Shown here: positions 1 to 64,000 of the stretch, in pieces | Position numbering within the stretch: the first letter of the stretch is position 1 | Layout of the letters: the number at the start of each line of letters is the position of its first letter | NCBI RefSeq assembly: GCF_024710485.1 | Contig: NZ_JANJUQ010000030.1 | Span: 62,001-126,000, forward strand | DNA: 64,000 nt | Reading direction: 5' to 3' | Origin: Flavobacterium sp. | Lineage (GTDB): Bacteria; Bacteroidota; Bacteroidia; Flavobacteriales; Flavobacteriaceae | Notes under the pieces: generated by a model | The model's input: the letters and a program-made list of their open reading frames with translations, nothing else | The model's database searches: none | Told to the model about the DNA's origin: nothing | Made by a program: the position numbers and the translations under genes

Positions 1-699
1 GAAGGTTTGCGTAAATCTTCGGGACAAGACCAATTGGAATACATCGCCGCGGTGACAGTGCTTTTTGGCCAAAGTAACCATCGCTTTGAAGTCGGCATCG
101 GTTAAATTGGAATGCGAATGACCTTCTTTAAAGAAACGGAAACTGGCAAACGTTTTGGTTTGGATGAGTTTTTCTATTTCGGCAGTATTGTCCGAATTGT
201 CGGTGCTGTGGCAAAAAATATAGGCTTCGTTTTTGAAATGGTTGATGGCGATAATGTTTTGGTATACGGCGTAAAACAAATCCGGTATCGCCAAATCGCC
301 GGTCTTTTTGCGGATGTCAATTTTATCAAAATATCGAACCGCATCATAACCGATATAACCAAATAATCCGTTGTTGATGAATTTGAATTGGTTTGGCTCA
401 GGCTTGAAACGAGTCACAAATGTTTCCAGTTCGCGAACGATATCAGTATCAGCATTAACAGTAATGACCGATGATTCACCATCGGGAAAGCTTTGTGTTA
501 GTACGTTGTTTTTCAATGTGATAGTCGCTATCGGATTGCAACAGATGTACGAGAAACTATTGTCGGAAGCGTGATAATCGCTGCTTTCGAGCAAAATACT
601 GTTGGGGAATTTATCGCGGATTTTCAAATACACACTCACCGGAGTGATGGTATCGGCAAGGATGGATTTGTAACGAGTGTAAAGCGGATAATTTTTCAT
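1..699 (-). CDS. trpE: Anthranilate synthase component I, N-terminal part (runs off the left edge)
   Basis: The reverse strand is open from an ATG at 699 to the window edge, giving 233 codons with no stop; the ORF track omits it because it has no end. TrpE, with the TrpG glutamine amidotransferase, converts chorismate to anthranilate, the first step of tryptophan synthesis in the cytoplasm. The N-terminal half carries the family's feedback domain, with LLESSD (the usual tryptophan-binding LLES motif) and GYIGYDAVRY. The last visible stretch, GDVFQLVLSRRF, is the start of the chorismate-binding domain. Full-length homologues are roughly 460-500 residues, so about half is outside the window. 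A leader peptide and terminator lie directly upstream. The plus-strand ORFs listed at 112-768 are shadows of this gene and its leader. Confidence 0.95.
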   Translation of the reverse strand, partial: MKNYPLYTRYKSILADTITPVSVYLKIRDKFPNSILLESSDYHASDNSFSYICCNPIATITLKNNVLTQSFPDGESSVITVNADTDIVRELETFVTRFKPEPNQFKFINNGLFGYIGYDAVRYFDKIDIRKKTGDLAIPDLFYAVYQNIIAINHFKNEAYIFCHSTDNSDNTAEIEKLIQTKTFASFRFFKEGHSHSNLTDADFKAMVTLAKKHCHRGDVFQLVLSRRFTQTF

Positions 700-719
700 A
701 GTGTAATTTTTAGGCATAA

Positions 720-751
720 AAAAAGGCTTGTCGTGAATGACAAGCCTTTTT
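720..751 (-). terminator. Intrinsic terminator of the trp attenuator
   Basis: On the minus strand a 13-bp perfect stem (AAAAAGGCTTGTC / GACAAGCCTTTTT) closes a 6-nt loop (ATTCAC) and runs into a T tract. It sits between the trp leader peptide and the trpE start. A terminator directly ahead of a biosynthetic gene, behind a Trp-rich leader, is the standard attenuation layout. The loop plus the first three bases of the 3' arm (ATTCACGAC) are perfectly complementary to GTCGTGAAT, which overlaps the leader stop codon, so a 9-bp alternative helix is possible. Confidence 0.88.
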
Positions 752-790
752 GGATATTTAGATTTTAAAATATACTCATAGCGGACTAAT

Positions 791-847
791 TCACGACGTT
801 CGACGTAAAGTATTCCACCACCAAGTATTGTTTAAAATGTTGTTCAT
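791..847 (-). CDS. trpL: trp operon leader peptide (18 aa, three consecutive Trp codons)
   Basis: A short reverse-strand ORF reads MNNILNNTWWWNTLRRTS then TGA; it is below the ORF-track cutoff. Three consecutive TGG codons in 18 residues, upstream of a terminator and trpE, are the hallmark of ribosome-mediated attenuation: stalling at Trp codons when charged tRNA-Trp is scarce should allow readthrough. The last Trp codon lies 17 nt upstream of the candidate antiterminator strand, so a ribosome stalled there would leave that strand free, while one at the stop codon would cover it. The start lies shortly after a TAnnTTTG promoter. No Shine-Dalgarno sequence is visible, as usual in this phylum. 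Confidence 0.9.
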   Translation of the reverse strand: MNNILNNTWWWNTLRRTS

Positions 848-863
848 TTGTTATTGTTTTGAA

Positions 864-895
864 CAAAATTAGTCAAGTGCTTTTGAATTTCCAAA
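864..895 (-). promoter_or_regulatory. Promoter of the trp leader/trpE transcript
   Basis: On the minus strand TTTG is followed after 20 nt by TAATTTTG, matching the Bacteroidota sigma consensus (-33 TTTG, -7 TAnnTTTG). The leader ATG is only about 16 nt beyond the -7 box, so the 5' untranslated region is very short. Confidence 0.75.
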
Positions 896-903
896 CTAAA
901 AAT

Positions 904-933
904 AAAAAAAACCTCGAAATTAATCGAGGTTTT
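904..933 (-). terminator. Terminator downstream of yceI
   Basis: The stem AAAACCTCGA/TCGAGGTTTT has a 6-nt loop and, on the minus strand, leads into a run of eight T. It lies about 25 bp beyond the yceI stop and insulates that operon from the trp promoter. Confidence 0.8.
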
Positions 934-958
934 GATTTCATAACAATGTTTCCCGTAA

Positions 959-1525
959 TTAAAATACCAAGTTTACTTTTAATTCGAAATCATCGTAAAT
1001 GGTTTTGTCTCCTAAACCTTCAAAGAAGCTTTTAGAACCGTATTTGATGTCGTATTTAGAACGGTCAACTACTAAGTTAGCAGAAGCAGAGTTTCCTTTT
1101 ACGTTCAAATCGAAGTTGATTGGTTTGGTGATTCCTTTGATAGTTAAGTCGGCTGTAACACCGTAAACACCGTTTCCTTTATCAGCAATTTTAGTAAATT
1201 TTAAAGTTGCAGTTTTGAATTTGTCAGTCCCGAAGAAATCATCGGCTTTCAAGTGTCCGTCTAATTTAGCTTTCCACTCTCCGGTTAAATCGGTAGTGTT
1301 GATAGAAGTCATGTCTACTGTAAAGTTACCTCCGGCTACTTTTTTACCTTTAAAAATCAACATTCCTTCTTGGAAGTTGATAGTTCCGCTGTGTTCTCCG
1401 GTTACTTTTTTACCAACCCAGTTGATAGAACTTTTTTCCGTGTTGATTTTTTTGTTTTGAGCAGAAGCTGTTGAAACTCCTAATGCTACAAATAAGGCTA
1501 AGGCAATTGTTTTTAAATTTTTCAT
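959..1525 (-). CDS. YceI-family periplasmic protein
   Basis: The 188-residue product has a clear Sec signal peptide (about residues 1-22, ending ASAQ) followed by a YceI-type lipocalin-like barrel. Recognisable family features are the INWVGKK strand near the N-terminus, the DMTSINT segment, and the LTIKGITKPI strand. YceI proteins bind long isoprenoid or lipid-like ligands; the physiological ligand here is unknown. It is the last gene of a marR-nitroreductase-yceI run (21 nt after the nitroreductase) and is followed by a terminator. Co-transcription with a MarR regulator suggests induction by small phenolic or redox-active compounds, which is an inference. Confidence 0.9.
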   Translation of the reverse strand: MKNLKTIALALFVALGVSTASAQNKKINTEKSSINWVGKKVTGEHSGTINFQEGMLIFKGKKVAGGNFTVDMTSINTTDLTGEWKAKLDGHLKADDFFGTDKFKTATLKFTKIADKGNGVYGVTADLTIKGITKPINFDLNVKGNSASANLVVDRSKYDIKYGSKSFFEGLGDKTIYDDFELKVNLVF

Positions 1526-1546
1526 TGTAATAAATTTAGTTATAGA

Positions 1547-2179
1547 TTATAAATTGATAAATAATTCTTGTTCTGATTTGCGTACCTTAGGGTAGCTTTG
1601 CGTAGCATCATCTGCGTGGCGGTAGCCGATGGTAGCGATAAGACTTGCGTTCAAGCCCATTTCATTCAAGCCTAGGATTTCATTCACTTTTTCAGGTTCG
1701 AAACCTTCCATAGGTGTAACATCAATGTTAAGCTCTGCAGCAGCATTCAAAAGGTTGCTTAAAGCAATGTAAGTTTGTTTTGAGGTCCAAATATTTCTTT
1801 GTTCTGCCGGAAGCGTAGTGATTTTTGATTTCATAAAATCACTGTAGCCTTGTAAGGTGTCAACCGGTAAACCTCGTGTTGCAGCCACACTGTTAATGTA
1901 AGCGTCAATTTCTGTGGCACCAAAGTTGGTAATGTTAGCAAATACCAATAGGTGAGAAGCTTCTGTAATTTGGGATTGTCCCCAAGCAACCGGTTGTAAT
2001 TTTGCTCTCAATTCCGGATTTTCAACGAAAATAATTTTGTAGGGTTGTAAACCGTAAGAGGAAGCACTCAAACGCACGGCTTCTTTTAAGATTTTCATGT
2101 CTTCATCCGAAACTTTCTTCGAAGAATCGAACTTTTTAGTGGCATAACGCCAGTTGGCATTTTTAATAAAGTTACTCAT
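1547..2179 (-). CDS. NAD(P)H-dependent nitroreductase-family oxidoreductase
   Basis: The 210-residue protein fits the FMN-dependent nitroreductase family (NfsB/DrgA-like). The N-terminal WRYATKKFD and the RLSASSYGLQPYKI segment are the typical FMN-binding and dimer motifs, and the later PMEGFEP and GLNASLIATIGYR segments match the NfsB group. Such enzymes reduce quinones or nitroaromatics with NAD(P)H. It lies 9 nt downstream of marR and 21 nt upstream of yceI, so it is probably in the MarR regulon. The natural substrate cannot be read from the sequence. Confidence 0.92.
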   Translation of the reverse strand: MSNFIKNANWRYATKKFDSSKKVSDEDMKILKEAVRLSASSYGLQPYKIIFVENPELRAKLQPVAWGQSQITEASHLLVFANITNFGATEIDAYINSVAATRGLPVDTLQGYSDFMKSKITTLPAEQRNIWTSKQTYIALSNLLNAAAELNIDVTPMEGFEPEKVNEILGLNEMGLNASLIATIGYRHADDATQSYPKVRKSEQELFINL

Positions 2180-2188
2180 AGCAAAGGG

Positions 2189-2647
2189 TTAATTAATTGT
2201 TCTGTATTTTTCTAATAAGTTATTCAAATTTTGCAATTCATCTTCAGTCAGGTTATTGGCAAAAAGTTGTTCATGGTTGTCTACTTTCGGATCTAGTTCA
2301 GTCAAAATATCCAATCCTTTTTGGGTAATTAAAACTTCTATTTTACGACGGTTATCCGGACAAACTTCACGAGTAACTAAATCTTTAAGTAATAACTTGT
2401 CAATCAATCGGGTAGTGTTGCTGTTTTTGGCCAACATACGTTCTTGTATAATGCACATATTAGCCGGATTGCCTTTTTGTCCTCTCAAAATACGCAACAC
2501 ATTGTATTGTTCTCCTGACAGGTCATAAGGTTTCAGAATTTCGTTGAACTTATCATTAATGACGTTTTGTGCATACATGATATTTAAAATCACCTTTTTG
2601 GCATCTTTCAACGCTACATTTGATTTTATGACTTCTTCGATTTTCAT
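2189..2647 (-). CDS. MarR-family transcriptional regulator
   Basis: The 152-residue protein has the MarR winged-helix layout: an N-terminal dimerisation helix, a recognition helix region with MCIIQERMLAKNSNTTRLIDKL at about residues 75-97, and the wing with CPDNRRKIEVLIT. MarR repressors release DNA when they bind small ligands or are oxidised. Two identical-arm palindromes overlap its own promoter, so autorepression and control of the two downstream genes are likely. The ATG is 16 nt inside the nearest operator. Confidence 0.93.
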   Translation of the reverse strand: MKIEEVIKSNVALKDAKKVILNIMYAQNVINDKFNEILKPYDLSGEQYNVLRILRGQKGNPANMCIIQERMLAKNSNTTRLIDKLLLKDLVTREVCPDNRRKIEVLITQKGLDILTELDPKVDNHEQLFANNLTEDELQNLNNLLEKYRTIN

Positions 2648-2662
2648 AATTACTATTACAAT

Positions 2663-2678
2663 ATTTGTAGGTACAAAT
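2663..2678. promoter_or_regulatory. Putative MarR operator 1
   Basis: Perfect inverted repeat ATTTGTA-GG-TACAAAT. It covers most of the -7 element of the marR promoter. An arm-identical second site is centred exactly 30 bp away. Confidence 0.75.
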
Positions 2679-2707
2679 GTAAAGGGTTTTTTATTTGTAT
2701 ATACAAA
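2674..2707 (-). promoter_or_regulatory. Promoter of the marR operon
   Basis: On the minus strand TACATTTG matches TAnnTTTG, with a TTTG 22 nt upstream as the -33 element. Each element lies within one of the two palindromic operators, so a bound repressor would block both. Confidence 0.65.
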
Positions 2708-2708
2708 T
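2693..2708. promoter_or_regulatory. Putative MarR operator 2
   Basis: Perfect inverted repeat ATTTGTA-TA-TACAAAT, with the same 7-bp arms and the same 2-bp spacer length as operator 1. It covers the -33 TTTG of the marR promoter. Confidence 0.75.
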
Positions 2709-2766
2709 GTTTTGTTATTTTTTTGTTAATTTTTTAAAAATGCTACAGTAGTGGGCTTTTGAAAGG

Positions 2767-2797
2767 TTTAACGCAACATAGAAAAGCGTTATATTTG
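2767..2797 (+). promoter_or_regulatory. Promoter of the rhodanese gene
   Basis: TATATTTG (2790-2797) matches the -7 consensus. A weak -33 candidate (TTTA) is 19 nt upstream. The rhodanese ATG follows 20 nt after the -7 box. Confidence 0.5.
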
Positions 2798-2817
2798 TTG
2801 AGCTAATACTTACTATT

Positions 2818-3141
2818 ATGATCAACTTATCACAACAAGATTGGAAAGCACAATTGGAAAGAGACCCTAATGCGGTTATTTTGGATGTCAGAACACCTGA
2901 AGAATGCAATGAAGGCTACATTCCCAAAGCTATCAATATAGATATTTACAAAGGGCAGGGTTTTATTTATGCTGTGGACGAATTGGACAAATCCAAAAAT
3001 TATTATGTGTATTGTAAAGCCGGTGCTCGAAGCGCGCAAGCTTGCCAAATCATGAATCAAATGGGGTTTGAAAATACCTATAATTTGGAAGGAGGTTTTA
3101 TGAATTGGAAGGGAGATGTTGCTTTTTCGAATGAGGACTAA
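2818..3141 (+). CDS. Single-domain rhodanese-like sulfurtransferase
   Basis: The 107-residue cytoplasmic protein is one rhodanese domain. It shows VILDVRTPEE (CH2A-like motif) near residue 20 and the active-site loop YCKAGARSAQ with the catalytic Cys at about residue 65. Such proteins carry persulfide sulfur, for example in thiosulfate or glutathione/bacillithiol persulfide metabolism; the acceptor is unknown. It has its own promoter and is transcribed away from the marR operon. A link to the neighbouring genes is not evident. Confidence 0.92.
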   Translation: MINLSQQDWKAQLERDPNAVILDVRTPEECNEGYIPKAINIDIYKGQGFIYAVDELDKSKNYYVYCKAGARSAQACQIMNQMGFENTYNLEGGFMNWKGDVAFSNED

Positions 3142-3271
3142 CTGTTTTCCCAATTGTAAAAGAAGTCAATCTATATAAATACTTTAAAATTCCGGGAGTA
3201 GTGATGGCAAATTTATGGCTAATCATGAATTGGATTATGTTGGCAAACTTTAGCAGGGATACCATTAAATC

Positions 3272-3931
3272 ATGAAGAAATTACTATTACTATTCTCAGT
3301 TATCATTTTAGTGTCTTGTAAATCGGCGTATTTGGATTCCAAAAAAGTTACTGTTTTATTGGATATCAATAAAGAAACTGATGACAATGCCTTTGTTAAT
3401 CTGAAAAATTATAGCAACGATTTTGTGTTTGATATGAAATATGCTACAGCGGATAATTTTTTGAAAGAGAAAGTTTATCCTTGTGACGAGTGTTTCTTGA
3501 GAGTCAAAACTATAAAGTCTTTACTGCAAGCCAATCAAGCTTTTATGGCAAAGGGCTACCGAATTAAATTGTACGATTGTTACCGACCGTTAGCGATTCA
3601 AAAAAAGATGTGGAAATTAGTACCTAATCCGACTTATGTCGCCAATCCGAAAAAGGGTTCGATACACAATAAAGGAGGTGCTGTTGATATCACATTGGTT
3701 GATTCGACAGGAGCAGAGTTGAATATGGGGACAGGATTTGATTTTTTCGGTCCCGAAGCCGGACATAATTACACAGAACTTTCCGCGGAAATCTTGTCCA
3801 ACCGGGAATTCTTGAAAGCGGTGATGCTGCAGTTTAATTTTAAGCCGTTCGACTCAGAATGGTGGCATTATAACCTGAATAATAGTGCCGCCGATGAAGT
3901 GTCTAATTTAAAATGGCGTTGCAACGATTAA
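3272..3931 (+). CDS. D-alanyl-D-alanine dipeptidase, VanX/DdpX family, lipoprotein
   Basis: The 219-residue protein begins with a lipoprotein signal whose lipobox Cys is at about residue 16 (LVSC). The M15D peptidase core has the CYRPL arginine near residue 105, the zinc motif SIHNKGGAVD (His132, Asp139), and EWWHY with the catalytic Glu and zinc His near residue 196-199. The enzyme hydrolyses D-Ala-D-Ala. In bacteria without vancomycin-resistance clusters, as here (no vanH or vanA nearby), it is expected to salvage D-Ala or trim cell-wall peptides at the periplasmic face. Its last 4 nt overlap the end of the convergent gene. Confidence 0.92.
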   Translation: MKKLLLLFSVIILVSCKSAYLDSKKVTVLLDINKETDDNAFVNLKNYSNDFVFDMKYATADNFLKEKVYPCDECFLRVKTIKSLLQANQAFMAKGYRIKLYDCYRPLAIQKKMWKLVPNPTYVANPKKGSIHNKGGAVDITLVDSTGAELNMGTGFDFFGPEAGHNYTELSAEILSNREFLKAVMLQFNFKPFDSEWWHYNLNNSAADEVSNLKWRCND

Positions 3932-4497
3932 TTTTCGATGCATTTCAGATTGTTGATAAAGTAGTTTTCGGGACGGTATGTTTTTTTGTCTATTTCTGCT
4001 GTCAACTCCGTTCGGAATGGATAATCAACAGTTTCTCCTGCAAACTTTACCCGCATAAAAGTTACGGCTGAGGTTCTTAAGTCTTCAAAATTTTCTTTAG
4101 CAAACACAAAATTACCCGACATCACTCGGTTATTGATTTTGTCATCTCCTACAATCAGAGTTCCGCAAGTATCACTGCCAGCGTATAATAATGTCACAAT
4201 TTTTCCATTAGCCAATTGCAAAAAAATCTTAGAACTATTGTCTAAGCAAGTTGCTTTTATGAAGTCCTGACTTCTCTGTAAAAACTGAGCTTCTAAGCTT
4301 AAAAGGCCATTGTTGTTAGACAAAGAAAAGAAGATGTTGGTTGAGTTTCCGGCAAAACTTCGTTCGAAAATAATATAGGATTTGGTAGATTTATAGGTTC
4401 CCAAACTGTCCTTAATGTCTTGGTCAATTTCACAAGGCTGTTGGGCATAAGTAGTAAAGCTAAAGAGTAATAGTAGGGCAAAAAATAATCTTTTCAT
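3928..4497 (-). CDS. Secreted protein of unknown function
   Basis: The 189-residue product has a Sec signal peptide (about 1-18, ending TYAQ) and then a soluble domain with four Cys (near the start, in ATCLDN, in SDTCGT and at NLKCIEN), which could form periplasmic disulfides. I recognise no family. It lies 7 nt after the methyltransferase gene on the same strand and ends tail to tail with the dipeptidase, overlapping by 4 nt. Confidence 0.75.
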   Translation of the reverse strand: MKRLFFALLLLFSFTTYAQQPCEIDQDIKDSLGTYKSTKSYIIFERSFAGNSTNIFFSLSNNNGLLSLEAQFLQRSQDFIKATCLDNSSKIFLQLANGKIVTLLYAGSDTCGTLIVGDDKINNRVMSGNFVFAKENFEDLRTSAVTFMRVKFAGETVDYPFRTELTAEIDKKTYRPENYFINNLKCIEN

Positions 4498-4504
4498 AAG
4501 TCGG

Positions 4505-5677
4505 TTACAATTTGCTGCAAAGTAAAACTATTTTGTGATTATTTATATCGGTAGTAAAAAAACAATAACAATTTCCTCCATCTTTAATTTTCCATTTCTT
4601 GCGTATGTTTTCTACAGAATCCGGAAAATTTCTCACGGTGATATTGGCTTTTTGATTGGCCAATAGTTTCATTTCTAACTTGTGGTAGGGGATTGTTTGG
4701 TCGATTTTGAAAATCCTGCCGGGAAAGGCTATCACGGATTCAGAAGTGTATAAATGCGAATGTGGATGTAGTTTTTGTAGGTTAAACTGCATTGATATCC
4801 AATCAAATCCACCCGATTTCATAATGGCAGCATTAGGTTCATATAAATAGGCCTCGGGTTGACCATAATTGGCTGTTGCAACCGAGTTCCAAACAAAGTT
4901 GAACGTTTCGATTTTCTCTTTGGTTAAATTGACTGTAATAATTTCCGGCGCTTGATTCCATTCTTTTTCAATAATCCACAACAACTCTTTAACTTCATTT
5001 TCCAGCGCAACAATGTGTATGGATTTGACATTCTTCAATTCGATTAAACCGGCTGTTATATCAAGGATTGGTGCGGTTTTTATCATCAAATTCGAAGTAA
5101 AACGAAAGTAGTAATCAAGTTTTTCCGGTACATTCGGCAAACAATCTTTAAGCATGAATACTTTGCCTTTGGCTTCGTTTCTTCTGGAAGGATCGATGTA
5201 CATCCAATCGAATTTAGTGTTTAATCTCTCCAAAGTAGCTTCACTGTCACCCGAAACACAACTGATGTTAGCAATCTTTAATTGTTCAAAATTATGACGT
5301 ACAATTTCGGATAAATCCGCATCGATTTCACAGTGGATTACTTCTTTGAATTGTTTGGCGAAATAAAAATCATCTACTCCAAATCCACCGCTCAGGTCAA
5401 TAAGTTTTTCGCCCGAAATCAATTCCGATTTGTATTTCGCCGTAGGCTCTGAAGATGTTTGCTCTACAGAAACTTTACTCGGATAATAGATGTTTTGGGT
5501 AGCAAACCAAGTCGGTAGTTTGCTTTCTGCCTTTTGTTTGGCTACTATTTGTTGTAAAACTAATGTCCAATTGGCTTCCGTAAAGGGATTTTTTTGCAAA
5601 GCTAACTTTGAAATGTCTACCGATATGTTTTGGTTGATGAAATCTTGCACAACCTTGGTCATTATGGCATGATCCAT
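4505..5677 (-). CDS. Class I SAM-dependent methyltransferase with THUMP-like domain
   Basis: The 390-residue protein has an N-terminal helical region, a Rossmann methyltransferase core with the SAM-binding motif LIDLSGGFGVDDFYFA (around residue 95) and the catalytic-type motif YIDPSRR (around residue 160), and a C-terminal THUMP-like/ferredoxin-like region. This architecture is widespread and conserved in Bacteroidota. The DPSRR motif resembles the DPP[RY] motif of RNA base methyltransferases, so an RNA target is plausible but the substrate is not established. It starts 1 nt after the AI-2E transporter gene ends, so the two are likely co-transcribed. Confidence 0.85.
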   Translation of the reverse strand: MDHAIMTKVVQDFINQNISVDISKLALQKNPFTEANWTLVLQQIVAKQKAESKLPTWFATQNIYYPSKVSVEQTSSEPTAKYKSELISGEKLIDLSGGFGVDDFYFAKQFKEVIHCEIDADLSEIVRHNFEQLKIANISCVSGDSEATLERLNTKFDWMYIDPSRRNEAKGKVFMLKDCLPNVPEKLDYYFRFTSNLMIKTAPILDITAGLIELKNVKSIHIVALENEVKELLWIIEKEWNQAPEIITVNLTKEKIETFNFVWNSVATANYGQPEAYLYEPNAAIMKSGGFDWISMQFNLQKLHPHSHLYTSESVIAFPGRIFKIDQTIPYHKLEMKLLANQKANITVRNFPDSVENIRKKWKIKDGGNCYCFFTTDINNHKIVLLCSKL

Positions 5678-5678
5678 C

Positions 5679-6770
5679 CTAAATGTGTTTGGTTAGCTGT
5701 TGGATGATTTTATTTTCGGGATAAAATTCTTTGCCGAAAACTTTCAATATGGTGTACAACGGAATGGCAATAATCATTCCGATGATACCGAAAAGATAGC
5801 CTACAATGAGTACTATTAAGAAAATTTCCAACGGATGAGAACTTACGCTTTTGGAAAAAATAACGGGAGAGGTGACATTATTGTCTATCAATTGTACTAT
5901 CCAAAACCCAATCATGACATAAATGGTTAACGGCAACATATGGGTTTGAAAATCACTGCCCAAATTGCCTAACATGGTTAAAATGGCCGCAACCACTGAG
6001 GCAATCAAAGGTCCGATGTAGGGCACTATATTCAAAATGGCGCATAAAAAAGCTATGACCAGCGCATTTTGCACTCCGAAAATTAAAAGGACTATGAGAT
6101 ATAAAACAAATACTATGGAAAGTTGAATTAATAGTCCGATAAAATAGCGCGACAGTAAGTTGTAAATCTTGTCTAAAGAATTTAAGATTTTATCCTCTTG
6201 AGCATCGGGAATCAACGCTTTAGCGCTTACAATAAAAGCAATACGGTCTTTGAGGAAGAAGAACGTAATAAACAAGACTGAAACTACGCCAATTCCAAAA
6301 GAGCTTATAGTGCCAATTATGGCGTTGAATAGGTTAGGAATAAAATTAAAATTTAATCGTGAACTGATGTCGGCTTCTTTAAAAAGTGCCTTGGAATCGA
6401 TGTTATGGCTTTCTAAAAATAAGGCTATTTTATTAAGGAGTTCCAACGAATTCTTCTCTATTTCAGCAGTGTTCAGCAGTGAAAGATTGTTGCCTTGGTC
6501 GGCTATCAAAGGAACAAACATCAGTATTAAACCGAAGATCATCAATAAAAAGATCATCAAAGTGGCTATGGTTGCCATAAGATGGCTGAATTTTAATCGT
6601 CTTTTGAAAAAATCAAGTATCGGATTACCTATCAAGGTCAAAATGAAGGCAACTACCAAATAGATAATGACTGCCTGAATTTGGTACAGAAAATACAAGA
6701 CCAAGGCAGCCAAAACTAGTATTCCAACACCTTTAACGATTCCCAGTGCAATTGTTTTTGAAGTGACCAT
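5679..6770 (-). CDS. AI-2E family (PerM/TqsA-type) inner-membrane transporter
   Basis: The 363-residue protein has about eight hydrophobic segments: a pair near the N-terminus, one around residue 65-85, a long hydrophilic stretch (about 90-150), and a dense C-terminal group including VPYIGPLIASVVAAI and the GYLFGIIGMIIAIP region that characterise the AI-2E exporter-like family (formerly DUF20). Members export diverse solutes, and sodium/proton antiport has been shown for some. The substrate here is unknown. It is co-directional with the methyltransferase and preceded by a terminator hairpin belonging to the upstream protease gene. Confidence 0.9.
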   Translation of the reverse strand: MVTSKTIALGIVKGVGILVLAALVLYFLYQIQAVIIYLVVAFILTLIGNPILDFFKRRLKFSHLMATIATLMIFLLMIFGLILMFVPLIADQGNNLSLLNTAEIEKNSLELLNKIALFLESHNIDSKALFKEADISSRLNFNFIPNLFNAIIGTISSFGIGVVSVLFITFFFLKDRIAFIVSAKALIPDAQEDKILNSLDKIYNLLSRYFIGLLIQLSIVFVLYLIVLLIFGVQNALVIAFLCAILNIVPYIGPLIASVVAAILTMLGNLGSDFQTHMLPLTIYVMIGFWIVQLIDNNVTSPVIFSKSVSSHPLEIFLIVLIVGYLFGIIGMIIAIPLYTILKVFGKEFYPENKIIQQLTKHI

Positions 6771-6793
6771 GATTTTTAATTTGGTTTAAAAGT

Positions 6794-6835
6794 AAAAAAA
6801 AACTCGTCCGGTTACGAATAACCAAACGAGTTTTT
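6794..6835 (-). terminator. Terminator of the M43 protease gene
   Basis: Arms AAAAACTCGT/ACGAGTTTTT enclose a second small helix (GGTTA/TAACC). On the minus strand it ends in a T tract. It lies about 20 bp past the protease stop. Confidence 0.8.
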
Positions 6836-6854
6836 ACAATAATATAAATAAAAA

Positions 6855-7808
6855 TTATGGCTGTGCGAAAGAGAATCTAGGACCACCTGAAACAAAGATA
6901 GCATCGATTCTTGATTTTTGACCTGCAGTAAACATGTACATACCTCTGTCGTCTGTATAATCCATGTAATTCATGGTCATTTCAACCGGAGTTCCTGAAC
7001 AAGTACTGTAGTGAGGATAGGTTGGTACGCCATAGTTAGCAGTATTGTGGGTTGGTGTATCGGCAACTAAATCGCTTCCGCAAGTGGTGTCACCCCAAAT
7101 GTGGCGTAAGTTCAACCAGTGTCCTACTTCGTGAGTAGCTGTTCTACCTAAATTATAAGGATAAGCCGGACCTGAATTGCTGGTTACACCCACATATTTT
7201 GAGTCAACCACTACACCGTCAGTAGCAGAGGAACCGCCCGGAAATTGCGCATAACCCAAAATTCCGCCACCTATAGTACAAACCCAAAAGTTTAATTTGG
7301 TAGTTGGCGAAGTAGGATTGATTCCTCCTTGTTTGGCCTTTTTCATAGTGTCTCTGGTTCCCCAAGAAGTTTTGGTTGTAGATTTTCTGATTACTTGGTC
7401 TAATACGAAAGTTATACCAACATTGGCTTTTACTCCTGAAAATAAAGTCGGCACTTGATTGAAATCAGCGTTGGCAGCATTGAAATCAGCATTTAATACG
7501 TCCAATTGTGATTGTAGCTGAGCATCGGAAATGTTTTCAGCAGCCGTTCTGTACAATACATTAAATACCACCGGAATCTCAATTTTTCCATTAACTAAGC
7601 GTCCTTGTTGAATGGCATTCTCAGTGAAAGCTTCAATTTCATTCATTTTGATTGCCAAGCTCGGGTTTTCTTTTAATTGTCTTTCCAATACTTCATGAGA
7701 AACACAAGTTCTTTTCGCTACTCTAGCGTTAGAATTAGTGGTTTTTTCATCGTCTTGACAAGAAAACACCAATAATAGGGCTGCTAATGATAAACAGATT
7801 TTTTTCAT
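6855..7808 (-). CDS. Secreted zinc metalloprotease, M43 (pappalysin/cytophagalysin-like) lipoprotein
   Basis: The 317-residue protein starts with a lipoprotein signal (lipobox LVFSC, Cys at about residue 17). The catalytic zinc motif HEVGHWLNLRH matches HExxHxxGxxH of metzincins, with Leu in the usual Gly position (about residue 230), and a downstream MNYMDY provides the metzincin Met-turn. The VNGKIEIPVVFNVLY and QLQSQLDVLNADFN segments are typical of M43 proteins of Bacteroidota. Likely a surface or periplasmic endopeptidase; no T9SS tail is present. It is a single-gene unit with its own terminator. Confidence 0.92.
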   Translation of the reverse strand: MKKICLSLAALLLVFSCQDDEKTTNSNARVAKRTCVSHEVLERQLKENPSLAIKMNEIEAFTENAIQQGRLVNGKIEIPVVFNVLYRTAAENISDAQLQSQLDVLNADFNAANADFNQVPTLFSGVKANVGITFVLDQVIRKSTTKTSWGTRDTMKKAKQGGINPTSPTTKLNFWVCTIGGGILGYAQFPGGSSATDGVVVDSKYVGVTSNSGPAYPYNLGRTATHEVGHWLNLRHIWGDTTCGSDLVADTPTHNTANYGVPTYPHYSTCSGTPVEMTMNYMDYTDDRGMYMFTAGQKSRIDAIFVSGGPRFSFAQP

Positions 7809-7961
7809 AATTCAATAGTAATTTGGTTAATTAGTTACTGCAATTTTATTAAATTATATTTTAATATGAAAATATTGCAACGGAAGTTTTTAATAAATAG
7901 ATGAACATCACCTAATTTTAAGAATAAATAGGGCTTACTATTATAAAAAGAAAGAAAAATA

Positions 7962-8600
7962 TTAATTCTTAAAAATATAATTTAAGATGTTAGCTCCCAT
8001 TTTTAAGGCTTTTTCGCGAACTTCTTTAGGATTGTTGTGTACCTCGGGGTCTTCCCAACCGTCGCCTAAATCGCATTCGAATGTGTATAACAACACCAAA
8101 CGATTGTCTACAAAAATACCGAAAGCTTGTGGTCTCTTCTTGTCGTGCTCATGAATTTTAGGTAATCCTGAGGCAAATGTGTTGGGTTTTTGAAAAATAG
8201 GATGATTGGCCGGAATTTCTATTAGGTCCTGATTGGGAAAGATCCGTTTGATTTCTCGGCGGATGTATTGGTCCATACCGTAATTGTCATCGGCGTGTAA
8301 AAAACCACCGGAAAGCAAGTAGTTTCTCAGATTCACAATTTCGGCATCGCTAAAAACTACGTTGCCGTGACCGGTCATATGCACAAAAGGATAACCAAAA
8401 ATATCCGGACTTCCCGGTTCTACCGTGGCCGGTTTAGATTTGATGTTGGTGTTGATGGTTTGATTGGCGTACTTTATTAAATTGGGTAAAGAGGTAGGAT
8501 TCGCATACCAATCGCCGCCGCCATTGTATTTTAACAGTGCAATTTCCTGAGCGAATCCCATGGAAGTGACCAATAAAAAAAGCAACCCTAATTTTTTCAT
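7962..8600 (-). CDS. DUF4159 domain-containing exported protein
   Basis: The 212-residue protein has an N-terminal signal peptide (about 1-17, ending GFAQ) followed by one DUF4159 domain. Recognisable features are LLKYNGGGDWYANPTSLPNL at the start and the GHGNVVFSDAE and GGFLHADDNYG segments, which resemble a class I glutamine-amidotransferase-like fold. Biochemical function is unknown. It sits 20 nt downstream of rsmE in the same direction. Confidence 0.85.
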   Translation of the reverse strand: MKKLGLLFLLVTSMGFAQEIALLKYNGGGDWYANPTSLPNLIKYANQTINTNIKSKPATVEPGSPDIFGYPFVHMTGHGNVVFSDAEIVNLRNYLLSGGFLHADDNYGMDQYIRREIKRIFPNQDLIEIPANHPIFQKPNTFASGLPKIHEHDKKRPQAFGIFVDNRLVLLYTFECDLGDGWEDPEVHNNPKEVREKALKMGANILNYIFKN

Positions 8601-8620
8601 AAAGCTGAAATCAAAAACCG

Positions 8621-9328
8621 TTAATCTTCATTCTTAAATACCACACTATGACAAGCCACTACAGCCGCTGTTTCTGTTCGCAATCGCGTTTGTCCCAAAG
8701 ATACTGGAATAAAATGATGTTCCAGTGCCGATTGGATTTCTTTAACAGAAAAATCGCCTTCCGGACCAATCAAAATCACCACATCTTGTTGCGTTTGCAA
8801 TTCATTTTTTAGTGATTTTTTATCGGTTGCTTCACAATGGGCAATGAATTTTTGTCCGCTGAATTCTTTTTTGAGGAATTCTTTAAAGCTAACAGGTTCA
8901 TTCAACTTAGGCAGATAATAGTGTAATGATTGTTTCATGGCGCTTTCCAAAATCTTCTGAAATCTATCCGTTTTGATGACTTTTCGCTCTGAATGTTCGC
9001 AAATAATGGGCGTGATTTCCTGAATGCCGATTTCGGTGGCTTTTTCCAAAAACCATTCGTAGCGTTCATTCATTTTAGTAGGCGCTACTGCTAAATGCAA
9101 GTGGTGTTTCGGTGGTTCTTGACGCTCGAAAGCGTTGATTTTAACCGTGCATTTGCTGTCGGAAGCCAACGTAATTTCGGTGGTAAATAAGAAGCCTAGT
9201 CCGTTGGTTACAAACAAAATATCGCCTTCTTTTTTGCGCAAGACTTTTAGAATATGCTTGCTTTCTTCTTTGTCAAAAACAAAAGAAGTAGCGGTTTCGT
9301 TGATGCTTGGATTGTAAAATAGTTGCAT
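8621..9328 (-). CDS. rsmE: 16S rRNA (uracil1498-N3)-methyltransferase
   Basis: The 235-residue SPOUT-fold protein has an N-terminal PUA-like domain (HILKVLRKKEGDILFVT) and a C-terminal trefoil-knot domain with LIGPEGDFS and LGQTRLRTETA, the SAM-binding knot motifs. RsmE methylates U1498 of 16S rRNA in assembled 30S subunits. The gene is 3 nt downstream of tsaD, and rsmE-tsaD-tamB adjacency fits other Flavobacteriaceae from memory. Confidence 0.95.
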   Translation of the reverse strand: MQLFYNPSINETATSFVFDKEESKHILKVLRKKEGDILFVTNGLGFLFTTEITLASDSKCTVKINAFERQEPPKHHLHLAVAPTKMNERYEWFLEKATEIGIQEITPIICEHSERKVIKTDRFQKILESAMKQSLHYYLPKLNEPVSFKEFLKKEFSGQKFIAHCEATDKKSLKNELQTQQDVVILIGPEGDFSVKEIQSALEHHFIPVSLGQTRLRTETAAVVACHSVVFKNED

Positions 9329-9331
9329 GGC

Positions 9332-10354
9332 TTAAAATTCAATACGGGCTTTAGACACAACAGTCGAATCGGTAAATTGATCTTGTAAATATTTTTGATA
9401 ACCAACAATCCCAATCATCGCGGCATTGTCCGTGGTATATTCAAATTTCGGAATGTAGGTTTTCCAACCATATTTGCCTTCAGCGGCTTTCAGCGTATTT
9501 CGAATCCCTGAGTTAGCCGAAACACCGCCGCCAATGGCGATTTGCTTTATACCGGTTTGTGCTACTGCCATCTTCAATTTGTCCATCAAAATCTCGATAA
9601 TGATGTTTTGAACCGAAGCACAAATGTCGTGTTTGTTTTCTTCCACAAAATTCGGATTCGTTTGTACATTTTTCTGGATAAAGTACAAAATTTGGGTTTT
9701 CAAGCCCGAAAAGCTAAAGTCCAATCCGTCTACTTTAGGTTTGGTAAAAGCGTATTTTTTCGGATTTCCTTCTTTGGCAAATTGGTCAATCAACGGACCG
9801 CCGGGATAGGGAAGTCCTAATATTTTAGCGGTTTTATCAAAAGCTTCGCCCACGGCATCGTCGGTAGTTTCGCCTATGATGTCCATCGAAAAATAATCGT
9901 TTACTTGTACAATTTGGGTATGTCCGCCCGAAATGGTCAAGGCCAAAAACGGAAATTCGGGTTTGTCAAAACCTTCTTCGTCTATAAAATGCGCCAAAAT
10001 GTGCGCTTGCATGTGATTAACAGCTATCAACGGAATGTTTAGTGCCATCGCCAACGATTTGGCAAAAGAACCGCCAACCAACAACGAACCCATCAAACCC
10101 GGACCTTGCGTAAAGGCTATGGCCGACAATTGCTCCTTACTAATACCGGCTTTTTTCAAAGCTACGTCTATCACCGGAACGATATTTTGTTGGTGTGCCC
10201 GTGAAGCCAATTCCGGTATCACGCCGCCGTATTCCTCATGTATGCTTTGTCTGGCTACTACGTTAGACAATACTTTGTTGTTGCGTAAAACCGCAGCCGC
10301 AGTGTCATCGCACGAACTTTCAATGGCCAGAATAAAAACTTCTTCAGTATGCAT
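9332..10354 (-). CDS. tsaD: tRNA N6-adenosine threonylcarbamoyltransferase
   Basis: TsaD transfers threonylcarbamoyl to A37 of ANN-decoding tRNAs with TsaB and TsaE. The protein shows the ASKHA fold: AIESSCDDTA at the N-terminus, the iron-binding HMQAHILAH motif, LTISGGHTQIV, and GGVSANSGIR. The ORF track opens at 10402, but the ATG at 10354 (MHTEEVFILAIESS) gives the usual length of about 340 residues and removes a non-conserved 16-residue extension. A TACCTTTG -7 box lies upstream, so the shorter start is preferred. Confidence 0.95.
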   Translation of the reverse strand: MHTEEVFILAIESSCDDTAAAVLRNNKVLSNVVARQSIHEEYGGVIPELASRAHQQNIVPVIDVALKKAGISKEQLSAIAFTQGPGLMGSLLVGGSFAKSLAMALNIPLIAVNHMQAHILAHFIDEEGFDKPEFPFLALTISGGHTQIVQVNDYFSMDIIGETTDDAVGEAFDKTAKILGLPYPGGPLIDQFAKEGNPKKYAFTKPKVDGLDFSFSGLKTQILYFIQKNVQTNPNFVEENKHDICASVQNIIIEILMDKLKMAVAQTGIKQIAIGGGVSANSGIRNTLKAAEGKYGWKTYIPKFEYTTDNAAMIGIVGYQKYLQDQFTDSTVVSKARIEF

Positions 10355-10418
10355 AAAAGGCACAAATTTTGATTTATATTTGACAAGCCTACAAAAAATC
10401 AAAAGTACTGATTTTTTG

Positions 10419-10426
10419 CAAAGGTA
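10419..10426 (-). promoter_or_regulatory. -7 box of the tsaD-rsmE transcript
   Basis: Minus-strand TACCTTTG fits TAnnTTTG and lies about 65 nt before the tsaD ATG. No convincing -33 element was found. Confidence 0.45.
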
Positions 10427-10453
10427 ATTTTCTTTCCTAAGTCAGTACACCAT

Positions 10454-13400
10454 TTGGAAAAAAATAAAAAAAATAGCAAGCTCATCAAAGTCAGAAAGAT
10501 TGTATTGCGCACTTTAGCTGTGTTGCTGTTGCTTTTGCTATTATTAGCTTTTGCGCTTTCTCTTCCGGTGGTGCAAACCAAAATTGCCCATTACGCTACG
10601 GATAAACTCAATAAAGATTTTGGTACGAATATCAACATCGATGAAGTAGCGATTACTGTTTTCGGCGGTGTTAAGCTCAAAACCGTTTTGGTGTTAGACC
10701 ATCACAAAGATACCTTGATTTACGCCGATAGGATCAAAACCAGTATTTTAGATTTTAAAAATTTAGTCGATGGTAAACTCCGATTCGGCGATTTGCGGTT
10801 TGACGCATTAACCTTGAATATTGTCAACTATAAAAAGGAAAAAGATACTAACTTAGATTTGTTTGTCGCTGCTTTTGACGATGGCAAACCGGGCTCCGGG
10901 AAGTTTTTAATGACTTCAGGTAATGTGTATGTTAAGAATTCCCATTTTACCATAACCGATTACAATAGAGCCGTTCCGAAAGATGCTGATTTTACCAAAC
11001 TCAATGCGCATCTGAAACAGTTTAAAATCAAAGGACCGAATGTAACCTTTCAAATTGCCGAGATGTCGTTTCAAGACCATCGCGGATTGTGGGTAAAAAA
11101 TTTGACTTCCGATTTTGGGTATACCAAGAAAAACATCAGCTTGGAAAACCTCAAGCTTAAAACCGATGAATCGTATTTGGAAGGCAAAGTAATCCTGAGT
11201 TATAGCAGAGAAAACAAAGACTTCAGCAACTTCAACAACAAAGTGGTTTTTGACATTGCCATAGACAAAGCAACTATCGCTACCAACGATATTCGTTATT
11301 TTTATGCCGAATTAGGAAAGAATAAAACCTTCTTTTTAAAATCGAAAATCAAAGGAACGCTCAACAATTTTGTAGCGACTAATTTGTATTTAAGAGACGA
11401 TAAAAACTCCATTATACGTGGCGATGTCAATTTTAAAAATCTATTTCCGCGTAGTCCGGGCGAGTTTTACATGAAAGGCGATTTCGATAAAATCACCTCA
11501 AATTACAACGATTTGACGAAGTTATTGCCCAACATACTCGGCAAAAAATTACCAACGTCTTTACAAAAACTCGGGCAGTTTCAATTTACGGGTGAAGCAG
11601 AAGTCACCCAAAAACATATTGAAGCCGATTTTGTAATGAATACCGCTCTGGGTTTGGTAGAATCGAGTTTGAAAATGTCTGACATTGACAACATCGACAA
11701 TGCCCAATACAAAGGCTATTTGATTTTGGACAATTTTGACATCGGCACATTAATTAACGATAAAACCGTTGGCCGAGCGAGTCTCGATTTGGATATAGAA
11801 GGCCAAGGATTTACCCAAAAATACCTCAATACTTCCTTTGTTGGGGATATTTATAAGTTGAAATTCAATAACTATAATTACAGCAATATCATAGTCGACG
11901 GGAAGTTCAAGCAACCTATATTCTCCGGTAAAGTGATTGCCAATGATCCTAATTTGTACATGGATTTCAACGGAACAGTAGATTTATCGGCCAAAGAAAA
12001 CATTTATGATTTTCACAGTAAAATTGATTATGTCAACCTGGACAAACTCAACTTCCTTAAAGATTCCATTGCGGTTTTCAAAGGCGATATCGTAGTAAAA
12101 GCTACCGGGAATTCGTTTGACAACCTCAAAGGGAATTTGGTATTGAGCAATGCGTCATATCAGAACAAAAAAGACATTTATTTTGTGGACTTACTCGAAA
12201 TCAATTCGAGTTTTGATGCCACCGGAGAGCGAACCATCATCATCAATTCACCCGATGCCATTCAGGGCGCAGTTGTAGGAAAGTACAAGTTTAATCAGGT
12301 GCAAAAAATGGTAGAGAATTCGTTAGGAAGTTTTTATGCCAATTATAAACCTAATAAGGTTTTACCCGGGCAATACTTGAAATTCAATTTCGACATCAAC
12401 AGCAAGATTATCGAAATCTTTAATCCTGATATTTCTCTGTCTTCCGATACTCAATTAAAAGGCAATATCGGCTCCGACAGCAAGAGTTTTAACCTCGATT
12501 TTAATTCGAAACAAGTCACCGCTTATGACAATGTTTTTGACAATGTTTTGTTGCAAGTTGATAACCAAAATCCATTGTACAATGCCTACGTTCAATTGGA
12601 TTCCATCAAAACGAAGCACTACAAAATCAGAGATTTCAGTATGATTAATACTTTTGCCAACGACACTTTACAATTCAGAACCGAGTTCAAAGGCGGCAAA
12701 AAAGGACTTGATTTTTACAACCTGAATTTTTACCACACCATCAACAACGAAAACCAAAATGTGGTAGGTTTTACCAAATCAGAATTACAGTTCAAAGATT
12801 ACTTGTGGTATCTCAACGAAAAAGATGATTTAAAGGATAATAAAATTGTTTTCGATAAAAAGTTGACCAATTTTTCTTTCCGAGATTTGGAGCTTTCTCA
12901 CGAAAATCAAACCATCAATTTTGTAGGATTGATAGCCGATAAAGTCAACAAAGACCTTCAATTGACCTTTAAAGATGTCAATTTGAATAAAGTCACGCCC
13001 GATGTCGATAAATTCCGCTTTGATGGTATTCTGGACGGCAATATCAATTTCAAACAAAACAACACGGTTTTCCAACCGACATCAACTTTACAAATCGATA
13101 GCTTATCGGTCAACGCTATTGCTTTGGGTAAACTGAATCTCAATATTTCAGGAGACGAATCGTTCAAAAAATTCTATTTGACTTCTAATTTAGAAAATGA
13201 CAATTTTGATTCTTTTGAAGCCGATGGTAAACTTGAAATTGTAGACGACCAAACTTTATTGGATATCGACTTAAGTTTTGATAAATTCAATTTGGGAATT
13301 TTGAGCAAAATTGGAGGAGATGTTATTACCAATATCCGAGGGTTTGTCTCAGGAAATGCCCGAATAGACGGAAATATCAATAGTTTGGATTACAATGGTC

Positions 13401-14989
13401 GACTCTTCATCAACGATGCCGGGTTGACCGTTCCGTATTTGAATACTGATTACCGGTTTGTAAATAATTCCATTGTTGATGTAACCGAAAACAAATTCAT
13501 CATCCGTGAAACTACAATTACCGATACTCAATTTGATACACAAGGTAGTTTGAGCGGTTTTATCAAACACAAGCAATTCGGCGATTGGCAATTGGATTTA
13601 GCTATCAATTCCAATCGATTGTTAGCGCTGAACACCAAAGACCATGAAGACGCGGCTTATTTCGGTCAGGCATTTATGAATGGTTCGGCTGCTATCAAAG
13701 GACCAACCGAAAGCTTAATGATTACCGTAAATGCTGAATCGGCTAAAGGAACTGATGTTAAAATTCCGATTAACGAAGCCGAATCCGTGGAAGAAAATAG
13801 CTTTATCCATTTTAAAACTCCGGCGGAAAAAAGTAAAAATGGCAAAGACAAATTGGTGCAAAATAAAAAGTATAACGGACTCGAATTGGACTTCAATTTT
13901 GAGATTACTAAAGATGCAGATATTGAAGTAATTTTGGATCGCGACTCCGGTCACGGGATGAAAGGGAATGGATACGGAACTTTGTTATTCCGAATTAATA
14001 CTTTGGGTAAATTTGAAATGTTCGGAGATTTTATTGCATTGGAAGGTTCGTACAACTTTAAATATGGCGGTTTAATTGATAAAAAATTCGAAGTTAAAAA
14101 AGGCGGTTCCATCATTTGGTCTGGCGATCCTATGGCAGCCATCCTCAATTTGGAAGCGGTTTATGTGACTACCGCAAATCCGGCTGTTTTGATTGACAAT
14201 CCATCGTTTAACAAAAAAATTGATGTGGAAGTGATTATTGGTGTCAAAGGAAATTTAACCAGTCCGGAGCCTGATTTTAATATCAATTTTCCTAACGTAA
14301 GCAGTTCGCTTAAATCTGAAATCCAATACCAATTAGACGATAAAGACAAGCGTCAAACACAAGCCTTATATTTATTATCCACCGGTAGTTTTTTAAGTCA
14401 GGAAGGTGTTAATCAAAGTCAGTTGTCTAATAATTTATATGAAAAAGCGAGTAGTCTTTTTAAAGATATTTTCTCCGGAGATAATGACAAGATTTCCATT
14501 GCACCCGAATATGTTGTGGCCGACAGAACGGCTACCGGACAGCAAACCGATGGTAGAATTGGGGTGACGGTTTCTTCTAAAATCAACGACCGAATCACGG
14601 TAAACGGTAAAGTGGGTGTTCCGGTAGGCGGTATATCCGAAACCGCTATTGTAGGCGATGTGGAAGTACAATATCGCGTAAACGAAGACGGAACGTTGAA
14701 CCTAAGAGTTTTTAATCGTGAAAATGACATTACTTATATAGGTCAAGGTATAGGTTATACTCAGGGTATCGGAATGTCATACGAAGTCGATTTTGATACC
14801 ATGAAAGAACTCATCAACAAAATCTTCAAAAACGCCAAACTGGACAGAATCAAAACAGCAAATCATGACGACCATGATTCGGAGATGTTTCCGGACGGCA
14901 TGAATATGAAGCCCAAAAAAGCCGAAGAAAAAGACAAAAAGAAGCCTGAAATAGACCCAAATAAAGAGGCAGTTCCCACAGAAGATTAG
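10454..14989 (+). CDS. tamB: TamB-like translocation/assembly module protein
   Basis: The 1511-residue protein has a basic N-terminus and one signal-anchor helix (about residues 20-42, Leu-rich), then a very long repetitive beta-strand region, and a C-terminal DUF490/TamB domain (about 1180-1450) with LEGSYNFKYGG and VPVGGISETAI. TamB spans the periplasm and works with an Omp85 protein in outer-membrane protein insertion and phospholipid transfer. The C-terminal tail is charged and Lys/Glu-rich (EEKDKKKPEIDPNKE). The start is a TTG codon; no ATG lies in frame upstream, and the next in-frame ATG would delete the membrane anchor. Divergent from tsaD. Confidence 0.92.
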   Translation: MEKNKKNSKLIKVRKIVLRTLAVLLLLLLLLAFALSLPVVQTKIAHYATDKLNKDFGTNINIDEVAITVFGGVKLKTVLVLDHHKDTLIYADRIKTSILDFKNLVDGKLRFGDLRFDALTLNIVNYKKEKDTNLDLFVAAFDDGKPGSGKFLMTSGNVYVKNSHFTITDYNRAVPKDADFTKLNAHLKQFKIKGPNVTFQIAEMSFQDHRGLWVKNLTSDFGYTKKNISLENLKLKTDESYLEGKVILSYSRENKDFSNFNNKVVFDIAIDKATIATNDIRYFYAELGKNKTFFLKSKIKGTLNNFVATNLYLRDDKNSIIRGDVNFKNLFPRSPGEFYMKGDFDKITSNYNDLTKLLPNILGKKLPTSLQKLGQFQFTGEAEVTQKHIEADFVMNTALGLVESSLKMSDIDNIDNAQYKGYLILDNFDIGTLINDKTVGRASLDLDIEGQGFTQKYLNTSFVGDIYKLKFNNYNYSNIIVDGKFKQPIFSGKVIANDPNLYMDFNGTVDLSAKENIYDFHSKIDYVNLDKLNFLKDSIAVFKGDIVVKATGNSFDNLKGNLVLSNASYQNKKDIYFVDLLEINSSFDATGERTIIINSPDAIQGAVVGKYKFNQVQKMVENSLGSFYANYKPNKVLPGQYLKFNFDINSKIIEIFNPDISLSSDTQLKGNIGSDSKSFNLDFNSKQVTAYDNVFDNVLLQVDNQNPLYNAYVQLDSIKTKHYKIRDFSMINTFANDTLQFRTEFKGGKKGLDFYNLNFYHTINNENQNVVGFTKSELQFKDYLWYLNEKDDLKDNKIVFDKKLTNFSFRDLELSHENQTINFVGLIADKVNKDLQLTFKDVNLNKVTPDVDKFRFDGILDGNINFKQNNTVFQPTSTLQIDSLSVNAIALGKLNLNISGDESFKKFYLTSNLENDNFDSFEADGKLEIVDDQTLLDIDLSFDKFNLGILSKIGGDVITNIRGFVSGNARIDGNINSLDYNGRLFINDAGLTVPYLNTDYRFVNNSIVDVTENKFIIRETTITDTQFDTQGSLSGFIKHKQFGDWQLDLAINSNRLLALNTKDHEDAAYFGQAFMNGSAAIKGPTESLMITVNAESAKGTDVKIPINEAESVEENSFIHFKTPAEKSKNGKDKLVQNKKYNGLELDFNFEITKDADIEVILDRDSGHGMKGNGYGTLLFRINTLGKFEMFGDFIALEGSYNFKYGGLIDKKFEVKKGGSIIWSGDPMAAILNLEAVYVTTANPAVLIDNPSFNKKIDVEVIIGVKGNLTSPEPDFNINFPNVSSSLKSEIQYQLDDKDKRQTQALYLLSTGSFLSQEGVNQSQLSNNLYEKASSLFKDIFSGDNDKISIAPEYVVADRTATGQQTDGRIGVTVSSKINDRITVNGKVGVPVGGISETAIVGDVEVQYRVNEDGTLNLRVFNRENDITYIGQGIGYTQGIGMSYEVDFDTMKELINKIFKNAKLDRIKTANHDDHDSEMFPDGMNMKPKKAEEKDKKKPEIDPNKEAVPTED

Positions 14990-15129
14990 CTTTTCACTTT
15001 CTTTTCACTTTCCCAAATAAAAAACTTATCAACGAAAACGATTGAATTTCTCCCTTATTATTAATATCTTGATAATAGGGGTGAAAAACTACTGGCTCTT
15101 TGCTAAATTTACATTTTAATATATAAAAT

Positions 15130-16116
15130 ATGTCGAAAAATATAAAAAAAATAGGTGTGCTTACATCAGGAGGTGATTCTCCGGGAATGAATGCTGCTAT
15201 TCGATCTGTTGTCAGAACTTGTGCTTACCATAATGTTGAATGTATAGGCATTTACAGAGGTTACCAAGGTATGATTGAAGGCGACTTTAAAGAAATGGGA
15301 CCGCGAAGTGTAAACAATATAGTGAACAAAGGCGGAACTATATTAAAATCGGCACGTTCCAAGGATTTCATGACAGTTGAAGGTCGCCAAAAAGCCTATC
15401 AAAATTTAAAAAACGCCGGAGTAGACGGTTTAGTAGTAATCGGTGGAGACGGTTCGTTTACCGGAGCAGAAGTTTTTAATCATGAATTTGATTTTCCGGT
15501 GATGGGTATTCCCGGGACTATTGATAACGATATTTTCGGAACCAGTCATACTCTAGGATATGACACCGCTTTAAATACAGTAGTGGAAGTCATAGATAAA
15601 ATCAGAGACACTGCAAGTTCTCACAATCGTTTGTTCTTTGTGGAAGTAATGGGTCGCGATGCCGGCCACATTGCCTTGAACGCCGGAATTGGAGCAGGAG
15701 CGGAAGAAATTTTAATTCCTGAGGAAGATTTAGGTTTGGAACGATTGCTCGAATCGCTCAAGAAAAGTAAAGCTTCCGGCAAATCATCCAGTATTGTAGT
15801 CATTGCAGAAGGTGATAAAATCGGTAAAAACGTATTCGAACTCAAAGACTATGTAGAAGCTAACTTACCTGAATACGACGTAAGAGTTTCTGTTTTAGGA
15901 CACATGCAACGCGGTGGTGCGCCTTCGTGTTTTGATCGTGTTTTAGCTTCTCGTTTGGGGGTTAAAGCCGTAGAATCGTTATTGGAAGGAAAAACCAATT
16001 TTATGGTAGGATTGATAGCCGATAAAGTAGCCTTAACGCCCTTAGAGCAAGCCATCAAAGGTCATTCGGAAATCGACAGAGAATTGTTGAGAGTGTCCGA
16101 TATCATGACTACATAG
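15130..16116 (+). CDS. pfkA: ATP-dependent 6-phosphofructokinase
   Basis: The 328-residue enzyme phosphorylates fructose 6-phosphate in glycolysis. Motifs: GVLTSGGDSPGMNAAIR at the N-terminus (ATP binding), GGDGSFTGA, the catalytic GIPGTIDND, and EVMGRDAGHIA. The Gly at the GGDGS position is typical of ATP-dependent rather than PPi-dependent enzymes. It is followed by gapA after a 57-nt gap with no terminator, so the two glycolytic genes are likely one transcript. Confidence 0.96.
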   Translation: MSKNIKKIGVLTSGGDSPGMNAAIRSVVRTCAYHNVECIGIYRGYQGMIEGDFKEMGPRSVNNIVNKGGTILKSARSKDFMTVEGRQKAYQNLKNAGVDGLVVIGGDGSFTGAEVFNHEFDFPVMGIPGTIDNDIFGTSHTLGYDTALNTVVEVIDKIRDTASSHNRLFFVEVMGRDAGHIALNAGIGAGAEEILIPEEDLGLERLLESLKKSKASGKSSSIVVIAEGDKIGKNVFELKDYVEANLPEYDVRVSVLGHMQRGGAPSCFDRVLASRLGVKAVESLLEGKTNFMVGLIADKVALTPLEQAIKGHSEIDRELLRVSDIMTT

Positions 16117-17181
<1,065 letters not shown>

Positions 17182-17188
17182 TTGTTTC

Positions 17189-17225
17189 AAAATCCCGTCT
17201 GTTTTCCAATGGACGGGGTTTTTAT
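17189..17225 (+). terminator. Terminator after gapA
   Basis: Stem AAAATCCCGTC/GACGGGGTTTT with one G-U pair, followed by a T-rich tract, about 10 bp after the gapA stop. Confidence 0.8.
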
Positions 17226-17253
17226 TTTTACAAACAACTAAACCAAACCCATA

Positions 17254-18105
17254 ATGAAATTACTAGTTGACAGCGGTTCCACCAAAGCCGATTGGATAGC
17301 CATTGACGATAACGGAAAGGTACTTTTTACCACGCAATCTTTAGGGTTAAATCCTGAGGTGCTGAACGAAGAAGAAATCATCCATCGCTTAGACGATAAA
17401 TTCGATATCGAACACAATAAGGACAAAGCCACACATTTGTTTTTTTACGGCGCCGGTTGTGGTACCGATCGAATGAAAAACTTTTTGACCGATGTTTTTC
17501 AAAGATATTTTAAAAATGCTGTTGTTTCAGTGCATGAAGATACTTATGCAGCAGTATACGCTACTACGCCGAAAGATGAAGAAGCTATCGTTTGTATTTT
17601 AGGAACCGGATCTAACTGCAGTTATTTTGACGGCAAAGTGTTGCATCAAAAAGTCCAGTCTTTAGGCTATATAGCTATGGATGACTGCTCCGGAAATCGC
17701 TTCGGGCGCCATTTGATTCGGGGGTATTACTTCGGAAAAATGCCGGCCGATTTAGCCAAAGAGTTTGAAGAAGAATACAATGTCGATCCGGATTACATCA
17801 AATCCAATTTGTACAAAGAGCCAAATCCAAACGCGTATTTAGCCACTTTTGCCAAGTTTTTAATCAAACACAAAGACACTGAGTTTTGTCAAAAATTCAT
17901 CAAAGCAGAAATGACTGATTTTGTGGAGAATTATATCATGCAGTTTGATAATTGTACCAAAGTACCGGTGCATTTTGTAGGTTCGATTGCGTTTTATTTG
18001 AAAGACGAATTGGAGCAAGTACTCAATAGCTACGGCATCAAAATTGGAAATGTATTGCGCCGTCCTATAGACGGATTAATTGCATATCATATTCTGAATA
18101 AATAA
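17254..18105 (+). CDS. BadF/BadG-type ATPase, probable N-acetylglucosamine kinase
   Basis: The 283-residue ASKHA-fold protein begins LLVDSGSTKADW (phosphate-1 loop) and has CILGTGSNCSYF (phosphate-2) and VGSIAFYLKDEL (adenosine region). This matches the BadF/BadG/BcrA/BcrD group, whose small single-domain members in Bacteroidota are annotated as N-acetylglucosamine kinases. Its place between gapA and mgsA, each with its own terminator, suits sugar or amino-sugar phosphorylation, but the substrate is inferred only. Confidence 0.85.
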   Translation: MKLLVDSGSTKADWIAIDDNGKVLFTTQSLGLNPEVLNEEEIIHRLDDKFDIEHNKDKATHLFFYGAGCGTDRMKNFLTDVFQRYFKNAVVSVHEDTYAAVYATTPKDEEAIVCILGTGSNCSYFDGKVLHQKVQSLGYIAMDDCSGNRFGRHLIRGYYFGKMPADLAKEFEEEYNVDPDYIKSNLYKEPNPNAYLATFAKFLIKHKDTEFCQKFIKAEMTDFVENYIMQFDNCTKVPVHFVGSIAFYLKDELEQVLNSYGIKIGNVLRRPIDGLIAYHILNK

Positions 18106-18112
18106 TCATTTT

Positions 18113-18139
18113 AAAGTCCCGATTCGTCGGGATTTTTTA
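18113..18139 (+). terminator. Terminator after the N-acetylglucosamine-kinase-like gene
   Basis: AAAGTCCCGA/TCGGGATTTT stem with a TTCG tetraloop and a T tract. Confidence 0.8.
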
Positions 18140-18161
18140 TTTTTACTGAAAAACTATTCTC

Positions 18162-18536
18162 ATGGAAATCGCCATTATTGCTCATAACGGTAAAAAAGCC
18201 GATATGGTGCAGTTTATCAACAAGAACAAACATATACTGGAGAAAGAAAATATCAAGCTCATTGCCACCGGAACTACCGGCAGTAAAGTAGAAGCGGTGG
18301 GTATTAAAGTTAAAAAGATGTTGTCCGGACCTTTAGGCGGCGATGCTCAAATTGCGGCACGTGTGGCCGAAGGCAAAACCAAAATGGTCTTATTCTTCAA
18401 AGATCCGAATTCAAGTCATCCGCACGAACCTGACATCAATATGCTCATCAGAATTTGCGATGTGCATAACATCCCTTTGGCCACGAACGAGGCTACAGCT
18501 CAGCTGTTGTTGTTGGGATTGGATGAAATGAAGTAA
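18162..18536 (+). CDS. mgsA: Methylglyoxal synthase
   Basis: The 124-residue enzyme converts dihydroxyacetone phosphate to methylglyoxal and phosphate, a bypass of lower glycolysis when phosphate is short. It has the phosphate-binding TGTTGSK, the catalytic GGDAQIAA (Asp at about residue 64) and FFKDPNSSHPHEPD, all diagnostic. Length is slightly below the typical 130-150. It ends 1 nt from the convergent gene with no terminator in between. Confidence 0.95.
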   Translation: MEIAIIAHNGKKADMVQFINKNKHILEKENIKLIATGTTGSKVEAVGIKVKKMLSGPLGGDAQIAARVAEGKTKMVLFFKDPNSSHPHEPDINMLIRICDVHNIPLATNEATAQLLLLGLDEMK

Positions 18537-18537
18537 T

Positions 18538-18930
18538 TTAACGAAACTCTTTGGCTACTTTCCACTGGGAAATCTCAGGCGGTCCGGCCAGAAAATTTCG
18601 TGCTTCTCCCATGAATTTTTGAAGATGCGGCGTTTGCATGTGCTCATTGTTGTAATAATCGGCATTATGCCATTCTTCGTAAAGTAAAATATTAGTCGCA
18701 TCTTTCGGGTCAACGTGCAGTTTGATACTCATAAAGTGCGGTTCTTTTTTCACCTTTTCTATCAGTTGGGTCATTTGACCTATAGTTTCCTCACTTTTTC
18801 CGGCTTGGGTTTTATACTTGACTAAAACAATAAGACTATCATTAGTAAAGACTTTATCGTCATTCCAACTCAAGGCTACAAAAGCGATTAATAATACCAA
18901 CAGCGGAAGTGTTTTTTGTAAAAGTTTCAT
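18538..18930 (-). CDS. Antibiotic-biosynthesis-monooxygenase (ABM) domain protein, exported or membrane-anchored
   Basis: The 130-residue protein has a hydrophobic N-terminal segment (about 5-22) and then an ABM-type ferredoxin-like domain (about 33-110): LIVLVKYKTQAGKSEE, EPHFMSIKLH, and YEEWHNADYYNNEHMQTPHL. The YEEW and HMxTPHL segments are typical of the YgiN-like quinol monooxygenase/heme-degrading group. An exported copy is less common than cytoplasmic ones. The substrate is unknown. It faces mgsA tail to tail. Confidence 0.8.
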   Translation of the reverse strand: MKLLQKTLPLLVLLIAFVALSWNDDKVFTNDSLIVLVKYKTQAGKSEETIGQMTQLIEKVKKEPHFMSIKLHVDPKDATNILLYEEWHNADYYNNEHMQTPHLQKFMGEARNFLAGPPEISQWKVAKEFR

Positions 18931-18976
18931 AAGCGTAATTTTTAAGTTAAATCATTGATTATGAATTAAAAGTAAT

Positions 18977-19010
18977 AAAAAAAATCCTTCGCAGAACACT
19001 ACAAAGGATT
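18977..19010 (-). terminator. Terminator after ridA
   Basis: AATCCTT/AAGGATT stem; on the minus strand it runs into eight T. It lies about 20 bp after the ridA stop. Confidence 0.7.
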
Positions 19011-19032
19011 ATTATTTTAAGTCTGTCAAGCT

Positions 19033-19413
19033 CTATTTAATCGCTATCATCGAAATTTCGACATTCACATTTTTCGGCAAGCAGGCCACTTGAACTGTTT
19101 CTCTGGCTGGAGCCGTAGCTTCGTCAAAATAACCGCCGTAAACGGCATTAATTCGAGCAAAATCGCCCATATTCATAATAAAAATAGTCGTTTTAACTAC
19201 ATCTTCAAAAGTCATATCGGCTGCCGCTAAAACGGCTTTCATGTTTTCCATAACTTGTTTGGTTTCGGTCTCAATATCGTCTAAAACCAATTCCATGGTC
19301 TGCGGATGCAAAGCAATCTGACCCGAAGTATACAAAGTGTTACCTACTAAAACAGCTTGGTTATACGGTCCGATTGGTGCAGGCGCTTTGTCTGTAAAAA
19401 TTATTTTTTTCAT
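19033..19413 (-). CDS. ridA: RidA family reactive enamine/imine deaminase
   Basis: The 126-residue protein carries the RidA signatures: APAPIGPYNQAV near the N-terminus, SGQIALHPQT, the PARETVQVACLP segment with the substrate-binding Arg, and EISMIAIK at the C-terminus. RidA hydrolyses 2-aminoacrylate and other imines released by PLP enzymes, protecting them from damage. It follows lptD by 44 nt but has its own terminator. Confidence 0.94.
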   Translation of the reverse strand: MKKIIFTDKAPAPIGPYNQAVLVGNTLYTSGQIALHPQTMELVLDDIETETKQVMENMKAVLAAADMTFEDVVKTTIFIMNMGDFARINAVYGGYFDEATAPARETVQVACLPKNVNVEISMIAIK

Positions 19414-19457
19414 GATATATATTTTAAACTTCGTATTTCTAATTTCGTAAATCGTAG

Positions 19458-22181
19458 TTACCTTAAAGTTCTATCCGGTAACGAACGTTTGTCCCACTTG
19501 ATATCGCTTAACACACCCGATTTGATTCCGATAAAGAATCCCCAGTAAGCATTGTCGCCAAACGGGACCCAATTAAAGTCCATGCGCCAACTCAACAAAT
19601 CGCGTTCAAATCGGAATTGGGTAAATGTCACCCCTTTTTGTACAAAATCATATCCGGTAGAAACGCCGATTTTCCATTTCGGTGTTAAATCAGTATTCAT
19701 GGAAACCATTAATGAATTACCAATGATTTTCTTTTCTCTGCGGTTGTTAGAATAAGTTAAGGCGTAGGCCAAATTCATGTCCCAAGGCAATTTGTAGTTG
19801 AAAAATTCCGAGACGGGGTTTTCCTTGTCGTTACTGTCATCAAATTGGCTTTCCCTTCGATCGCTCAAATCGGTGTTGGTACCAAATAAATCATCACTGC
19901 GTCCACCATTTCTCTCTCCTTGTGTGTTTTTCTTGTTATCACTTCCATCACTGCTTGCAAAAGTATAATTCAGCGTCAGATTGGCGCTTGTCATTCTGAA
20001 CAAACTACCGCCGTTATCAATGTTCCATGTATTGATGCGTTGTCCGGCATTGTTAATAGCATACGGGTCAAGTGTTGCAGCAAAGTTAATGTTCATTTTC
20101 TGATTCAAGATCTGAGTTCCCCCGCTTACACGCATTGGTGCCCAACGCAACGAATCTGCTGTAATATCATAACTGGTCGAAAAGTTCAGGTTATTTAACA
20201 ACATAATTTTTTTCGGCTCTGTTTGCGTTGAATCTTTATCGGTTACTTTCGCTTCAAAAGTGTTACTTAAAGTAAATCCTATGTTATTTGACATGTTTTG
20301 TCCCGGTGCCCCGAAAATTCCACCTTCAAAACGAGTGTATTCTTTTAACATGGTGCCACTGCCGTCAGGATCGTAAGTGTCGTAATATTTTGAAAAACTC
20401 GGCGTATAACTGTAGGAAATATTCGGACGCATTACGTGTCTGATGGCTTGGATTTTTTTCTTTTCGCCAAAATTAAAAGTACCGTAAATGGTAGTACCTA
20501 AGCCGGCCGAGAAAGAATAAGTTCTGAAGGCATCAAAACCGCGAACGTCGTTATTAACCACTGTATTTTGGGTGGCGTCAAATTGTTTTTGGATGGTTTT
20601 GAAATACCAAACTTCGTTGTAATTAACCGATGTAGAGGCACTGAAGTATTTAAAGATTTTGAAATTGGTACTCAAAGGGATGCTGTGCTGGAAACCTAAC
20701 AAAGCATTTTCAAACATTTCCGGTTTGAAGAACAAAGAATCGGTGGTTTGAATTCGGTTTTCGCCTCTTAAATTGTATTGTAAATTGATGTTTTTGAAGA
20801 ACCCTTTTTTAGCTCCATCTTTCGGAGCAAAAGGGAATATACGGTCCACGCTCATTTGAAGCGTCGGTAAAGTCATATTGATTTGTTCCGTATTCGTATT
20901 CTGTGAGTGAGTAGCCGTTAAGGATAGATTCACCTGTGGTACGGAATTGAAGGTTTTGGAATAAGAAATCGAAGAACTCAAGGTGTTGTTCAAAGTCGAT
21001 CCCACGTTAATTTGGTTCAATGATCGTCGGAAATAAGTGCTGCTTCCTAAGTTAACCGAAGCTGAAAATCGGGAATTCGGATTAGACTTACTGTCTTTAG
21101 AATGCGACCATTGAATATTGTAAATATTGCTTCTTGCGTAGTCGGGATATCCTCTTTCGCTATTGATGAGGTTCTCAAATCGGAAATTCAAATTTCCGTT
21201 GAATTTATATCGTTTGCCGTAAGACGATTGAAAACGGAAGCCGTAACTTCCATTAGTGTAATAATCTCCCAAAATGGCTAAATCATAATAATCGCTCAAG
21301 GCAAAATAGTAACCGCCGTTTTGTAACGAAAAACCTCTGGTGTTGCTATCGTTGTAAGTAGGCATAATGATACCCGAACGTGCTTTGTCGGTCATAGGAA
21401 AAAAAGCAAAAGGCAAAGCCAAAGGTGTCGGAACATCGGCAATAACCATATTGGTTAATCCAACCACGACTTTCTTACCGGGAACTAATTTTACCTTATT
21501 GGTTTGGAAGTAATATTCCGGATTTTCAATGTCTTTTGACGTGGTGAAACGTGCGCCTTTCATAAAGTAAACCGAATCGTTTTCTTTTTTGGTTATGGCA
21601 GCTTTGACTTTGAATTCGCCTTGGTCGGTTCGGGAATTCCATACCAAAGCTTTTTTGGTTTTGAAGTTAAAACGAATAGAATCAGGTTCTACCACATTGC
21701 TTCCTTGTTTGAAAACAGGAAGTTGGGTGTATTTTCCGGTGGAGTCTTTAATTCTTCCGGCATAGACTTCGTCCTTTTCGTAATCAATTACGATAATCCC
21801 CGATTTTAACTCGATGTCCTGATAATAAACTTCTGCTTTGTTGTACAAGGTAATCAGCTTCTTTTTTTGGTCGAGTTTTTCGTAGTCTACCGCTTTTCTC
21901 TTGATTTTATCTTCAATTACAGATTTTTTGGGTTTTACGCTGTCTTTTTTGGTAGAGTCAATCACCTTAGTCAGTTCAGATATCACGACTTTAGTGCTAT
22001 CTGCTTGGTTTTTAGCCGGAAAGCTTCCGCTTTTTGGAGGAGTATCTTGCGAATATATTTTTTGGATTCCTACTGTTAGGAAAATTGTTAAAAAAACGAT
22101 ATAAATTAACTTTCTTTGCAAAGGTTTAATGCTATTTTTGTAGAAGTATGGCTTGGTTTTTGACGGGACAAACTTAAACAA
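19458..22181 (-). CDS. lptD: LptD-like LPS-assembly outer-membrane protein
   Basis: The 907-residue protein has a signal-type hydrophobic segment (about residues 25-43), a charged linker, an N-terminal OstA/LptD beta-jellyroll (about 90-240; LITLYNKAEVYYQDIELKSG), and a long C-terminal barrel region ending in a strand. LptD inserts LPS in the outer leaflet with LptE. The start is uncertain: the track's ATG at 22181 adds 20 residues, while a TTG at 22121 sits inside CCTTTGCAAAG, a sequence that looks like a -7 box and transcript start. Divergent from the amidase pair. Confidence 0.88.
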   Translation of the reverse strand: MFKFVPSKTKPYFYKNSIKPLQRKLIYIVFLTIFLTVGIQKIYSQDTPPKSGSFPAKNQADSTKVVISELTKVIDSTKKDSVKPKKSVIEDKIKRKAVDYEKLDQKKKLITLYNKAEVYYQDIELKSGIIVIDYEKDEVYAGRIKDSTGKYTQLPVFKQGSNVVEPDSIRFNFKTKKALVWNSRTDQGEFKVKAAITKKENDSVYFMKGARFTTSKDIENPEYYFQTNKVKLVPGKKVVVGLTNMVIADVPTPLALPFAFFPMTDKARSGIIMPTYNDSNTRGFSLQNGGYYFALSDYYDLAILGDYYTNGSYGFRFQSSYGKRYKFNGNLNFRFENLINSERGYPDYARSNIYNIQWSHSKDSKSNPNSRFSASVNLGSSTYFRRSLNQINVGSTLNNTLSSSISYSKTFNSVPQVNLSLTATHSQNTNTEQINMTLPTLQMSVDRIFPFAPKDGAKKGFFKNINLQYNLRGENRIQTTDSLFFKPEMFENALLGFQHSIPLSTNFKIFKYFSASTSVNYNEVWYFKTIQKQFDATQNTVVNNDVRGFDAFRTYSFSAGLGTTIYGTFNFGEKKKIQAIRHVMRPNISYSYTPSFSKYYDTYDPDGSGTMLKEYTRFEGGIFGAPGQNMSNNIGFTLSNTFEAKVTDKDSTQTEPKKIMLLNNLNFSTSYDITADSLRWAPMRVSGGTQILNQKMNINFAATLDPYAINNAGQRINTWNIDNGGSLFRMTSANLTLNYTFASSDGSDNKKNTQGERNGGRSDDLFGTNTDLSDRRESQFDDSNDKENPVSEFFNYKLPWDMNLAYALTYSNNRREKKIIGNSLMVSMNTDLTPKWKIGVSTGYDFVQKGVTFTQFRFERDLLSWRMDFNWVPFGDNAYWGFFIGIKSGVLSDIKWDKRSLPDRTLR

Positions 22182-22255
22182 TATTTTCGGTCAAAAATAA
22201 GGAAATAATGATTTTATAACCTTTCGGTTTTAATTAAAATTAACTTTTAGATTTA

Positions 22256-23371
22256 ATGCTTTTGTTTACAAACAGAAATATATTTTTACTGTTGCTGTCG
22301 TTTTGTGTTTTTACGAGTTTCGCTCAGAAAAAAAACGCAAAGTTTACAGTGGTCTTGGATGCCGGACATGGCGGAAAGGATCCGGGTAATTCTTATCATG
22401 GTTTTGTGGAGAAAGAAATCGCCCTTAAAACAACTTTAAAAGTGGGTGAGTTACTCGAAAAACAGAAAGATTTTGAAGTAGTGTACACCCGAAAATCAGA
22501 TGTTTTTATAGAATTGGTTAATCGCCCGAAAGTGGCTAATAAAATTAATGCCGATCTGTTTGTTTCTATTCATTGTAATTCAGTTACCAATCAAACTCCT
22601 TCAGGAACTGAGACTTTTGTAATGGGACTGTCGCGCAGTAATATGAACTTGGAAGTCGCCAAAAAAGAAAACTCGGTAATTTTACTCGAGGACAATTACA
22701 AAAAAACATATGAAGGCTTTGATCCGCACAAACCCGAAAGTTTGGCCGGTTTGAAAATTGTTCAGGAAGAAAATTTAAACAGCAGCATCAGTTTGGCATC
22801 TTTGATTCAGGACAATTTTACGTATAATTTGAGTCGGAAAACCCGAGGCGTGAAACAACAACCTTTATGGGTTTTGGATGCGGCTTACATGCCTGGAGTT
22901 TTAATCGAATTAGGTTTTTTGTCTAACAAAGAAGAAGGCGAGTATTTGAATTCAGAAGATGGACAAAGTCAAATGGCAGAACAAATTGCTAAAGCCATCA
23001 TTGCATATCAGAAAGAGTTTTTTAACGATATTGTCGTTCAAAGCGATAAAACAGACTTGGTAAATCAGAAACCCAAAAAAGAGGAAGTAGTCGATAAACA
23101 ATCGGAATCGATTCCTGTTTCGGCTACAGAAAACGGTAAGTACAAGATACAACTTTTTGCTTCTTCTAAAAAAAGAGCCGTAACTTCGCCTGATTTTAAA
23201 GGACTGAAAGAGATTTCGTTTACTTTCGATAACAACTTGTACAAGTATTTTTACGGTAGTGTGACCGATTTGAATGAAGCCAAAAAGTTGTGCCAACAGG
23301 CTAAAAAAAGTGGTTTTTCGGATGCATTTGTAGTCATGGTTACCGATGGAAAGACATCAGCAATTAAATAA
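22256..23371 (+). CDS. N-acetylmuramoyl-L-alanine amidase with SPOR-like C-terminus (copy 1)
   Basis: The 371-residue protein has a signal peptide (about 1-22, ending SFAQ), an Amidase_3 domain (about 28-255) with zinc ligands in LDAGHGGKDPG, HGFVEKEIAL and SIHCNS, and the catalytic Glu in LIELGFLSN. A linker leads to a SPOR-like domain (about 295-360). Amidase_3 enzymes cleave the peptide stem from N-acetylmuramate during cell separation, and SPOR-type domains bind denuded septal glycan. Immediately followed by a paralogue. Confidence 0.93.
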   Translation: MLLFTNRNIFLLLLSFCVFTSFAQKKNAKFTVVLDAGHGGKDPGNSYHGFVEKEIALKTTLKVGELLEKQKDFEVVYTRKSDVFIELVNRPKVANKINADLFVSIHCNSVTNQTPSGTETFVMGLSRSNMNLEVAKKENSVILLEDNYKKTYEGFDPHKPESLAGLKIVQEENLNSSISLASLIQDNFTYNLSRKTRGVKQQPLWVLDAAYMPGVLIELGFLSNKEEGEYLNSEDGQSQMAEQIAKAIIAYQKEFFNDIVVQSDKTDLVNQKPKKEEVVDKQSESIPVSATENGKYKIQLFASSKKRAVTSPDFKGLKEISFTFDNNLYKYFYGSVTDLNEAKKLCQQAKKSGFSDAFVVMVTDGKTSAIK

Positions 23372-23403
23372 TTTAAAAACAATTTTTGAAAGTGATAAAA
23401 CCA

Positions 23404-24570
23404 ATGAAAGGATTCAACGTAGTTGTAGGTGCGATTTTATTATTCATTTCTAACTTAATAGTAGCCCAATCGGGAGAAAAATTCAAAGTAGCTTTAGACG
23501 CCGGTCACGGTGCACACGACTTTGGTGCCGTATATCACGGTCATATCGAGAAAAATATTGCTTTGGCCGTAGTGCTTAAAGTGGGTAAGATTCTCGAAAA
23601 AAATTCAGGGATTGAAGTCATTTATACCCGAAAGACAGATGTTTTTATCGATTTGATTGAGCGAGCCAATATTGCAAACAGAGCCGATGCTAATATTTTT
23701 GTTTCCATACATTGTAATGCGAATAAGAATACCGCTGCTTGTGGTTCCGAGACTTATGTAATGGGTATGTCTAAAAACGCTTCCAACTTAGAAGCTGCTA
23801 AAAAAGAGAATGAGGTAATCACTATGGAGAAAGATTACAAACAAAAATACCAAGGTTTCGATCCGAAATCGCCCGAGACCTTTATTGGTTTAGTGGTACA
23901 ACAAGAAGAATTTATGGAAGGCAGTATTGCTTTGGCCGGAAATGTTCAGGAATTCTTCATGAAAGCCGGCTCCAAAAGTCGTGGTGTAAAACAAGCGCCT
24001 TTTATGGTTTTGCACAAAGCCTATATGCCGAGAGTGTTGATAGAAATGGGTTTTATCTCTAATCCGGAAGAAGGCAGTCGATTGGATTCCGAATCAGGTC
24101 AGGATGCAATGGCGGAAGCAATTGCTAATGCCATTATTAAATACAAAAAAGAGTTTTACGGTACCGGTGAAGGCGAAACAACCGTGAAGCCTTCCCAAAA
24201 AGTTGAAAATATCAAAGTAGTTGATTCTCCTGCGGTTGCTAAAACCACTAAAGCACCGGAAGTAAAAAAGCCGGAAACGAAAACCGAACCGAAACCTGAA
24301 GCAATCACTCCAGGCGTAGCTATTTTTAAGGTGCAATTATCAGCTAGTGGAACTAAGTTAGATCCTATACCAAGTAATTTTAAAGGTTTGAATAACATTT
24401 CAGTGGCCAATGAAGGTTCTTTATACAAATATATGTATGGAGAAACCTCAAGTTATGAAGAAGCCAAAAGGTTATTAGCCGAGGCCAAAGCCAAAGGTTT
24501 TACATCCGCTTTCGTAATCGCTTTTAAAAATGGTAAAAAAGTCTCTGTGCAAGAAGCTTTAAAACAATAA
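23404..24570 (+). CDS. N-acetylmuramoyl-L-alanine amidase with SPOR-like C-terminus (copy 2)
   Basis: Same architecture as copy 1 and clearly its tandem paralogue: signal peptide, Amidase_3 zinc site (LDAGHGAHDFG, HGHIEKNIAL, SIHCNA) and catalytic LIEMGFISN, then a linker rich in Lys, Pro and Thr (about 265-305) and a SPOR-like end. The ORF track uses a TTG at 23386; the ATG at 23404 (MKGFNVVVG) gives a normal signal peptide and is preferred. It is 32 nt downstream of copy 1. Different linkers suggest different septal timing or partners, which is inference. Confidence 0.92.
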   Translation: MKGFNVVVGAILLFISNLIVAQSGEKFKVALDAGHGAHDFGAVYHGHIEKNIALAVVLKVGKILEKNSGIEVIYTRKTDVFIDLIERANIANRADANIFVSIHCNANKNTAACGSETYVMGMSKNASNLEAAKKENEVITMEKDYKQKYQGFDPKSPETFIGLVVQQEEFMEGSIALAGNVQEFFMKAGSKSRGVKQAPFMVLHKAYMPRVLIEMGFISNPEEGSRLDSESGQDAMAEAIANAIIKYKKEFYGTGEGETTVKPSQKVENIKVVDSPAVAKTTKAPEVKKPETKTEPKPEAITPGVAIFKVQLSASGTKLDPIPSNFKGLNNISVANEGSLYKYMYGETSSYEEAKRLLAEAKAKGFTSAFVIAFKNGKKVSVQEALKQ

Positions 24571-24596
24571 TAACAAGGAGTTTTAGTATTTTATTT

Positions 24597-24604
24597 TAAC
24601 TTTG
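24597..24604 (+). promoter_or_regulatory. -7 box ahead of mlaD
   Basis: TAACTTTG fits TAnnTTTG and lies 16 nt before the TTG start of the MlaD gene. The -33 element is weak. Confidence 0.45.
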
Positions 24605-24620
24605 TAAAAAAAAATCAGCT

Positions 24621-25574
24621 TTGAAAATCACCAGAGAAATTAAAACAGCCATTCTAGTAATTGCCTCTATTTTATTGTTTATTTGGGGTTATAGCTTCTT
24701 AAAAGGAAGAGATTTATTGTCAAGTTATAATAAATATTACGTCAGCTATGCCAATGTAGATGGTTTGGTTGTTGCTGCACCGGTTACTATTAACGGATTG
24801 ACGGTTGGAAAAGTGAATTCCATCGCTTTGCAGGACGATTGGACTTCCTTAGTGGAACTTCAAATAAACGGCGATTATCAAATCCCGAAGAACAGTGTGG
24901 CCGAATTGTATTCTCCCGGACCCATCGGCGGTAAACAAATTGCCATCTTACCCAACACGGAAACTCAGGAAATTGCTGCTTCAGGTGATTTTTTAAAGTC
25001 GGCTAACAAGTTAGGACTAACCGAAGAAGTGTCCAACCAAATCAAACCTATCAAAGAAAAATTGGATAAAGTTTTGGAAAATGCCAATATGATGTTGGTC
25101 AACATCAATCAGGTATTAGACGAAAAAACCAAGCAAAATCTCAGAGGTAGTTTAGAAAGCCTAAATGCAACTTTAGCCGAGTTTAAAGAAGCATCTGCAA
25201 CCGTTAACGGAATGCTGGCAGAAAACAAAGGGAAAATCAATACTACAATGACAAACTTCGAGAAAACATCAGCCAATTTGACGATAATGTCTGATTCGTT
25301 AGCCAAAGCCAATATCGCGCAAACGGTTAAAAATCTCGAAAAAACATTAGCTAGCGTAGACAAGCTAATGGCCGATATGCAGTCCGGAAAAGGAACTTTA
25401 GGCAAGTTAGCTAAAGATGAAGCGCTCTACAACAACTTCGCCAAAAGTTCCAAAGAGTTAGAATTGCTTTTGCAAGATTTACGATTGAACCCAACCCGTT
25501 ATATCAATGTTTCGCTTTTCGGTAAGAAAAACAAACCATATAAAGCGCCGGTTAACGACACTATTACCAAGTAA
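24621..25574 (+). CDS. MlaD/MCE-family lipid transport protein
   Basis: The 317-residue protein has a single N-terminal membrane anchor (about 9-25), an MCE domain (about 37-115; VDGLVVAAPVTINGLTVGKV, SPGPIGGKQIAIL), and a long helical C-terminal region (about 135-270) likely to form a coiled coil. MCE proteins form hexameric rings or tubes that carry phospholipids between membranes with an MlaFE-type ABC transporter, which is not in this window. The start is TTG (MKITREIKTA); no in-frame ATG precedes the anchor. Confidence 0.92.
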   Translation: MKITREIKTAILVIASILLFIWGYSFLKGRDLLSSYNKYYVSYANVDGLVVAAPVTINGLTVGKVNSIALQDDWTSLVELQINGDYQIPKNSVAELYSPGPIGGKQIAILPNTETQEIAASGDFLKSANKLGLTEEVSNQIKPIKEKLDKVLENANMMLVNINQVLDEKTKQNLRGSLESLNATLAEFKEASATVNGMLAENKGKINTTMTNFEKTSANLTIMSDSLAKANIAQTVKNLEKTLASVDKLMADMQSGKGTLGKLAKDEALYNNFAKSSKELELLLQDLRLNPTRYINVSLFGKKNKPYKAPVNDTITK

Positions 25575-25585
25575 AATATCATTTT

Positions 25586-26893
25586 ATGCTGTACATCGAC
25601 AACATACTTTTTGCCTTAATCTTGATAGCCGGAATTGGTTTTTTTGCCCAAAACGTAAAGAAACTCAAACGCAATATTAATTTGGGTCGCGATGTAAATC
25701 GCACTGACAATAGTTCAGCTCGCTGGAAAAATATGGCTATGGTTGCTTTAGGGCAATCTAAAATGGCAAAAAGACCAATAGCTGCCTTTTTGCACTTAAT
25801 AGTGTATGTGGGCTTTATTATCATCAATTTAGAAGTACTCGAAATCATTATCGATGGTTTGTTCGGAACACACAGGGTGTTTTCTTTTATGGGCGGATTT
25901 TACGGTTTTCTAATCGGTTCATTTGAAGTTTTAGCCGTATTGGTTTTGGTAGCTGTAGCTGCTTTTTGGATTAGAAGAAATGTTCTCAACATTGGTCGAT
26001 TCAGGAGTTCGGATTTGAATGGCGCTCCTAAAAAAGACGCCAACACTATCTTGTATTTTGAAGTAGTCTTGATGTCGTTATTCTTAATCATGAATGCCTT
26101 TGATTTGCATTTTCAGGATATGAATTCCGGAAATATCATCTCACAATTTTTAGCCCCTTCACCGGACACTTTTTCTTTAGAGGCCGTGACCATTATTGAA
26201 AGAACCGCTTGGTGGTTGCACATAGTTGGGATTTTGATTTTCTTGAACTATTTGTACTATTCCAAACATTTACACATTTTATTGGCTTTCCCGAATACAT
26301 ATTTTGCGGATTTGAATGCCAAAGGCAAATTCGACAACTTGGAAAGCGTAACCAAAGAAGTAAAATTAATGATGGATCCGAATGCCGATCCGTTTGCGGC
26401 TCCACCGGTGGATGAAAATGCGGTGCCAAGTAAATTTGGAGCTTCGGACGTGCAAGATTTGAATTGGGTTCAATTGCTCAATGCTTACACTTGTACCGAG
26501 TGCGGCCGTTGTACTTCCTCTTGTCCGGCCAACCAAACCGGGAAGAAATTATCGCCGCGAAAAATTATGATGGACACCCGCGATCGTTTGGAAGAAGTTG
26601 GAAAAAATATGGATGCCAACAAAGGCGTATTTGTACCGGACGGTAAGTCGTTATTAAACGATTACATTACTACCGAAGAACTTTGGGCTTGTACTTCCTG
26701 CAACGCTTGTGTGGAAGAATGTCCTGTAAACATCAGTCCGTTATCGATTATTATGGATATGAGAAGGTATTTGGTTATGGAACAAAGTGCCGCACCGCAA
26801 TCCTTAAACGCCATGATGACCAACATAGAAAACAATGGCGCACCATGGCAATACAACCAAATGGATCGCTTGAACTGGAAAGACGAAAATTAA
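25586..26893 (+). CDS. Membrane (Fe-S)-binding electron-transfer protein, HdrC/nitrate-reductase-gamma-like
   Basis: The 435-residue protein combines an N-terminal membrane domain of about five helices (near 5-22, 68-90, 105-130, 155-175, 213-232), resembling the cytochrome b/nitrate reductase gamma type, with a cytosolic C-terminal ferredoxin domain holding two CxxCxxCxxxCP clusters (CTECGRCTSSCP near 303 and CTSCNACVEECP near 369). This is the HdrC/HdrE-type module that links quinones to a CCG-domain partner. The partner is encoded two genes downstream. The electron donor and acceptor are unknown. Confidence 0.88.
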   Translation: MLYIDNILFALILIAGIGFFAQNVKKLKRNINLGRDVNRTDNSSARWKNMAMVALGQSKMAKRPIAAFLHLIVYVGFIIINLEVLEIIIDGLFGTHRVFSFMGGFYGFLIGSFEVLAVLVLVAVAAFWIRRNVLNIGRFRSSDLNGAPKKDANTILYFEVVLMSLFLIMNAFDLHFQDMNSGNIISQFLAPSPDTFSLEAVTIIERTAWWLHIVGILIFLNYLYYSKHLHILLAFPNTYFADLNAKGKFDNLESVTKEVKLMMDPNADPFAAPPVDENAVPSKFGASDVQDLNWVQLLNAYTCTECGRCTSSCPANQTGKKLSPRKIMMDTRDRLEEVGKNMDANKGVFVPDGKSLLNDYITTEELWACTSCNACVEECPVNISPLSIIMDMRRYLVMEQSAAPQSLNAMMTNIENNGAPWQYNQMDRLNWKDEN

Positions 26894-26972
26894 TTATAAA
26901 AGGATAAATTCTCATATTTGTGAGGCTTGGGAATTTGTTGAATGAATTTGAAAAACTATAAAAAGTAACCCA

Positions 26973-27419
26973 ATGAAAGCGGAAGACATCGAGAAAAAAT
27001 TACAAAGCATCACAGAGAATGGCCAACAGTTAAGTCCGATTTTACCGGAAGGCATCAAGAATTATTTAATCGACATCGACGGAACGATTTGTGATGACAT
27101 TCCGAACGAAGAACCGGAAAGAATGCTAACCGCGGAAGTCTATCCCGACGCTTTAGCTACCTTGAACAAATGGTATGATGAAGGACATATTATCTTCTTC
27201 TTCACCTCAAGAACAGAAGCACACAGAGAATACACCGAGCGTTGGTTAAAACAACACGGATTTAAATACCATGGTATTTTATTTGGAAAGCCACGCGGCG
27301 GTAATTACCATTGGATTGACAATCACTTGGTAAAAGCCACGCGTTACCGAGGCAAGTTCACCGATTTGGTAGACAAAGAAGTAACCATTCAAGTGTTCGA
27401 CGACGAGCACCACGAGTAA
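26973..27419 (+). CDS. HAD-superfamily phosphatase-like protein
   Basis: The 148-residue protein has the HAD motif I LIDIDGTICDD (about residue 32), motif II-like FFFTSRTEAHREYTERWL and a later WIDNHLV segment that could supply motif IV. It is short, with no cap domain. Homologues are sometimes labelled phosphoheptose isomerase, for which I see no support. The gene is embedded between the two subunits of the Fe-S pair, so it may act on a related metabolite, but the substrate is unknown. Confidence 0.75.
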   Translation: MKAEDIEKKLQSITENGQQLSPILPEGIKNYLIDIDGTICDDIPNEEPERMLTAEVYPDALATLNKWYDEGHIIFFFTSRTEAHREYTERWLKQHGFKYHGILFGKPRGGNYHWIDNHLVKATRYRGKFTDLVDKEVTIQVFDDEHHE

Positions 27420-27420
27420 T

Positions 27421-27478
27421 ATCAAATATTAGATATTAGATATCAAAATTTGAATATCAAATATCATAAATCTAAAAA
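27421..27478. repeat. AT-rich word-like spacer repeat (ATATCAAATAT type)
   Basis: The spacer between the HAD and CCG-domain genes is built almost wholly of alternating words ATATCAAATAT, ATATTAGATAT and AATTTGAATATC, giving many overlapping short direct and inverted repeats. No promoter or terminator is obvious in it. Confidence 0.6.
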
Positions 27479-27484
27479 TTGATT

Positions 27485-28276
27485 ATGTCAGAAGTATTAA
27501 ACGTGCCGACTATGGCAGAAATGATGGCTCAAGGCAAGCAACCCGAAGTATTGTTTTGGGTAGGTTGTGCCGGAAGTTTTGACGACAGGGCCAAAAAAAT
27601 CACTAAGGCTTTCGTGCGCATTCTAAATCGCGCCAAAGTAGAGTTTGCCGTTTTAGGAACTGAAGAAAGTTGTACCGGTGATCCGGCCAAACGCGCCGGC
27701 AACGAATTTTTGTTTCAAATGCAAGCCATGATGAATATCGAGGTATTAAATGCTTACGAAGCCAAAAAAATCGTTACCGCTTGTCCGCATTGTTTCAATA
27801 CTTTAAAAAATGAATATCCGGAATTGGGTGGCACTTATGAAGTGGTTCACCATACCGAATTTTTAAAACAACTTTTAGATTCGGGTCGATTAACTATCGA
27901 AGGCGGCCAATTTAAAGGTAAAAAAATCACTTTCCACGATCCGTGTTATTTGGGACGCGCCAATAATGTGTATGAAGCACCAAGAGATTTGATTCAGAAA
28001 TTAGATGCTGAGTTAGTCGAAATGAAACGCTCTCGTGCCAATGGATTGTGTTGTGGTGCCGGAGGTGCTCAAATGTTCAAGGAACCTGAAAATGGGAACA
28101 AAGACATCAACGTGGAAAGAACGGAAGATGCTTTAGAAACCAAAGCCGAAATCATTGCAGCCGGTTGTCCGTTTTGCAACACCATGATGACCGACGGTGT
28201 AAAAGCCAAAGAGCAAGAAGGCAACGTAAAAGTGATGGACGTAGCCGAACTTATCGCGAATGCACAAGATTTATAA
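27485..28276 (+). CDS. CCG-domain (HdrB-like) (Fe-S)-binding protein
   Basis: The 263-residue soluble protein has two CCG cysteine repeats: in the first, CPHC follows an upstream Cys-containing GTEESCTGDP; in the second, HDPCYLGR, GLCCGAGGAQMF and GCPFC follow in order. In heterodisulfide reductase HdrB/HdrD and in GlpC or LutA relatives these bind unusual [4Fe-4S] clusters at the substrate site. It pairs with the membrane HdrC-like protein upstream. The ORF track's start is a TTG at 27479; the ATG two codons later is preferred. Confidence 0.88.
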   Translation: MSEVLNVPTMAEMMAQGKQPEVLFWVGCAGSFDDRAKKITKAFVRILNRAKVEFAVLGTEESCTGDPAKRAGNEFLFQMQAMMNIEVLNAYEAKKIVTACPHCFNTLKNEYPELGGTYEVVHHTEFLKQLLDSGRLTIEGGQFKGKKITFHDPCYLGRANNVYEAPRDLIQKLDAELVEMKRSRANGLCCGAGGAQMFKEPENGNKDINVERTEDALETKAEIIAAGCPFCNTMMTDGVKAKEQEGNVKVMDVAELIANAQDL

Positions 28277-28315
28277 TGCTGTAATCTCAATTATTAATAC
28301 CCAATCATCAATCTC

Positions 28316-28798
28316 ATGTTTGTACCTTTTGAAAATCTACCCGAAGAATCCCGAATTTGGATTTATCAGTCCAATCGCAAATTTTCAGATGATGAGATGA
28401 CTGAAATCGAACAAGATTTGAAAGCATTTCTCGAGAATTGGTCAGCTCACGGTACCGGATTGGAAGCCTCTTATTTGCTCAAATACAATCGTTTTATTAT
28501 TATAGCAGTCAATCAAGAAGTGCAACAAGCCACCGGTTGTTCTATTGACACTTCGGTTTCTTTTATCCAAAGTTTAGAGCAAAAATACCAAGTAGACTTG
28601 TTGGATAAAATGAATGTTACTTTTAAAAACGGAGAGCACATCGCACATAAATCGCTTATCGATTTTAAACGCATGGCCAAAGAGAAAGCCGTAACGGCCA
28701 ATACTATAGTGTTTAATAATTTGGTTAATACCATCGAAGAGTTCAACGAAAGCTGGGAAGTTCCTGCTGCCGACAGTTGGCATAGTCGTTTCTTTTAA
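28316..28798 (+). CDS. Conserved protein of unknown function (mis-named ABC transporter ATPase in relatives)
   Basis: The 160-residue soluble protein lacks Walker A, Walker B and the ABC signature, so the ATPase name often attached to relatives is not supported. It contains ESRIWIYQSNRKFSDDE at the start, a GCSIDTS motif near residue 75, and a Trp-rich end (SWEVPAADSWHSRFF). The Cys-Ser-Ile-Asp motif is a possible functional site. It is tightly placed between the CCG-domain gene and the GH3 gene, in a run conserved in the family from memory. Confidence 0.75.
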   Translation: MFVPFENLPEESRIWIYQSNRKFSDDEMTEIEQDLKAFLENWSAHGTGLEASYLLKYNRFIIIAVNQEVQQATGCSIDTSVSFIQSLEQKYQVDLLDKMNVTFKNGEHIAHKSLIDFKRMAKEKAVTANTIVFNNLVNTIEEFNESWEVPAADSWHSRFF

Positions 28799-28811
28799 TT
28801 TCCGTTTTTTC

Positions 28812-31800
28812 ATGAAGCAGTTTTTGTTCAGAATAGCAGTATTCAGCGCTTTGTTGTTTTTGGTTACGAATTGTTCGACTACCAAGGACAAAAAGTCGTT
28901 TGTAACCCTGAGCAAAGCCGGCATCGCAGAAGACGAAGAAATTTACATTCCTCATCTTAAATCGGAGCGAAAAAACTTTTTCCCCGAGACCTTAGCCGAA
29001 AGCCAATGGGTTGACAGCATCTACAACCAAATGACTTTTGATGAAAAAGTAGGGCAGTTGTTTATGGTGGCAGCTTATTCTAACAAAGATTCCATTCACA
29101 CCAATGCAATCAAAAAGTTGGTACGCGATTATAAAATCGGTGGCGTAATTTTCTTTCAAGGCGGTCCGAGAAGACAAGCGCGTTTAACCAACCAATACCA
29201 ATCATTAGCCAAAGTGCCGCTGTTTATTGGGATCGATGCCGAATGGGGCATGAGCATGCGTCTGGATTCTACGTTTCGCTATCCGTTCAACATGACTTTA
29301 GGCGCTGTCAAAGATTTGAAATTGGTTGAGAAAGTCGGAGTAGCCATGGCTAAAGAAAGCAAAAGAATGGGTGTACACTTTAATTTTGCACCGGTTTTAG
29401 ACATCAATACCAATCCCAAAAATCCGATTATCGGTTTTCGTTCTTTTGGCGAAAATAAAGTTAATGTTGCCGAACACGCCATCGCATTAATGAACGGAAC
29501 TCAAAGCCAAGGCATATTTGCCACGGGGAAACACTTTCCGGGTCACGGCGATACTTCAACAGATTCACATCATACTTTACCGGTAGTTAATGCCTCTGCA
29601 GAGCATATCGAAAAAGTAGAATTGTATCCTTATAAACGTATGTTCGATGAAGGTTTGGTTTCTGTAATGGTCGCACATTTGAATGTGCCGAGTTTAGAGC
29701 CGCGCGAAGGCTATCCGACTTCTATTTCGCAACCCGTAGTCACCAATTTGTTGAAAAATGAAATGGGTTTCGAAGGCTTGATTTTTACCGATGCCTTGAA
29801 TATGAAAGGAGCCAGTAATTTTAAAAAGCCCGGAGATATTGATTTGGAAGCCTTTATGGCCGGAAACGATATTTTGCTTTTTGCCGAGAATGTGCCTTTG
29901 GCAGTCGATAAAATCAGAGCTGCTTTTCAACAAGGATTGGTTACTGAGAATCGTTTGGCCGAATCGGTTAAAAAAATATTGCGATACAAATTCAAAGCCG
30001 GATTGCACCAATACGAACCGGTAGAAGAAATCAATTTGTACAACGATTTGAATCCGAAATCTAATCTTTCTTTGCAGTACGAACTCTACGAAAATGCGGT
30101 GACAGTGGTTAAGAATGACGGAATTTTGCCGATTCGCAATTTGAATCAAAAGATAGCCTACGTGAAAATAGGTGAAGACCACAACAGTGCTTTTGTCAAT
30201 ACGTTAAAGAAATATACCGAAGTTACCGAAGTGTCAGATGCCAATCCGGATTCTCTTATGGTCAAGTTGGCTGATTTCGAAACAGTTATTGTAGGTTATC
30301 ACAAATCGGATAAAGCCTGGTGGAAATCGCATGAGTTTACGGAAGCCGAGTTGCAGTTGATTGCGAATATTGGCGCCCAAAAGAAAGTGGTTTTAGATTG
30401 TTTTACCAAACCGTACACCTTATCTAAAATTCAAAATTTTGAAACTATTGAAGGCGTTATTGTTTCTTATCAAAATGCTGAAATAGCTCAGGAAGTTTCG
30501 GCTGAATTGATTTTTGGTGCGATTGAATCCAAAGGAAAGTTATCGGTTTCCATTAACGATGAATACAAAGCCGGACACGGATTAACCACAGAGAAGTTAA
30601 ATCGTTTAGGATTTTCCACACCAGAGAATATGGGAATGAGTTCGGAAAAGCTCAATCAAATCGAAAAATTAGCCATCAAGGCCATCGACGGAAAAATGGC
30701 ACCCGGAATGCAAGTTTTGGTAGCGCGTAAAGGCAAAGTGGTTTATCAAAAATCATTCGGTTACCAAACTTATGACAACAAGGTAAGGGTGAAGAACACG
30801 GATTTGTATGATGTAGCTTCTTTAACTAAAGTCATAGCTACTTTGCCCAACGTGATGCAGTTGTACGATCGTAAAAAGGTGCGCTTAGAAACCACTTTAG
30901 GTGAAATGTTGCCTAGTTTTCAAGGTTCCAACAAAGCTTCCATTGATTTTAAAACTTTGTTGTCACATTACGGACAACTCCAGGCCTGGATTCCGTTTTA
31001 CAAAGCTACTGTTGGAGCCGATAAAAAGCCTTTGGAAAGATATTACAGAAAAACGGCAGTTCCGGGGTTTACTAAAAGAGTAACTGACAGTCTGTACCTA
31101 CGTGACGACTACCACGATAGCATCATGAAGCAAATTATCGATAGTCCGTTACTCGATAAAAAAGAATACAAATACAGCGATTTTACCTTCATCATTCTCA
31201 AACAATATTTAGAAAAGAAAACCGGAAAATCTCTAGATCAACTCACTTACGAGAATTTCTACCAATCGTTGGGAATGAATTACACTTTGTATAATCCGTT
31301 GACTAAGTTCGATAAAAGTCTGATTGCACCTACGGAGGAAGATAATTATTTCCGCCAAACAACTATTCAAGGCTATGTACACGATATGGAAGCCGCTATG
31401 GAAGGTGGCGTTGCCGGTCATGCCGGTGTTTTTTCCAATGCCTTGGATGTGGCGAAAATGATGCAATTGTTTTTGCAAAAAGGGCAATACGGTGGCGTTA
31501 CTTATTTTTCTCCTGAAACTTTTGACGTATTCAATACCTGTCATTTCTGTGCCGAAGGCAATCGCAGAGGCTTAGGATTTGATAAACCACAACTCAGCGG
31601 TGGTGGTCCAACTTGCGGTTGTGTTTCCAAATCAAGTTTCGGACATACCGGATTTACAGGAACCATAGCTTGGGCTGATCCTGAAACAGAAATAGTTTAT
31701 GTGTTCTTGTCCAACAGAACTTACCCGGATTCAAATTTACCGAACAAACTTTCTAAAGAAAACATTCGTGAAGAAATTCAAAAAGTAATTCAAGACGCCA

Positions 31801-31814
31801 TCATAGTCCACTGA
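28812..31814 (+). CDS. GH3 beta-N-acetylglucosaminidase (NagZ-like) fused to a beta-lactamase-type serine hydrolase, lipoprotein
   Basis: The 1000-residue protein begins with a lipoprotein signal (FLVTNC, Cys at about 21). The GH3 domain (about 55-400) shows IGIDAEWG, KHFPGHGDTSTDSHH and the nucleophile in IFTDALNMKG (about 326). A middle domain (about 420-590) precedes a class C beta-lactamase-like domain (about 610-1000) with SLTK as the S-x-x-K motif, KYSDF and GHTGFTG. It is likely to trim peptidoglycan fragments at the cell surface or in the periplasm: GH3 removes GlcNAc, and the serine hydrolase may act on peptides or esters. Confidence 0.9.
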   Translation: MKQFLFRIAVFSALLFLVTNCSTTKDKKSFVTLSKAGIAEDEEIYIPHLKSERKNFFPETLAESQWVDSIYNQMTFDEKVGQLFMVAAYSNKDSIHTNAIKKLVRDYKIGGVIFFQGGPRRQARLTNQYQSLAKVPLFIGIDAEWGMSMRLDSTFRYPFNMTLGAVKDLKLVEKVGVAMAKESKRMGVHFNFAPVLDINTNPKNPIIGFRSFGENKVNVAEHAIALMNGTQSQGIFATGKHFPGHGDTSTDSHHTLPVVNASAEHIEKVELYPYKRMFDEGLVSVMVAHLNVPSLEPREGYPTSISQPVVTNLLKNEMGFEGLIFTDALNMKGASNFKKPGDIDLEAFMAGNDILLFAENVPLAVDKIRAAFQQGLVTENRLAESVKKILRYKFKAGLHQYEPVEEINLYNDLNPKSNLSLQYELYENAVTVVKNDGILPIRNLNQKIAYVKIGEDHNSAFVNTLKKYTEVTEVSDANPDSLMVKLADFETVIVGYHKSDKAWWKSHEFTEAELQLIANIGAQKKVVLDCFTKPYTLSKIQNFETIEGVIVSYQNAEIAQEVSAELIFGAIESKGKLSVSINDEYKAGHGLTTEKLNRLGFSTPENMGMSSEKLNQIEKLAIKAIDGKMAPGMQVLVARKGKVVYQKSFGYQTYDNKVRVKNTDLYDVASLTKVIATLPNVMQLYDRKKVRLETTLGEMLPSFQGSNKASIDFKTLLSHYGQLQAWIPFYKATVGADKKPLERYYRKTAVPGFTKRVTDSLYLRDDYHDSIMKQIIDSPLLDKKEYKYSDFTFIILKQYLEKKTGKSLDQLTYENFYQSLGMNYTLYNPLTKFDKSLIAPTEEDNYFRQTTIQGYVHDMEAAMEGGVAGHAGVFSNALDVAKMMQLFLQKGQYGGVTYFSPETFDVFNTCHFCAEGNRRGLGFDKPQLSGGGPTCGCVSKSSFGHTGFTGTIAWADPETEIVYVFLSNRTYPDSNLPNKLSKENIREEIQKVIQDAIIVH

Positions 31815-31881
31815 TTCTTTAACGCTTTTTTACCAAATCACATCGCTATTTTCTTTAAATTCGTACCAACAAAAACAGTTT

Positions 31882-33024
31882 ATGAAAATAGCCATAGTTT
31901 GCTATCCTACATTTGGAGGTAGCGGTGTTGTAGCCACAGAACTCGGACTCGAATTAGCCCATCGCGGTCATGAAATTCATTTTATTACTTACCGTCAGCC
32001 GGTGCGTTTGGCCCTTCTAAATCCTAACGTACATTACCACGAGGTAAATGTACCTGAATATCCGCTGTTTCATTACCAACCCTACGAATTGGCCTTGTCT
32101 AGTAAGCTGGTGGATATGGTAAAATTGTACAAGATAGAAGTCCTGCACGTACATTATGCTATTCCGCACGCATACGCCGGCTATATGGCTAAGCAAATGT
32201 TGAAAGACGAAGGCATCAATATTCCAATGGTAACTACATTGCACGGTACCGATATTACCTTAGTTGGCAATCATCCTTTTTACAAACCGGCAGTGAGTTT
32301 CAGTATCAATAAATCCGATGTAGTTACTTCGGTATCGCAAAGTTTAAAAGACGATACTTACAACTTGTTTCCCATTGAAAAAGACATACATGTAATTCCG
32401 AATTTTATCGAGTTGGATAAGACCAGAAATGAGAGTTTGATTTCTTGTCAGCGTTCGGTTATGGCTCAAAAAGAAGAGCGAATCGTAACGCACATCAGTA
32501 ATTTCAGAAAGGTAAAACGCATTCCGGATGTTGTCAAAATCTTTTATAAAATTCAGCAACAAATTCCGGCTAAACTAATGATGGTTGGCGACGGACCTGA
32601 AAAAGCCAAAGCCGAAGAACTTTGTGAAGAATTAGGCATACAAGACAAAGTTATTTTCTTTGGAAACAGTAACGAGATTGACCAAATTTTGTCGTATTCT
32701 GACTTATTTTTATTACCGTCGGAAACCGAAAGTTTCGGATTGGCAGCTTTGGAAGCAATGGCTTGGAGCGTACCGGTTATCTCCAGTAATTCAGGCGGTT
32801 TACCCGAAGTGAATTTTGACGGTGAATCCGGTTATTTGAGCAATGTAGGTGATATTGATAATATGGCTGAGAATGCTTTGAAGATTTTAAAAGACGACAA
32901 AATACTTGAGCAATTCAGAACCAATGCTTTGAATATTGCCAAACGATTTGACATTAAAAACATATTACCGCTTTATGAAAATTTGTATATTCAAGCCATA
33001 AAAGAAACCCGATGCGAAAAATAA
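31882..33024 (+). CDS. bshA: N-acetyl-alpha-D-glucosaminyl L-malate synthase
   Basis: The 380-residue GT4 glycosyltransferase joins UDP-GlcNAc and L-malate in the first step of bacillithiol synthesis. Characteristic features are CYPTFGGSGVVATELG at the N-terminus, HVHYAIPHA, TTLHGTDITLVG, and the GT4 donor motif ETESFGLAALEAMAWSVPVI. BshA normally works with the BshB deacetylase and BshC ligase, which are not in the window. It overlaps the next gene by 13 nt. Confidence 0.94.
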   Translation: MKIAIVCYPTFGGSGVVATELGLELAHRGHEIHFITYRQPVRLALLNPNVHYHEVNVPEYPLFHYQPYELALSSKLVDMVKLYKIEVLHVHYAIPHAYAGYMAKQMLKDEGINIPMVTTLHGTDITLVGNHPFYKPAVSFSINKSDVVTSVSQSLKDDTYNLFPIEKDIHVIPNFIELDKTRNESLISCQRSVMAQKEERIVTHISNFRKVKRIPDVVKIFYKIQQQIPAKLMMVGDGPEKAKAEELCEELGIQDKVIFFGNSNEIDQILSYSDLFLLPSETESFGLAALEAMAWSVPVISSNSGGLPEVNFDGESGYLSNVGDIDNMAENALKILKDDKILEQFRTNALNIAKRFDIKNILPLYENLYIQAIKETRCEK

Positions 33025-33437
33025 TTTCCTTATTGGCCTTTATAGCACTGTATTCGTGTTCCACTTCAAAAGCAACAGCACCATTGCCATTGTATGAAGT
33101 CTTGGTAACCAATAATGATGGTGGTGCTAACATCAAGTTTTATGAAATTCTTACTGAACCCAAAGAAATCATGATGCTTTTGGGAGATGAAACGCTACAA
33201 AAGAAAATCAAATCGCAAGATACCCAGAAAAGCAGTTTTATTATTCTTAATTCCGGACCGACAAAAGAGACTTACAATAGGGTGAAGGTTGAAAAAGTGG
33301 TTGAAACTCCCACAGAGATTGTGGTCTATGTTAAAGACACTCAAAAGCCAACTGAGGCGGATTTGAGTAACGAAAATATTATCTATCCTTACACCATTAT
33401 CAAAATCAATTCGAAGAAACCCATAGTTATCAAATAA
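33012..33437 (+). CDS. Small lipoprotein of unknown function overlapping bshA
   Basis: The 141-residue product starts with a lipoprotein signal (ALYSC, Cys at about residue 16) and has a soluble beta-rich domain. I recognise no family. It starts inside the last codons of bshA (13-nt overlap), implying translational coupling, and ends at a strong bidirectional terminator. Confidence 0.75.
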   Translation: MRKIISLLAFIALYSCSTSKATAPLPLYEVLVTNNDGGANIKFYEILTEPKEIMMLLGDETLQKKIKSQDTQKSSFIILNSGPTKETYNRVKVEKVVETPTEIVVYVKDTQKPTEADLSNENIIYPYTIIKINSKKPIVIK

Positions 33438-33474
33438 AAAAAATCCCGATTTTCAAAGAATCGGGATTTTTTTT
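33436..33474. terminator. Bidirectional terminator between the bshA operon and the OMP gene
   Basis: Arms AAAATCCCGATT/AATCGGGATTTT with a short loop and A/T tracts on both sides, placed between convergent genes. It starts within the stop codon of the lipoprotein gene. Confidence 0.85.
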
Positions 33475-33488
33475 ATTTCATTTTTAAA

Positions 33489-33977
33489 TTACCAACGGTA
33501 ACGGATACTCAAAGCAATGTCCGGTCCGAAACTGTCTTCTCTGTAGTCGTCAGAATTAAAATAAATTTCAGGTCTGAAGTCCAAAGACAATTGAAGCGGA
33601 ATGTCGAAGTTGTATTCAATACCGATGTCACCGGCTGCTAACAAAATAGTTCCGTTTTCATCGAAACCATTGTCCTTATAACTCCAACTTCCGATACCAC
33701 CACCAACTCCGGCATACCAATTGAAGCCTCCGTCAATATTCCAAACCCATTGGTACAAACCAACCAATTTAAAAGCATCGACATTTTGACTGTTTCTCCA
33801 ACCCAAATCAAGCTCTAAACGATTGTTTTTAGACAAACCTCTTTGGTATGAAACTTCACCACCAAATCCATCGTTGTCTCCCAAACGTAATCCTAAGGCA
33901 TTTTTTGAAATGTCTTGAGCCTGCGCGCTGAATGCTAATCCGATTAGCATAAAAGCTGATAAAATGATTTTCTTCAT
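33489..33977 (-). CDS. Small outer-membrane beta-barrel protein
   Basis: The 162-residue protein has a signal peptide (about 1-20, ending SAQAQ), alternating hydrophobic/aromatic strands (for example GEVSYQRG, NRLELDLGWRN, NWYAGVGGGIG) and a terminal strand ending RYRW, typical of eight-stranded barrels. Function is unknown. A TATATTTG box lies upstream (33999-34006, minus strand). Confidence 0.85.
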   Translation of the reverse strand: MKKIILSAFMLIGLAFSAQAQDISKNALGLRLGDNDGFGGEVSYQRGLSKNNRLELDLGWRNSQNVDAFKLVGLYQWVWNIDGGFNWYAGVGGGIGSWSYKDNGFDENGTILLAAGDIGIEYNFDIPLQLSLDFRPEIYFNSDDYREDSFGPDIALSIRYRW

Positions 33978-33998
33978 AAATGTGTTTTTTTGTTAATA

Positions 33999-34006
33999 CA
34001 AATATA
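33999..34006 (-). promoter_or_regulatory. -7 box of the OMP gene
   Basis: Minus-strand TATATTTG, about 20 nt before the ATG; no clear -33 element. Confidence 0.5.
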
Positions 34007-34065
34007 CTCATTAACGAGGAAAAATGCCGATTATTGTTAATAGTAGTCTTATATTTTTGTTAAAA

Positions 34066-34905
34066 TTATTTCTGCTCCTTAGATAAAATGATAGAGGCAA
34101 TAAGCTGTTGTTCTATATAATTTTCCATATCAGACCAATCCTCTTCTTCCTCTTCTAGTTCGGTGTAGTCTTCATAACGGTATAGTTTCCAACGTTTTTT
34201 GTGGTATTCTAAAGCAGTTAGGTTTTCTACCCAATCCCCTGAATTTAAGTACAAAGTAGCACCGTTTTTATTTTCTTTTTTTTCAATTTTAGGTTCGTGA
34301 ATATGGCCGCAAATAACATAGTCATAATTTTTTTCGATGGCCAAATCAGTCGCCGTATTCTCGAAATCGGAAATGTGTTTGACGGCTTTTTTAACTCCGG
34401 CTTTGATTTTTTTAGAAAACGAATAAGGTTCTTTTCCCATTTTTTTCAAACACCAATTGATGAAGCGATTCAGTAAAATGAGATAATCGTAGCCGATACC
34501 ACCGAGTTTGGCTATCCATTTGGAATGTTGGACAGAGGCATCAAATACATCTCCGTGAAATATCCAGGCCTTTTTATGATCGAGTTCTAAAACGAGTTTG
34601 TCCACGACTTTAAAATTTCCGATAGAAGTATCACTGAATTTTCGTAGGAATTCATCGTGATTCCCTGTAATATAATACACCTGAGTACCTTTAGAAGCTA
34701 AGTTGATAATCTTTTGGATTACCTTTAAATGCGACTTCGGAAAATAGGATTTTCGAAATTGCCAAATATCGATGATGTCACCGTTTAAGATTAATATTTT
34801 GGGTTTGATGGAGGATAAGTAATAACCCAATTCGTGCGCATGAGCTCCAAAAGTACCAAGGTGAACATCGGAAATCACCACTACATCCGTTTTTCTTTTT
34901 TTCAA
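34066..34905 (-). CDS. UDP-2,3-diacylglucosamine diphosphatase-like metallophosphoesterase
   Basis: The 279-residue protein has the full calcineurin-type metal site: SDVHLGTF, GDIIDIW, GNHDEF, FHGDVFD and CGHIHEPK. The family is LpxH/LpxH2-like, which cleaves UDP-2,3-diacyl-GlcN to lipid X in lipid A synthesis at the cytoplasmic face. An acidic C-terminal tail (LEEEEEDWSDMENY) extends beyond the core and may act in membrane or partner contact. Because several LpxH-like paralogues exist in Bacteroidota, the exact substrate is uncertain. Confidence 0.85.
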   Translation of the reverse strand: MKKRKTDVVVISDVHLGTFGAHAHELGYYLSSIKPKILILNGDIIDIWQFRKSYFPKSHLKVIQKIINLASKGTQVYYITGNHDEFLRKFSDTSIGNFKVVDKLVLELDHKKAWIFHGDVFDASVQHSKWIAKLGGIGYDYLILLNRFINWCLKKMGKEPYSFSKKIKAGVKKAVKHISDFENTATDLAIEKNYDYVICGHIHEPKIEKKENKNGATLYLNSGDWVENLTALEYHKKRWKLYRYEDYTELEEEEEDWSDMENYIEQQLIASIILSKEQK

Positions 34906-34989
34906 AATAATTGCTTTTAAGGTTTTCCAAATTAACTATTAAGATGTTAGTCTAAGTTTACCTAAGGATTAACTTTTGAATAATAATCT

Positions 34990-35019
34990 TTTGCACTTTT
35001 AAACTTTGCCCTATATTTG
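34990..35019 (+). promoter_or_regulatory. Promoter of aroC
   Basis: TTTG (34990-34993), 18-nt spacer, TATATTTG (35012-35019): a textbook Bacteroidota promoter. The aroC ATG is 16 nt downstream. Confidence 0.75.
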
Positions 35020-35035
35020 TTTAAAATCGATAAAC

Positions 35036-36100
35036 ATGGCCGGAAACAGTTACGGAACTCTTTTTAAAGTCACCACTTTCGGAGAATCTCACGGAGAAGC
35101 TTTAGGAGGAATTATCGATGGCTGTCCACCCGGAGTAGCGTTAAATTTTGAAGCCATTCAAGCCGAAATGCAGCGCAGAAAGCCCGGACAGTCGGCCATA
35201 GTTACCCAACGAAAAGAAGCCGATGAAGTACAGTTTTTATCCGGAATTTTTGAAGGAAAAACGACAGGCACACCAATCGGTTTTATCATCCCGAATACCA
35301 ATCAAAAATCGGATGATTATACGCATATCAAAGATTCGTATCGACCGAGCCATGCCGATTATGTGTATGAAAAAAAATACGGCATTCGTGATTACCGCGG
35401 CGGCGGAAGAAGTTCGGCCAGAGAAACTGCTTGTAGAGTAGTAGCCGGAGCGGTTGCTAAACAATTATTGCCTTCGGTAAAAATAAACGCTTTTGTATCA
35501 TCTGTTGGGACTATTTTTATAGACAAACCATATCAGGACTTAGATTTTTCGCTAACAGAAAGCAATGCTGTTCGTTGTCCCGATTTAGAGACAGCAGCTA
35601 AAATGGAAAACTATATCAAGAGCATTCGCAAAGAAGGCGATACGGTTGGCGGAACTATCACTTGTGTTATTCAAAATGTTCCTGTCGGATTAGGTGAACC
35701 TGTTTTTGACAAATTGCATGCCGAATTGGGCAAAGCAATGTTGTCAATCAATGCTGTAAAAGGATTCGAATATGGTAGCGGATTTTGCGGTGCACAAATG
35801 AAAGGCAGTGAACACAACGATCTTTACAACGATGACGGATCTACCAAGACCAATCTTTCCGGTGGTATTCAGGGCGGAATTTCTAACGGGATGGATATCT
35901 ATTTCCGAGTAGCTTTCAAACCGGTTGCCACTTTGATGCAAGAGCAGGAAGTTTTAACCAATCAAAATACTATTGTCACACAGCAAGGGAAAGGACGTCA
36001 TGATCCTTGTGTGGTGCCGAGAGCGGTACCCATTGTGGAAGCTATGGCTGCCTTAGTTTTGGCTGATTTTTATTTACTAAACAAAACCTATCAAAAATAA
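35036..36100 (+). CDS. aroC: Chorismate synthase
   Basis: The 354-residue enzyme makes chorismate from EPSP using reduced FMN, the last step of the shikimate pathway. It shows [18 protein letters not shown] (conserved N-terminal signature), [31 protein letters not shown] and [15 protein letters not shown]. The track's ORF begins at 35006, but the ATG at 35036 ([10 protein letters not shown]) matches the family start and leaves room for the promoter. The next gene starts at the very next base. Confidence 0.96.
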
Positions 36101-37357
36101 ATGGACACAACAGAAACGTCGAAAAAGTCAATACTTTCTAATCTTACTTTTCAAATTTTAATTGCCGTAGTACTTGGTGCCTTGTTGGGAGTCTTTGTTT
36201 TTAAAAATTTTGACGAAACTTTCCGAGAGTCTTTCAGCAAGAATATTAAGTTGCTAGCAACCATATTTATTCGGCTGGTACAGATGATTATTGCACCTTT
36301 AGTCTTTACTACTTTGGTGGTAGGAATTGCCAAATTAGGCGATATCAAATCGGTAGGACGAATAGGAGGTAGGGCTTTGGGCTGGTTTTTTTCCGCATCA
36401 TTTATTTCTTTGTTGATAGGAATGTTTTGGGTAAATCTATTAGAACCCGGAAAGAATATTCAATTACCAAATCTTGATCCTAATAAAGCCTCAGAGATTG
36501 TACAAAAAACGGAAGGTTTTTCTGCTCAGAATTTTATAGAGCATATCATTCCTAAAAGTGTGGTTGAAGCTATGGCTACTAATGAAATTTTGCAGATAGT
36601 AATTTTCTCTATTTTCTTCGGGTTAGCCGCTGCATCCATAGGTTCGCATGCAAAACCGGTTATCAATGCTTTGGATAAAACATCACACATTATTTTGAAA
36701 ATGGTGAACTATGTAATGAAGTTTGCTCCTTTCGGTGTTTTTGGTGCTATAGCTAGTGTTTTGGCCATGATTGATTTTTGGGAATTGATTAAAACTTACA
36801 TTTACTTCTTTGGTTCGTTTTTGGTTGGAATAGCCTCTTTGTGGGTTGTGCTATTGTTTGTTGGTTATTTGTTCTTGAAAGGGCACATGACAACGCTCTT
36901 GAAGCGAATCATGAGTCCGTTAGTAATTGCTTTCGGTACAACGAGTAGTGAAGCGGTTTTTCCCAAACTAACAGAAGAGTTGGAGCGATTTGGCGTTAAA
37001 GACAAAATTGTTTCTTTCATGTTGCCTTTAGGATATTCTTTTAATCTTGACGGTAGTATGATGTATATGACATTCGCCAGTATTTTTATTGCACAAGCCT
37101 ACGGTATTCCATTGGATACCGGAACCCAAATGACAATGTTGTTAGTTTTAATGTTAACCAGTAAAGGGATTGCAGGAGTTCCCCGAGCCAGTTTAGTTGT
37201 TGTGGCTGCTACTTGCGGGATGTTTGATATTCCTGAAGTAGGCATTGCTTTGATTCTCCCGATAGATCATTTTTGTGATATGTTCCGAAGTGCTACCAAT
37301 GTATTGGGCAATGCCATTGCAACAAGTGTTGTAGGTAAATGGGAAAAGGATAGTTAA
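36101..37357 (+). CDS. Dicarboxylate/amino acid:cation symporter (DAACS family)
   Basis: The 418-residue membrane protein has the glutamate/aspartate symporter layout with about eight helices and two re-entrant hairpins. Diagnostic motifs are AFGTTSSEAVFP (HP1 serine-rich), GYSFNLDGSMMYM (TM7 with Asn/Asp cation ligands) and the SKGIAGVPRASLVVVAA HP2 segment. It probably imports C4-dicarboxylates or Glu/Asp with Na+ or H+. Its ATG directly follows the aroC stop, indicating co-transcription; the reason for that pairing is unclear. Confidence 0.93.
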   Translation: MDTTETSKKSILSNLTFQILIAVVLGALLGVFVFKNFDETFRESFSKNIKLLATIFIRLVQMIIAPLVFTTLVVGIAKLGDIKSVGRIGGRALGWFFSASFISLLIGMFWVNLLEPGKNIQLPNLDPNKASEIVQKTEGFSAQNFIEHIIPKSVVEAMATNEILQIVIFSIFFGLAAASIGSHAKPVINALDKTSHIILKMVNYVMKFAPFGVFGAIASVLAMIDFWELIKTYIYFFGSFLVGIASLWVVLLFVGYLFLKGHMTTLLKRIMSPLVIAFGTTSSEAVFPKLTEELERFGVKDKIVSFMLPLGYSFNLDGSMMYMTFASIFIAQAYGIPLDTGTQMTMLLVLMLTSKGIAGVPRASLVVVAATCGMFDIPEVGIALILPIDHFCDMFRSATNVLGNAIATSVVGKWEKDS

Positions 37358-37406
37358 GGATAGGAAAAAAGAAAGTTAAATTATGCCAGATTATAATTAA
37401 CTTTAA

Positions 37407-37414
37407 TATATTTG
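37407..37414 (+). promoter_or_regulatory. -7 box of the T9SS protein gene at 37.4 kb
   Basis: TATATTTG, 23 nt before the ATG; -33 element not clear. Confidence 0.5.
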
Positions 37415-37437
37415 CTTAACAATTAAAAAACTATTTT

Positions 37438-38496
37438 ATGAAAAAACTTTTACTTTCTTTGACTCTTTTAGGAGGTTTATTTGTATCCAATGCTCAGACA
37501 ATTCAATCTGATGACTTCAATGGTCTAACAATTGGAAACATTGGTACAGATTTAACAGGTACAACAGCCGGGCAAGGCTCTTGGTTGACTTTTTCTAACA
37601 ATGGAACTGATCCTACAACTACAACCAATTCAGCGAGTTCTAATTTTCAAATTATTGCCGCAGGAAATAATGCTACTAAAGGTTTGCAAATTGTTGGTCC
37701 AAATGGAAATAAAGGTGTAAGATATATGTGGAAAGATGGTCTTCCTACTGCTTGGGCAGCAAGAACAGCCGGAAACGAAATAATTGAAGTTGAGGTAGAT
37801 TTTTTCACTGGAGCCACAACAACCAGCACCGGATTTACAGGGGTTTATTTATATGATCCAACTTTTGAAATCATTAATGGATTAATTTACACCAATAATA
37901 CAAGATTATTAAGAGGTGTTGCAAAATTGAATAATGCCGGTACAGTTGATACATACACTGTTAATTTAGCTACTGGTGGTTTAATTTTACAAGCCAACAC
38001 TTGGTACAGAATTGGATTTGGTTACAACACTACTACTGGTCAGCCAACGTGGAGAGTTAATACTATGACTGATACTGCTACTATTGCTAATACTTTTTGG
38101 GCAGGAGGTGCTGATTTAGCTGATCCGGGTGAGTTAGATTTAGCTTCTGAGGCAAACACTACAAACGCTGCATCTTTCAGCGGTGTTTTTGATAATTTTG
38201 TAATGAGAGCTTCTGCTACTGATACGCTTTTAGGAGTTAACGATTTATCAGTTTCTAATGATACATTTGTTGTTTATCCAAACCCGGTAGACAATGTTGT
38301 GAACATTTCTCTTATGAGTAACACTTTTGATGTTGAAATCAACAAAGTGAGAATTTCTGACGTTAATGGAAGAACTGTAAAAGAATTCAATTCTAATTTA
38401 AATCAGTTGAATATTGCAGATTTGAACTCTGGAGTTTATTTCTTAAACATTGAAACAGCAAACGGAAAAGCTACTAAGAAAATTGTAAAACAATAA
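37438..38496 (+). CDS. T9SS-secreted protein with type A sorting domain
   Basis: The 352-residue protein has a signal peptide (about 1-19, ending SNAQ), a Thr/Asn/Gly-rich beta domain (about 25-265) resembling a lectin-like jellyroll, and a C-terminal type A sorting domain (about 275-352) with VVYPNPVDNVVNI, VRISDVNGRTVKE, and GVYFLNIETANGKATKKIVKQ. T9SS moves such proteins across the outer membrane and anchors or releases them. The passenger domain is not recognised as a known enzyme. It is a single-gene unit with promoter and terminator. Confidence 0.9.
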   Translation: MKKLLLSLTLLGGLFVSNAQTIQSDDFNGLTIGNIGTDLTGTTAGQGSWLTFSNNGTDPTTTTNSASSNFQIIAAGNNATKGLQIVGPNGNKGVRYMWKDGLPTAWAARTAGNEIIEVEVDFFTGATTTSTGFTGVYLYDPTFEIINGLIYTNNTRLLRGVAKLNNAGTVDTYTVNLATGGLILQANTWYRIGFGYNTTTGQPTWRVNTMTDTATIANTFWAGGADLADPGELDLASEANTTNAASFSGVFDNFVMRASATDTLLGVNDLSVSNDTFVVYPNPVDNVVNISLMSNTFDVEINKVRISDVNGRTVKEFNSNLNQLNIADLNSGVYFLNIETANGKATKKIVKQ

Positions 38497-38516
38497 TTTT
38501 ACATTTCTCTATAAAG

Positions 38517-38549
38517 AAAAACGACTAAGGAAACTTAGTCGTTTTTTTT
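38517..38549. terminator. Bidirectional terminator after the T9SS gene
   Basis: Perfect arms AAAACGACTAAG/CTTAGTCGTTTT with a GAAA loop, followed by T8 on the plus strand. It overlaps the stop codon of the small gene on the opposite strand and can serve both. Confidence 0.8.
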
Positions 38550-38672
38550 ATTCTTACTATTCATCATCAGGAGTATGGCGCCTACCAACCCGATGATGAC
38601 TAAGGTAAATACGCCTACCATAATGAAGGCACCGTTGTCCCAAGAATACAAGGAAATGTTTTGTGATGTCAT
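38535..38672 (-). CDS. Single-pass small membrane protein (45 aa), absent from the ORF track
   Basis: A reverse-strand ORF of 45 codons starts MTSQNISLYSWDNGAF, has one strongly hydrophobic segment (about residues 16-37), and ends in a Lys/Asn-rich tail (MNSKNKKND). The pattern (short N-terminal arm with SWDNGAF, one helix, basic tail) resembles small conserved proteins I recall from related flavobacteria. Function is unknown. Its stop lies within the bidirectional terminator. It is below the 60-residue cutoff of the supplied track. Confidence 0.7.
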   Translation of the reverse strand: MTSQNISLYSWDNGAFIMVGVFTLVIIGLVGAILLMMNSKNKKND

Positions 38673-38733
38673 GACTTATCGATTAGAGTTTATCAAAATT
38701 ACTTTGATAAATTCTAATACGGTATGATAATTA

Positions 38734-39159
38734 TCATGCCAGAAATTTTGCTGCCAATTCAGGTGTAGGCATCATACAACTTTCTTTTTTGCCATACCAA
38801 CGGTAACGATTTTTGGCGATGTAATCATAAACCGTGTTCGAAATAAACTTTGGGAGTATTTGCAAGATGTTAAGCAGCTGATACAAACCTCCAAATTCAT
38901 TTATTATTTTCAATGCAGCTTCTGCTTTGTAAAAATAGGCTTTACCGGGTTCATAAAGCACCATACTGTCGGTATGCTCACGATTAATGCCAATATGATT
39001 CAAAATCTTATTGCCCAAATCAGATTGCAGCGGTACAAAACGAAATACGTCTTTGGTATCCCGTTTAATAACAAACTGTACTGAGGCGTTGCAAAGATTA
39101 CAAACCCCGTCATAGAGTATAATTTTCTTGTCTTTGGGTAATTCGTTAATTTCCATCAT
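38734..39159 (-). CDS. DCC-family thiol-disulfide oxidoreductase (DUF393)
   Basis: The 141-residue protein has the family's DGVCNLCNASVQF motif with Cys20 and Cys23 (DxxCxxC) near the N-terminus and YLFYKAE-like AYFYKAEAAL later. Members are small thioredoxin-like proteins of unknown partner. The start at 39159 overlaps the mutS2 stop as TGATG, so the two are probably translated from one message; the track's TTG at 39162 is one codon earlier. Confidence 0.88.
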   Translation of the reverse strand: MMEINELPKDKKIILYDGVCNLCNASVQFVIKRDTKDVFRFVPLQSDLGNKILNHIGINREHTDSMVLYEPGKAYFYKAEAALKIINEFGGLYQLLNILQILPKFISNTVYDYIAKNRYRWYGKKESCMMPTPELAAKFLA

Positions 39160-41327
39160 CAATGGGCTTGAACAAATTCTAATTCTTCTAAACTGACTTT
39201 AGAAGTAAAGATGCCGTAATTCACCACGGCTTTATTTTTCTCAATTTTATCAATGGTACCAATCGATTTTCCGTCAACCATGCGAACCCTGTCTCCAATT
39301 TTTAAAACCACTTTTGGTTTTTCGGTTTCGAGCTTTTGCGCTTTAATCTTCTTTTCCTTTTTGGCTACTCGAATTTCTTCTACTTTGACTTTAACTTCTT
39401 CCACCACTTTTTTCTGGATAATCTCCTTTTCTTTTTTCTCTTTGGCTGTGGCTTTTTTGCGTTTGGAGTTTTCAATTTCCACCAATTTCAAAAATTCTCC
39501 AATCAATACTTTTTTGTCTTTGTTGTTAAAGTATTTCTCGGATAAATCATCTATTTTCTGCCCGATGTAAATCAGCCGTTGATTGGCATCATACAATTCT
39601 TGATAGCGCTCCAATTTTTCCTGAATCTTAGCATTAATGGTTTCCATTTTTTTGCTTTCTTCACGGGCTTTGATTTCTTCTTCTTTTAAGGTTAGCGAGG
39701 TCTTTTCGAGTTTGGAACGCTCTTTTTGCAAGGTGGCTATTGTTTTGTCGAAACGCACTTTTCCACCTTCAATTTTTTTCTTGGCCCGATTGATTAATCC
39801 GTAGGGTATACCGTTCTTTTGCGCTACTTCAAAGGTGAAAGAACTTCCGGCCTGCCCTAAAATTAATTTGTACAAAGGTTCTAATGATTTTTCATCGAAA
39901 AGCATGTTGGCGTTGGAAGCAAACGGTAATTCGTTGGCCAATATTTTCAAATTGGAATAATGCGTGGTGATAATCCCAAAGGCTTCCCGATGGTAGAATT
40001 CTTCTAAAAAGGTTTCTGCCAAAGCGCCTCCCAATTCAGGGTCGGAACCGGTTCCGAATTCATCGATCAAGAACAAGGTTTTGGCGTTGCATTTTTTCAA
40101 AAAGTAATTCATGTTCTTCAATCGGTAACTGTAAGTGCTCAAATGGTTTTCAATCGATTGATTGTCGCCTATGTCCGTTAGAATTCTGTCAAATAAAAAG
40201 GTTTCGCTTCGTTCGTGTACCGGAATCAGAATCCCGCATTGAAACATCAATTGCAGTAAGCCGACTGTTTTTAACGAAATGGTTTTACCGCCGGCATTCG
40301 GTCCCGAAATCACGATAATCCGACTGTCGTTTTTCAATTCAATGGTTTGCGGAAATGTTTTTTCCTTTTTCTCCAAATTGTTCAAAAACAATATCGGATG
40401 ATAAGCTTCGCGGAAAAACAAACGCTTTTCCTCAGTAATGTTAGGCAATAATGCATTGATTTTACGCGCATATTTGGCTTTTGCAGCCACTACGTCGATA
40501 TCACTCAGAAAGTCTTGGTATTGCTTTAGTAAATCAACATAAGGCCTAATTTCATGGGAAAGTTTCTTTAAAATTCGAGTGATTTCCTCTCTTTCTTCGT
40601 ATTCTAAATTGTTCAATTCTCTCGAATAGCGCAGCGTAGCTTCGGGTTCAATGTAAGCGATGCTACCGGTTTTAGAACTGCCTAAAATGGAACCTTTGAC
40701 TTTTCTTCTATACATGGCCAAAACTGCCAAAACCCGTCGGTTTTCAACGATACTTTCTTTAATCTCATCCAAATAGCCTAAGCTGTTGTATTGGCTTAAT
40801 GCCTGACCGAAACTTTGGTTGACTTTTCCGCGAACCACATTCATATCGCGGCGGATGTTAATCAAATCGGGCGAAGCATTGTCTTTGATTTCCCCGTATT
40901 TGTCAACTACTTCATCAATTTTTTGTGTGATGTATTTGGTGTATTCAATTTGGGCTGCTTTCTCGTTTAATTTCGGATAGTAATCGTGAAATTTCTTCAG
41001 AAACAATAACAATACATTCACAGTTTCAGACAGCGTAGCGATTTTACGAAAACTACTCACTTCCAAAAAACTGTCTTCAATGGCTAAAAACTTTAAATCT
41101 TGGGTGATATTTTCGAAACCGTGGTTGGGAATGGCGTTGTTATTGGTGAACGACGACAAGTACTCCGAGGTTTGTAAAAGCTCGTTCATCAAAGTGGCTT
41201 TGTCTTTGAAAGGAACAATGTCGAGTGCTTTTTGTTTGCCGATTTCGGTATTGCATCGGTCGGATATGGTTTGCAGGACCGTATTGAATTCTAAATCTTG
41301 TAATGTTTTCTCAGTAATCGCTATCAT
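39159..41327 (-). CDS. mutS2: MutS2-type DNA-binding ATPase lacking a C-terminal Smr domain
   Basis: The 722-residue protein has the MutS core without the mismatch-recognition domain, Walker A SGPNAGGKTISLK (about residue 330), Walker B LFLIDEFGTGSDPELGGA, and then a long charged coiled coil (about 500-650). It ends in a short KOW-like segment (KIGDRVRMVDGKSIGTID) with no Smr nuclease domain. In B. subtilis MutS2, the Smr end is used in ribosome rescue or nuclease activity, so this version may act differently. The ATG at 41327 (MIAITEKTL) is preferred to the track's 41348. Confidence 0.9.
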   Translation of the reverse strand: MIAITEKTLQDLEFNTVLQTISDRCNTEIGKQKALDIVPFKDKATLMNELLQTSEYLSSFTNNNAIPNHGFENITQDLKFLAIEDSFLEVSSFRKIATLSETVNVLLLFLKKFHDYYPKLNEKAAQIEYTKYITQKIDEVVDKYGEIKDNASPDLINIRRDMNVVRGKVNQSFGQALSQYNSLGYLDEIKESIVENRRVLAVLAMYRRKVKGSILGSSKTGSIAYIEPEATLRYSRELNNLEYEEREEITRILKKLSHEIRPYVDLLKQYQDFLSDIDVVAAKAKYARKINALLPNITEEKRLFFREAYHPILFLNNLEKKEKTFPQTIELKNDSRIIVISGPNAGGKTISLKTVGLLQLMFQCGILIPVHERSETFLFDRILTDIGDNQSIENHLSTYSYRLKNMNYFLKKCNAKTLFLIDEFGTGSDPELGGALAETFLEEFYHREAFGIITTHYSNLKILANELPFASNANMLFDEKSLEPLYKLILGQAGSSFTFEVAQKNGIPYGLINRAKKKIEGGKVRFDKTIATLQKERSKLEKTSLTLKEEEIKAREESKKMETINAKIQEKLERYQELYDANQRLIYIGQKIDDLSEKYFNNKDKKVLIGEFLKLVEIENSKRKKATAKEKKEKEIIQKKVVEEVKVKVEEIRVAKKEKKIKAQKLETEKPKVVLKIGDRVRMVDGKSIGTIDKIEKNKAVVNYGIFTSKVSLEELEFVQAH

Positions 41328-41410
41328 GCTTTCAGGTCTATGCTTCAAAGTTACAAAGGTTAAAAGCCATATTGCAACAGAAAATACTATTTTTGGTAAA
41401 ATTTTATGAG

Positions 41411-42076
41411 ATGTTAATCAAAATGGAGCCGACTTGGCAGGAACAACTTTACGGCGAATTTAACCAACCTTATTTTCACCGATTGGTAGCCTTCGTGAAA
41501 GAAGAATATGCCACCAAAAGATGCTTTCCCAAAGGGAGTCAAATATTTGCTGCTTTTGACCATTGTCCGTTTGACAAGGTGAATGTAGTCATTATCGGTC
41601 AAGATCCTTATCACGGTTTGGGCCAAGCTAACGGTTTGTGTTTTTCGGTAAACGATGGGATTGCTTTTCCGCCTTCGCTTCAAAATATTTTCAAAGAAAT
41701 TGAGTCCGATTTGCAAATTCCGTTTCCCATCAGCGGTAATTTGGAACGTTGGGCCGACCAAGGGGTTTTGTTGCTCAATGCTACCTTAACCGTAAGGGAA
41801 AGCGAGGCGGGAAGCCACCAAAATCAGGGTTGGGAAACCTTTACCGATGCGGTAATTCAGAAAATATCCGACACTAAAGAGAATGTGGTTTTTTTACTTT
41901 GGGGCGGATTTGCCAAAAAGAAAGGCGCTAAAATCAATCGAAACAAACACCATGTTTTAGAAACCGGACACCCATCGCCCTTAAGTGCTAATAGAGGCTT
42001 ATGGTTCGGCAATCAGCATTTCAGTAAAACCAATCAATATTTAGAAAGTCTCGGAAAAGAGCCTATTCGTTGGTAA
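41411..42076 (+). CDS. ung: Uracil-DNA glycosylase (family 1)
   Basis: The 221-residue enzyme removes uracil from DNA. It has the catalytic water-activating GQDPYHGLGQANGLCFSV, VLLLNATLTVRE, VVFLLWGGFAKKKG and GHPSPLSANRG, all diagnostic of UNG. The track starts at 41372; the ATG at 41411 (MLIKMEPTWQEQL) gives the usual length. It reads away from mutS2 and converges with the next gene at a 1-nt gap, with no terminator. Confidence 0.95.
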   Translation: MLIKMEPTWQEQLYGEFNQPYFHRLVAFVKEEYATKRCFPKGSQIFAAFDHCPFDKVNVVIIGQDPYHGLGQANGLCFSVNDGIAFPPSLQNIFKEIESDLQIPFPISGNLERWADQGVLLLNATLTVRESEAGSHQNQGWETFTDAVIQKISDTKENVVFLLWGGFAKKKGAKINRNKHHVLETGHPSPLSANRGLWFGNQHFSKTNQYLESLGKEPIRW

Positions 42077-42077
42077 T

Positions 42078-42674
42078 TTAGTTTACGGTAAAATAATAAT
42101 ATCCGTTGTTATCTAAATTAGAAACAGCCGCATTGATATTTACAATCAAGTCTTTAGGAGCACTCAAGGAAACCATCTCTACACTGTTAGCAGAAGAACT
42201 GTTGTATCCGAAAGAGAGACGATAATTCCCGGCGTTTAACAACGGAAAGCCAACGTTATAACGATAATATTCTTCAGTAGTGTTGTATTCACAAACACCG
42301 TAAACATAAGCGCCGTTTTGTGCATTTCCGGAAATGATATCTAGTTGGTTATCATTCACCGTTACCACTTCCCAATCGGTAGCGTTAATTTTTCGCTCAA
42401 TCACATACGAAAAAACAAACTGTGAGGCATTCCCGGTAGTTTTGTAAATGTCTAAAAGTGCGGTTTGCGTTTGTCCGGGTTCCGGAATGTATCTTGCCAA
42501 ATCAGCTTTAACGTATAAATAATCACCAACGGTATAAGTAGATTGCGTTTCAATCCTTACGATATTATTACCGCCTTCTACATAAATGGTTTTATAGAAA
42601 TCGTCATCGTTGGTGTCGCAGTTGGAAAATAAAAGACCAACAAACAATAATGCTGCATAGTGTAATTTTTTCAT
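42078..42674 (-). CDS. Lipoprotein of unknown function
   Basis: The 198-residue product has a lipoprotein signal (LLFSNC, Cys at about 19) followed by an acidic DTNDDD, which is close to the lipoprotein surface-export signal known in Bacteroidota (Lys/Asp/Glu-rich residues after the Cys). The rest is a beta-rich domain of unknown family. It is 10 nt downstream of a predicted barrel protein, so the two may work together at the outer membrane. Confidence 0.78.
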   Translation of the reverse strand: MKKLHYAALLFVGLLFSNCDTNDDDFYKTIYVEGGNNIVRIETQSTYTVGDYLYVKADLARYIPEPGQTQTALLDIYKTTGNASQFVFSYVIERKINATDWEVVTVNDNQLDIISGNAQNGAYVYGVCEYNTTEEYYRYNVGFPLLNAGNYRLSFGYNSSSANSVEMVSLSAPKDLIVNINAAVSNLDNNGYYYFTVN

Positions 42675-42684
42675 CTTTCTTTTT

Positions 42685-43254
42685 TTAAAAACGATAGCCT
42701 AAGTTAAAACCGACTCTGGAAATTACATCCGGACTCTTATCGCGATTGGTTAAATTAGAACCGAAACCGGCTAAGAATTCTACCAAAAAGGCTTCTTTGA
42801 TATACAATTTGTATCCCAAGCCACCGCCCAAACCAAAATCGGAATATGCTGATTTTTTGGTGGTGTAGTAGCCATTCAAATTGTTATCGACCAAACGAAT
42901 AATCTCTTTGTAATCACCACCGTTGTAGGAAGCAAACACTTCCGCAAAATAAAAACTGGTCTTGCCTTTTGACAATTGGTATCTCACATACGGATTGAAT
43001 TCAAATTTCGGGACATTATTGCGGTATCCTCTTTCAAAATCATCATTCAATTTACCACTATCCGAAAAATTTAAGTTGAAACCCGTCGAAAAGGCTCCGC
43101 CGAAAAAGCGTTCATAACTGAAACTGGCTTTTTGCCAAACCAAGGCAGACAATACATCTACTCGGAATTCATTTTTTTTGTTGTCAATAGCCGCACTTTC
43201 TTGCGCTTGAGTTGCCGTAGAAAGCAACAGCAACAGCAGTAAAACTTTTTTCAT
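42685..43254 (-). CDS. Outer-membrane beta-barrel protein (DUF3575-like)
   Basis: The 189-residue protein has a signal peptide (about 1-17, ending TQAQ), amphipathic strands (FRVDVLSALVWQKASFSYER, FYFAEVFASYNGG, GLGGGLGYKLYI) and an aromatic terminal strand ending GYRF. This is typical of small barrels of Bacteroidota. Function is unknown. It precedes a lipoprotein gene on the same strand. Confidence 0.82.
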   Translation of the reverse strand: MKKVLLLLLLLSTATQAQESAAIDNKKNEFRVDVLSALVWQKASFSYERFFGGAFSTGFNLNFSDSGKLNDDFERGYRNNVPKFEFNPYVRYQLSKGKTSFYFAEVFASYNGGDYKEIIRLVDNNLNGYYTTKKSAYSDFGLGGGLGYKLYIKEAFLVEFLAGFGSNLTNRDKSPDVISRVGFNLGYRF

Positions 43255-43320
43255 ATGGGTTAGTTTAACGGAAACGAATATACTAAATAAACCAGTTGTT
43301 TAAAATATTTTAAGGAAGAT

Positions 43321-44253
43321 TTATTCCAGTGTTAAAGCCCCTAAAATTTCTTCATTCATGAACGGTCCGCCGGGGTATTTGGCGGTGTAATCCAAGTTAA
43401 GCCAAATGTTTCCTCTTTCGTCAATGTGGTAATTAATAGTTTGATTTTTACTTTCCGTAGGGAACAATACTTTCTTAATGACGTAATTAATCTGTTCTAA
43501 ATCTTTTTGGGTACCAATGTAAAGCTCCGGATAAATATGGCCTTTGGTATGGATCAATCGGGTAGTGCCGCCAATCGATTTGATGCAAGCCACCATAAAA
43601 ATCGAATGGTCATCGCAGTCTCCGGAAAGGTATTGTAAAGACTCAGTTGCTTTGGCAATATAGTCCCGTCCTTTGGGATCGCTGACGTAGTTCCACCGGG
43701 TATTAATTTCTTTAAAAATCGCAAAAGATTGGACGATGGTATGGATTTCGTGATAGCCTTTTACCTCTCTGAAGTGTTTGCTCGTTGCCATAATGGCGAA
43801 GTTCCGAATCCTGGGATTTTGGTATTCTACAGCATCCAAGATTTTGGATTTGTTCGGAAATGGCAGTAACTTAGAAATGATAATGTCCTGCGGATATGGA
43901 TTTTCGCTCATGGTGTAAACCATTGAACGGTAGTCTTCAAAAACACTTTGGAAACCGTATTTTCCGGATAAAGTACCGAACAGCAATAAGATGAAATAAA
44001 GAATCACCGAGATTAATGTTACCCTTCTTAAAGCTCTTAATAAGAGTTGGATAACTGCTAAAATGACAATGAAAAGCAAAACGCGGTCGAAGTGGTTCGC
44101 CCAGTCTAAAACCACTAAGTTTTGGTGGGCAATGATAAAAATCGGAATGGTAATCAGGATGTTCAAGACAAAAATGATAATCATGTCCCAAGGACTTTTT
44201 ATCCTGAACTTTTCTTTAAGTTGCTGATACGTAAGATTTCCCGGTTTTATCAT
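43321..44253 (-). CDS. Membrane-anchored transglutaminase-like protein
   Basis: The 310-residue protein has about three hydrophobic helices in the first 105 residues and a transglutaminase-like core (about 150-290). The Cys in SGDCDDHSIFM, the His in TKGHIYPELYI and a later Asp (LNLDYTAKYPGG) form a plausible Cys-His-Asp triad. Such proteins act as proteases or cross-linking enzymes; direction of activity is unknown. It follows the binding-protein-like gene after 16 nt, suggesting co-transcription. Confidence 0.85.
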   Translation of the reverse strand: MIKPGNLTYQQLKEKFRIKSPWDMIIIFVLNILITIPIFIIAHQNLVVLDWANHFDRVLLFIVILAVIQLLLRALRRVTLISVILYFILLLFGTLSGKYGFQSVFEDYRSMVYTMSENPYPQDIIISKLLPFPNKSKILDAVEYQNPRIRNFAIMATSKHFREVKGYHEIHTIVQSFAIFKEINTRWNYVSDPKGRDYIAKATESLQYLSGDCDDHSIFMVACIKSIGGTTRLIHTKGHIYPELYIGTQKDLEQINYVIKKVLFPTESKNQTINYHIDERGNIWLNLDYTAKYPGGPFMNEEILGALTLE

Positions 44254-44269
44254 GTTGCCATGGCAAAAG

Positions 44270-45121
44270 CTAAACGGCTTTTACTATTTCAGCAAAAGTA
44301 CCTTTTTTCTCGATAATTTTGAGGTCAAATAATTGATTTTGAATTTTGTTTAACACTTTTTCCTCTAAGGGTTTTTGTGCCCATTTGGTGAGTGATAACC
44401 AAGTTTGAATGTCTTCTAACTTTTGGTTGTATTTAGTCGCTAAAGTGCGATCAATGCTCGGAATTTCCTTAAATTCAATCGTAGTATTATTGATTATTTC
44501 CAGTAATAAAGCCACGGTTTGGCGATTGTTTTCGAGAAACTCGTTGCGTATGGCAATTACAAAGCAAGGCCAAGGTGTGGGGCAATCGGCTACGTGTCGA
44601 AAGATACCTTTGTCAACCAAAGGCTGAGTCATAAAACGTTCCCACATAAAGTAATCGGCTTTCCCATGGGTTAAAGCTTCCACAGCGCCGTCTATGGTAT
44701 TAACTACTTCAAATTGCAACGTTTCGGTGTTCCAGTGTTGGTTTTGTGCGTTGACATAAGCCATCAAGTGTGACCCTGAGCCATAGCGTGAAATGGCCAC
44801 TTTGGTGTTTTCTAAATCGGATAAAGTTTGGTATTGGGATTCCGCTGCAACGTGGATTCCCCAGATAAGCGGACTATCCACATAAGTCTGAACAATCGAA
44901 CTCGGATTACCGCCAACGATGTCTTTAACAATGCCTTCGGTTAAAATCACCGCGATGTCGGTTTCATTATCGCGCAACAGTTGGCACATTTTTCCGGTAC
45001 CTTCGGGTACATCAGTCCATTGCAAATCGATGCCGACTTCCTCAAACTCGCCATTGTCCAAGCATAAATGCCAAGGTAAATTGAAATGTTCCGGTACGCC
45101 GGCTATTCTGACTGTTTTCAT
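44270..45121 (-). CDS. Periplasmic-binding-protein-like (PBP type 2) protein without signal peptide
   Basis: The 283-residue protein has a type 2 periplasmic-binding fold pattern: VRIAGVPEHFNLPWHL at the start, DIAVILTEGIVKDIVGG, KVAISRYGSGSHLMAY, and KADYFMWERFMT. It lacks any signal peptide or lipobox and no ABC transporter is adjacent. It resembles the cytosolic Ca3427-type PBP family reported from fungi and Bacteroidota, though that is from memory. Likely a small-molecule binder or an enzyme acting on a pyrimidine-like ligand; unproven. Confidence 0.72.
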   Translation of the reverse strand: MKTVRIAGVPEHFNLPWHLCLDNGEFEEVGIDLQWTDVPEGTGKMCQLLRDNETDIAVILTEGIVKDIVGGNPSSIVQTYVDSPLIWGIHVAAESQYQTLSDLENTKVAISRYGSGSHLMAYVNAQNQHWNTETLQFEVVNTIDGAVEALTHGKADYFMWERFMTQPLVDKGIFRHVADCPTPWPCFVIAIRNEFLENNRQTVALLLEIINNTTIEFKEIPSIDRTLATKYNQKLEDIQTWLSLTKWAQKPLEEKVLNKIQNQLFDLKIIEKKGTFAEIVKAV

Positions 45122-45129
45122 AGTAGGAT

Positions 45130-45175
45130 AATGTCTTTATATCTGTAATCTGAATATCTGTAATCCGAAAATCTA
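45130..45175. repeat. Word-like spacer repeat (ATATCTGTAATC type)
   Basis: The spacer between the GNAT gene and the binding-protein gene repeats ATATCTGTAATC twice about 17 nt apart with related AATCTA words around. It belongs to the same spacer class as the one at 27.4 kb but has different words. Confidence 0.55.
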
Positions 45176-45709
45176 TCTAACATGCGGATTCTCCATTTGC
45201 CACCATTTCCAGGTAGCGCCGTCTTTATCGGTGTAATCTTCCATGAATTGCATCCCGATTTTTTGCAGAATGTGATTGGAAGCGCCATTGTCAAAATGCG
45301 TGTACGCATTCATCTTGTCGATGTTCATTTTTTTGAAACCGTAATCCAACCAGGCATAAGAGGCTTCCGTGGCATAGCCTTTGCCCCAAAATGGTTCTGC
45401 CAAGCGATAGCCGTAATCGTAAAAATTAGTGTTGCCGTTTTCTGTGTGGTCGTCTACGAATTTAATTCCGGTCCAGCCAATAAACTCTCCGGTTTCTTTT
45501 AGAATAGTAGCAAATCGACCGATGTTGTTTCTTTTGTATTGCTCGTTAACGTAGTGAATCACTTTGATGACTTCCTCTACTTTTTGTACCGGAGTTTGCC
45601 AAAGGTATTTGTGCACTTCCGGATTTTTATCCATAGCAAACATGGCTTCCGCATCGGAAAGTTCTAGCGGACGCAGGAGTAAGCGGTCGGTTTCTAAAAT
45701 TAAATTCAT
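45173..45709 (-). CDS. GNAT-family N-acetyltransferase (RimJ/RimL-like)
   Basis: The 178-residue protein has the GNAT features: an N-terminal LETDRLLLRPLELSD, a central WTGIKFVDD strand, the acetyl-CoA loop region GYRLAEPFWGKGYATEA (R/QxxGxG/A type) and HFDNGASNHILQKIGM near the end. RimJ/RimL-type enzymes acetylate protein N-termini or small amines. The substrate is not determined. Confidence 0.88.
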   Translation of the reverse strand: MNLILETDRLLLRPLELSDAEAMFAMDKNPEVHKYLWQTPVQKVEEVIKVIHYVNEQYKRNNIGRFATILKETGEFIGWTGIKFVDDHTENGNTNFYDYGYRLAEPFWGKGYATEASYAWLDYGFKKMNIDKMNAYTHFDNGASNHILQKIGMQFMEDYTDKDGATWKWWQMENPHVR

Positions 45710-45723
45710 GACAAGATGGTTTC

Positions 45724-45832
45724 ATAGCCCCGATGGAAGCGGCATCCTTTTTTACCGGTTCTCGATACATCCTGAAATAGTACACCGGAACTGACGGTAA
45801 AAAAGATACAGCGGACAGCGGGAAATAGCTCC
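45724..45832. ncRNA. Probable Flavo-1-type structured RNA element
   Basis: A 109-bp spacer element has two GC-rich, purine-patterned ends (AGCCCCGATGGAAGCGGCATCC and GATACAGCGGACAGCGG then AAATAGCTCC) joined by TTTTTTACCG/CGGTAAAAAA. On the minus strand, GTATC and GATGC extend this stem with a G-U pair and a bulged G, giving about 15 bp. I recall nearly the same ends in many flavobacterial spacers, and believe this is the Flavo-1 RNA motif. The strand of the RNA is not settled. It lies between the phosphorylase stop and the GNAT start. Confidence 0.6.
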
Positions 45833-45837
45833 TGAAA

Positions 45838-46704
45838 TTATTCGGCTAACTTATTTAAGGCGTAGGCAATTAATGCGTCTACAGCTTTGTACGGATCTTC
45901 GCTGAAGTTTCCGGTGGCGCGGTTGGCAATGATGGCGTTGAGCGACAAACACTCGTGGCCCAACAGTTTGCCCAAACCATAGATGGCTCCGGTTTCCATT
46001 TCGAGGTTGGTCATTTTGATGCCTTCGAACTCGAAGCTGTCCATTTTAGCATTGAGTTCCGGATCTTGGATTTCCAAGCGCAATACGCGGCCTTGCGGTC
46101 CGTAAAAACCGCCGGCAGTTCCGGTAAATCCTTTGAATATTTGATCGCTTTCCATTCTTTTTTCCAGCGTTTCCGAGCAAGCAATAACATAAGGACGGCC
46201 TTTTCGCATGTCCCAATTGGTCTGACTGATAAAGGCGTCTTCCATGGCTTTTTCCGAAATGTCGTCGATTAAATAGGAGCGAAGCATGTTGTCTAAGCCT
46301 AATCCGTACCGACTCATCACAAAACTGTCACACGGAATATCGGCTTGCAACGAACCCGAAGTTCCGATGCGGATAATGTTGAGCGACGTCAGGTTTTCTT
46401 TTGGTTTACGCGTTTCTAAGTCGATGTTGACCAACGCATCAAGCTCATTCATAACAATATCAATATTGTCCGGACCGATACCGGTTGACATGACAGTCAT
46501 TTTTTTGCCTTTGAAGTAACCGGTTTGGGTTTTGAATTCGCGCTTTTGCGTCGAAAATTCGATGCTGTCAAAGAATTGTGTAATTTTTTCTACGCGGTTT
46601 TGATCGCCAACGAAGATGATGTCGTGGGCAATATGTTCCGGTTTTAAGTTGAGATGGTAAACACTGCCATCCGGGTTTAATATTAATTCTGAAGATTGTA
46701 TCAT
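45838..46704 (-). CDS. Nucleoside phosphorylase (uridine-phosphorylase-like)
   Basis: The 288-residue protein belongs to the PNP/UDP phosphorylase family: the phosphate-binding IRIGTSGSLQADIPCDSF, the MSTGIGPDNI loop and NLEMETGAIYGL (purine/pyrimidine and ribose contacts, EMETG). It cleaves nucleosides to base and ribose 1-phosphate. Relatives in Bacteroidota are called uridine phosphorylase, but base choice is not shown. The gene precedes the Flavo-1-like element. Confidence 0.88.
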   Translation of the reverse strand: MIQSSELILNPDGSVYHLNLKPEHIAHDIIFVGDQNRVEKITQFFDSIEFSTQKREFKTQTGYFKGKKMTVMSTGIGPDNIDIVMNELDALVNIDLETRKPKENLTSLNIIRIGTSGSLQADIPCDSFVMSRYGLGLDNMLRSYLIDDISEKAMEDAFISQTNWDMRKGRPYVIACSETLEKRMESDQIFKGFTGTAGGFYGPQGRVLRLEIQDPELNAKMDSFEFEGIKMTNLEMETGAIYGLGKLLGHECLSLNAIIANRATGNFSEDPYKAVDALIAYALNKLAE

Positions 46705-46710
46705 AATTTT

Positions 46711-46762
46711 TTGTTTCGAGTTATGGTTTGCGGGTTTCGGGTTCCGAGTTTTAAACTTGAAA
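46711..46762. repeat. Word-like spacer repeat (GTTTCGGGTT type)
   Basis: GTTTCGAGTT, GTTTGCGGGTTTCGGGTTCCGAGTT and an inverse copy AACTTGAAAC fill the spacer between the phosphorylase and SUI1 genes. The period is near 7-10 nt and copies are degenerate. Confidence 0.6.
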
Positions 46763-46767
46763 CCGGT

Positions 46768-47100
46768 TTATCCGCCTACGCGTTTGGTTTTGAATCCTTT
46801 CTCTTGCAGGATTTTCATGATTTTGTCGCGGTAATCGCCTTGTATGATGATGGCTCCGTCTTTGAATGTACCGCCGACACTGAGTTTGGTTTTGATTTCT
46901 TTAGCTAAGATTTTAAAATCTTCGTCACTGCCTTCGTAGCCTTCAATAATGGTAGTGGCTTTGCCTTTGCGTTTTTCGTATTTGCAAATCATGGGTTCTT
47001 TTTGGATAAAGAGCTCGTGATTTTCAGCTACTGTTTCTTCCGTCTCATTGGAAGGTTCGTGATCGGGGAATAATTTCTTGAGTTGTTCTTGTAAGTCCAT
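46768..47100 (-). CDS. SUI1/eIF1-like translation factor (YciH family)
   Basis: The 110-residue protein has an acidic N-terminal 35 residues followed by a SUI1 domain (about 38-108): KGKATTIIEGYEG, LAKEIKTKLSVGGTFKDGAIIIQGDYRDKI. The KTKLSVGGT and IIIQGDYRD segments are the standard signatures. Bacterial SUI1/YciH proteins influence start-codon selection and stress translation. The gene is single and bracketed by word-like repeats on both sides. Confidence 0.92.
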   Translation of the reverse strand: MDLQEQLKKLFPDHEPSNETEETVAENHELFIQKEPMICKYEKRKGKATTIIEGYEGSDEDFKILAKEIKTKLSVGGTFKDGAIIIQGDYRDKIMKILQEKGFKTKRVGG

Positions 47101-47106
47101 TTATCG

Positions 47107-47190
47107 ATAAAGGTACTAAGGTTCTGAGTTGCTAAGGTCCTAAGGTTTTTTACCTGAGTTCCTCAGTGCCTTAGCACCTTGGCGTCCTAA
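47107..47190. repeat. Word-like spacer repeat (CTAAGGTNCTNAG type), with inverted part
   Basis: The spacer reads as an 11-nt periodic series (CTAAGGTTCTGAGTTGCTAAGGTCCTAAGG written in short words) followed by its inverted complement (CCTTAGCACCTTGG). The two halves could fold together. Confidence 0.65.
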
Positions 47191-47199
47191 TAAAAAACC

Positions 47200-47234
47200 A
47201 AAAAAGACATCAAGTTGGAAAACTCAATGTCTTT
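47200..47234 (-). terminator. Terminator of the 2OG-Fe oxygenase gene
   Basis: Arms AAAGACAT/ATGTCTTT enclose a smaller AGTT/AACT helix and lead, on the minus strand, into a T run. It lies about 23 bp beyond the stop. Confidence 0.75.
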
Positions 47235-47256
47235 GATGAAATTATTGAATTAACCT

Positions 47257-48207
47257 TTACTTTTTGAGTCCTAATTCTACCAAACGTTCGTCCAAGTATT
47301 CTCCAGCTGTAATATCGTCGAATGCTTTCGGATGATCGGCATCGATACATTTTTCCAAACAATTCAGAGGCATATCGCTTACCGGATGCATAAAGAACGG
47401 AATAGAGTAACGTGACGTTCCCCACAATTCTCTTGGTGGATTCACTACTTGGTGGATGGTTGATTTTAATTTGTTATTGGTGTGACGGGACAACATGTCG
47501 CCTACATTAATCATCAACTCGTCCGGTTGCGCCATGGCATCAATCCATTCGCCATTGTGATTTTGTACTTGTAATCCTTTGCCTTGGGCACCCATTAACA
47601 ACGTAATCAAGTTGATGTCACCATGAGCGGCAGCACGAACGGCGCCATCTTTAGGTTCGTCTGTAATAGGTGGATAATGAATTGGTCTTAAGATACTATT
47701 TCCGTCTTTAATGTAATTGTCGAAATAAAATTCATCCAAGCCAATGTATAAGGCTAAAGCGCGTAATACATACACGCCGGTTTTTTCTAACATTCTGTAA
47801 GCTTCTTTTCCGACTTCATTAAAATGAGGCAATTCGGCTACTTCTACATTGTCAGGATATTCGTTGGCGTATTTTGAGCCTTCACTCACATACTGCCCAA
47901 AGTGCCAAAACTCTTTTAAATCTCCGGCAGAGCGACCTTTAGCATGTTCTTTTCCGAAAGAAACATAACCTCTTTGTCCGCCAATTCCCGGAATTTCGTA
48001 TTTGGCTTTGGTTTCCAATGGCAGGTTGAAGAAATTGCGCACTTCTGCATACAAGTCTTCTACCAATTTGTCATCTAAAAAATGACCTTTTAGTGCAACG
48101 AAGCCGATGTCTTCGTATGCTTTTCCGATTTCATTTACAAATTTTTGTTTACGTGCCGGATCGTCCGACAGGAAATCACGTAAGTCAACACTTGGAATTT
48201 GTTGCAT
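47257..48207 (-). CDS. 2-oxoglutarate/Fe(II)-dependent oxygenase (isopenicillin N synthase-like fold)
   Basis: The 316-residue protein has the DIOX_N region (VDLRDFLSDDPARKQKFV, IGFVALKGHFLD) and the 2OG-FeII core with HGDINLITLL (His and Asp ligands), STIHQVVNPP (distal His) and the RYSIPFF RxS motif that binds 2-oxoglutarate. This matches the plant-type IPNS/flavonoid oxygenase family, in which bacterial members hydroxylate amino acids or small metabolites. Substrate unknown. It has its own promoter and terminator. Confidence 0.9.
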   Translation of the reverse strand: MQQIPSVDLRDFLSDDPARKQKFVNEIGKAYEDIGFVALKGHFLDDKLVEDLYAEVRNFFNLPLETKAKYEIPGIGGQRGYVSFGKEHAKGRSAGDLKEFWHFGQYVSEGSKYANEYPDNVEVAELPHFNEVGKEAYRMLEKTGVYVLRALALYIGLDEFYFDNYIKDGNSILRPIHYPPITDEPKDGAVRAAAHGDINLITLLMGAQGKGLQVQNHNGEWIDAMAQPDELMINVGDMLSRHTNNKLKSTIHQVVNPPRELWGTSRYSIPFFMHPVSDMPLNCLEKCIDADHPKAFDDITAGEYLDERLVELGLKK

Positions 48208-48262
48208 ACTACTAAAAAATTTTTGTTAATAACTCAGACTGAGGAAATCCCAATCATAACTA

Positions 48263-48297
48263 CAAATGTAACTAAATTTTAATTAGAAAAAGTCAAA
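48263..48297 (-). promoter_or_regulatory. Promoter of the 2OG-Fe oxygenase gene
   Basis: Minus strand: TTTG, 23-nt spacer, TACATTTG. The spacer is at the long end of the range, so the -33 assignment is less certain than the -7. Confidence 0.5.
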
Positions 48298-48351
48298 GTT
48301 ATTAACAATTGTTGTCCTATTACGCGTTCATTTACAGATATTAAGACAGTC

Positions 48352-48382
48352 TTGCATTTTTAAATTAAATGGGTTACATTTG
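48352..48382 (+). promoter_or_regulatory. Promoter of the T9SS gene at 48.4 kb
   Basis: TTG, 20-nt spacer, TACATTTG. An 11-bp dyad AAGACAGTCTT (48343-48353) overlaps the -33 element and may be an operator. The ATG is 29 nt downstream. Confidence 0.65.
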
Positions 48383-48410
48383 AAATGTTAACCTCCTAAA
48401 AAACAACCTC

Positions 48411-49142
48411 ATGAGAAAACTTTACGCTTTATTTTTATTGATAACTGTTGGCTTGTATGGGCAAACTGGCAGTTTATGTACCGATCCCATAGTTATAAAT
48501 AGTTTGCCTTACACCACTACAGACAATACGGCTAACTATGGTGATAATTACGATCCTCCGACAGCCACCCCAATTTCTTGTGGTGCAGGAACTTCTGGGA
48601 ATTATTATCTTGGTGGAAATGACGTGATTTACGCTTACACTCCAACAGCAAACGGAAATATTTCCATACAATTGCCCTCTGCGCCAGGTTGGACCGGTCT
48701 TTTTGTGTATACCAGTTGTGCCGGTATAGGAGCTGCACCTTATGCTTGTAATTGCAGTTCGGCTGCCGGTAACAGAACTATTAATGATATGGCGGTTACG
48801 GCCGGGCAAACATATTATATCGTAATTTCTTCATGGCCATCGCCTCAAACCATTGCTTACACGTTAAATGTAACGCAAAGCAATTTGGATAACAGTGAAT
48901 TTAATCCTAATAAAACGGTCACTTTGTATCCTAATCCGGTGCGACAAGAATTATTCGTGGAAACCGATGCATCGATTAAAAATGTCAGCATTATTTCGGT
49001 TAATGGACAACGTTTAGCGGCTAATTTAATCAATAACAATAGTATTAATGTTGACGGTTTGTCGGCCGGATTTTACATTTTAGAGATGACTACGGAAGAA
49101 GGACTACTATTGCGTAAAAATTTCATAAAAGCAGCCAATTAA
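48411..49142 (+). CDS. T9SS-secreted protein with type A sorting domain (243 aa)
   Basis: The protein has a signal peptide (about 1-17, ending LYGQ), a Cys-containing beta domain (about 20-160) that resembles the pre-peptidase C-terminal/PPC-like fold (NDVIYAYTPTANGNISIQLP, GQTYYIVISSWP), and a C-terminal T9SS type A sorting domain (about 170-243) with LYPNPVRQELFVE and GFYILEMTTEEGLLLRKNFI. It is exported across the outer membrane. It has no recognisable catalytic domain and may be an adhesin or accessory protein. Confidence 0.88.
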   Translation: MRKLYALFLLITVGLYGQTGSLCTDPIVINSLPYTTTDNTANYGDNYDPPTATPISCGAGTSGNYYLGGNDVIYAYTPTANGNISIQLPSAPGWTGLFVYTSCAGIGAAPYACNCSSAAGNRTINDMAVTAGQTYYIVISSWPSPQTIAYTLNVTQSNLDNSEFNPNKTVTLYPNPVRQELFVETDASIKNVSIISVNGQRLAANLINNNSINVDGLSAGFYILEMTTEEGLLLRKNFIKAAN

Positions 49143-49162
49143 AAAGCAGCATGATTGAACCG

Positions 49163-49195
49163 AAAACCCCGAGTATTGATTTGCTCGGGGTTTTT
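49163..49195 (+). terminator. Terminator after the 243-aa T9SS gene
   Basis: Arms AAAACCCCGAG/CTCGGGGTTTT with a 10-nt loop and a T tract. Confidence 0.85.
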
Positions 49196-49254
49196 CTTTG
49201 GTAAAATTGGCTTAACTTTCCTTTAAAAACTACAACGATTGAAATCTGTTTTTA

Positions 49255-49262
49255 TACTTTTG
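49255..49262 (+). promoter_or_regulatory. -7 box of the E1 dehydrogenase gene
   Basis: TACTTTTG fits TAnnTTTG and is 19 nt before the ATG. No well-spaced -33 TTG is found. Confidence 0.45.
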
Positions 49263-49281
49263 CAACACCAAAACAAACCCA

Positions 49282-51258
49282 ATGAAATTCGATAGAAAAG
49301 AATTGTCCAATATCCAGTTGTTGGACTTGTATAAAAGATTACTCAAGCCCCGATTGATAGAAGAAAAAATGCTCATCTTGTTGCGTCAAGGGAAAGTGTC
49401 TAAATGGTTTTCGGGCATTGGTCAGGAAGCCATTTCAGTAGGAATTACGGCTGCGTTAGACCAAGATGAATATATTTTACCAATGCACCGCAATTTGGGT
49501 GTATTTACCGGGAGAGACATTCCATTGCACCGATTGTTTTCGCAATGGCAAGGAAAGAAAAGCGGTTTTACCAAAGGAAGAGACCGCAGTTTTCACTTTG
49601 GTACCCAAGAGTTTAAAATTATCGGAATGATTTCGCATCTCGGACCGCAAATGGGTGTAGCCGACGGTATCGCTTTAGCCAATAAACTCAAGCAAAACGG
49701 CAAAGTTACAGCTGTTTTTACCGGAGAAGGTGCTACTTCGGAAGGCGATTTTCATGAGGCATTGAATATAGCCGCTGTTTGGGATTTACCGGTAATGTTT
49801 GTGATTGAAAACAACGGTTATGGTTTATCAACACCGACCAACGAGCAATACCGCTGTGAAAACCTGGCTGACAAAGGCGTAGGCTATGGCATGGAAAGTC
49901 ATATCATAGACGGTAACAATATATTAGAGGTTTATTTGAAAGTAGCTGAATTAAAAGCGTCGATGACAGTCAATCCTCGTCCGGTGTTGTTGGAGTTCAA
50001 AACCTTTAGAATGCGCGGTCACGAAGAAGCCAGTGGAACTAAATATGTACCTCAGGAGTTGATGGACATGTGGGCGATTAAAGATCCGATTGCCAATTAC
50101 CGAGATTATTTGATGACAGTTGGTGTGCTTTCTGAAGAAATGGATGCCGAGTTTAAAGCTAATATCAAAGCCGAAATTGATGAACATTGGGCCATTACTG
50201 TCGCCGAACCTGAATGCGAAGCCAGTTTGGAAGAAGAACTCAATGATGTGTATGAACCATATACTTTTGAAGTCTTTGAACCTGGCGCAGAAAAAGAAAA
50301 CATTCGTGTTATTGATGCCATTTCTTCGGCCTTACGCCAATCCATGGAACGCCATGAAAATTTGGTGATTATGGGACAAGATATTGCGGAATACGGAGGG
50401 GCCTTTAAAATTACCGATGGTTTTGTAGCGCAATTTGGCAAAGACCGCGTACGCAATACACCTATCTGTGAAAGTGCTGTAGTATCGGCGGCGAATGGAT
50501 TATCTATAAATGGTCATAAGGCTGTAGTGGAAATGCAGTTTGCCGATTTCGTGTCTACTGGATTCAATCCGATAGTGAATTTATTGGCTAAACAACACTA
50601 TCGTTGGGGCGAAAAATCGGATGTAGTAGTTCGTATGCCTTGTGGTGGCGGTACGCAAGCCGGACCGTTTCACTCACAAACCAACGAAGCTTGGTTTACC
50701 AAAACACCGGGCTTGAAAGTGGTTTATCCGGCGTTTCCGTATGATGCCAAAGGATTATTGAATACTGCCATTAACGATCCGAATCCGGTGATGTATTTTG
50801 AGCACAAACAATTGTACCGTTCCGTTTATCAAGAGGTTCCGACGGATTATTACACCATTCCTTTCGGGAAAGCCGCTTTATTGAAAGAAGGTACGCAAGT
50901 AACCGTTATTTCGTTCGGAGCCGGTGTGCATTGGGCTTTGGAAACCTTAGATAAACACCAGGATGTTAGTGCCGATTTGATTGACTTAAGAACATTACAA
51001 CCTTTGGATACCGAAGCGATTTTTACTTCGGTTAAAAAGACAGGTAAAGTTATTATTCTTCAAGAAGATACTTTGTTTGGCGGAGTGGCAAGTGACATTT
51101 CGGCTATGGTTACCGAAGCCTGTTTTGAGTATTTGGATGCGCCTGTGCGAAGAGTAGGTAGTTTGGAAACGGCTATTCCTTTTGTGAAGCCATTAGAAGA
51201 TCAGTATTTGCCTAAAGCTCGTTTTGAAACTTCATTACTTGAGCTTATAGCTTATTAA
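49282..51258 (+). CDS. Fused alpha/beta E1 subunit of a 2-oxoacid (branched-chain type) dehydrogenase
   Basis: The 658-residue protein joins the E1 alpha domain (about 1-320) and E1 beta domain (about 345-658). The thiamine-diphosphate motif reads [10 protein letters not shown] through VIENNGYG in the alpha part, and [13 protein letters not shown] follows. The beta part has [18 protein letters not shown] and [21 protein letters not shown]1 decarboxylates 2-oxoacids and acylates E2 lipoyl groups. The fused form is common in Bacteroidota and most like branched-chain E1, but substrate choice (2-oxoisovalerate, acetoin or pyruvate) is not proven. No E2 or E3 genes are nearby. Confidence 0.9.
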
Positions 51259-51277
51259 CAACATATAGAGTTAATGT

Positions 51278-51305
51278 AAAAAGACACAAGCGCTTGTGTC
51301 TTTTT
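51278..51305. terminator. Bidirectional terminator between the E1 gene and receiver gene
   Basis: A 28-bp perfect palindrome (AAAAAGACACAAGC/GCTTGTGTCTTTTT) separates the convergent E1 and receiver genes and has T tracts both ways. Confidence 0.85.
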
Positions 51306-51331
51306 TTATTATTTTAAATTTAAAAGTGGAT

Positions 51332-51721
51332 TTATATACAATTCAGCAGGACTTCTTTGGATAATGGCTTGCTGATGTAACTTACTACATTTGGGTTTTG
51401 TTCTGCTCTCGATTTGTCAATCGGATTTAGTGAAGCTGATATTACGTGGATATGGCATTCAATATGTAAGTTGGATTTTACTTTCTCGAACTCATCTAAG
51501 AATTCCCAACCGTTGATTAAAGGCATATTTAAATCTAAAAAGATGACAACTCTTTTTCCGGGCTTAGATTCCTTGTTAATATTGATGATACCTTCTAAGG
51601 CTTGTTTGCCGTTAAAAAAGGTCTGAATATCGTCTGTTATGTTTAACAACGTAATGAGTCGTCGATGAAAATAATTCACAGACAAGTCGTCGTCGATGAG
51701 TATGATGGTATTTGATGTCAT
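51332..51721 (-). CDS. Single-domain response regulator (receiver only), minus-strand pair
   Basis: The 129-residue protein is a CheY-like receiver with no output domain: the acidic pocket ILIDDDLSVN, phospho-acceptor Asp in VVIFLDLNMPLING (about residue 65), the Ser/Thr in VISASLNP and Lys in YISKPLS. The Asn in DDLSVNYFHRR resembles the Rcp1/phytochrome-associated receivers. It overlaps the kinase stop by 4 nt (ATGA), so translation is coupled and the kinase is its probable phosphodonor. The downstream effect is unknown. Confidence 0.9.
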   Translation of the reverse strand: MTSNTIILIDDDLSVNYFHRRLITLLNITDDIQTFFNGKQALEGIININKESKPGKRVVIFLDLNMPLINGWEFLDEFEKVKSNLHIECHIHVISASLNPIDKSRAEQNPNVVSYISKPLSKEVLLNCI

Positions 51722-54339
51722 GGTTTTAAATGTTTTGAAAGGGTGAAAATGATCGAAGTGCCTTTATTGATCTCCGATTTTATCCATATTTTTCCATTGT
51801 GGATATCGACAATTTTTTTGCAATGGGCCAGTCCGATACCGAAGCCACTGTACTCATGTGAAGTGTGTAATCTTCTGAAAATTTGAAAAATCTGCTCAAA
51901 ATATTTTTCCTCGATGCCGATTCCGTTATCGGTTACTTTAAATTGCCAGTATTCTCTCAATTCTTTGGCTTCTATAGATACTATTGGAGCGGTCTTTTCT
52001 TTTCTGAATTTCAGTGCATTACTGATTAGATTTTGGAATAACAATCTAATGAAAATGGGATAGCATTCAATTACAGGAAGTGATTTAAAAGAAATTTCCG
52101 CATTCGTTTCTTTAATGTTAACGGAAAGATCTTCCAATACCTCAGTTAAGGTTTCATTCAGATTGAGTAATTGGGTTTCATTACCTTTATTGATTCTGTT
52201 GTACTCTAATAAGCCTGAAATAAGAAATCGCATTCTGTTGGCCGAATTATTGATAAAATTCAGGAATAGATTGCCTTCCTCATTTAATTGTTGGCTGAAT
52301 TCTTTCATCAACAAATCCGAATAGCTGATAATAGTAAGAAGCGGTTCTTGTAGATCATGTGAAGCGATGTAGTTAAACTGCTCCAATTCGGTATTTTGAC
52401 GCTTTAGAATTTCGTTTTGAAGTTGAATTTGTTTTTCTTTTTCTTTTCGACTGCTGATATCACGGATAAAAACAAAATATTTGTATTTATAGTCTAAATC
52501 ATCAACGGCAATCAATGTCAGCTCAATAGGAAATGTTTTTTTATGTCGATCAATCGCCATTAAATCCAAAGTGGTATTTGCCTTACCCGATAATTCTACT
52601 TTTTTAAAGAAATCGCTGATTTCAAAGCAATTATTTTCATCGGAAAGAATCAGTTCAGGAAGGTTTTTACCGATGACTTCGTTGAGCGACCAACCAAATA
52701 TTTTCTCAGCTTTTGTATTCCAAAATGAAATTGTGCAATCTTCGTTGATAATAACAATTCCTTCCATCGAAGATTGCATAATCAAGTTGTTTTGCTTTTC
52801 GGTTTTTGATAGTAGGCTTTGTAGGTTTTTGATATCGGAGATGTCAATCCCGTAGCCTATCATATAAGCAAGCTCGCCTTCGACATAAAAAGGGAAAAAC
52901 CTTCTCAAGATGTAGAATGTTCGGTCTCCTCTAATCACCTCATCCACCCATTCTACTTGTTTTCCTTTTTTTTTGGCTTCCTGAAAATACGTTTCTCGTT
53001 GGATGGCCATATCGTTATTAATCCCTTTTTTTCTACAATAATCAAAATTGTTTTTACCTATCATCCATTGGCGTAAATCCGGATCGGATATGCCATTAGG
53101 ATTGATAAAAAGATAGTTGTGATTTTTGTCAAAAACCGCTATATCCGCTGGTAAATTAAAAAGCACGGAGTCGTTAAACTCATTGCGTTTCTTGATTTCA
53201 AAATCGGCTATTTTTTGTTGTGAGATGTCCCAAACAATACCATTAAATACCATTTTACTGTTTTGAAAAACCGGAGTGGCACTCGCTTCAAACCATTTGA
53301 TACTGTTGTCTCTCAATATCATCCGACCGGTAAACTTAAAAGGCTCGTTGTATGAGATAGATTGTTGTGTAGCTTCAAGAAATGAAGGAATGTCTTCAGG
53401 GTGTATGCGCAATCGGGTTAACCAAGACTTGTAATGTGTTAGTATATTAAATCCGAAAATTTCCTGAAATGAATTGCTCACATGGTGGAAATAATGAACT
53501 TTATTTTTGAGTACATGAAACTGAAATAAAGCAACCGGCAGATGCTTTTGGAAAAAATCAATTTGAGATTTTTTTTCCTCAATGACAATTTTATCTTTTA
53601 GTTTTTCAGTTATATCATTGCAAATCAGTAAGTAGTAGTGTTTGTTTTCGAAGTTTCTTTTTTGAAAATCAATTAACAAATGTTTTTTTTTGATTTTTTC
53701 ACTAAACTTAAAATCATTTTTCTTGTCGACTTTTTGTAAAATTTCCGACCATTTTACAGCGTTTTGGAAATATTTAAAAATCTCCCAAATACATTTTTCA
53801 CTCAAATTGGCATCGGAGATTTTAACCATTTTTTGGGCAGCAGAGTTTTTGTAAACTAATTTTCCGTCTGAGTTAAAAACAAAAACTCCTTCTTTAATTT
53901 GATGGATGAATGCTTCAAAGAGACCAAGTTTCTTTTTTATGGAAGTCAGATTTTCATCAGTTTGTTTTTTGTTTGGTACTGTTTTATTAAAAGTAATGAT
54001 GTAGTACTCTTTTTCTCGAGTAAATAAAGAAAAGTTTAATTCGAGTTCAACCAAGTTGCCCTCAAGATCAGCAACTTTTTTTTGTGTGTTGAAAGGAAAA
54101 GATATGTTGTTAAAATTAATTTCCGAAATCAAAGAATCTATGACGCTATTGGGGAATATTGAAAGTATATTTTGTGCTTTTTGATTGATAAAAATGCACT
54201 CTCTCTCATCGTTAAAAGCAATAACAGACAAGGGTAATACTTGTAGGATTGATGAGATATTTTGTTCCAAATGGTGCATTTTCCTGTGTCTAGACTCATT
54301 TTTTCTCAAATTTAGAATCCTAATTTTTGCCTTTAGCAA
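51718..54339 (-). CDS. Soluble hybrid-free multi-PAS sensor histidine kinase (kinase 1)
   Basis: The 873-residue protein has no membrane segment. About five PAS-type domains can be placed in order (near 25-125, 150-255, 265-385, 395-510, 525-640), then a coiled coil, a HisKA domain with the phospho-acceptor His in IASHDLQEPLLTI (about 665), and a HATPase with NLISNALKFRKE, DNGIGIEEKYF and GFGIGLAHCKK. It is cytoplasmic and probably reads redox, ligands or gas. It overlaps its receiver by 4 nt. The start could be the ATG at 54279 (MHHLEQNISS) rather than 54339. Confidence 0.9.
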   Translation of the reverse strand: MLKAKIRILNLRKNESRHRKMHHLEQNISSILQVLPLSVIAFNDERECIFINQKAQNILSIFPNSVIDSLISEINFNNISFPFNTQKKVADLEGNLVELELNFSLFTREKEYYIITFNKTVPNKKQTDENLTSIKKKLGLFEAFIHQIKEGVFVFNSDGKLVYKNSAAQKMVKISDANLSEKCIWEIFKYFQNAVKWSEILQKVDKKNDFKFSEKIKKKHLLIDFQKRNFENKHYYLLICNDITEKLKDKIVIEEKKSQIDFFQKHLPVALFQFHVLKNKVHYFHHVSNSFQEIFGFNILTHYKSWLTRLRIHPEDIPSFLEATQQSISYNEPFKFTGRMILRDNSIKWFEASATPVFQNSKMVFNGIVWDISQQKIADFEIKKRNEFNDSVLFNLPADIAVFDKNHNYLFINPNGISDPDLRQWMIGKNNFDYCRKKGINNDMAIQRETYFQEAKKKGKQVEWVDEVIRGDRTFYILRRFFPFYVEGELAYMIGYGIDISDIKNLQSLLSKTEKQNNLIMQSSMEGIVIINEDCTISFWNTKAEKIFGWSLNEVIGKNLPELILSDENNCFEISDFFKKVELSGKANTTLDLMAIDRHKKTFPIELTLIAVDDLDYKYKYFVFIRDISSRKEKEKQIQLQNEILKRQNTELEQFNYIASHDLQEPLLTIISYSDLLMKEFSQQLNEEGNLFLNFINNSANRMRFLISGLLEYNRINKGNETQLLNLNETLTEVLEDLSVNIKETNAEISFKSLPVIECYPIFIRLLFQNLISNALKFRKEKTAPIVSIEAKELREYWQFKVTDNGIGIEEKYFEQIFQIFRRLHTSHEYSGFGIGLAHCKKIVDIHNGKIWIKSEINKGTSIIFTLSKHLKP

Positions 54340-54614
54340 TTTTAGGCTTAACGGTAGCTTTATTTATTTCAGTGGTAATTATATATAGACGAACGGTATA
54401 AATAGCTATTTTATTACAATTAACATTTGTTTAATCTTCCTGTTTTTTGAATCTCTATTTTCATTCGTCGAAAGATTTAAACCGCTAGCGGAAATAACTT
54501 CGTGTTTTATCTAATCCTAATTCTTAAAATTTAAAAAATGTAATAAATTGTTAGAGATGCGTCTATTTTGTCGCTTCTTTAAATCTAAGTCTTACATTTT
54601 TAAAAAGTTTTTCT
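54340..54614. other. Divergent intergenic region between kinase 1 and the FIST operon
   Basis: This 275-bp region must hold both promoters of the two divergent signalling operons. Candidate features: CTATTTTG, and TACATTTT as a weak -7 close to the FIST start; and a perfect 10-bp GC palindrome CCGCTAGCGG (54482-54491) that stands out in AT-rich DNA. No small gene or hairpin terminator was found. Confidence 0.5.
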
Positions 54615-55799
54615 ATGCTCCAATTTTACTCTGCTTCAACAAGAATAGTCAACACCAAAAGGGGTGTGGCCGAATGTTTGGAAATTGCTTGTCAAAGCGA
54701 TTACGAAAACGTTGATTTACTGATTTTTCACGCTTCTATTGGTCATGACTTTGATGCTATTTTAGCCGAATCTAAACGATTAGCACCTAATGCCGATGTT
54801 GTGGCTGCCTCTTGTTGTGGTGTTGTTGGAAGAGAAGGGGTGAGCGAATCAATGAAAGATATCGCAATGATGGCCATCAAGGGAAAAGATTACGCCTTGG
54901 CTTCAACGGATGGTTTGTACGGATACAATTCTTACGAGAAGGCTTTAGAGTTGGCGCAAAATTTAGCCTCACAAAAACAAGGAATCAATATGATTTATTT
55001 TTTGGGATCAGGTATTGATATCAATAACGATTTATGCATTAGAGCTTTTGAAGAGGTTTTTGGTTCTGAAGTAACCATTTTCGGAGCCACATCGTCTGAT
55101 AACATGAAGGGTTATGTAAGTTATCAAGCCATTAATGATGTGGTTTATGAACACGGTGCATTTGCGATAGGTTTCTGCGATCCAACACTAACGGTAGACA
55201 CTCAAGCTACTCACGGATTTATTGCTATCGGAGAACCTATGGTAGTTACCAAATCCGAAGGGCACATCATTAAAGAGCTTAACGGAAGACCGGCTTGGAC
55301 TGAGTATTTAAACCGTTTGGGATTAACAGATAAATCCGATTGTGGGAATACCATTCCTATTGGTGCTTTAGCAGAACAATTGTCTCCTGAATTAGCTAAA
55401 GAATATGGAAACAACCACATTTTGCGTGTGGTAACCAAACACGTTGGTGAGGAAATGTACTATGCTACTACTTGTCCTGAGGGAACTGAACTTTGGTTAA
55501 CAGTTCGGGATGAGGAAGTTATCTTTAACGAAATGGAGCGTATTGTAGAATGTATCAACACTCGAAATAATGGCAAAAAGCCGGTAGCAGTCTTTCATGC
55601 CGATTGTTTGGCCAGAGGTCGTTTTTTAACAGACAGAATCTTGAAAGAAGAATTAGTCTTTAAAATGCAAGCTCCTTTTTATGCTGAAAACGGTTGTCCT
55701 CCATGGTTAGGGATGTATGGCTTTGGAGAGTTTGCTCGTTTAGGAAATAAAAATACATATCACAATTACACTACCGCACTCTATGTAATCTACCGATAA
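54615..55799 (+). CDS. Stand-alone FIST-domain (FIST_N/FIST_C) sensor protein
   Basis: The 394-residue protein contains FIST_N (about 20-215; LIFHASIGHDFDAIL, GATSSDNMKGY) and FIST_C (about 225-375; GFIAIGEPMVVTKSEGHIIKEL, FHADCLARGRF). FIST domains bind small ligands. In Pseudomonas and Vibrio, FIST proteins called NosP bind heme and nitric oxide and control a co-transcribed kinase. Here a soluble PAS kinase follows after 1 nt, fitting that arrangement. Heme binding is inferred only; His residues in HASIGHD, YEHGAF, THGFIA and NNHILRVV are possible ligands. No transmembrane segment. Confidence 0.9.
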   Translation: MLQFYSASTRIVNTKRGVAECLEIACQSDYENVDLLIFHASIGHDFDAILAESKRLAPNADVVAASCCGVVGREGVSESMKDIAMMAIKGKDYALASTDGLYGYNSYEKALELAQNLASQKQGINMIYFLGSGIDINNDLCIRAFEEVFGSEVTIFGATSSDNMKGYVSYQAINDVVYEHGAFAIGFCDPTLTVDTQATHGFIAIGEPMVVTKSEGHIIKELNGRPAWTEYLNRLGLTDKSDCGNTIPIGALAEQLSPELAKEYGNNHILRVVTKHVGEEMYYATTCPEGTELWLTVRDEEVIFNEMERIVECINTRNNGKKPVAVFHADCLARGRFLTDRILKEELVFKMQAPFYAENGCPPWLGMYGFGEFARLGNKNTYHNYTTALYVIYR

Positions 55800-55800
55800 G

Positions 55801-58308
55801 ATGTTCCCAATGAAAACCAGAAATAATTTCGATTCGTTGCTTAGGGAATACCAAGAATTACAGTTGCGTGTAACTCGTTTTTCCTATATAGAGCAACAGC
55901 TAATAAACGCTCAAGACAAACTTGATCACGAGTTGGTTTTGTATAAGCGGTTGAATAAGTTCAGCAATAATGCTCTAAAAAGCAAAAAGCTGGAAGATTT
56001 TTTAACCATGGCTGTAGAAGGAATTGTGGATGTGTTGGAAGTAGAATCAGCTGCAATCTTAATTGTAGAAAATCAATCCGGGAATAGTATTTTCTTCAGC
56101 GAAAGTATTCACTTTGATACAAAAGAAGATCAAAGTAAAGTGTCTGAAGATTTGTTGAATTTGGCCGAAATAGTCGGAAAGGCAAAATCACTGATTATCT
56201 CTTCCAGACGATTGAAGTTATTAAATTATCTGTCGGACTATTCAGATGCCGTGTTTCATGCGGCCGTCGATTCAAACCTGAATATTTCGGTTTATCTTAT
56301 CGGATTAGTGTCTGAAAAAAAAGCACCTTTCTATGAAAAATTGTACGACAAACACGAAACTATTTTCAGCTTGTTTACCCAGCAATTTCTTTCAATATTA
56401 ACCAGCTTTTACCAAAATAGAAAAATACAAGATCAAATAGCCAAAATTTCAAGTTCTGAAATTGAACTTAAAAAGTTATCACTCATTGCTACCAAAACCA
56501 AAAACGGTGTTATCATTACCGATGAAAAAGACATTATAGAATGGGTTAATGAATCGTTTGTAAAAATGTCGGGTTATTTATTTGAAGATGTTTACGGAAA
56601 GCAAACCAAAGATTTGTTTGACAACTTTATTGTTGATTTTTCCGAAAAGAAAAGGATTTTTAAAGCCCTCAAAAACAAGCAAAATATCGAACTCACGCTA
56701 CTCAACAATACTAAGGACGGTAAGTTGTATTACAGCCAAATCGAAATTATTCCTGTGTTTGATGAGCTCAAAAGACACATCAATTACATTTTTGTCATCA
56801 AGGACATTACAAACGAAGTCGAGTTTAAAGCAGAAATTCTAAGAATGAATTCCCGATTTGAATTGATTTCAGACAAATCACAAATCGGAATTTGGGAATG
56901 GAACAAAGAAGTAAATGATTCGACTTGGAACAACATATTGATTAAGCAATACGGTGCCGAAAAGCATTCCATCAAAGAAGGCTTTTATGCTTTTTGGCTG
57001 AACTCTTTGCATCCCGATGATAAGAAAAGAGTCATCGAAAATCGAGATAGACTCCTTAATTGTGAAATCGACAGTATTGAGCAAGATTATAGAGTTATTC
57101 GTCAAAACGACCAATCGGTTCGGTATCTGAAAACGCTAACCATAGGTGAAAAAGATGCCAAAGGAGAAGTAATTCGTTTGGTAGGAAGTTCAATAGACAT
57201 AACCGACAAAAAACGAGCCGAGGAAAAAGTAGCTTCATTGAAACAATTTTATGAAAGTATAATCAATCATTTACCAAACAAAATTGCGGTATTTAATGCT
57301 TCATGTGAGTTAATCTATTTTAACCAAGCAATGTCTGACTGTAATCCGTTTTGGGGTGATTTTCTTTTTAAATCAATTTATGACGTACATCCCGAAGAAA
57401 CTAATCAAACCACAGTTAATAAGCTGATTTTCCATATCCAAAATGCTATTAACAGCAAATCAGCAGTCAAGTATGAAGAAGTAATTGTCAAAGACGAAAA
57501 TGAAATCGAATTACTTAACACAGTCCTGCCTTTTTTTAGAGAAGATAAATTGGAGTACATTATCTTATCCGGTGTAGACATTAGTGAACTTAATAAAATT
57601 CAAAAAGACTTGCTCAAAAATAACTTTGAGCTGCAAAAGGTCAATTCAGAACTCGACAACTTTGTTTATAGAGTATCACACGATTTAAGATCTCCGTTGC
57701 TTTCTATTAAAGGATTAATTTCTTTAATAGATTTTGATGAAGTCAATCCAAGCTTGGCGGAATACATTAAATTAATTGAGAATAGCGCTAGTAGAATGGA
57801 TTCCTCTATTCAAGATATTTTGGAGTACTCCAGAAATTCACGATTAGAAGTCAAACACGAAGAAGTTAATCTCAAAGAAATGGTTTTTGAAATATTTGAT
57901 GATACCAAATATTCAGCAGATTCAAAAATCGATTTAATCTATGAAAGTAGTATTTCTGACAGCATCATAACCGACAAATTCCGAATAGGTGTATTGCTCA
58001 AAAATTTAATAGGAAACTCGGTTAAGTACAAACGAAACAATGTAAACTCTTTTGTCAAGTTTTCACTGACTAAGAACAATAAAATGATTACCATAACAAT
58101 TACAGATAATGGTAAGGGAATCGAAAAAGAAAGTCTGTCTAAAGTTTTTGAAATGTTCTACAGAGGCTGTAGCGACAGTGTAGGGTCTGGTTTGGGACTC
58201 TACATCTGTAAAGAGATTATAGAAAAACTTGAAGGAACCATAACCTTAAAATCGAAATATGGACTAGGAACCGAAATCAATATAAAACTACCACTAAACA
58301 AATTATGA
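55801..58308 (+). CDS. Soluble GAF/multi-PAS sensor histidine kinase (kinase 2)
   Basis: The 835-residue protein is soluble. Order: N-terminal coiled coil (about 1-55), GAF-like domain (about 60-215; LEVESAAILIVEN), three PAS-type domains (near 225-345, 350-475, 485-595), HisKA with phospho-acceptor His in RVSHDLRSPLLSI (about 630), HATPase with NLIGNSVKYKRN, DNGKGIEKESL and GSGLGLYICKE. It begins 1 nt after the FIST gene and overlaps the following receiver by 4 nt, so the FIST sensor, kinase and receiver probably form one pathway. Confidence 0.9.
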   Translation: MFPMKTRNNFDSLLREYQELQLRVTRFSYIEQQLINAQDKLDHELVLYKRLNKFSNNALKSKKLEDFLTMAVEGIVDVLEVESAAILIVENQSGNSIFFSESIHFDTKEDQSKVSEDLLNLAEIVGKAKSLIISSRRLKLLNYLSDYSDAVFHAAVDSNLNISVYLIGLVSEKKAPFYEKLYDKHETIFSLFTQQFLSILTSFYQNRKIQDQIAKISSSEIELKKLSLIATKTKNGVIITDEKDIIEWVNESFVKMSGYLFEDVYGKQTKDLFDNFIVDFSEKKRIFKALKNKQNIELTLLNNTKDGKLYYSQIEIIPVFDELKRHINYIFVIKDITNEVEFKAEILRMNSRFELISDKSQIGIWEWNKEVNDSTWNNILIKQYGAEKHSIKEGFYAFWLNSLHPDDKKRVIENRDRLLNCEIDSIEQDYRVIRQNDQSVRYLKTLTIGEKDAKGEVIRLVGSSIDITDKKRAEEKVASLKQFYESIINHLPNKIAVFNASCELIYFNQAMSDCNPFWGDFLFKSIYDVHPEETNQTTVNKLIFHIQNAINSKSAVKYEEVIVKDENEIELLNTVLPFFREDKLEYIILSGVDISELNKIQKDLLKNNFELQKVNSELDNFVYRVSHDLRSPLLSIKGLISLIDFDEVNPSLAEYIKLIENSASRMDSSIQDILEYSRNSRLEVKHEEVNLKEMVFEIFDDTKYSADSKIDLIYESSISDSIITDKFRIGVLLKNLIGNSVKYKRNNVNSFVKFSLTKNNKMITITITDNGKGIEKESLSKVFEMFYRGCSDSVGSGLGLYICKEIIEKLEGTITLKSKYGLGTEINIKLPLNKL

Positions 58309-58712
58309 GAATGAAATACATACTTATTGATGATGATCCAATTATTAATTTGGTGCACAAAAAAGTAATTATGAAAACGGATTTAGAGGCCGAGGTAGCC
58401 GATTTTATTTCCGGAAGAAAGGCCCTCGATTATTTTCAAAGCAAACAGGGGCAATTAGCAGATATTGTATTGCTCGATATTAATATGCCCGAAATGAATG
58501 GCTTTGAATTCCTCGACGCTCTGCTCAAAAATAAAAATATCGATTGCAATAAACTCAAAATCTTTATATTAACCTCTTCTCTGAATGTAAAAGATAAAGA
58601 GCAGGCCGGAAAATATCCAATTCTCAAAGGCTACTTAGAAAAACCCTTAAACATTTTAAATTTTAAAGAACTTATTCAACAAGGTTTTAATTTTCAAGGA
58701 TATACGGTATAG
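58305..58712 (+). CDS. Single-domain response regulator (receiver only), plus-strand pair
   Basis: The 135-residue protein is a CheY-like receiver: ILIDDDPIINLVHKK, acceptor Asp in IVLLDINMPEMNG (about 60), ILTSSLNV and YLEKPLN. It has no output domain. Its ATG overlaps the kinase stop (ATGA). The IINLVHKK segment resembles the one in kinase 1's partner (SVNYFHRR), and both look like Rcp1-type receivers, so the two pairs are likely paralogous duplicates that have diverged. Confidence 0.9.
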   Translation: MRMKYILIDDDPIINLVHKKVIMKTDLEAEVADFISGRKALDYFQSKQGQLADIVLLDINMPEMNGFEFLDALLKNKNIDCNKLKIFILTSSLNVKDKEQAGKYPILKGYLEKPLNILNFKELIQQGFNFQGYTV

Positions 58713-58758
58713 CGATTTTTTATTCTAATGCTAAAACATAGTGATTGGTGTATATTTT

Positions 58759-58775
58759 GATAGTTTTTTTCTATC
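58759..58775. promoter_or_regulatory. Inverted repeat upstream of katG
   Basis: GATAG-N7-CTATC (58759-58775), flanked by TTT and GCAAA that extend it imperfectly. It lies 75 nt before the katG ATG. Possible operator for a peroxide- or metal-responsive regulator; speculative. Confidence 0.35.
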
Positions 58776-58831
58776 GCAAATAATTTTTTGATAAGTCATT
58801 TCTCTTTAACTTAGCAGAAAACAATTTGTAA

Positions 58832-61145
<2,314 letters not shown>

Positions 61146-61183
61146 TTTTTTGCCGTTAGACCGCTGTTGTACGTTCGTATTTC

Positions 61184-62248
61184 TTAAAATTGCTTTTCAA
61201 AAGTCTTTCCGTTAAACTTAAATATAGTTCCATCTGCCATTCCAAAAAGCAAATTGTTTTTGTTGTCTTTATAAATGGTCCAAATCATTGGTTTAGATGG
61301 ATTGTCGCTAACGGAATAGTTTGTTAACGTTTTACCGTCATATTTCCATGCTCCAGTATATACATCTCCAAACCAAATATTACCTTCTGAATCTTCTTCA
61401 ATAGCAAAAGGGTGTCCCAATGTGCCGGGTTGTGATTTAGTATCTCCTCTTCTTGTGCTTGTTGGGTGGATTAAATGATGCTTTTCAGAAAAATTCATGA
61501 TAGAATTCCCTTCCATTAGCAAAACGCCAATTCCATTATTTCCTATCCAAATTCGTCCTTTTGAATCGGCTAATACGCTTCTTATATGCAATTGCTCATT
61601 ATCTTTTAGGTTTAAATTTTCAGCATCAAAGCGGATTACCATTTTGTCATCATAACGGAATAGTGCAGCATAAGTGGCAATCCAAACGTTTCCGTCTTTA
61701 TCTTTTGAGATACCCGTAACACCATAAGATGTATAAGGATTTTTATTTTTGGGTTTTGGGAAAGTCAAATAGTTCATATGCATTCCGTCAAAACGATTGA
61801 TTCCGTCTTCTTCCCAAGCATAAAACCATAAATCTCCTTTGGTTTTATGCCAATCCAATAGTGGATTGTTATTTTTAGATGGATAATTCGTAAACTTCCT
61901 GTCGTCATATACACTTATTCCGTTGGCTGTTCCAAACCAAATTCTTCCATATTCGTCCTCTTGGATAGAACGGATTTGATTGTCGGATAAACCGTCATTC
62001 GCAGTAAAGTATTCAAATGATTTTCCATCATAAAAGCTGACCCCTTCCATATGACTTCCAATCCAATAATTGCCTTTGCTGTCTTGAAAGATAGCACGTA
62101 TTGCAGAAGTGAATTTTAAGGTGTCGGTTTTTGAGTTTACTGCTAATAAAGGCTTGTTCGTTTCTTTTTCTGTTGATTTCTTTTCAACGCAAGAAAAGTT
62201 TAGTGTCAATAGGAGTATTAGATAAATCAATTTTATTTTTTTGTTCAT
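61184..62248 (-). CDS. Two-component regulator propeller-repeat lipoprotein
   Basis: The 354-residue product has a lipoprotein signal (LNFSC, Cys at about 20) and then a beta-propeller made of Reg_prop-type repeats of about 40-45 residues: GNYWIGSHMEGVSFYDG, GRIWFGTANGISVYDD, GNVWIATYAALFRYDD, GRIWIGNNGIG, and GNIWFGDVYTGAWKYDG. In hybrid two-component systems such propellers sense carbohydrates, but this protein stops after the propeller, with no kinase or DNA-binding part. Bracketed by the two direct repeats; reads opposite to katG. Confidence 0.85.
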   Translation of the reverse strand: MNKKIKLIYLILLLTLNFSCVEKKSTEKETNKPLLAVNSKTDTLKFTSAIRAIFQDSKGNYWIGSHMEGVSFYDGKSFEYFTANDGLSDNQIRSIQEDEYGRIWFGTANGISVYDDRKFTNYPSKNNNPLLDWHKTKGDLWFYAWEEDGINRFDGMHMNYLTFPKPKNKNPYTSYGVTGISKDKDGNVWIATYAALFRYDDKMVIRFDAENLNLKDNEQLHIRSVLADSKGRIWIGNNGIGVLLMEGNSIMNFSEKHHLIHPTSTRRGDTKSQPGTLGHPFAIEEDSEGNIWFGDVYTGAWKYDGKTLTNYSVSDNPSKPMIWTIYKDNKNNLLFGMADGTIFKFNGKTFEKQF

Positions 62249-62620
62249 TTCGGATTTTTATAGGGGCACAAAGTTTCACAGCTTCATGACTTTTGTGAAG
62301 CCGGTAAGCTCAGTGCTTACGGCTAAGATAAAAGTTTTTATGTTAATACGTTGTATTCAAGATTAATTGTGAGCACGGATTGCAAATTCGCGCTATCGGG
62401 TTTAGCTTAATATTGATTAAAGTTATGTAATGAAATAGGAGGTCACCAGACCTCCTATTTTGTATATCATTTGTGGTTGTCGAACGCGAAAGGATTCGCG
62501 CACGAGCGGGGGATAAGTGATAAGTTTTTTCTTGTCCCTTTTTCTTTTAATCTGATAACAATCGAAATTGATTTTCAGTCTGTTTCGAAGTCTCTGGAGT
62601 CTAAAACTTTTTTATTATAT
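62249..62620. other. Long non-coding spacer between the propeller and amidohydrolase genes
   Basis: No convincing gene. It contains two hairpins in sequence unlike its neighbours (CTTCA/TGAAG near 62283-62300, and AGCCGGTAAGC/GCTTACGGCT near 62299-62324), a run of GC-richer words (GCAAATTCGCGCTATCGGG), and then repeat B. The track's ORF 62471-62686 lies mostly in repeat B and ordinary spacer and is judged spurious. Confidence 0.6.
62401..62513. repeat. Direct repeat B (second copy of the katG-tail sequence)
   Basis: Roughly 80% identical to repeat A. Its hairpin AAATAGGAGGTC/GACCTCCTATTT is still a perfect 12-bp stem although one A-T pair has become T-A relative to A: a compensatory change suggesting the fold has been preserved in both copies. 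Confidence 0.8.
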
Positions 62621-62652
62621 AAAAAAACCACTCACTTTCGCGAATGGTTTTT
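62621..62652 (-). terminator. Terminator of the amidohydrolase gene
   Basis: Arms AAAAACCA/TGGTTTTT; on the minus strand it leads into a T tract. It lies about 30 nt beyond the stop. Confidence 0.65.
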
Positions 62653-62682
62653 ACTTCGTACTTCGTACTTTTCACTTCGTCC
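62653..62682. repeat. Word-like spacer repeat (ACTTCGTACTTCGT type)
   Basis: Words ACTTCGT recur three times in about 28 nt (ACTTCGTACTTCGTACTTTTCACTTCG). Same class of spacer as those at 27.4, 45.1, 46.7 and 47.1 kb but different words. Confidence 0.55.
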
Positions 62683-64000
62683 TTAATTATGAATTGCATC
62701 ACAACAATGGTGCTCCATAAAACTTTCAGTTTCTTCATGCCAAGGGAAAGCCGCGTTGTATTTACTGTTTTCCCAGTAGAATTTTTTACGGGCTTTAGGT
62801 TCGTTGCCTTCTTCGTTCATAGTATCGGCATTGTACATGCGGCCGTTAGCAATAACGTAACGCAAAGAGTTCGAGTTTTGAATGTCTTCTAACGGATTCT
62901 TATCTAAAACTAAAATATCTGCTAATTTGCCTACTTCCAAGGAACCAATGTCTTTTCCGGCGCCTATGTAATTAGCGGCGTTAATGGTGGCGGTTTTTAA
63001 AGTTTCTAAATTGCTCATGCCGCCTTGGTTGATGCTCCACAATTCCCAATGCGCGCCCAAACCTTGCAATTGTCCGTGGGCACCCATATTCACTTTAACG
63101 CCGTTATCGGCCAAAGCTTTAACCGATTTTGCGGTTAGGATATGATCGTTTTCATACTCTTCGTCCGGCGCCATGGTGCGGAAACGAGCACGCGAATCGA
63201 TGATGCCTCTCGGCGTGAATTGCAATAGCTTTTTGTCTTCGTAAACCTTCGTTTTTTGGTACCAATAGTACTCGGCATTCAAACCGCCATAATTTACAAT
63301 CAGCGTAGGAGTATAGCCCACGCCGGTTTTGCCCCAAAGGGTCAAGACATCTTTATATACTGGTGTAATCGGAATGTTGTGTTCTACACCGGTATGACCG
63401 TCAATCACCATACTCATGTTGTGGAAAAAGTTGGAGCCACCTTCAGGGACTACGTTAATGCCTTCTTCACGAGCCGCTTGTAATACTTGTTGGCGTTGGT
63501 CGCGACGCGGTTGGTTGTAACTCTTCACCGATAAAGCGCCAAAAGCTTTGGTTCGCTTAATGGAGAAACGGGCATCGTCTATATTATTGACTACGGCTTT
63601 AAAATCGCCATCGGCACCGTATAATATAAAGCCGGTAGAGTAAATACGAGGTCCAACCAAATTCCCGCTTTTAACCATTTCCGAAAGTGTAAAAATCGAT
63701 TCGGTGTTGGAAGACGGATCGTGCGCAGTCGTCACTCCGTAAGCCAAGTTAGCATACAACTGCCAGTTTTGTTGCGTAGTTAACCCGTAGCGAAACGCAC
63801 CAATATGAGCGTGTGCATCTACCATACCGGGCATTACCGTTTTGCCCGATAAGTCGTAAACGCGCGCATCGGCAGGAATGGTTACCTCACCGGCTTTGCC
63901 TACAGCTTCGATGCGGTTTTGGTTTACAATCACCGTTCCTCTTTCAATCACAGTATCGCCATTCATAGTAATGATACGGGCGTTGGTTAAAGCCAATTTC
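62683..64000 (-). CDS. Amidohydrolase-family protein, C-terminal part (runs off the right edge)
   Basis: The visible 439 codons contain an amidohydrolase domain: VDAHAHIGAF with the HxH metal motif, IDGHTGVEHNIPI, HILTAKSVKAL, MGAHGQLQGL, and the C-terminal DIGSLEVGKLADILVLDK typical of this superfamily. Reading begins before the first codon shown (AAA-TTG), so the TTG at 63996 on the ORF track is not the real start. In Bacteroidota this domain often follows a TolB-type beta-propeller in 1000-residue exported proteins, which could lie outside. Substrate unknown; imidazolonepropionase-like or peptidase-like members are known. Confidence 0.88.
   Translation of the reverse strand, partial: KLALTNARIITMNGDTVIERGTVIVNQNRIEAVGKAGEVTIPADARVYDLSGKTVMPGMVDAHAHIGAFRYGLTTQQNWQLYANLAYGVTTAHDPSSNTESIFTLSEMVKSGNLVGPRIYSTGFILYGADGDFKAVVNNIDDARFSIKRTKAFGALSVKSYNQPRRDQRQQVLQAAREEGINVVPEGGSNFFHNMSMVIDGHTGVEHNIPITPVYKDVLTLWGKTGVGYTPTLIVNYGGLNAEYYWYQKTKVYEDKKLLQFTPRGIIDSRARFRTMAPDEEYENDHILTAKSVKALADNGVKVNMGAHGQLQGLGAHWELWSINQGGMSNLETLKTATINAANYIGAGKDIGSLEVGKLADILVLDKNPLEDIQNSNSLRYVIANGRMYNADTMNEEGNEPKARKKFYWENSKYNAAFPWHEETESFMEHHCCDAIHN

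Follow-up and report, generated by a model that had tools for sequence, protein, structure and literature searches.

The window analysed here, a stretch of 64,000 nucleotides, belongs to contig 12 of a 2.7 Mb Flavobacterium-like genome whose nearest named relatives are Flavobacterium. On the minus strand lie a receiver gene, RR1 (51332-51721), and a histidine kinase gene, HK1 (51718-54339). On the plus strand lie the gene of a FIST sensor of 394 amino acids (54615-55799), a second kinase gene, HK2 (55801-58308), and a second receiver gene, RR2 (58305-58712), followed 137 nt downstream by KatG (58850-61042, same strand). This layout had been described in a first-pass annotation, and it matches the positions of the open reading frames, as do the 4-nt overlaps in both kinase-receiver pairs. 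The gap of 1 nt given there between FIST and HK2 holds on the listed starts but is probably 10 nt, because the relatives begin HK2 at the second methionine (M4, position 55810), which is probably the true start. For HK1, the TTG start is doubtful, and the ATG at codon 21 (54279), which agrees better with the relatives, is the likely one. The divergent genes HK1 and FIST are separated by an intergenic region (54340-54614) that shares similar blocks with the corresponding region of one relative, locus L014; a promoter scan of this region gave pattern counts equal to those of shuffled sequences. At the other end of the minus-strand pair, between an oxoacid dehydrogenase gene and RR1, a 12-pair inverted repeat with a T run (51278-51305) is likely a bidirectional terminator.

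Both pairs carry the elements of functional two-component systems, namely the HisKA histidine (His661 in HK1 and His627 in HK2), the ATP-site motifs and full receiver pockets; in RR2, the acidic pocket, the phosphoacceptor Asp (in LDINMP), the Ser/Thr and the Lys are all present. Each receiver consists of one receiver domain and nothing else according to Pfam, so the earlier description of RR1 and RR2 as receivers without output domains is borne out. The kinases had been called soluble and multi-PAS. Pfam indeed finds several PAS domains in HK1 and in HK2 (in the latter at approximately 235-337 and 376-462), besides HisKA and HATPase_c, and hydropathy reveals no convincing transmembrane helix in either; the best 19-residue values in the two kinases are 1.37 and 1.70, and the 1.70 segment lies inside a GAF fold. 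The GAF domain claimed for HK2 is missed by Pfam and backed by fold, since residues of approximately 60-180 match GAF structures in Foldseek (E ~1e-5). In the AlphaFold model, the N-terminal residues 1-239 of HK2 (mean pLDDT 85.8) form a long helix (residues 5-59), the GAF fold and a second long helix. Conservation in HK2 is 0.53-0.54 over residues 1-80 versus 0.21-0.24 over residues 81-160. Among the 1,193 open reading frames of the fetched loci, a sample centred on FIST and H-NOX and thus not an unbiased one, the helix core LQLRVTRFS occurs only in kinases adjoining FIST genes of the window type. On these sequence features, the helix ahead of the GAF fold is a candidate docking site for FIST.

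Extent of the conserved unit

In 11 relatives, the FIST gene is followed on the same strand by the gene of an HK2-like kinase and then by that of an RR2-like receiver. These relatives comprise the complete set of seven loci in the genome collection (L014-L020) and four loci from whole-genome searches (L135, L141, L142 and L144). The FIST-kinase 2-receiver unit that had been proposed from the window (54615-58712, plus strand) is thus a three-gene operon that is conserved in a small set of freshwater bacteria of the Flavobacterium type. In the same loci, with the nearest relative excepted, FIST is 68-80% identical to its counterparts, versus approximately 39-64% for HK2.

The surroundings of this operon are much less constant. 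Only two loci, the window and L014, have HK1-RR1 next to FIST; L014 is the nearest relative and shares the flanking genes, while the 10 other FIST-HK2-RR2 operons have no HK1-RR1 alongside. Homologues of HK1-RR1 elsewhere (approximately 38-48% identical) are tightly paired in each of the 10 loci examined, and none of these pairs stands beside a FIST gene. For KatG, the place after RR2 is likewise confined to the window and L014; its position on the same strand after the pair had been noted correctly, but its membership in the unit is ruled out, and it is an equally local neighbour. On the same survey, the two-pair island of the first-pass annotation is ruled out. The unit is therefore FIST-HK2-RR2 and the 'island' is a local arrangement, in which HK1-RR1, a two-component module in its own right, is in this lineage the divergent neighbour of the operon.

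Some variant loci were also encountered. In L143 (G112:C60), FIST and the receiver are kept and the kinase is cleanly deleted, with approximately 2.5 kb replaced by 43 nt in comparison to L019. In G112, H-NOX too is matched only incompletely, which may point to a system in decay or to the edge of a contig. In distant Bacteroidota genomes (L151 and L152), tandem arrays of 3-5 FIST genes are located beside kinases.

A divergent FIST subfamily

The assignment to the FIST family is clear, with 96.1 bits for FIST_N (PF08495, cut-off 23.2) and 41.3 bits for FIST_C (PF10442, cut-off 28.5), and this gene is the single FIST gene of its genome among the matches listed. The protein belongs to a rare subfamily, within which identities are 68-89%; to other FIST proteins it is only approximately 17-27% identical, the others found in Flavobacterium standing at 19-27%. 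Of 400 genomes in the genus, 8 have a FIST gene of this window type, the window genome among them; such genes were also found in G456, which belongs to another family, and in a few further genomes. The earlier proposal that the protein is of the NosP type does not hold. Its score with the NosP equivalog model (NCBIfam NF041558) is 28.6 bits, far under the curated cut-off of 450, and filing it as NosP is ruled out for this reason. The same cut-off is also missed by an H-NOX-linked FIST of Flavobacterium (60.4 bits) and by a FIST from a Legionella plasmid (75.2 bits); plasmid searches for true NosP returned only remote FIST proteins (Microvirga, Legionella and Azospirillum), none above the NosP cut-off among those scored.

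Across 18 diverse FIST proteins, 12 residues are invariant, including C331 and the group H383-N384-T386, and E372 is near-invariant in the FIST alignment. Four cysteines (C67, C68, C331 and C361) are invariant across 13 members of the subfamily, and C67, C68 and C361 are specific to it, as other FIST proteins do not share them. The AlphaFold model of the window FIST has a mean pLDDT of 68.6, with weak loops. Its closest structural match is human FBXO22, followed by barbiturase and cyanuric acid hydrolases. In an alignment with FBXO22, C331 and E372 correspond to C326 and E362; this alignment is not significant by sequence (E ~0.7) and gains support because the folds match. A search of the PDB with the subfamily alignment gave no match, and with a wider alignment it gave FBXO22 only (E ~0.7), besides chance matches to ribosomal and ATPase entries. 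In FBXO22, C326 is reported to be a reactive cysteine and E362 its activating neighbour (PMC13316043). The correspondence of C331/E372 to this reactive pair suggests an ancient site, which may be functional in bacterial sensors too.

Nitric oxide and H-NOX

The window genome encodes NirK, a copper nitrite reductase, above the model cut-off. The denitrification cluster in which it lies (L198, G000:C43:8000-25371) contains an Rrf2 regulator, cytochrome c, NorB-like, NirK, NorQ-like and NorD-like genes; NorB is named from a COX1 family match and its context, because no NorB model gave a score. With NirK and Nor-like genes in one cluster, the cell should both produce and remove NO. The genome also has its own H-NOX operon, the one found among the matches listed, which is located on contig 15 and consists of receiver, H-NOX, kinase, Hpt and LytTR regulator genes. 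The Hpt gene of this operon is one of two found in the genome among the matches listed.

In the set of 400 genomes, H-NOX is present in 6 of the 8 genomes with a window-type FIST versus 61 of the 392 others (Fisher p = 4e-4, kinship ignored), and it is also present in two of the four further genomes with a window-type FIST. Among these 12 genomes, H-NOX is on another contig in seven and beside the operon in one, G080, where the FIST operon starts approximately 2 kb after a complete receiver-H-NOX-kinase-Hpt-LytTR operon. In the remaining four (G108, G258, G456 and G798), no H-NOX was found; since G456 is rated 100% complete, H-NOX is not required. The occurrence of two distinct types of H-NOX operon in the co-occurring genomes argues against a single inherited event.

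The other, distant FIST genes of Flavobacterium are located within 6 kb of H-NOX in 42 of 110 loci. This H-NOX-linked second FIST is absent from all six H-NOX genomes of the window type and present in 42 of the 61 other H-NOX genomes (p = 0.002, kinship ignored), as if, judging by gene content, one arrangement were replacing the other. In the cases examined, among them L136, L137, L140, L147 and L166, a single relay operon has the order RR-HNOX-HK-FIST-HK-Hpt-LytTR; here H-NOX and FIST are two candidate NO sensors, each next to its own kinase. A small protein of approximately 120 amino acids recurs after the H-NOX-LytTR operon (L148, 1149-1523; L144, 5692-6066; L160, 12153-12509; L195, 188-547). 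It has no Pfam match in the one case tested and is a possible target or partner of the regulator.

HK1-RR1 has a connection to H-NOX of its own. In G342 and G211, homologues of HK1-RR1 directly precede the H-NOX operon, and the two pairs look closely related. Of the genomes with full-length HK1 relatives, 8 of 12 carry H-NOX, versus 59 of the 388 others (p = 1e-4), at an identity threshold that was picked after the hits had been seen. Since FIST genes near H-NOX are already on record (PMC8738867), what is new here is the form of the association and not the association as such. Overall, four lines link the FIST operon to NO, namely the NirK/Nor genes, the H-NOX of the same genome, the co-occurrence and the physical nearness; all are indirect, and none is decisive. 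The NO-type signalling first suggested for the locus is thus favoured by genome data, for the operon and separately for HK1-RR1, while the NosP identity on which it leaned is not.

Signal, relay and relation to known systems

NosP has been shown in Burkholderia to bind and control its co-encoded soluble kinase (PMC12570481), and by analogy HK2 would have FIST as its detachable sensor. The reading that we prefer, which in our judgement is about evenly poised between right and wrong, is that FIST is a separate cytoplasmic sensor subunit of HK2, with NO as the most likely signal, docking on the HK2 helix and onward relay through RR2. The signal would be NO, or heme that would bind NO, and the NO would come from the organism's own NirK. 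FIST would dock on the N-terminal helix that precedes the GAF fold, and the docked FIST would presumably control HK2 by altering its autophosphorylation at His627. HK2 would then set the phosphorylation state of RR2, which, having no output domain, would have to act by contact or hand the phosphate on. The best candidate downstream partner would be the H-NOX-associated Hpt-LytTR relay on contig 15, whose Hpt, as one of two found in the genome, would be a natural next step of the relay.

When FIST was first described by Borziak and Zhulin in 2007, the sensing of small ligands (amino acids) was reportedly proposed. Following this line, the window FIST might sense an unrelated small cytoplasmic ligand, and its link to H-NOX might reflect a shared lifestyle only. 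FIST is a broad family that occurs in many contexts, H-NOX was not detected in 4 of the 12 genomes with a window-type FIST, and the barbiturase and cyanuric acid hydrolase matches, next after FBXO22, suggest a small-molecule pocket. Two observations speak against a mere coincidence of lifestyle, namely that the two operons are neighbours in G080 and that the other group of Flavobacterium FIST genes is strongly linked to H-NOX; we consider this explanation possible but rather unlikely.

The alignment of C331/E372 with the reactive pair reported in FBXO22 (PMC13316043), the rank of FBXO22 as top match of the FIST model and the subfamily cysteines make a thiol mechanism possible, beside heme or instead of it. 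FIST would then be a thiol or electrophile sensor, in which NO-derived species, peroxide or aldehydes are sensed by reaction with C331 beside E372, with C67, C68 and C361, and the activity of HK2 changes as a result. However, the sequence match to FBXO22 is by itself not significant, the model loops that carry these residues are of low confidence, too weak to tell whether the cysteines lie close to one another, and the conserved cysteines may be structural. We regard this explanation as unlikely. A narrower version, in which C331/E372 and the extra cysteines form a subfamily thiol switch for NO-derived species that acts via the HK2 helix on the unlinked H-NOX Hpt-LytTR relay, would be a highly improbable conjunction; if it were true, a single output would combine two sensors of NO, one based on heme and the other on thiols.

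An island in which cross-talk or memory connects kinase 1 with kinase 2 is very improbable: the identical arrangement in L014, the same general type of HK1 and HK2 with one single-domain receiver each and the H-NOX connection of HK1-RR1 homologues are in its favour, but L014 is the closest relative and shares the flanking genes as well, and 10 other FIST-HK2-RR2 operons and 10 other HK1-RR1 pairs each stand without the other.

With FIST as the sensor subunit of HK2, the operon can be set beside known systems. The NosP-NahK/NosK-NosR systems of Legionella, Burkholderia, Pseudomonas and Vibrio similarly co-encode a FIST protein with a soluble histidine kinase, usually together with a receiver, and NosP serves its kinase as an auxiliary sensor (PMC12570481, PMC11237717, PMC8846402); HK2 likewise stands directly downstream of FIST in the window and in the 11 relatives. 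The differences are that the window FIST reaches only 28.6 of the 450 bits of the NosP family cut-off, that HK2 has a helix-GAF-PAS front whereas the NosP kinase has a short N-terminus, and that RR2 is a receiver only, lacking the c-di-GMP output domain of the NosR/NarR type (NosR model, 28.3 of 400 bits). A c-di-GMP receiver is not universal in these systems, as in Vibrio cholerae the kinase on which NosP acts signals to LuxU (PMC6769237).

Operons of a sensor, a soluble kinase and an output-less CheY-like receiver are known with H-NOX (PMC11237717, PMC8738867), as in Hnox2-Lpg2458-Lpg2457 of Legionella and in the Flavobacterium loci L153-L155 and L161; the sensor of the window operon is FIST, whereas theirs is H-NOX. 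With its lack of an output domain, RR2 recalls the CheY-like receiver of the Legionella Hnox2 system, for which no target is known either (PMC11237717). The RR-HNOX-HK-FIST-HK-Hpt-LytTR operons of the same genus resemble the window operon in placing FIST and a kinase in a putative NO-type relay. However, their FIST is 18-27% identical to that of the window, and they hold two kinases, Hpt and a DNA-binding LytTR in one operon, whereas the H-NOX part of the window genome is elsewhere and has no FIST. The FIST domain of human FBXO22 shares the fold, as best structural match, and the same Cys-Glu pair, but FBXO22 is a substrate receptor of a ubiquitin ligase and has no kinase.

FIST-HK2-RR2 is thus ordinary in kind, a FIST auxiliary sensor with a two-component pair, and new as a subfamily and as an arrangement. 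To our knowledge, FIST proteins are widespread, and few outside the NosP branch have a demonstrated ligand. The subfamily represented by the operon described here is rare and compact, with a single kinase and a single receiver, and it occurs in genomes that encode a second NO sensor, H-NOX, separately. It therefore allows a clean test of what the ligand of FIST is and of whether two NO sensors share one relay.
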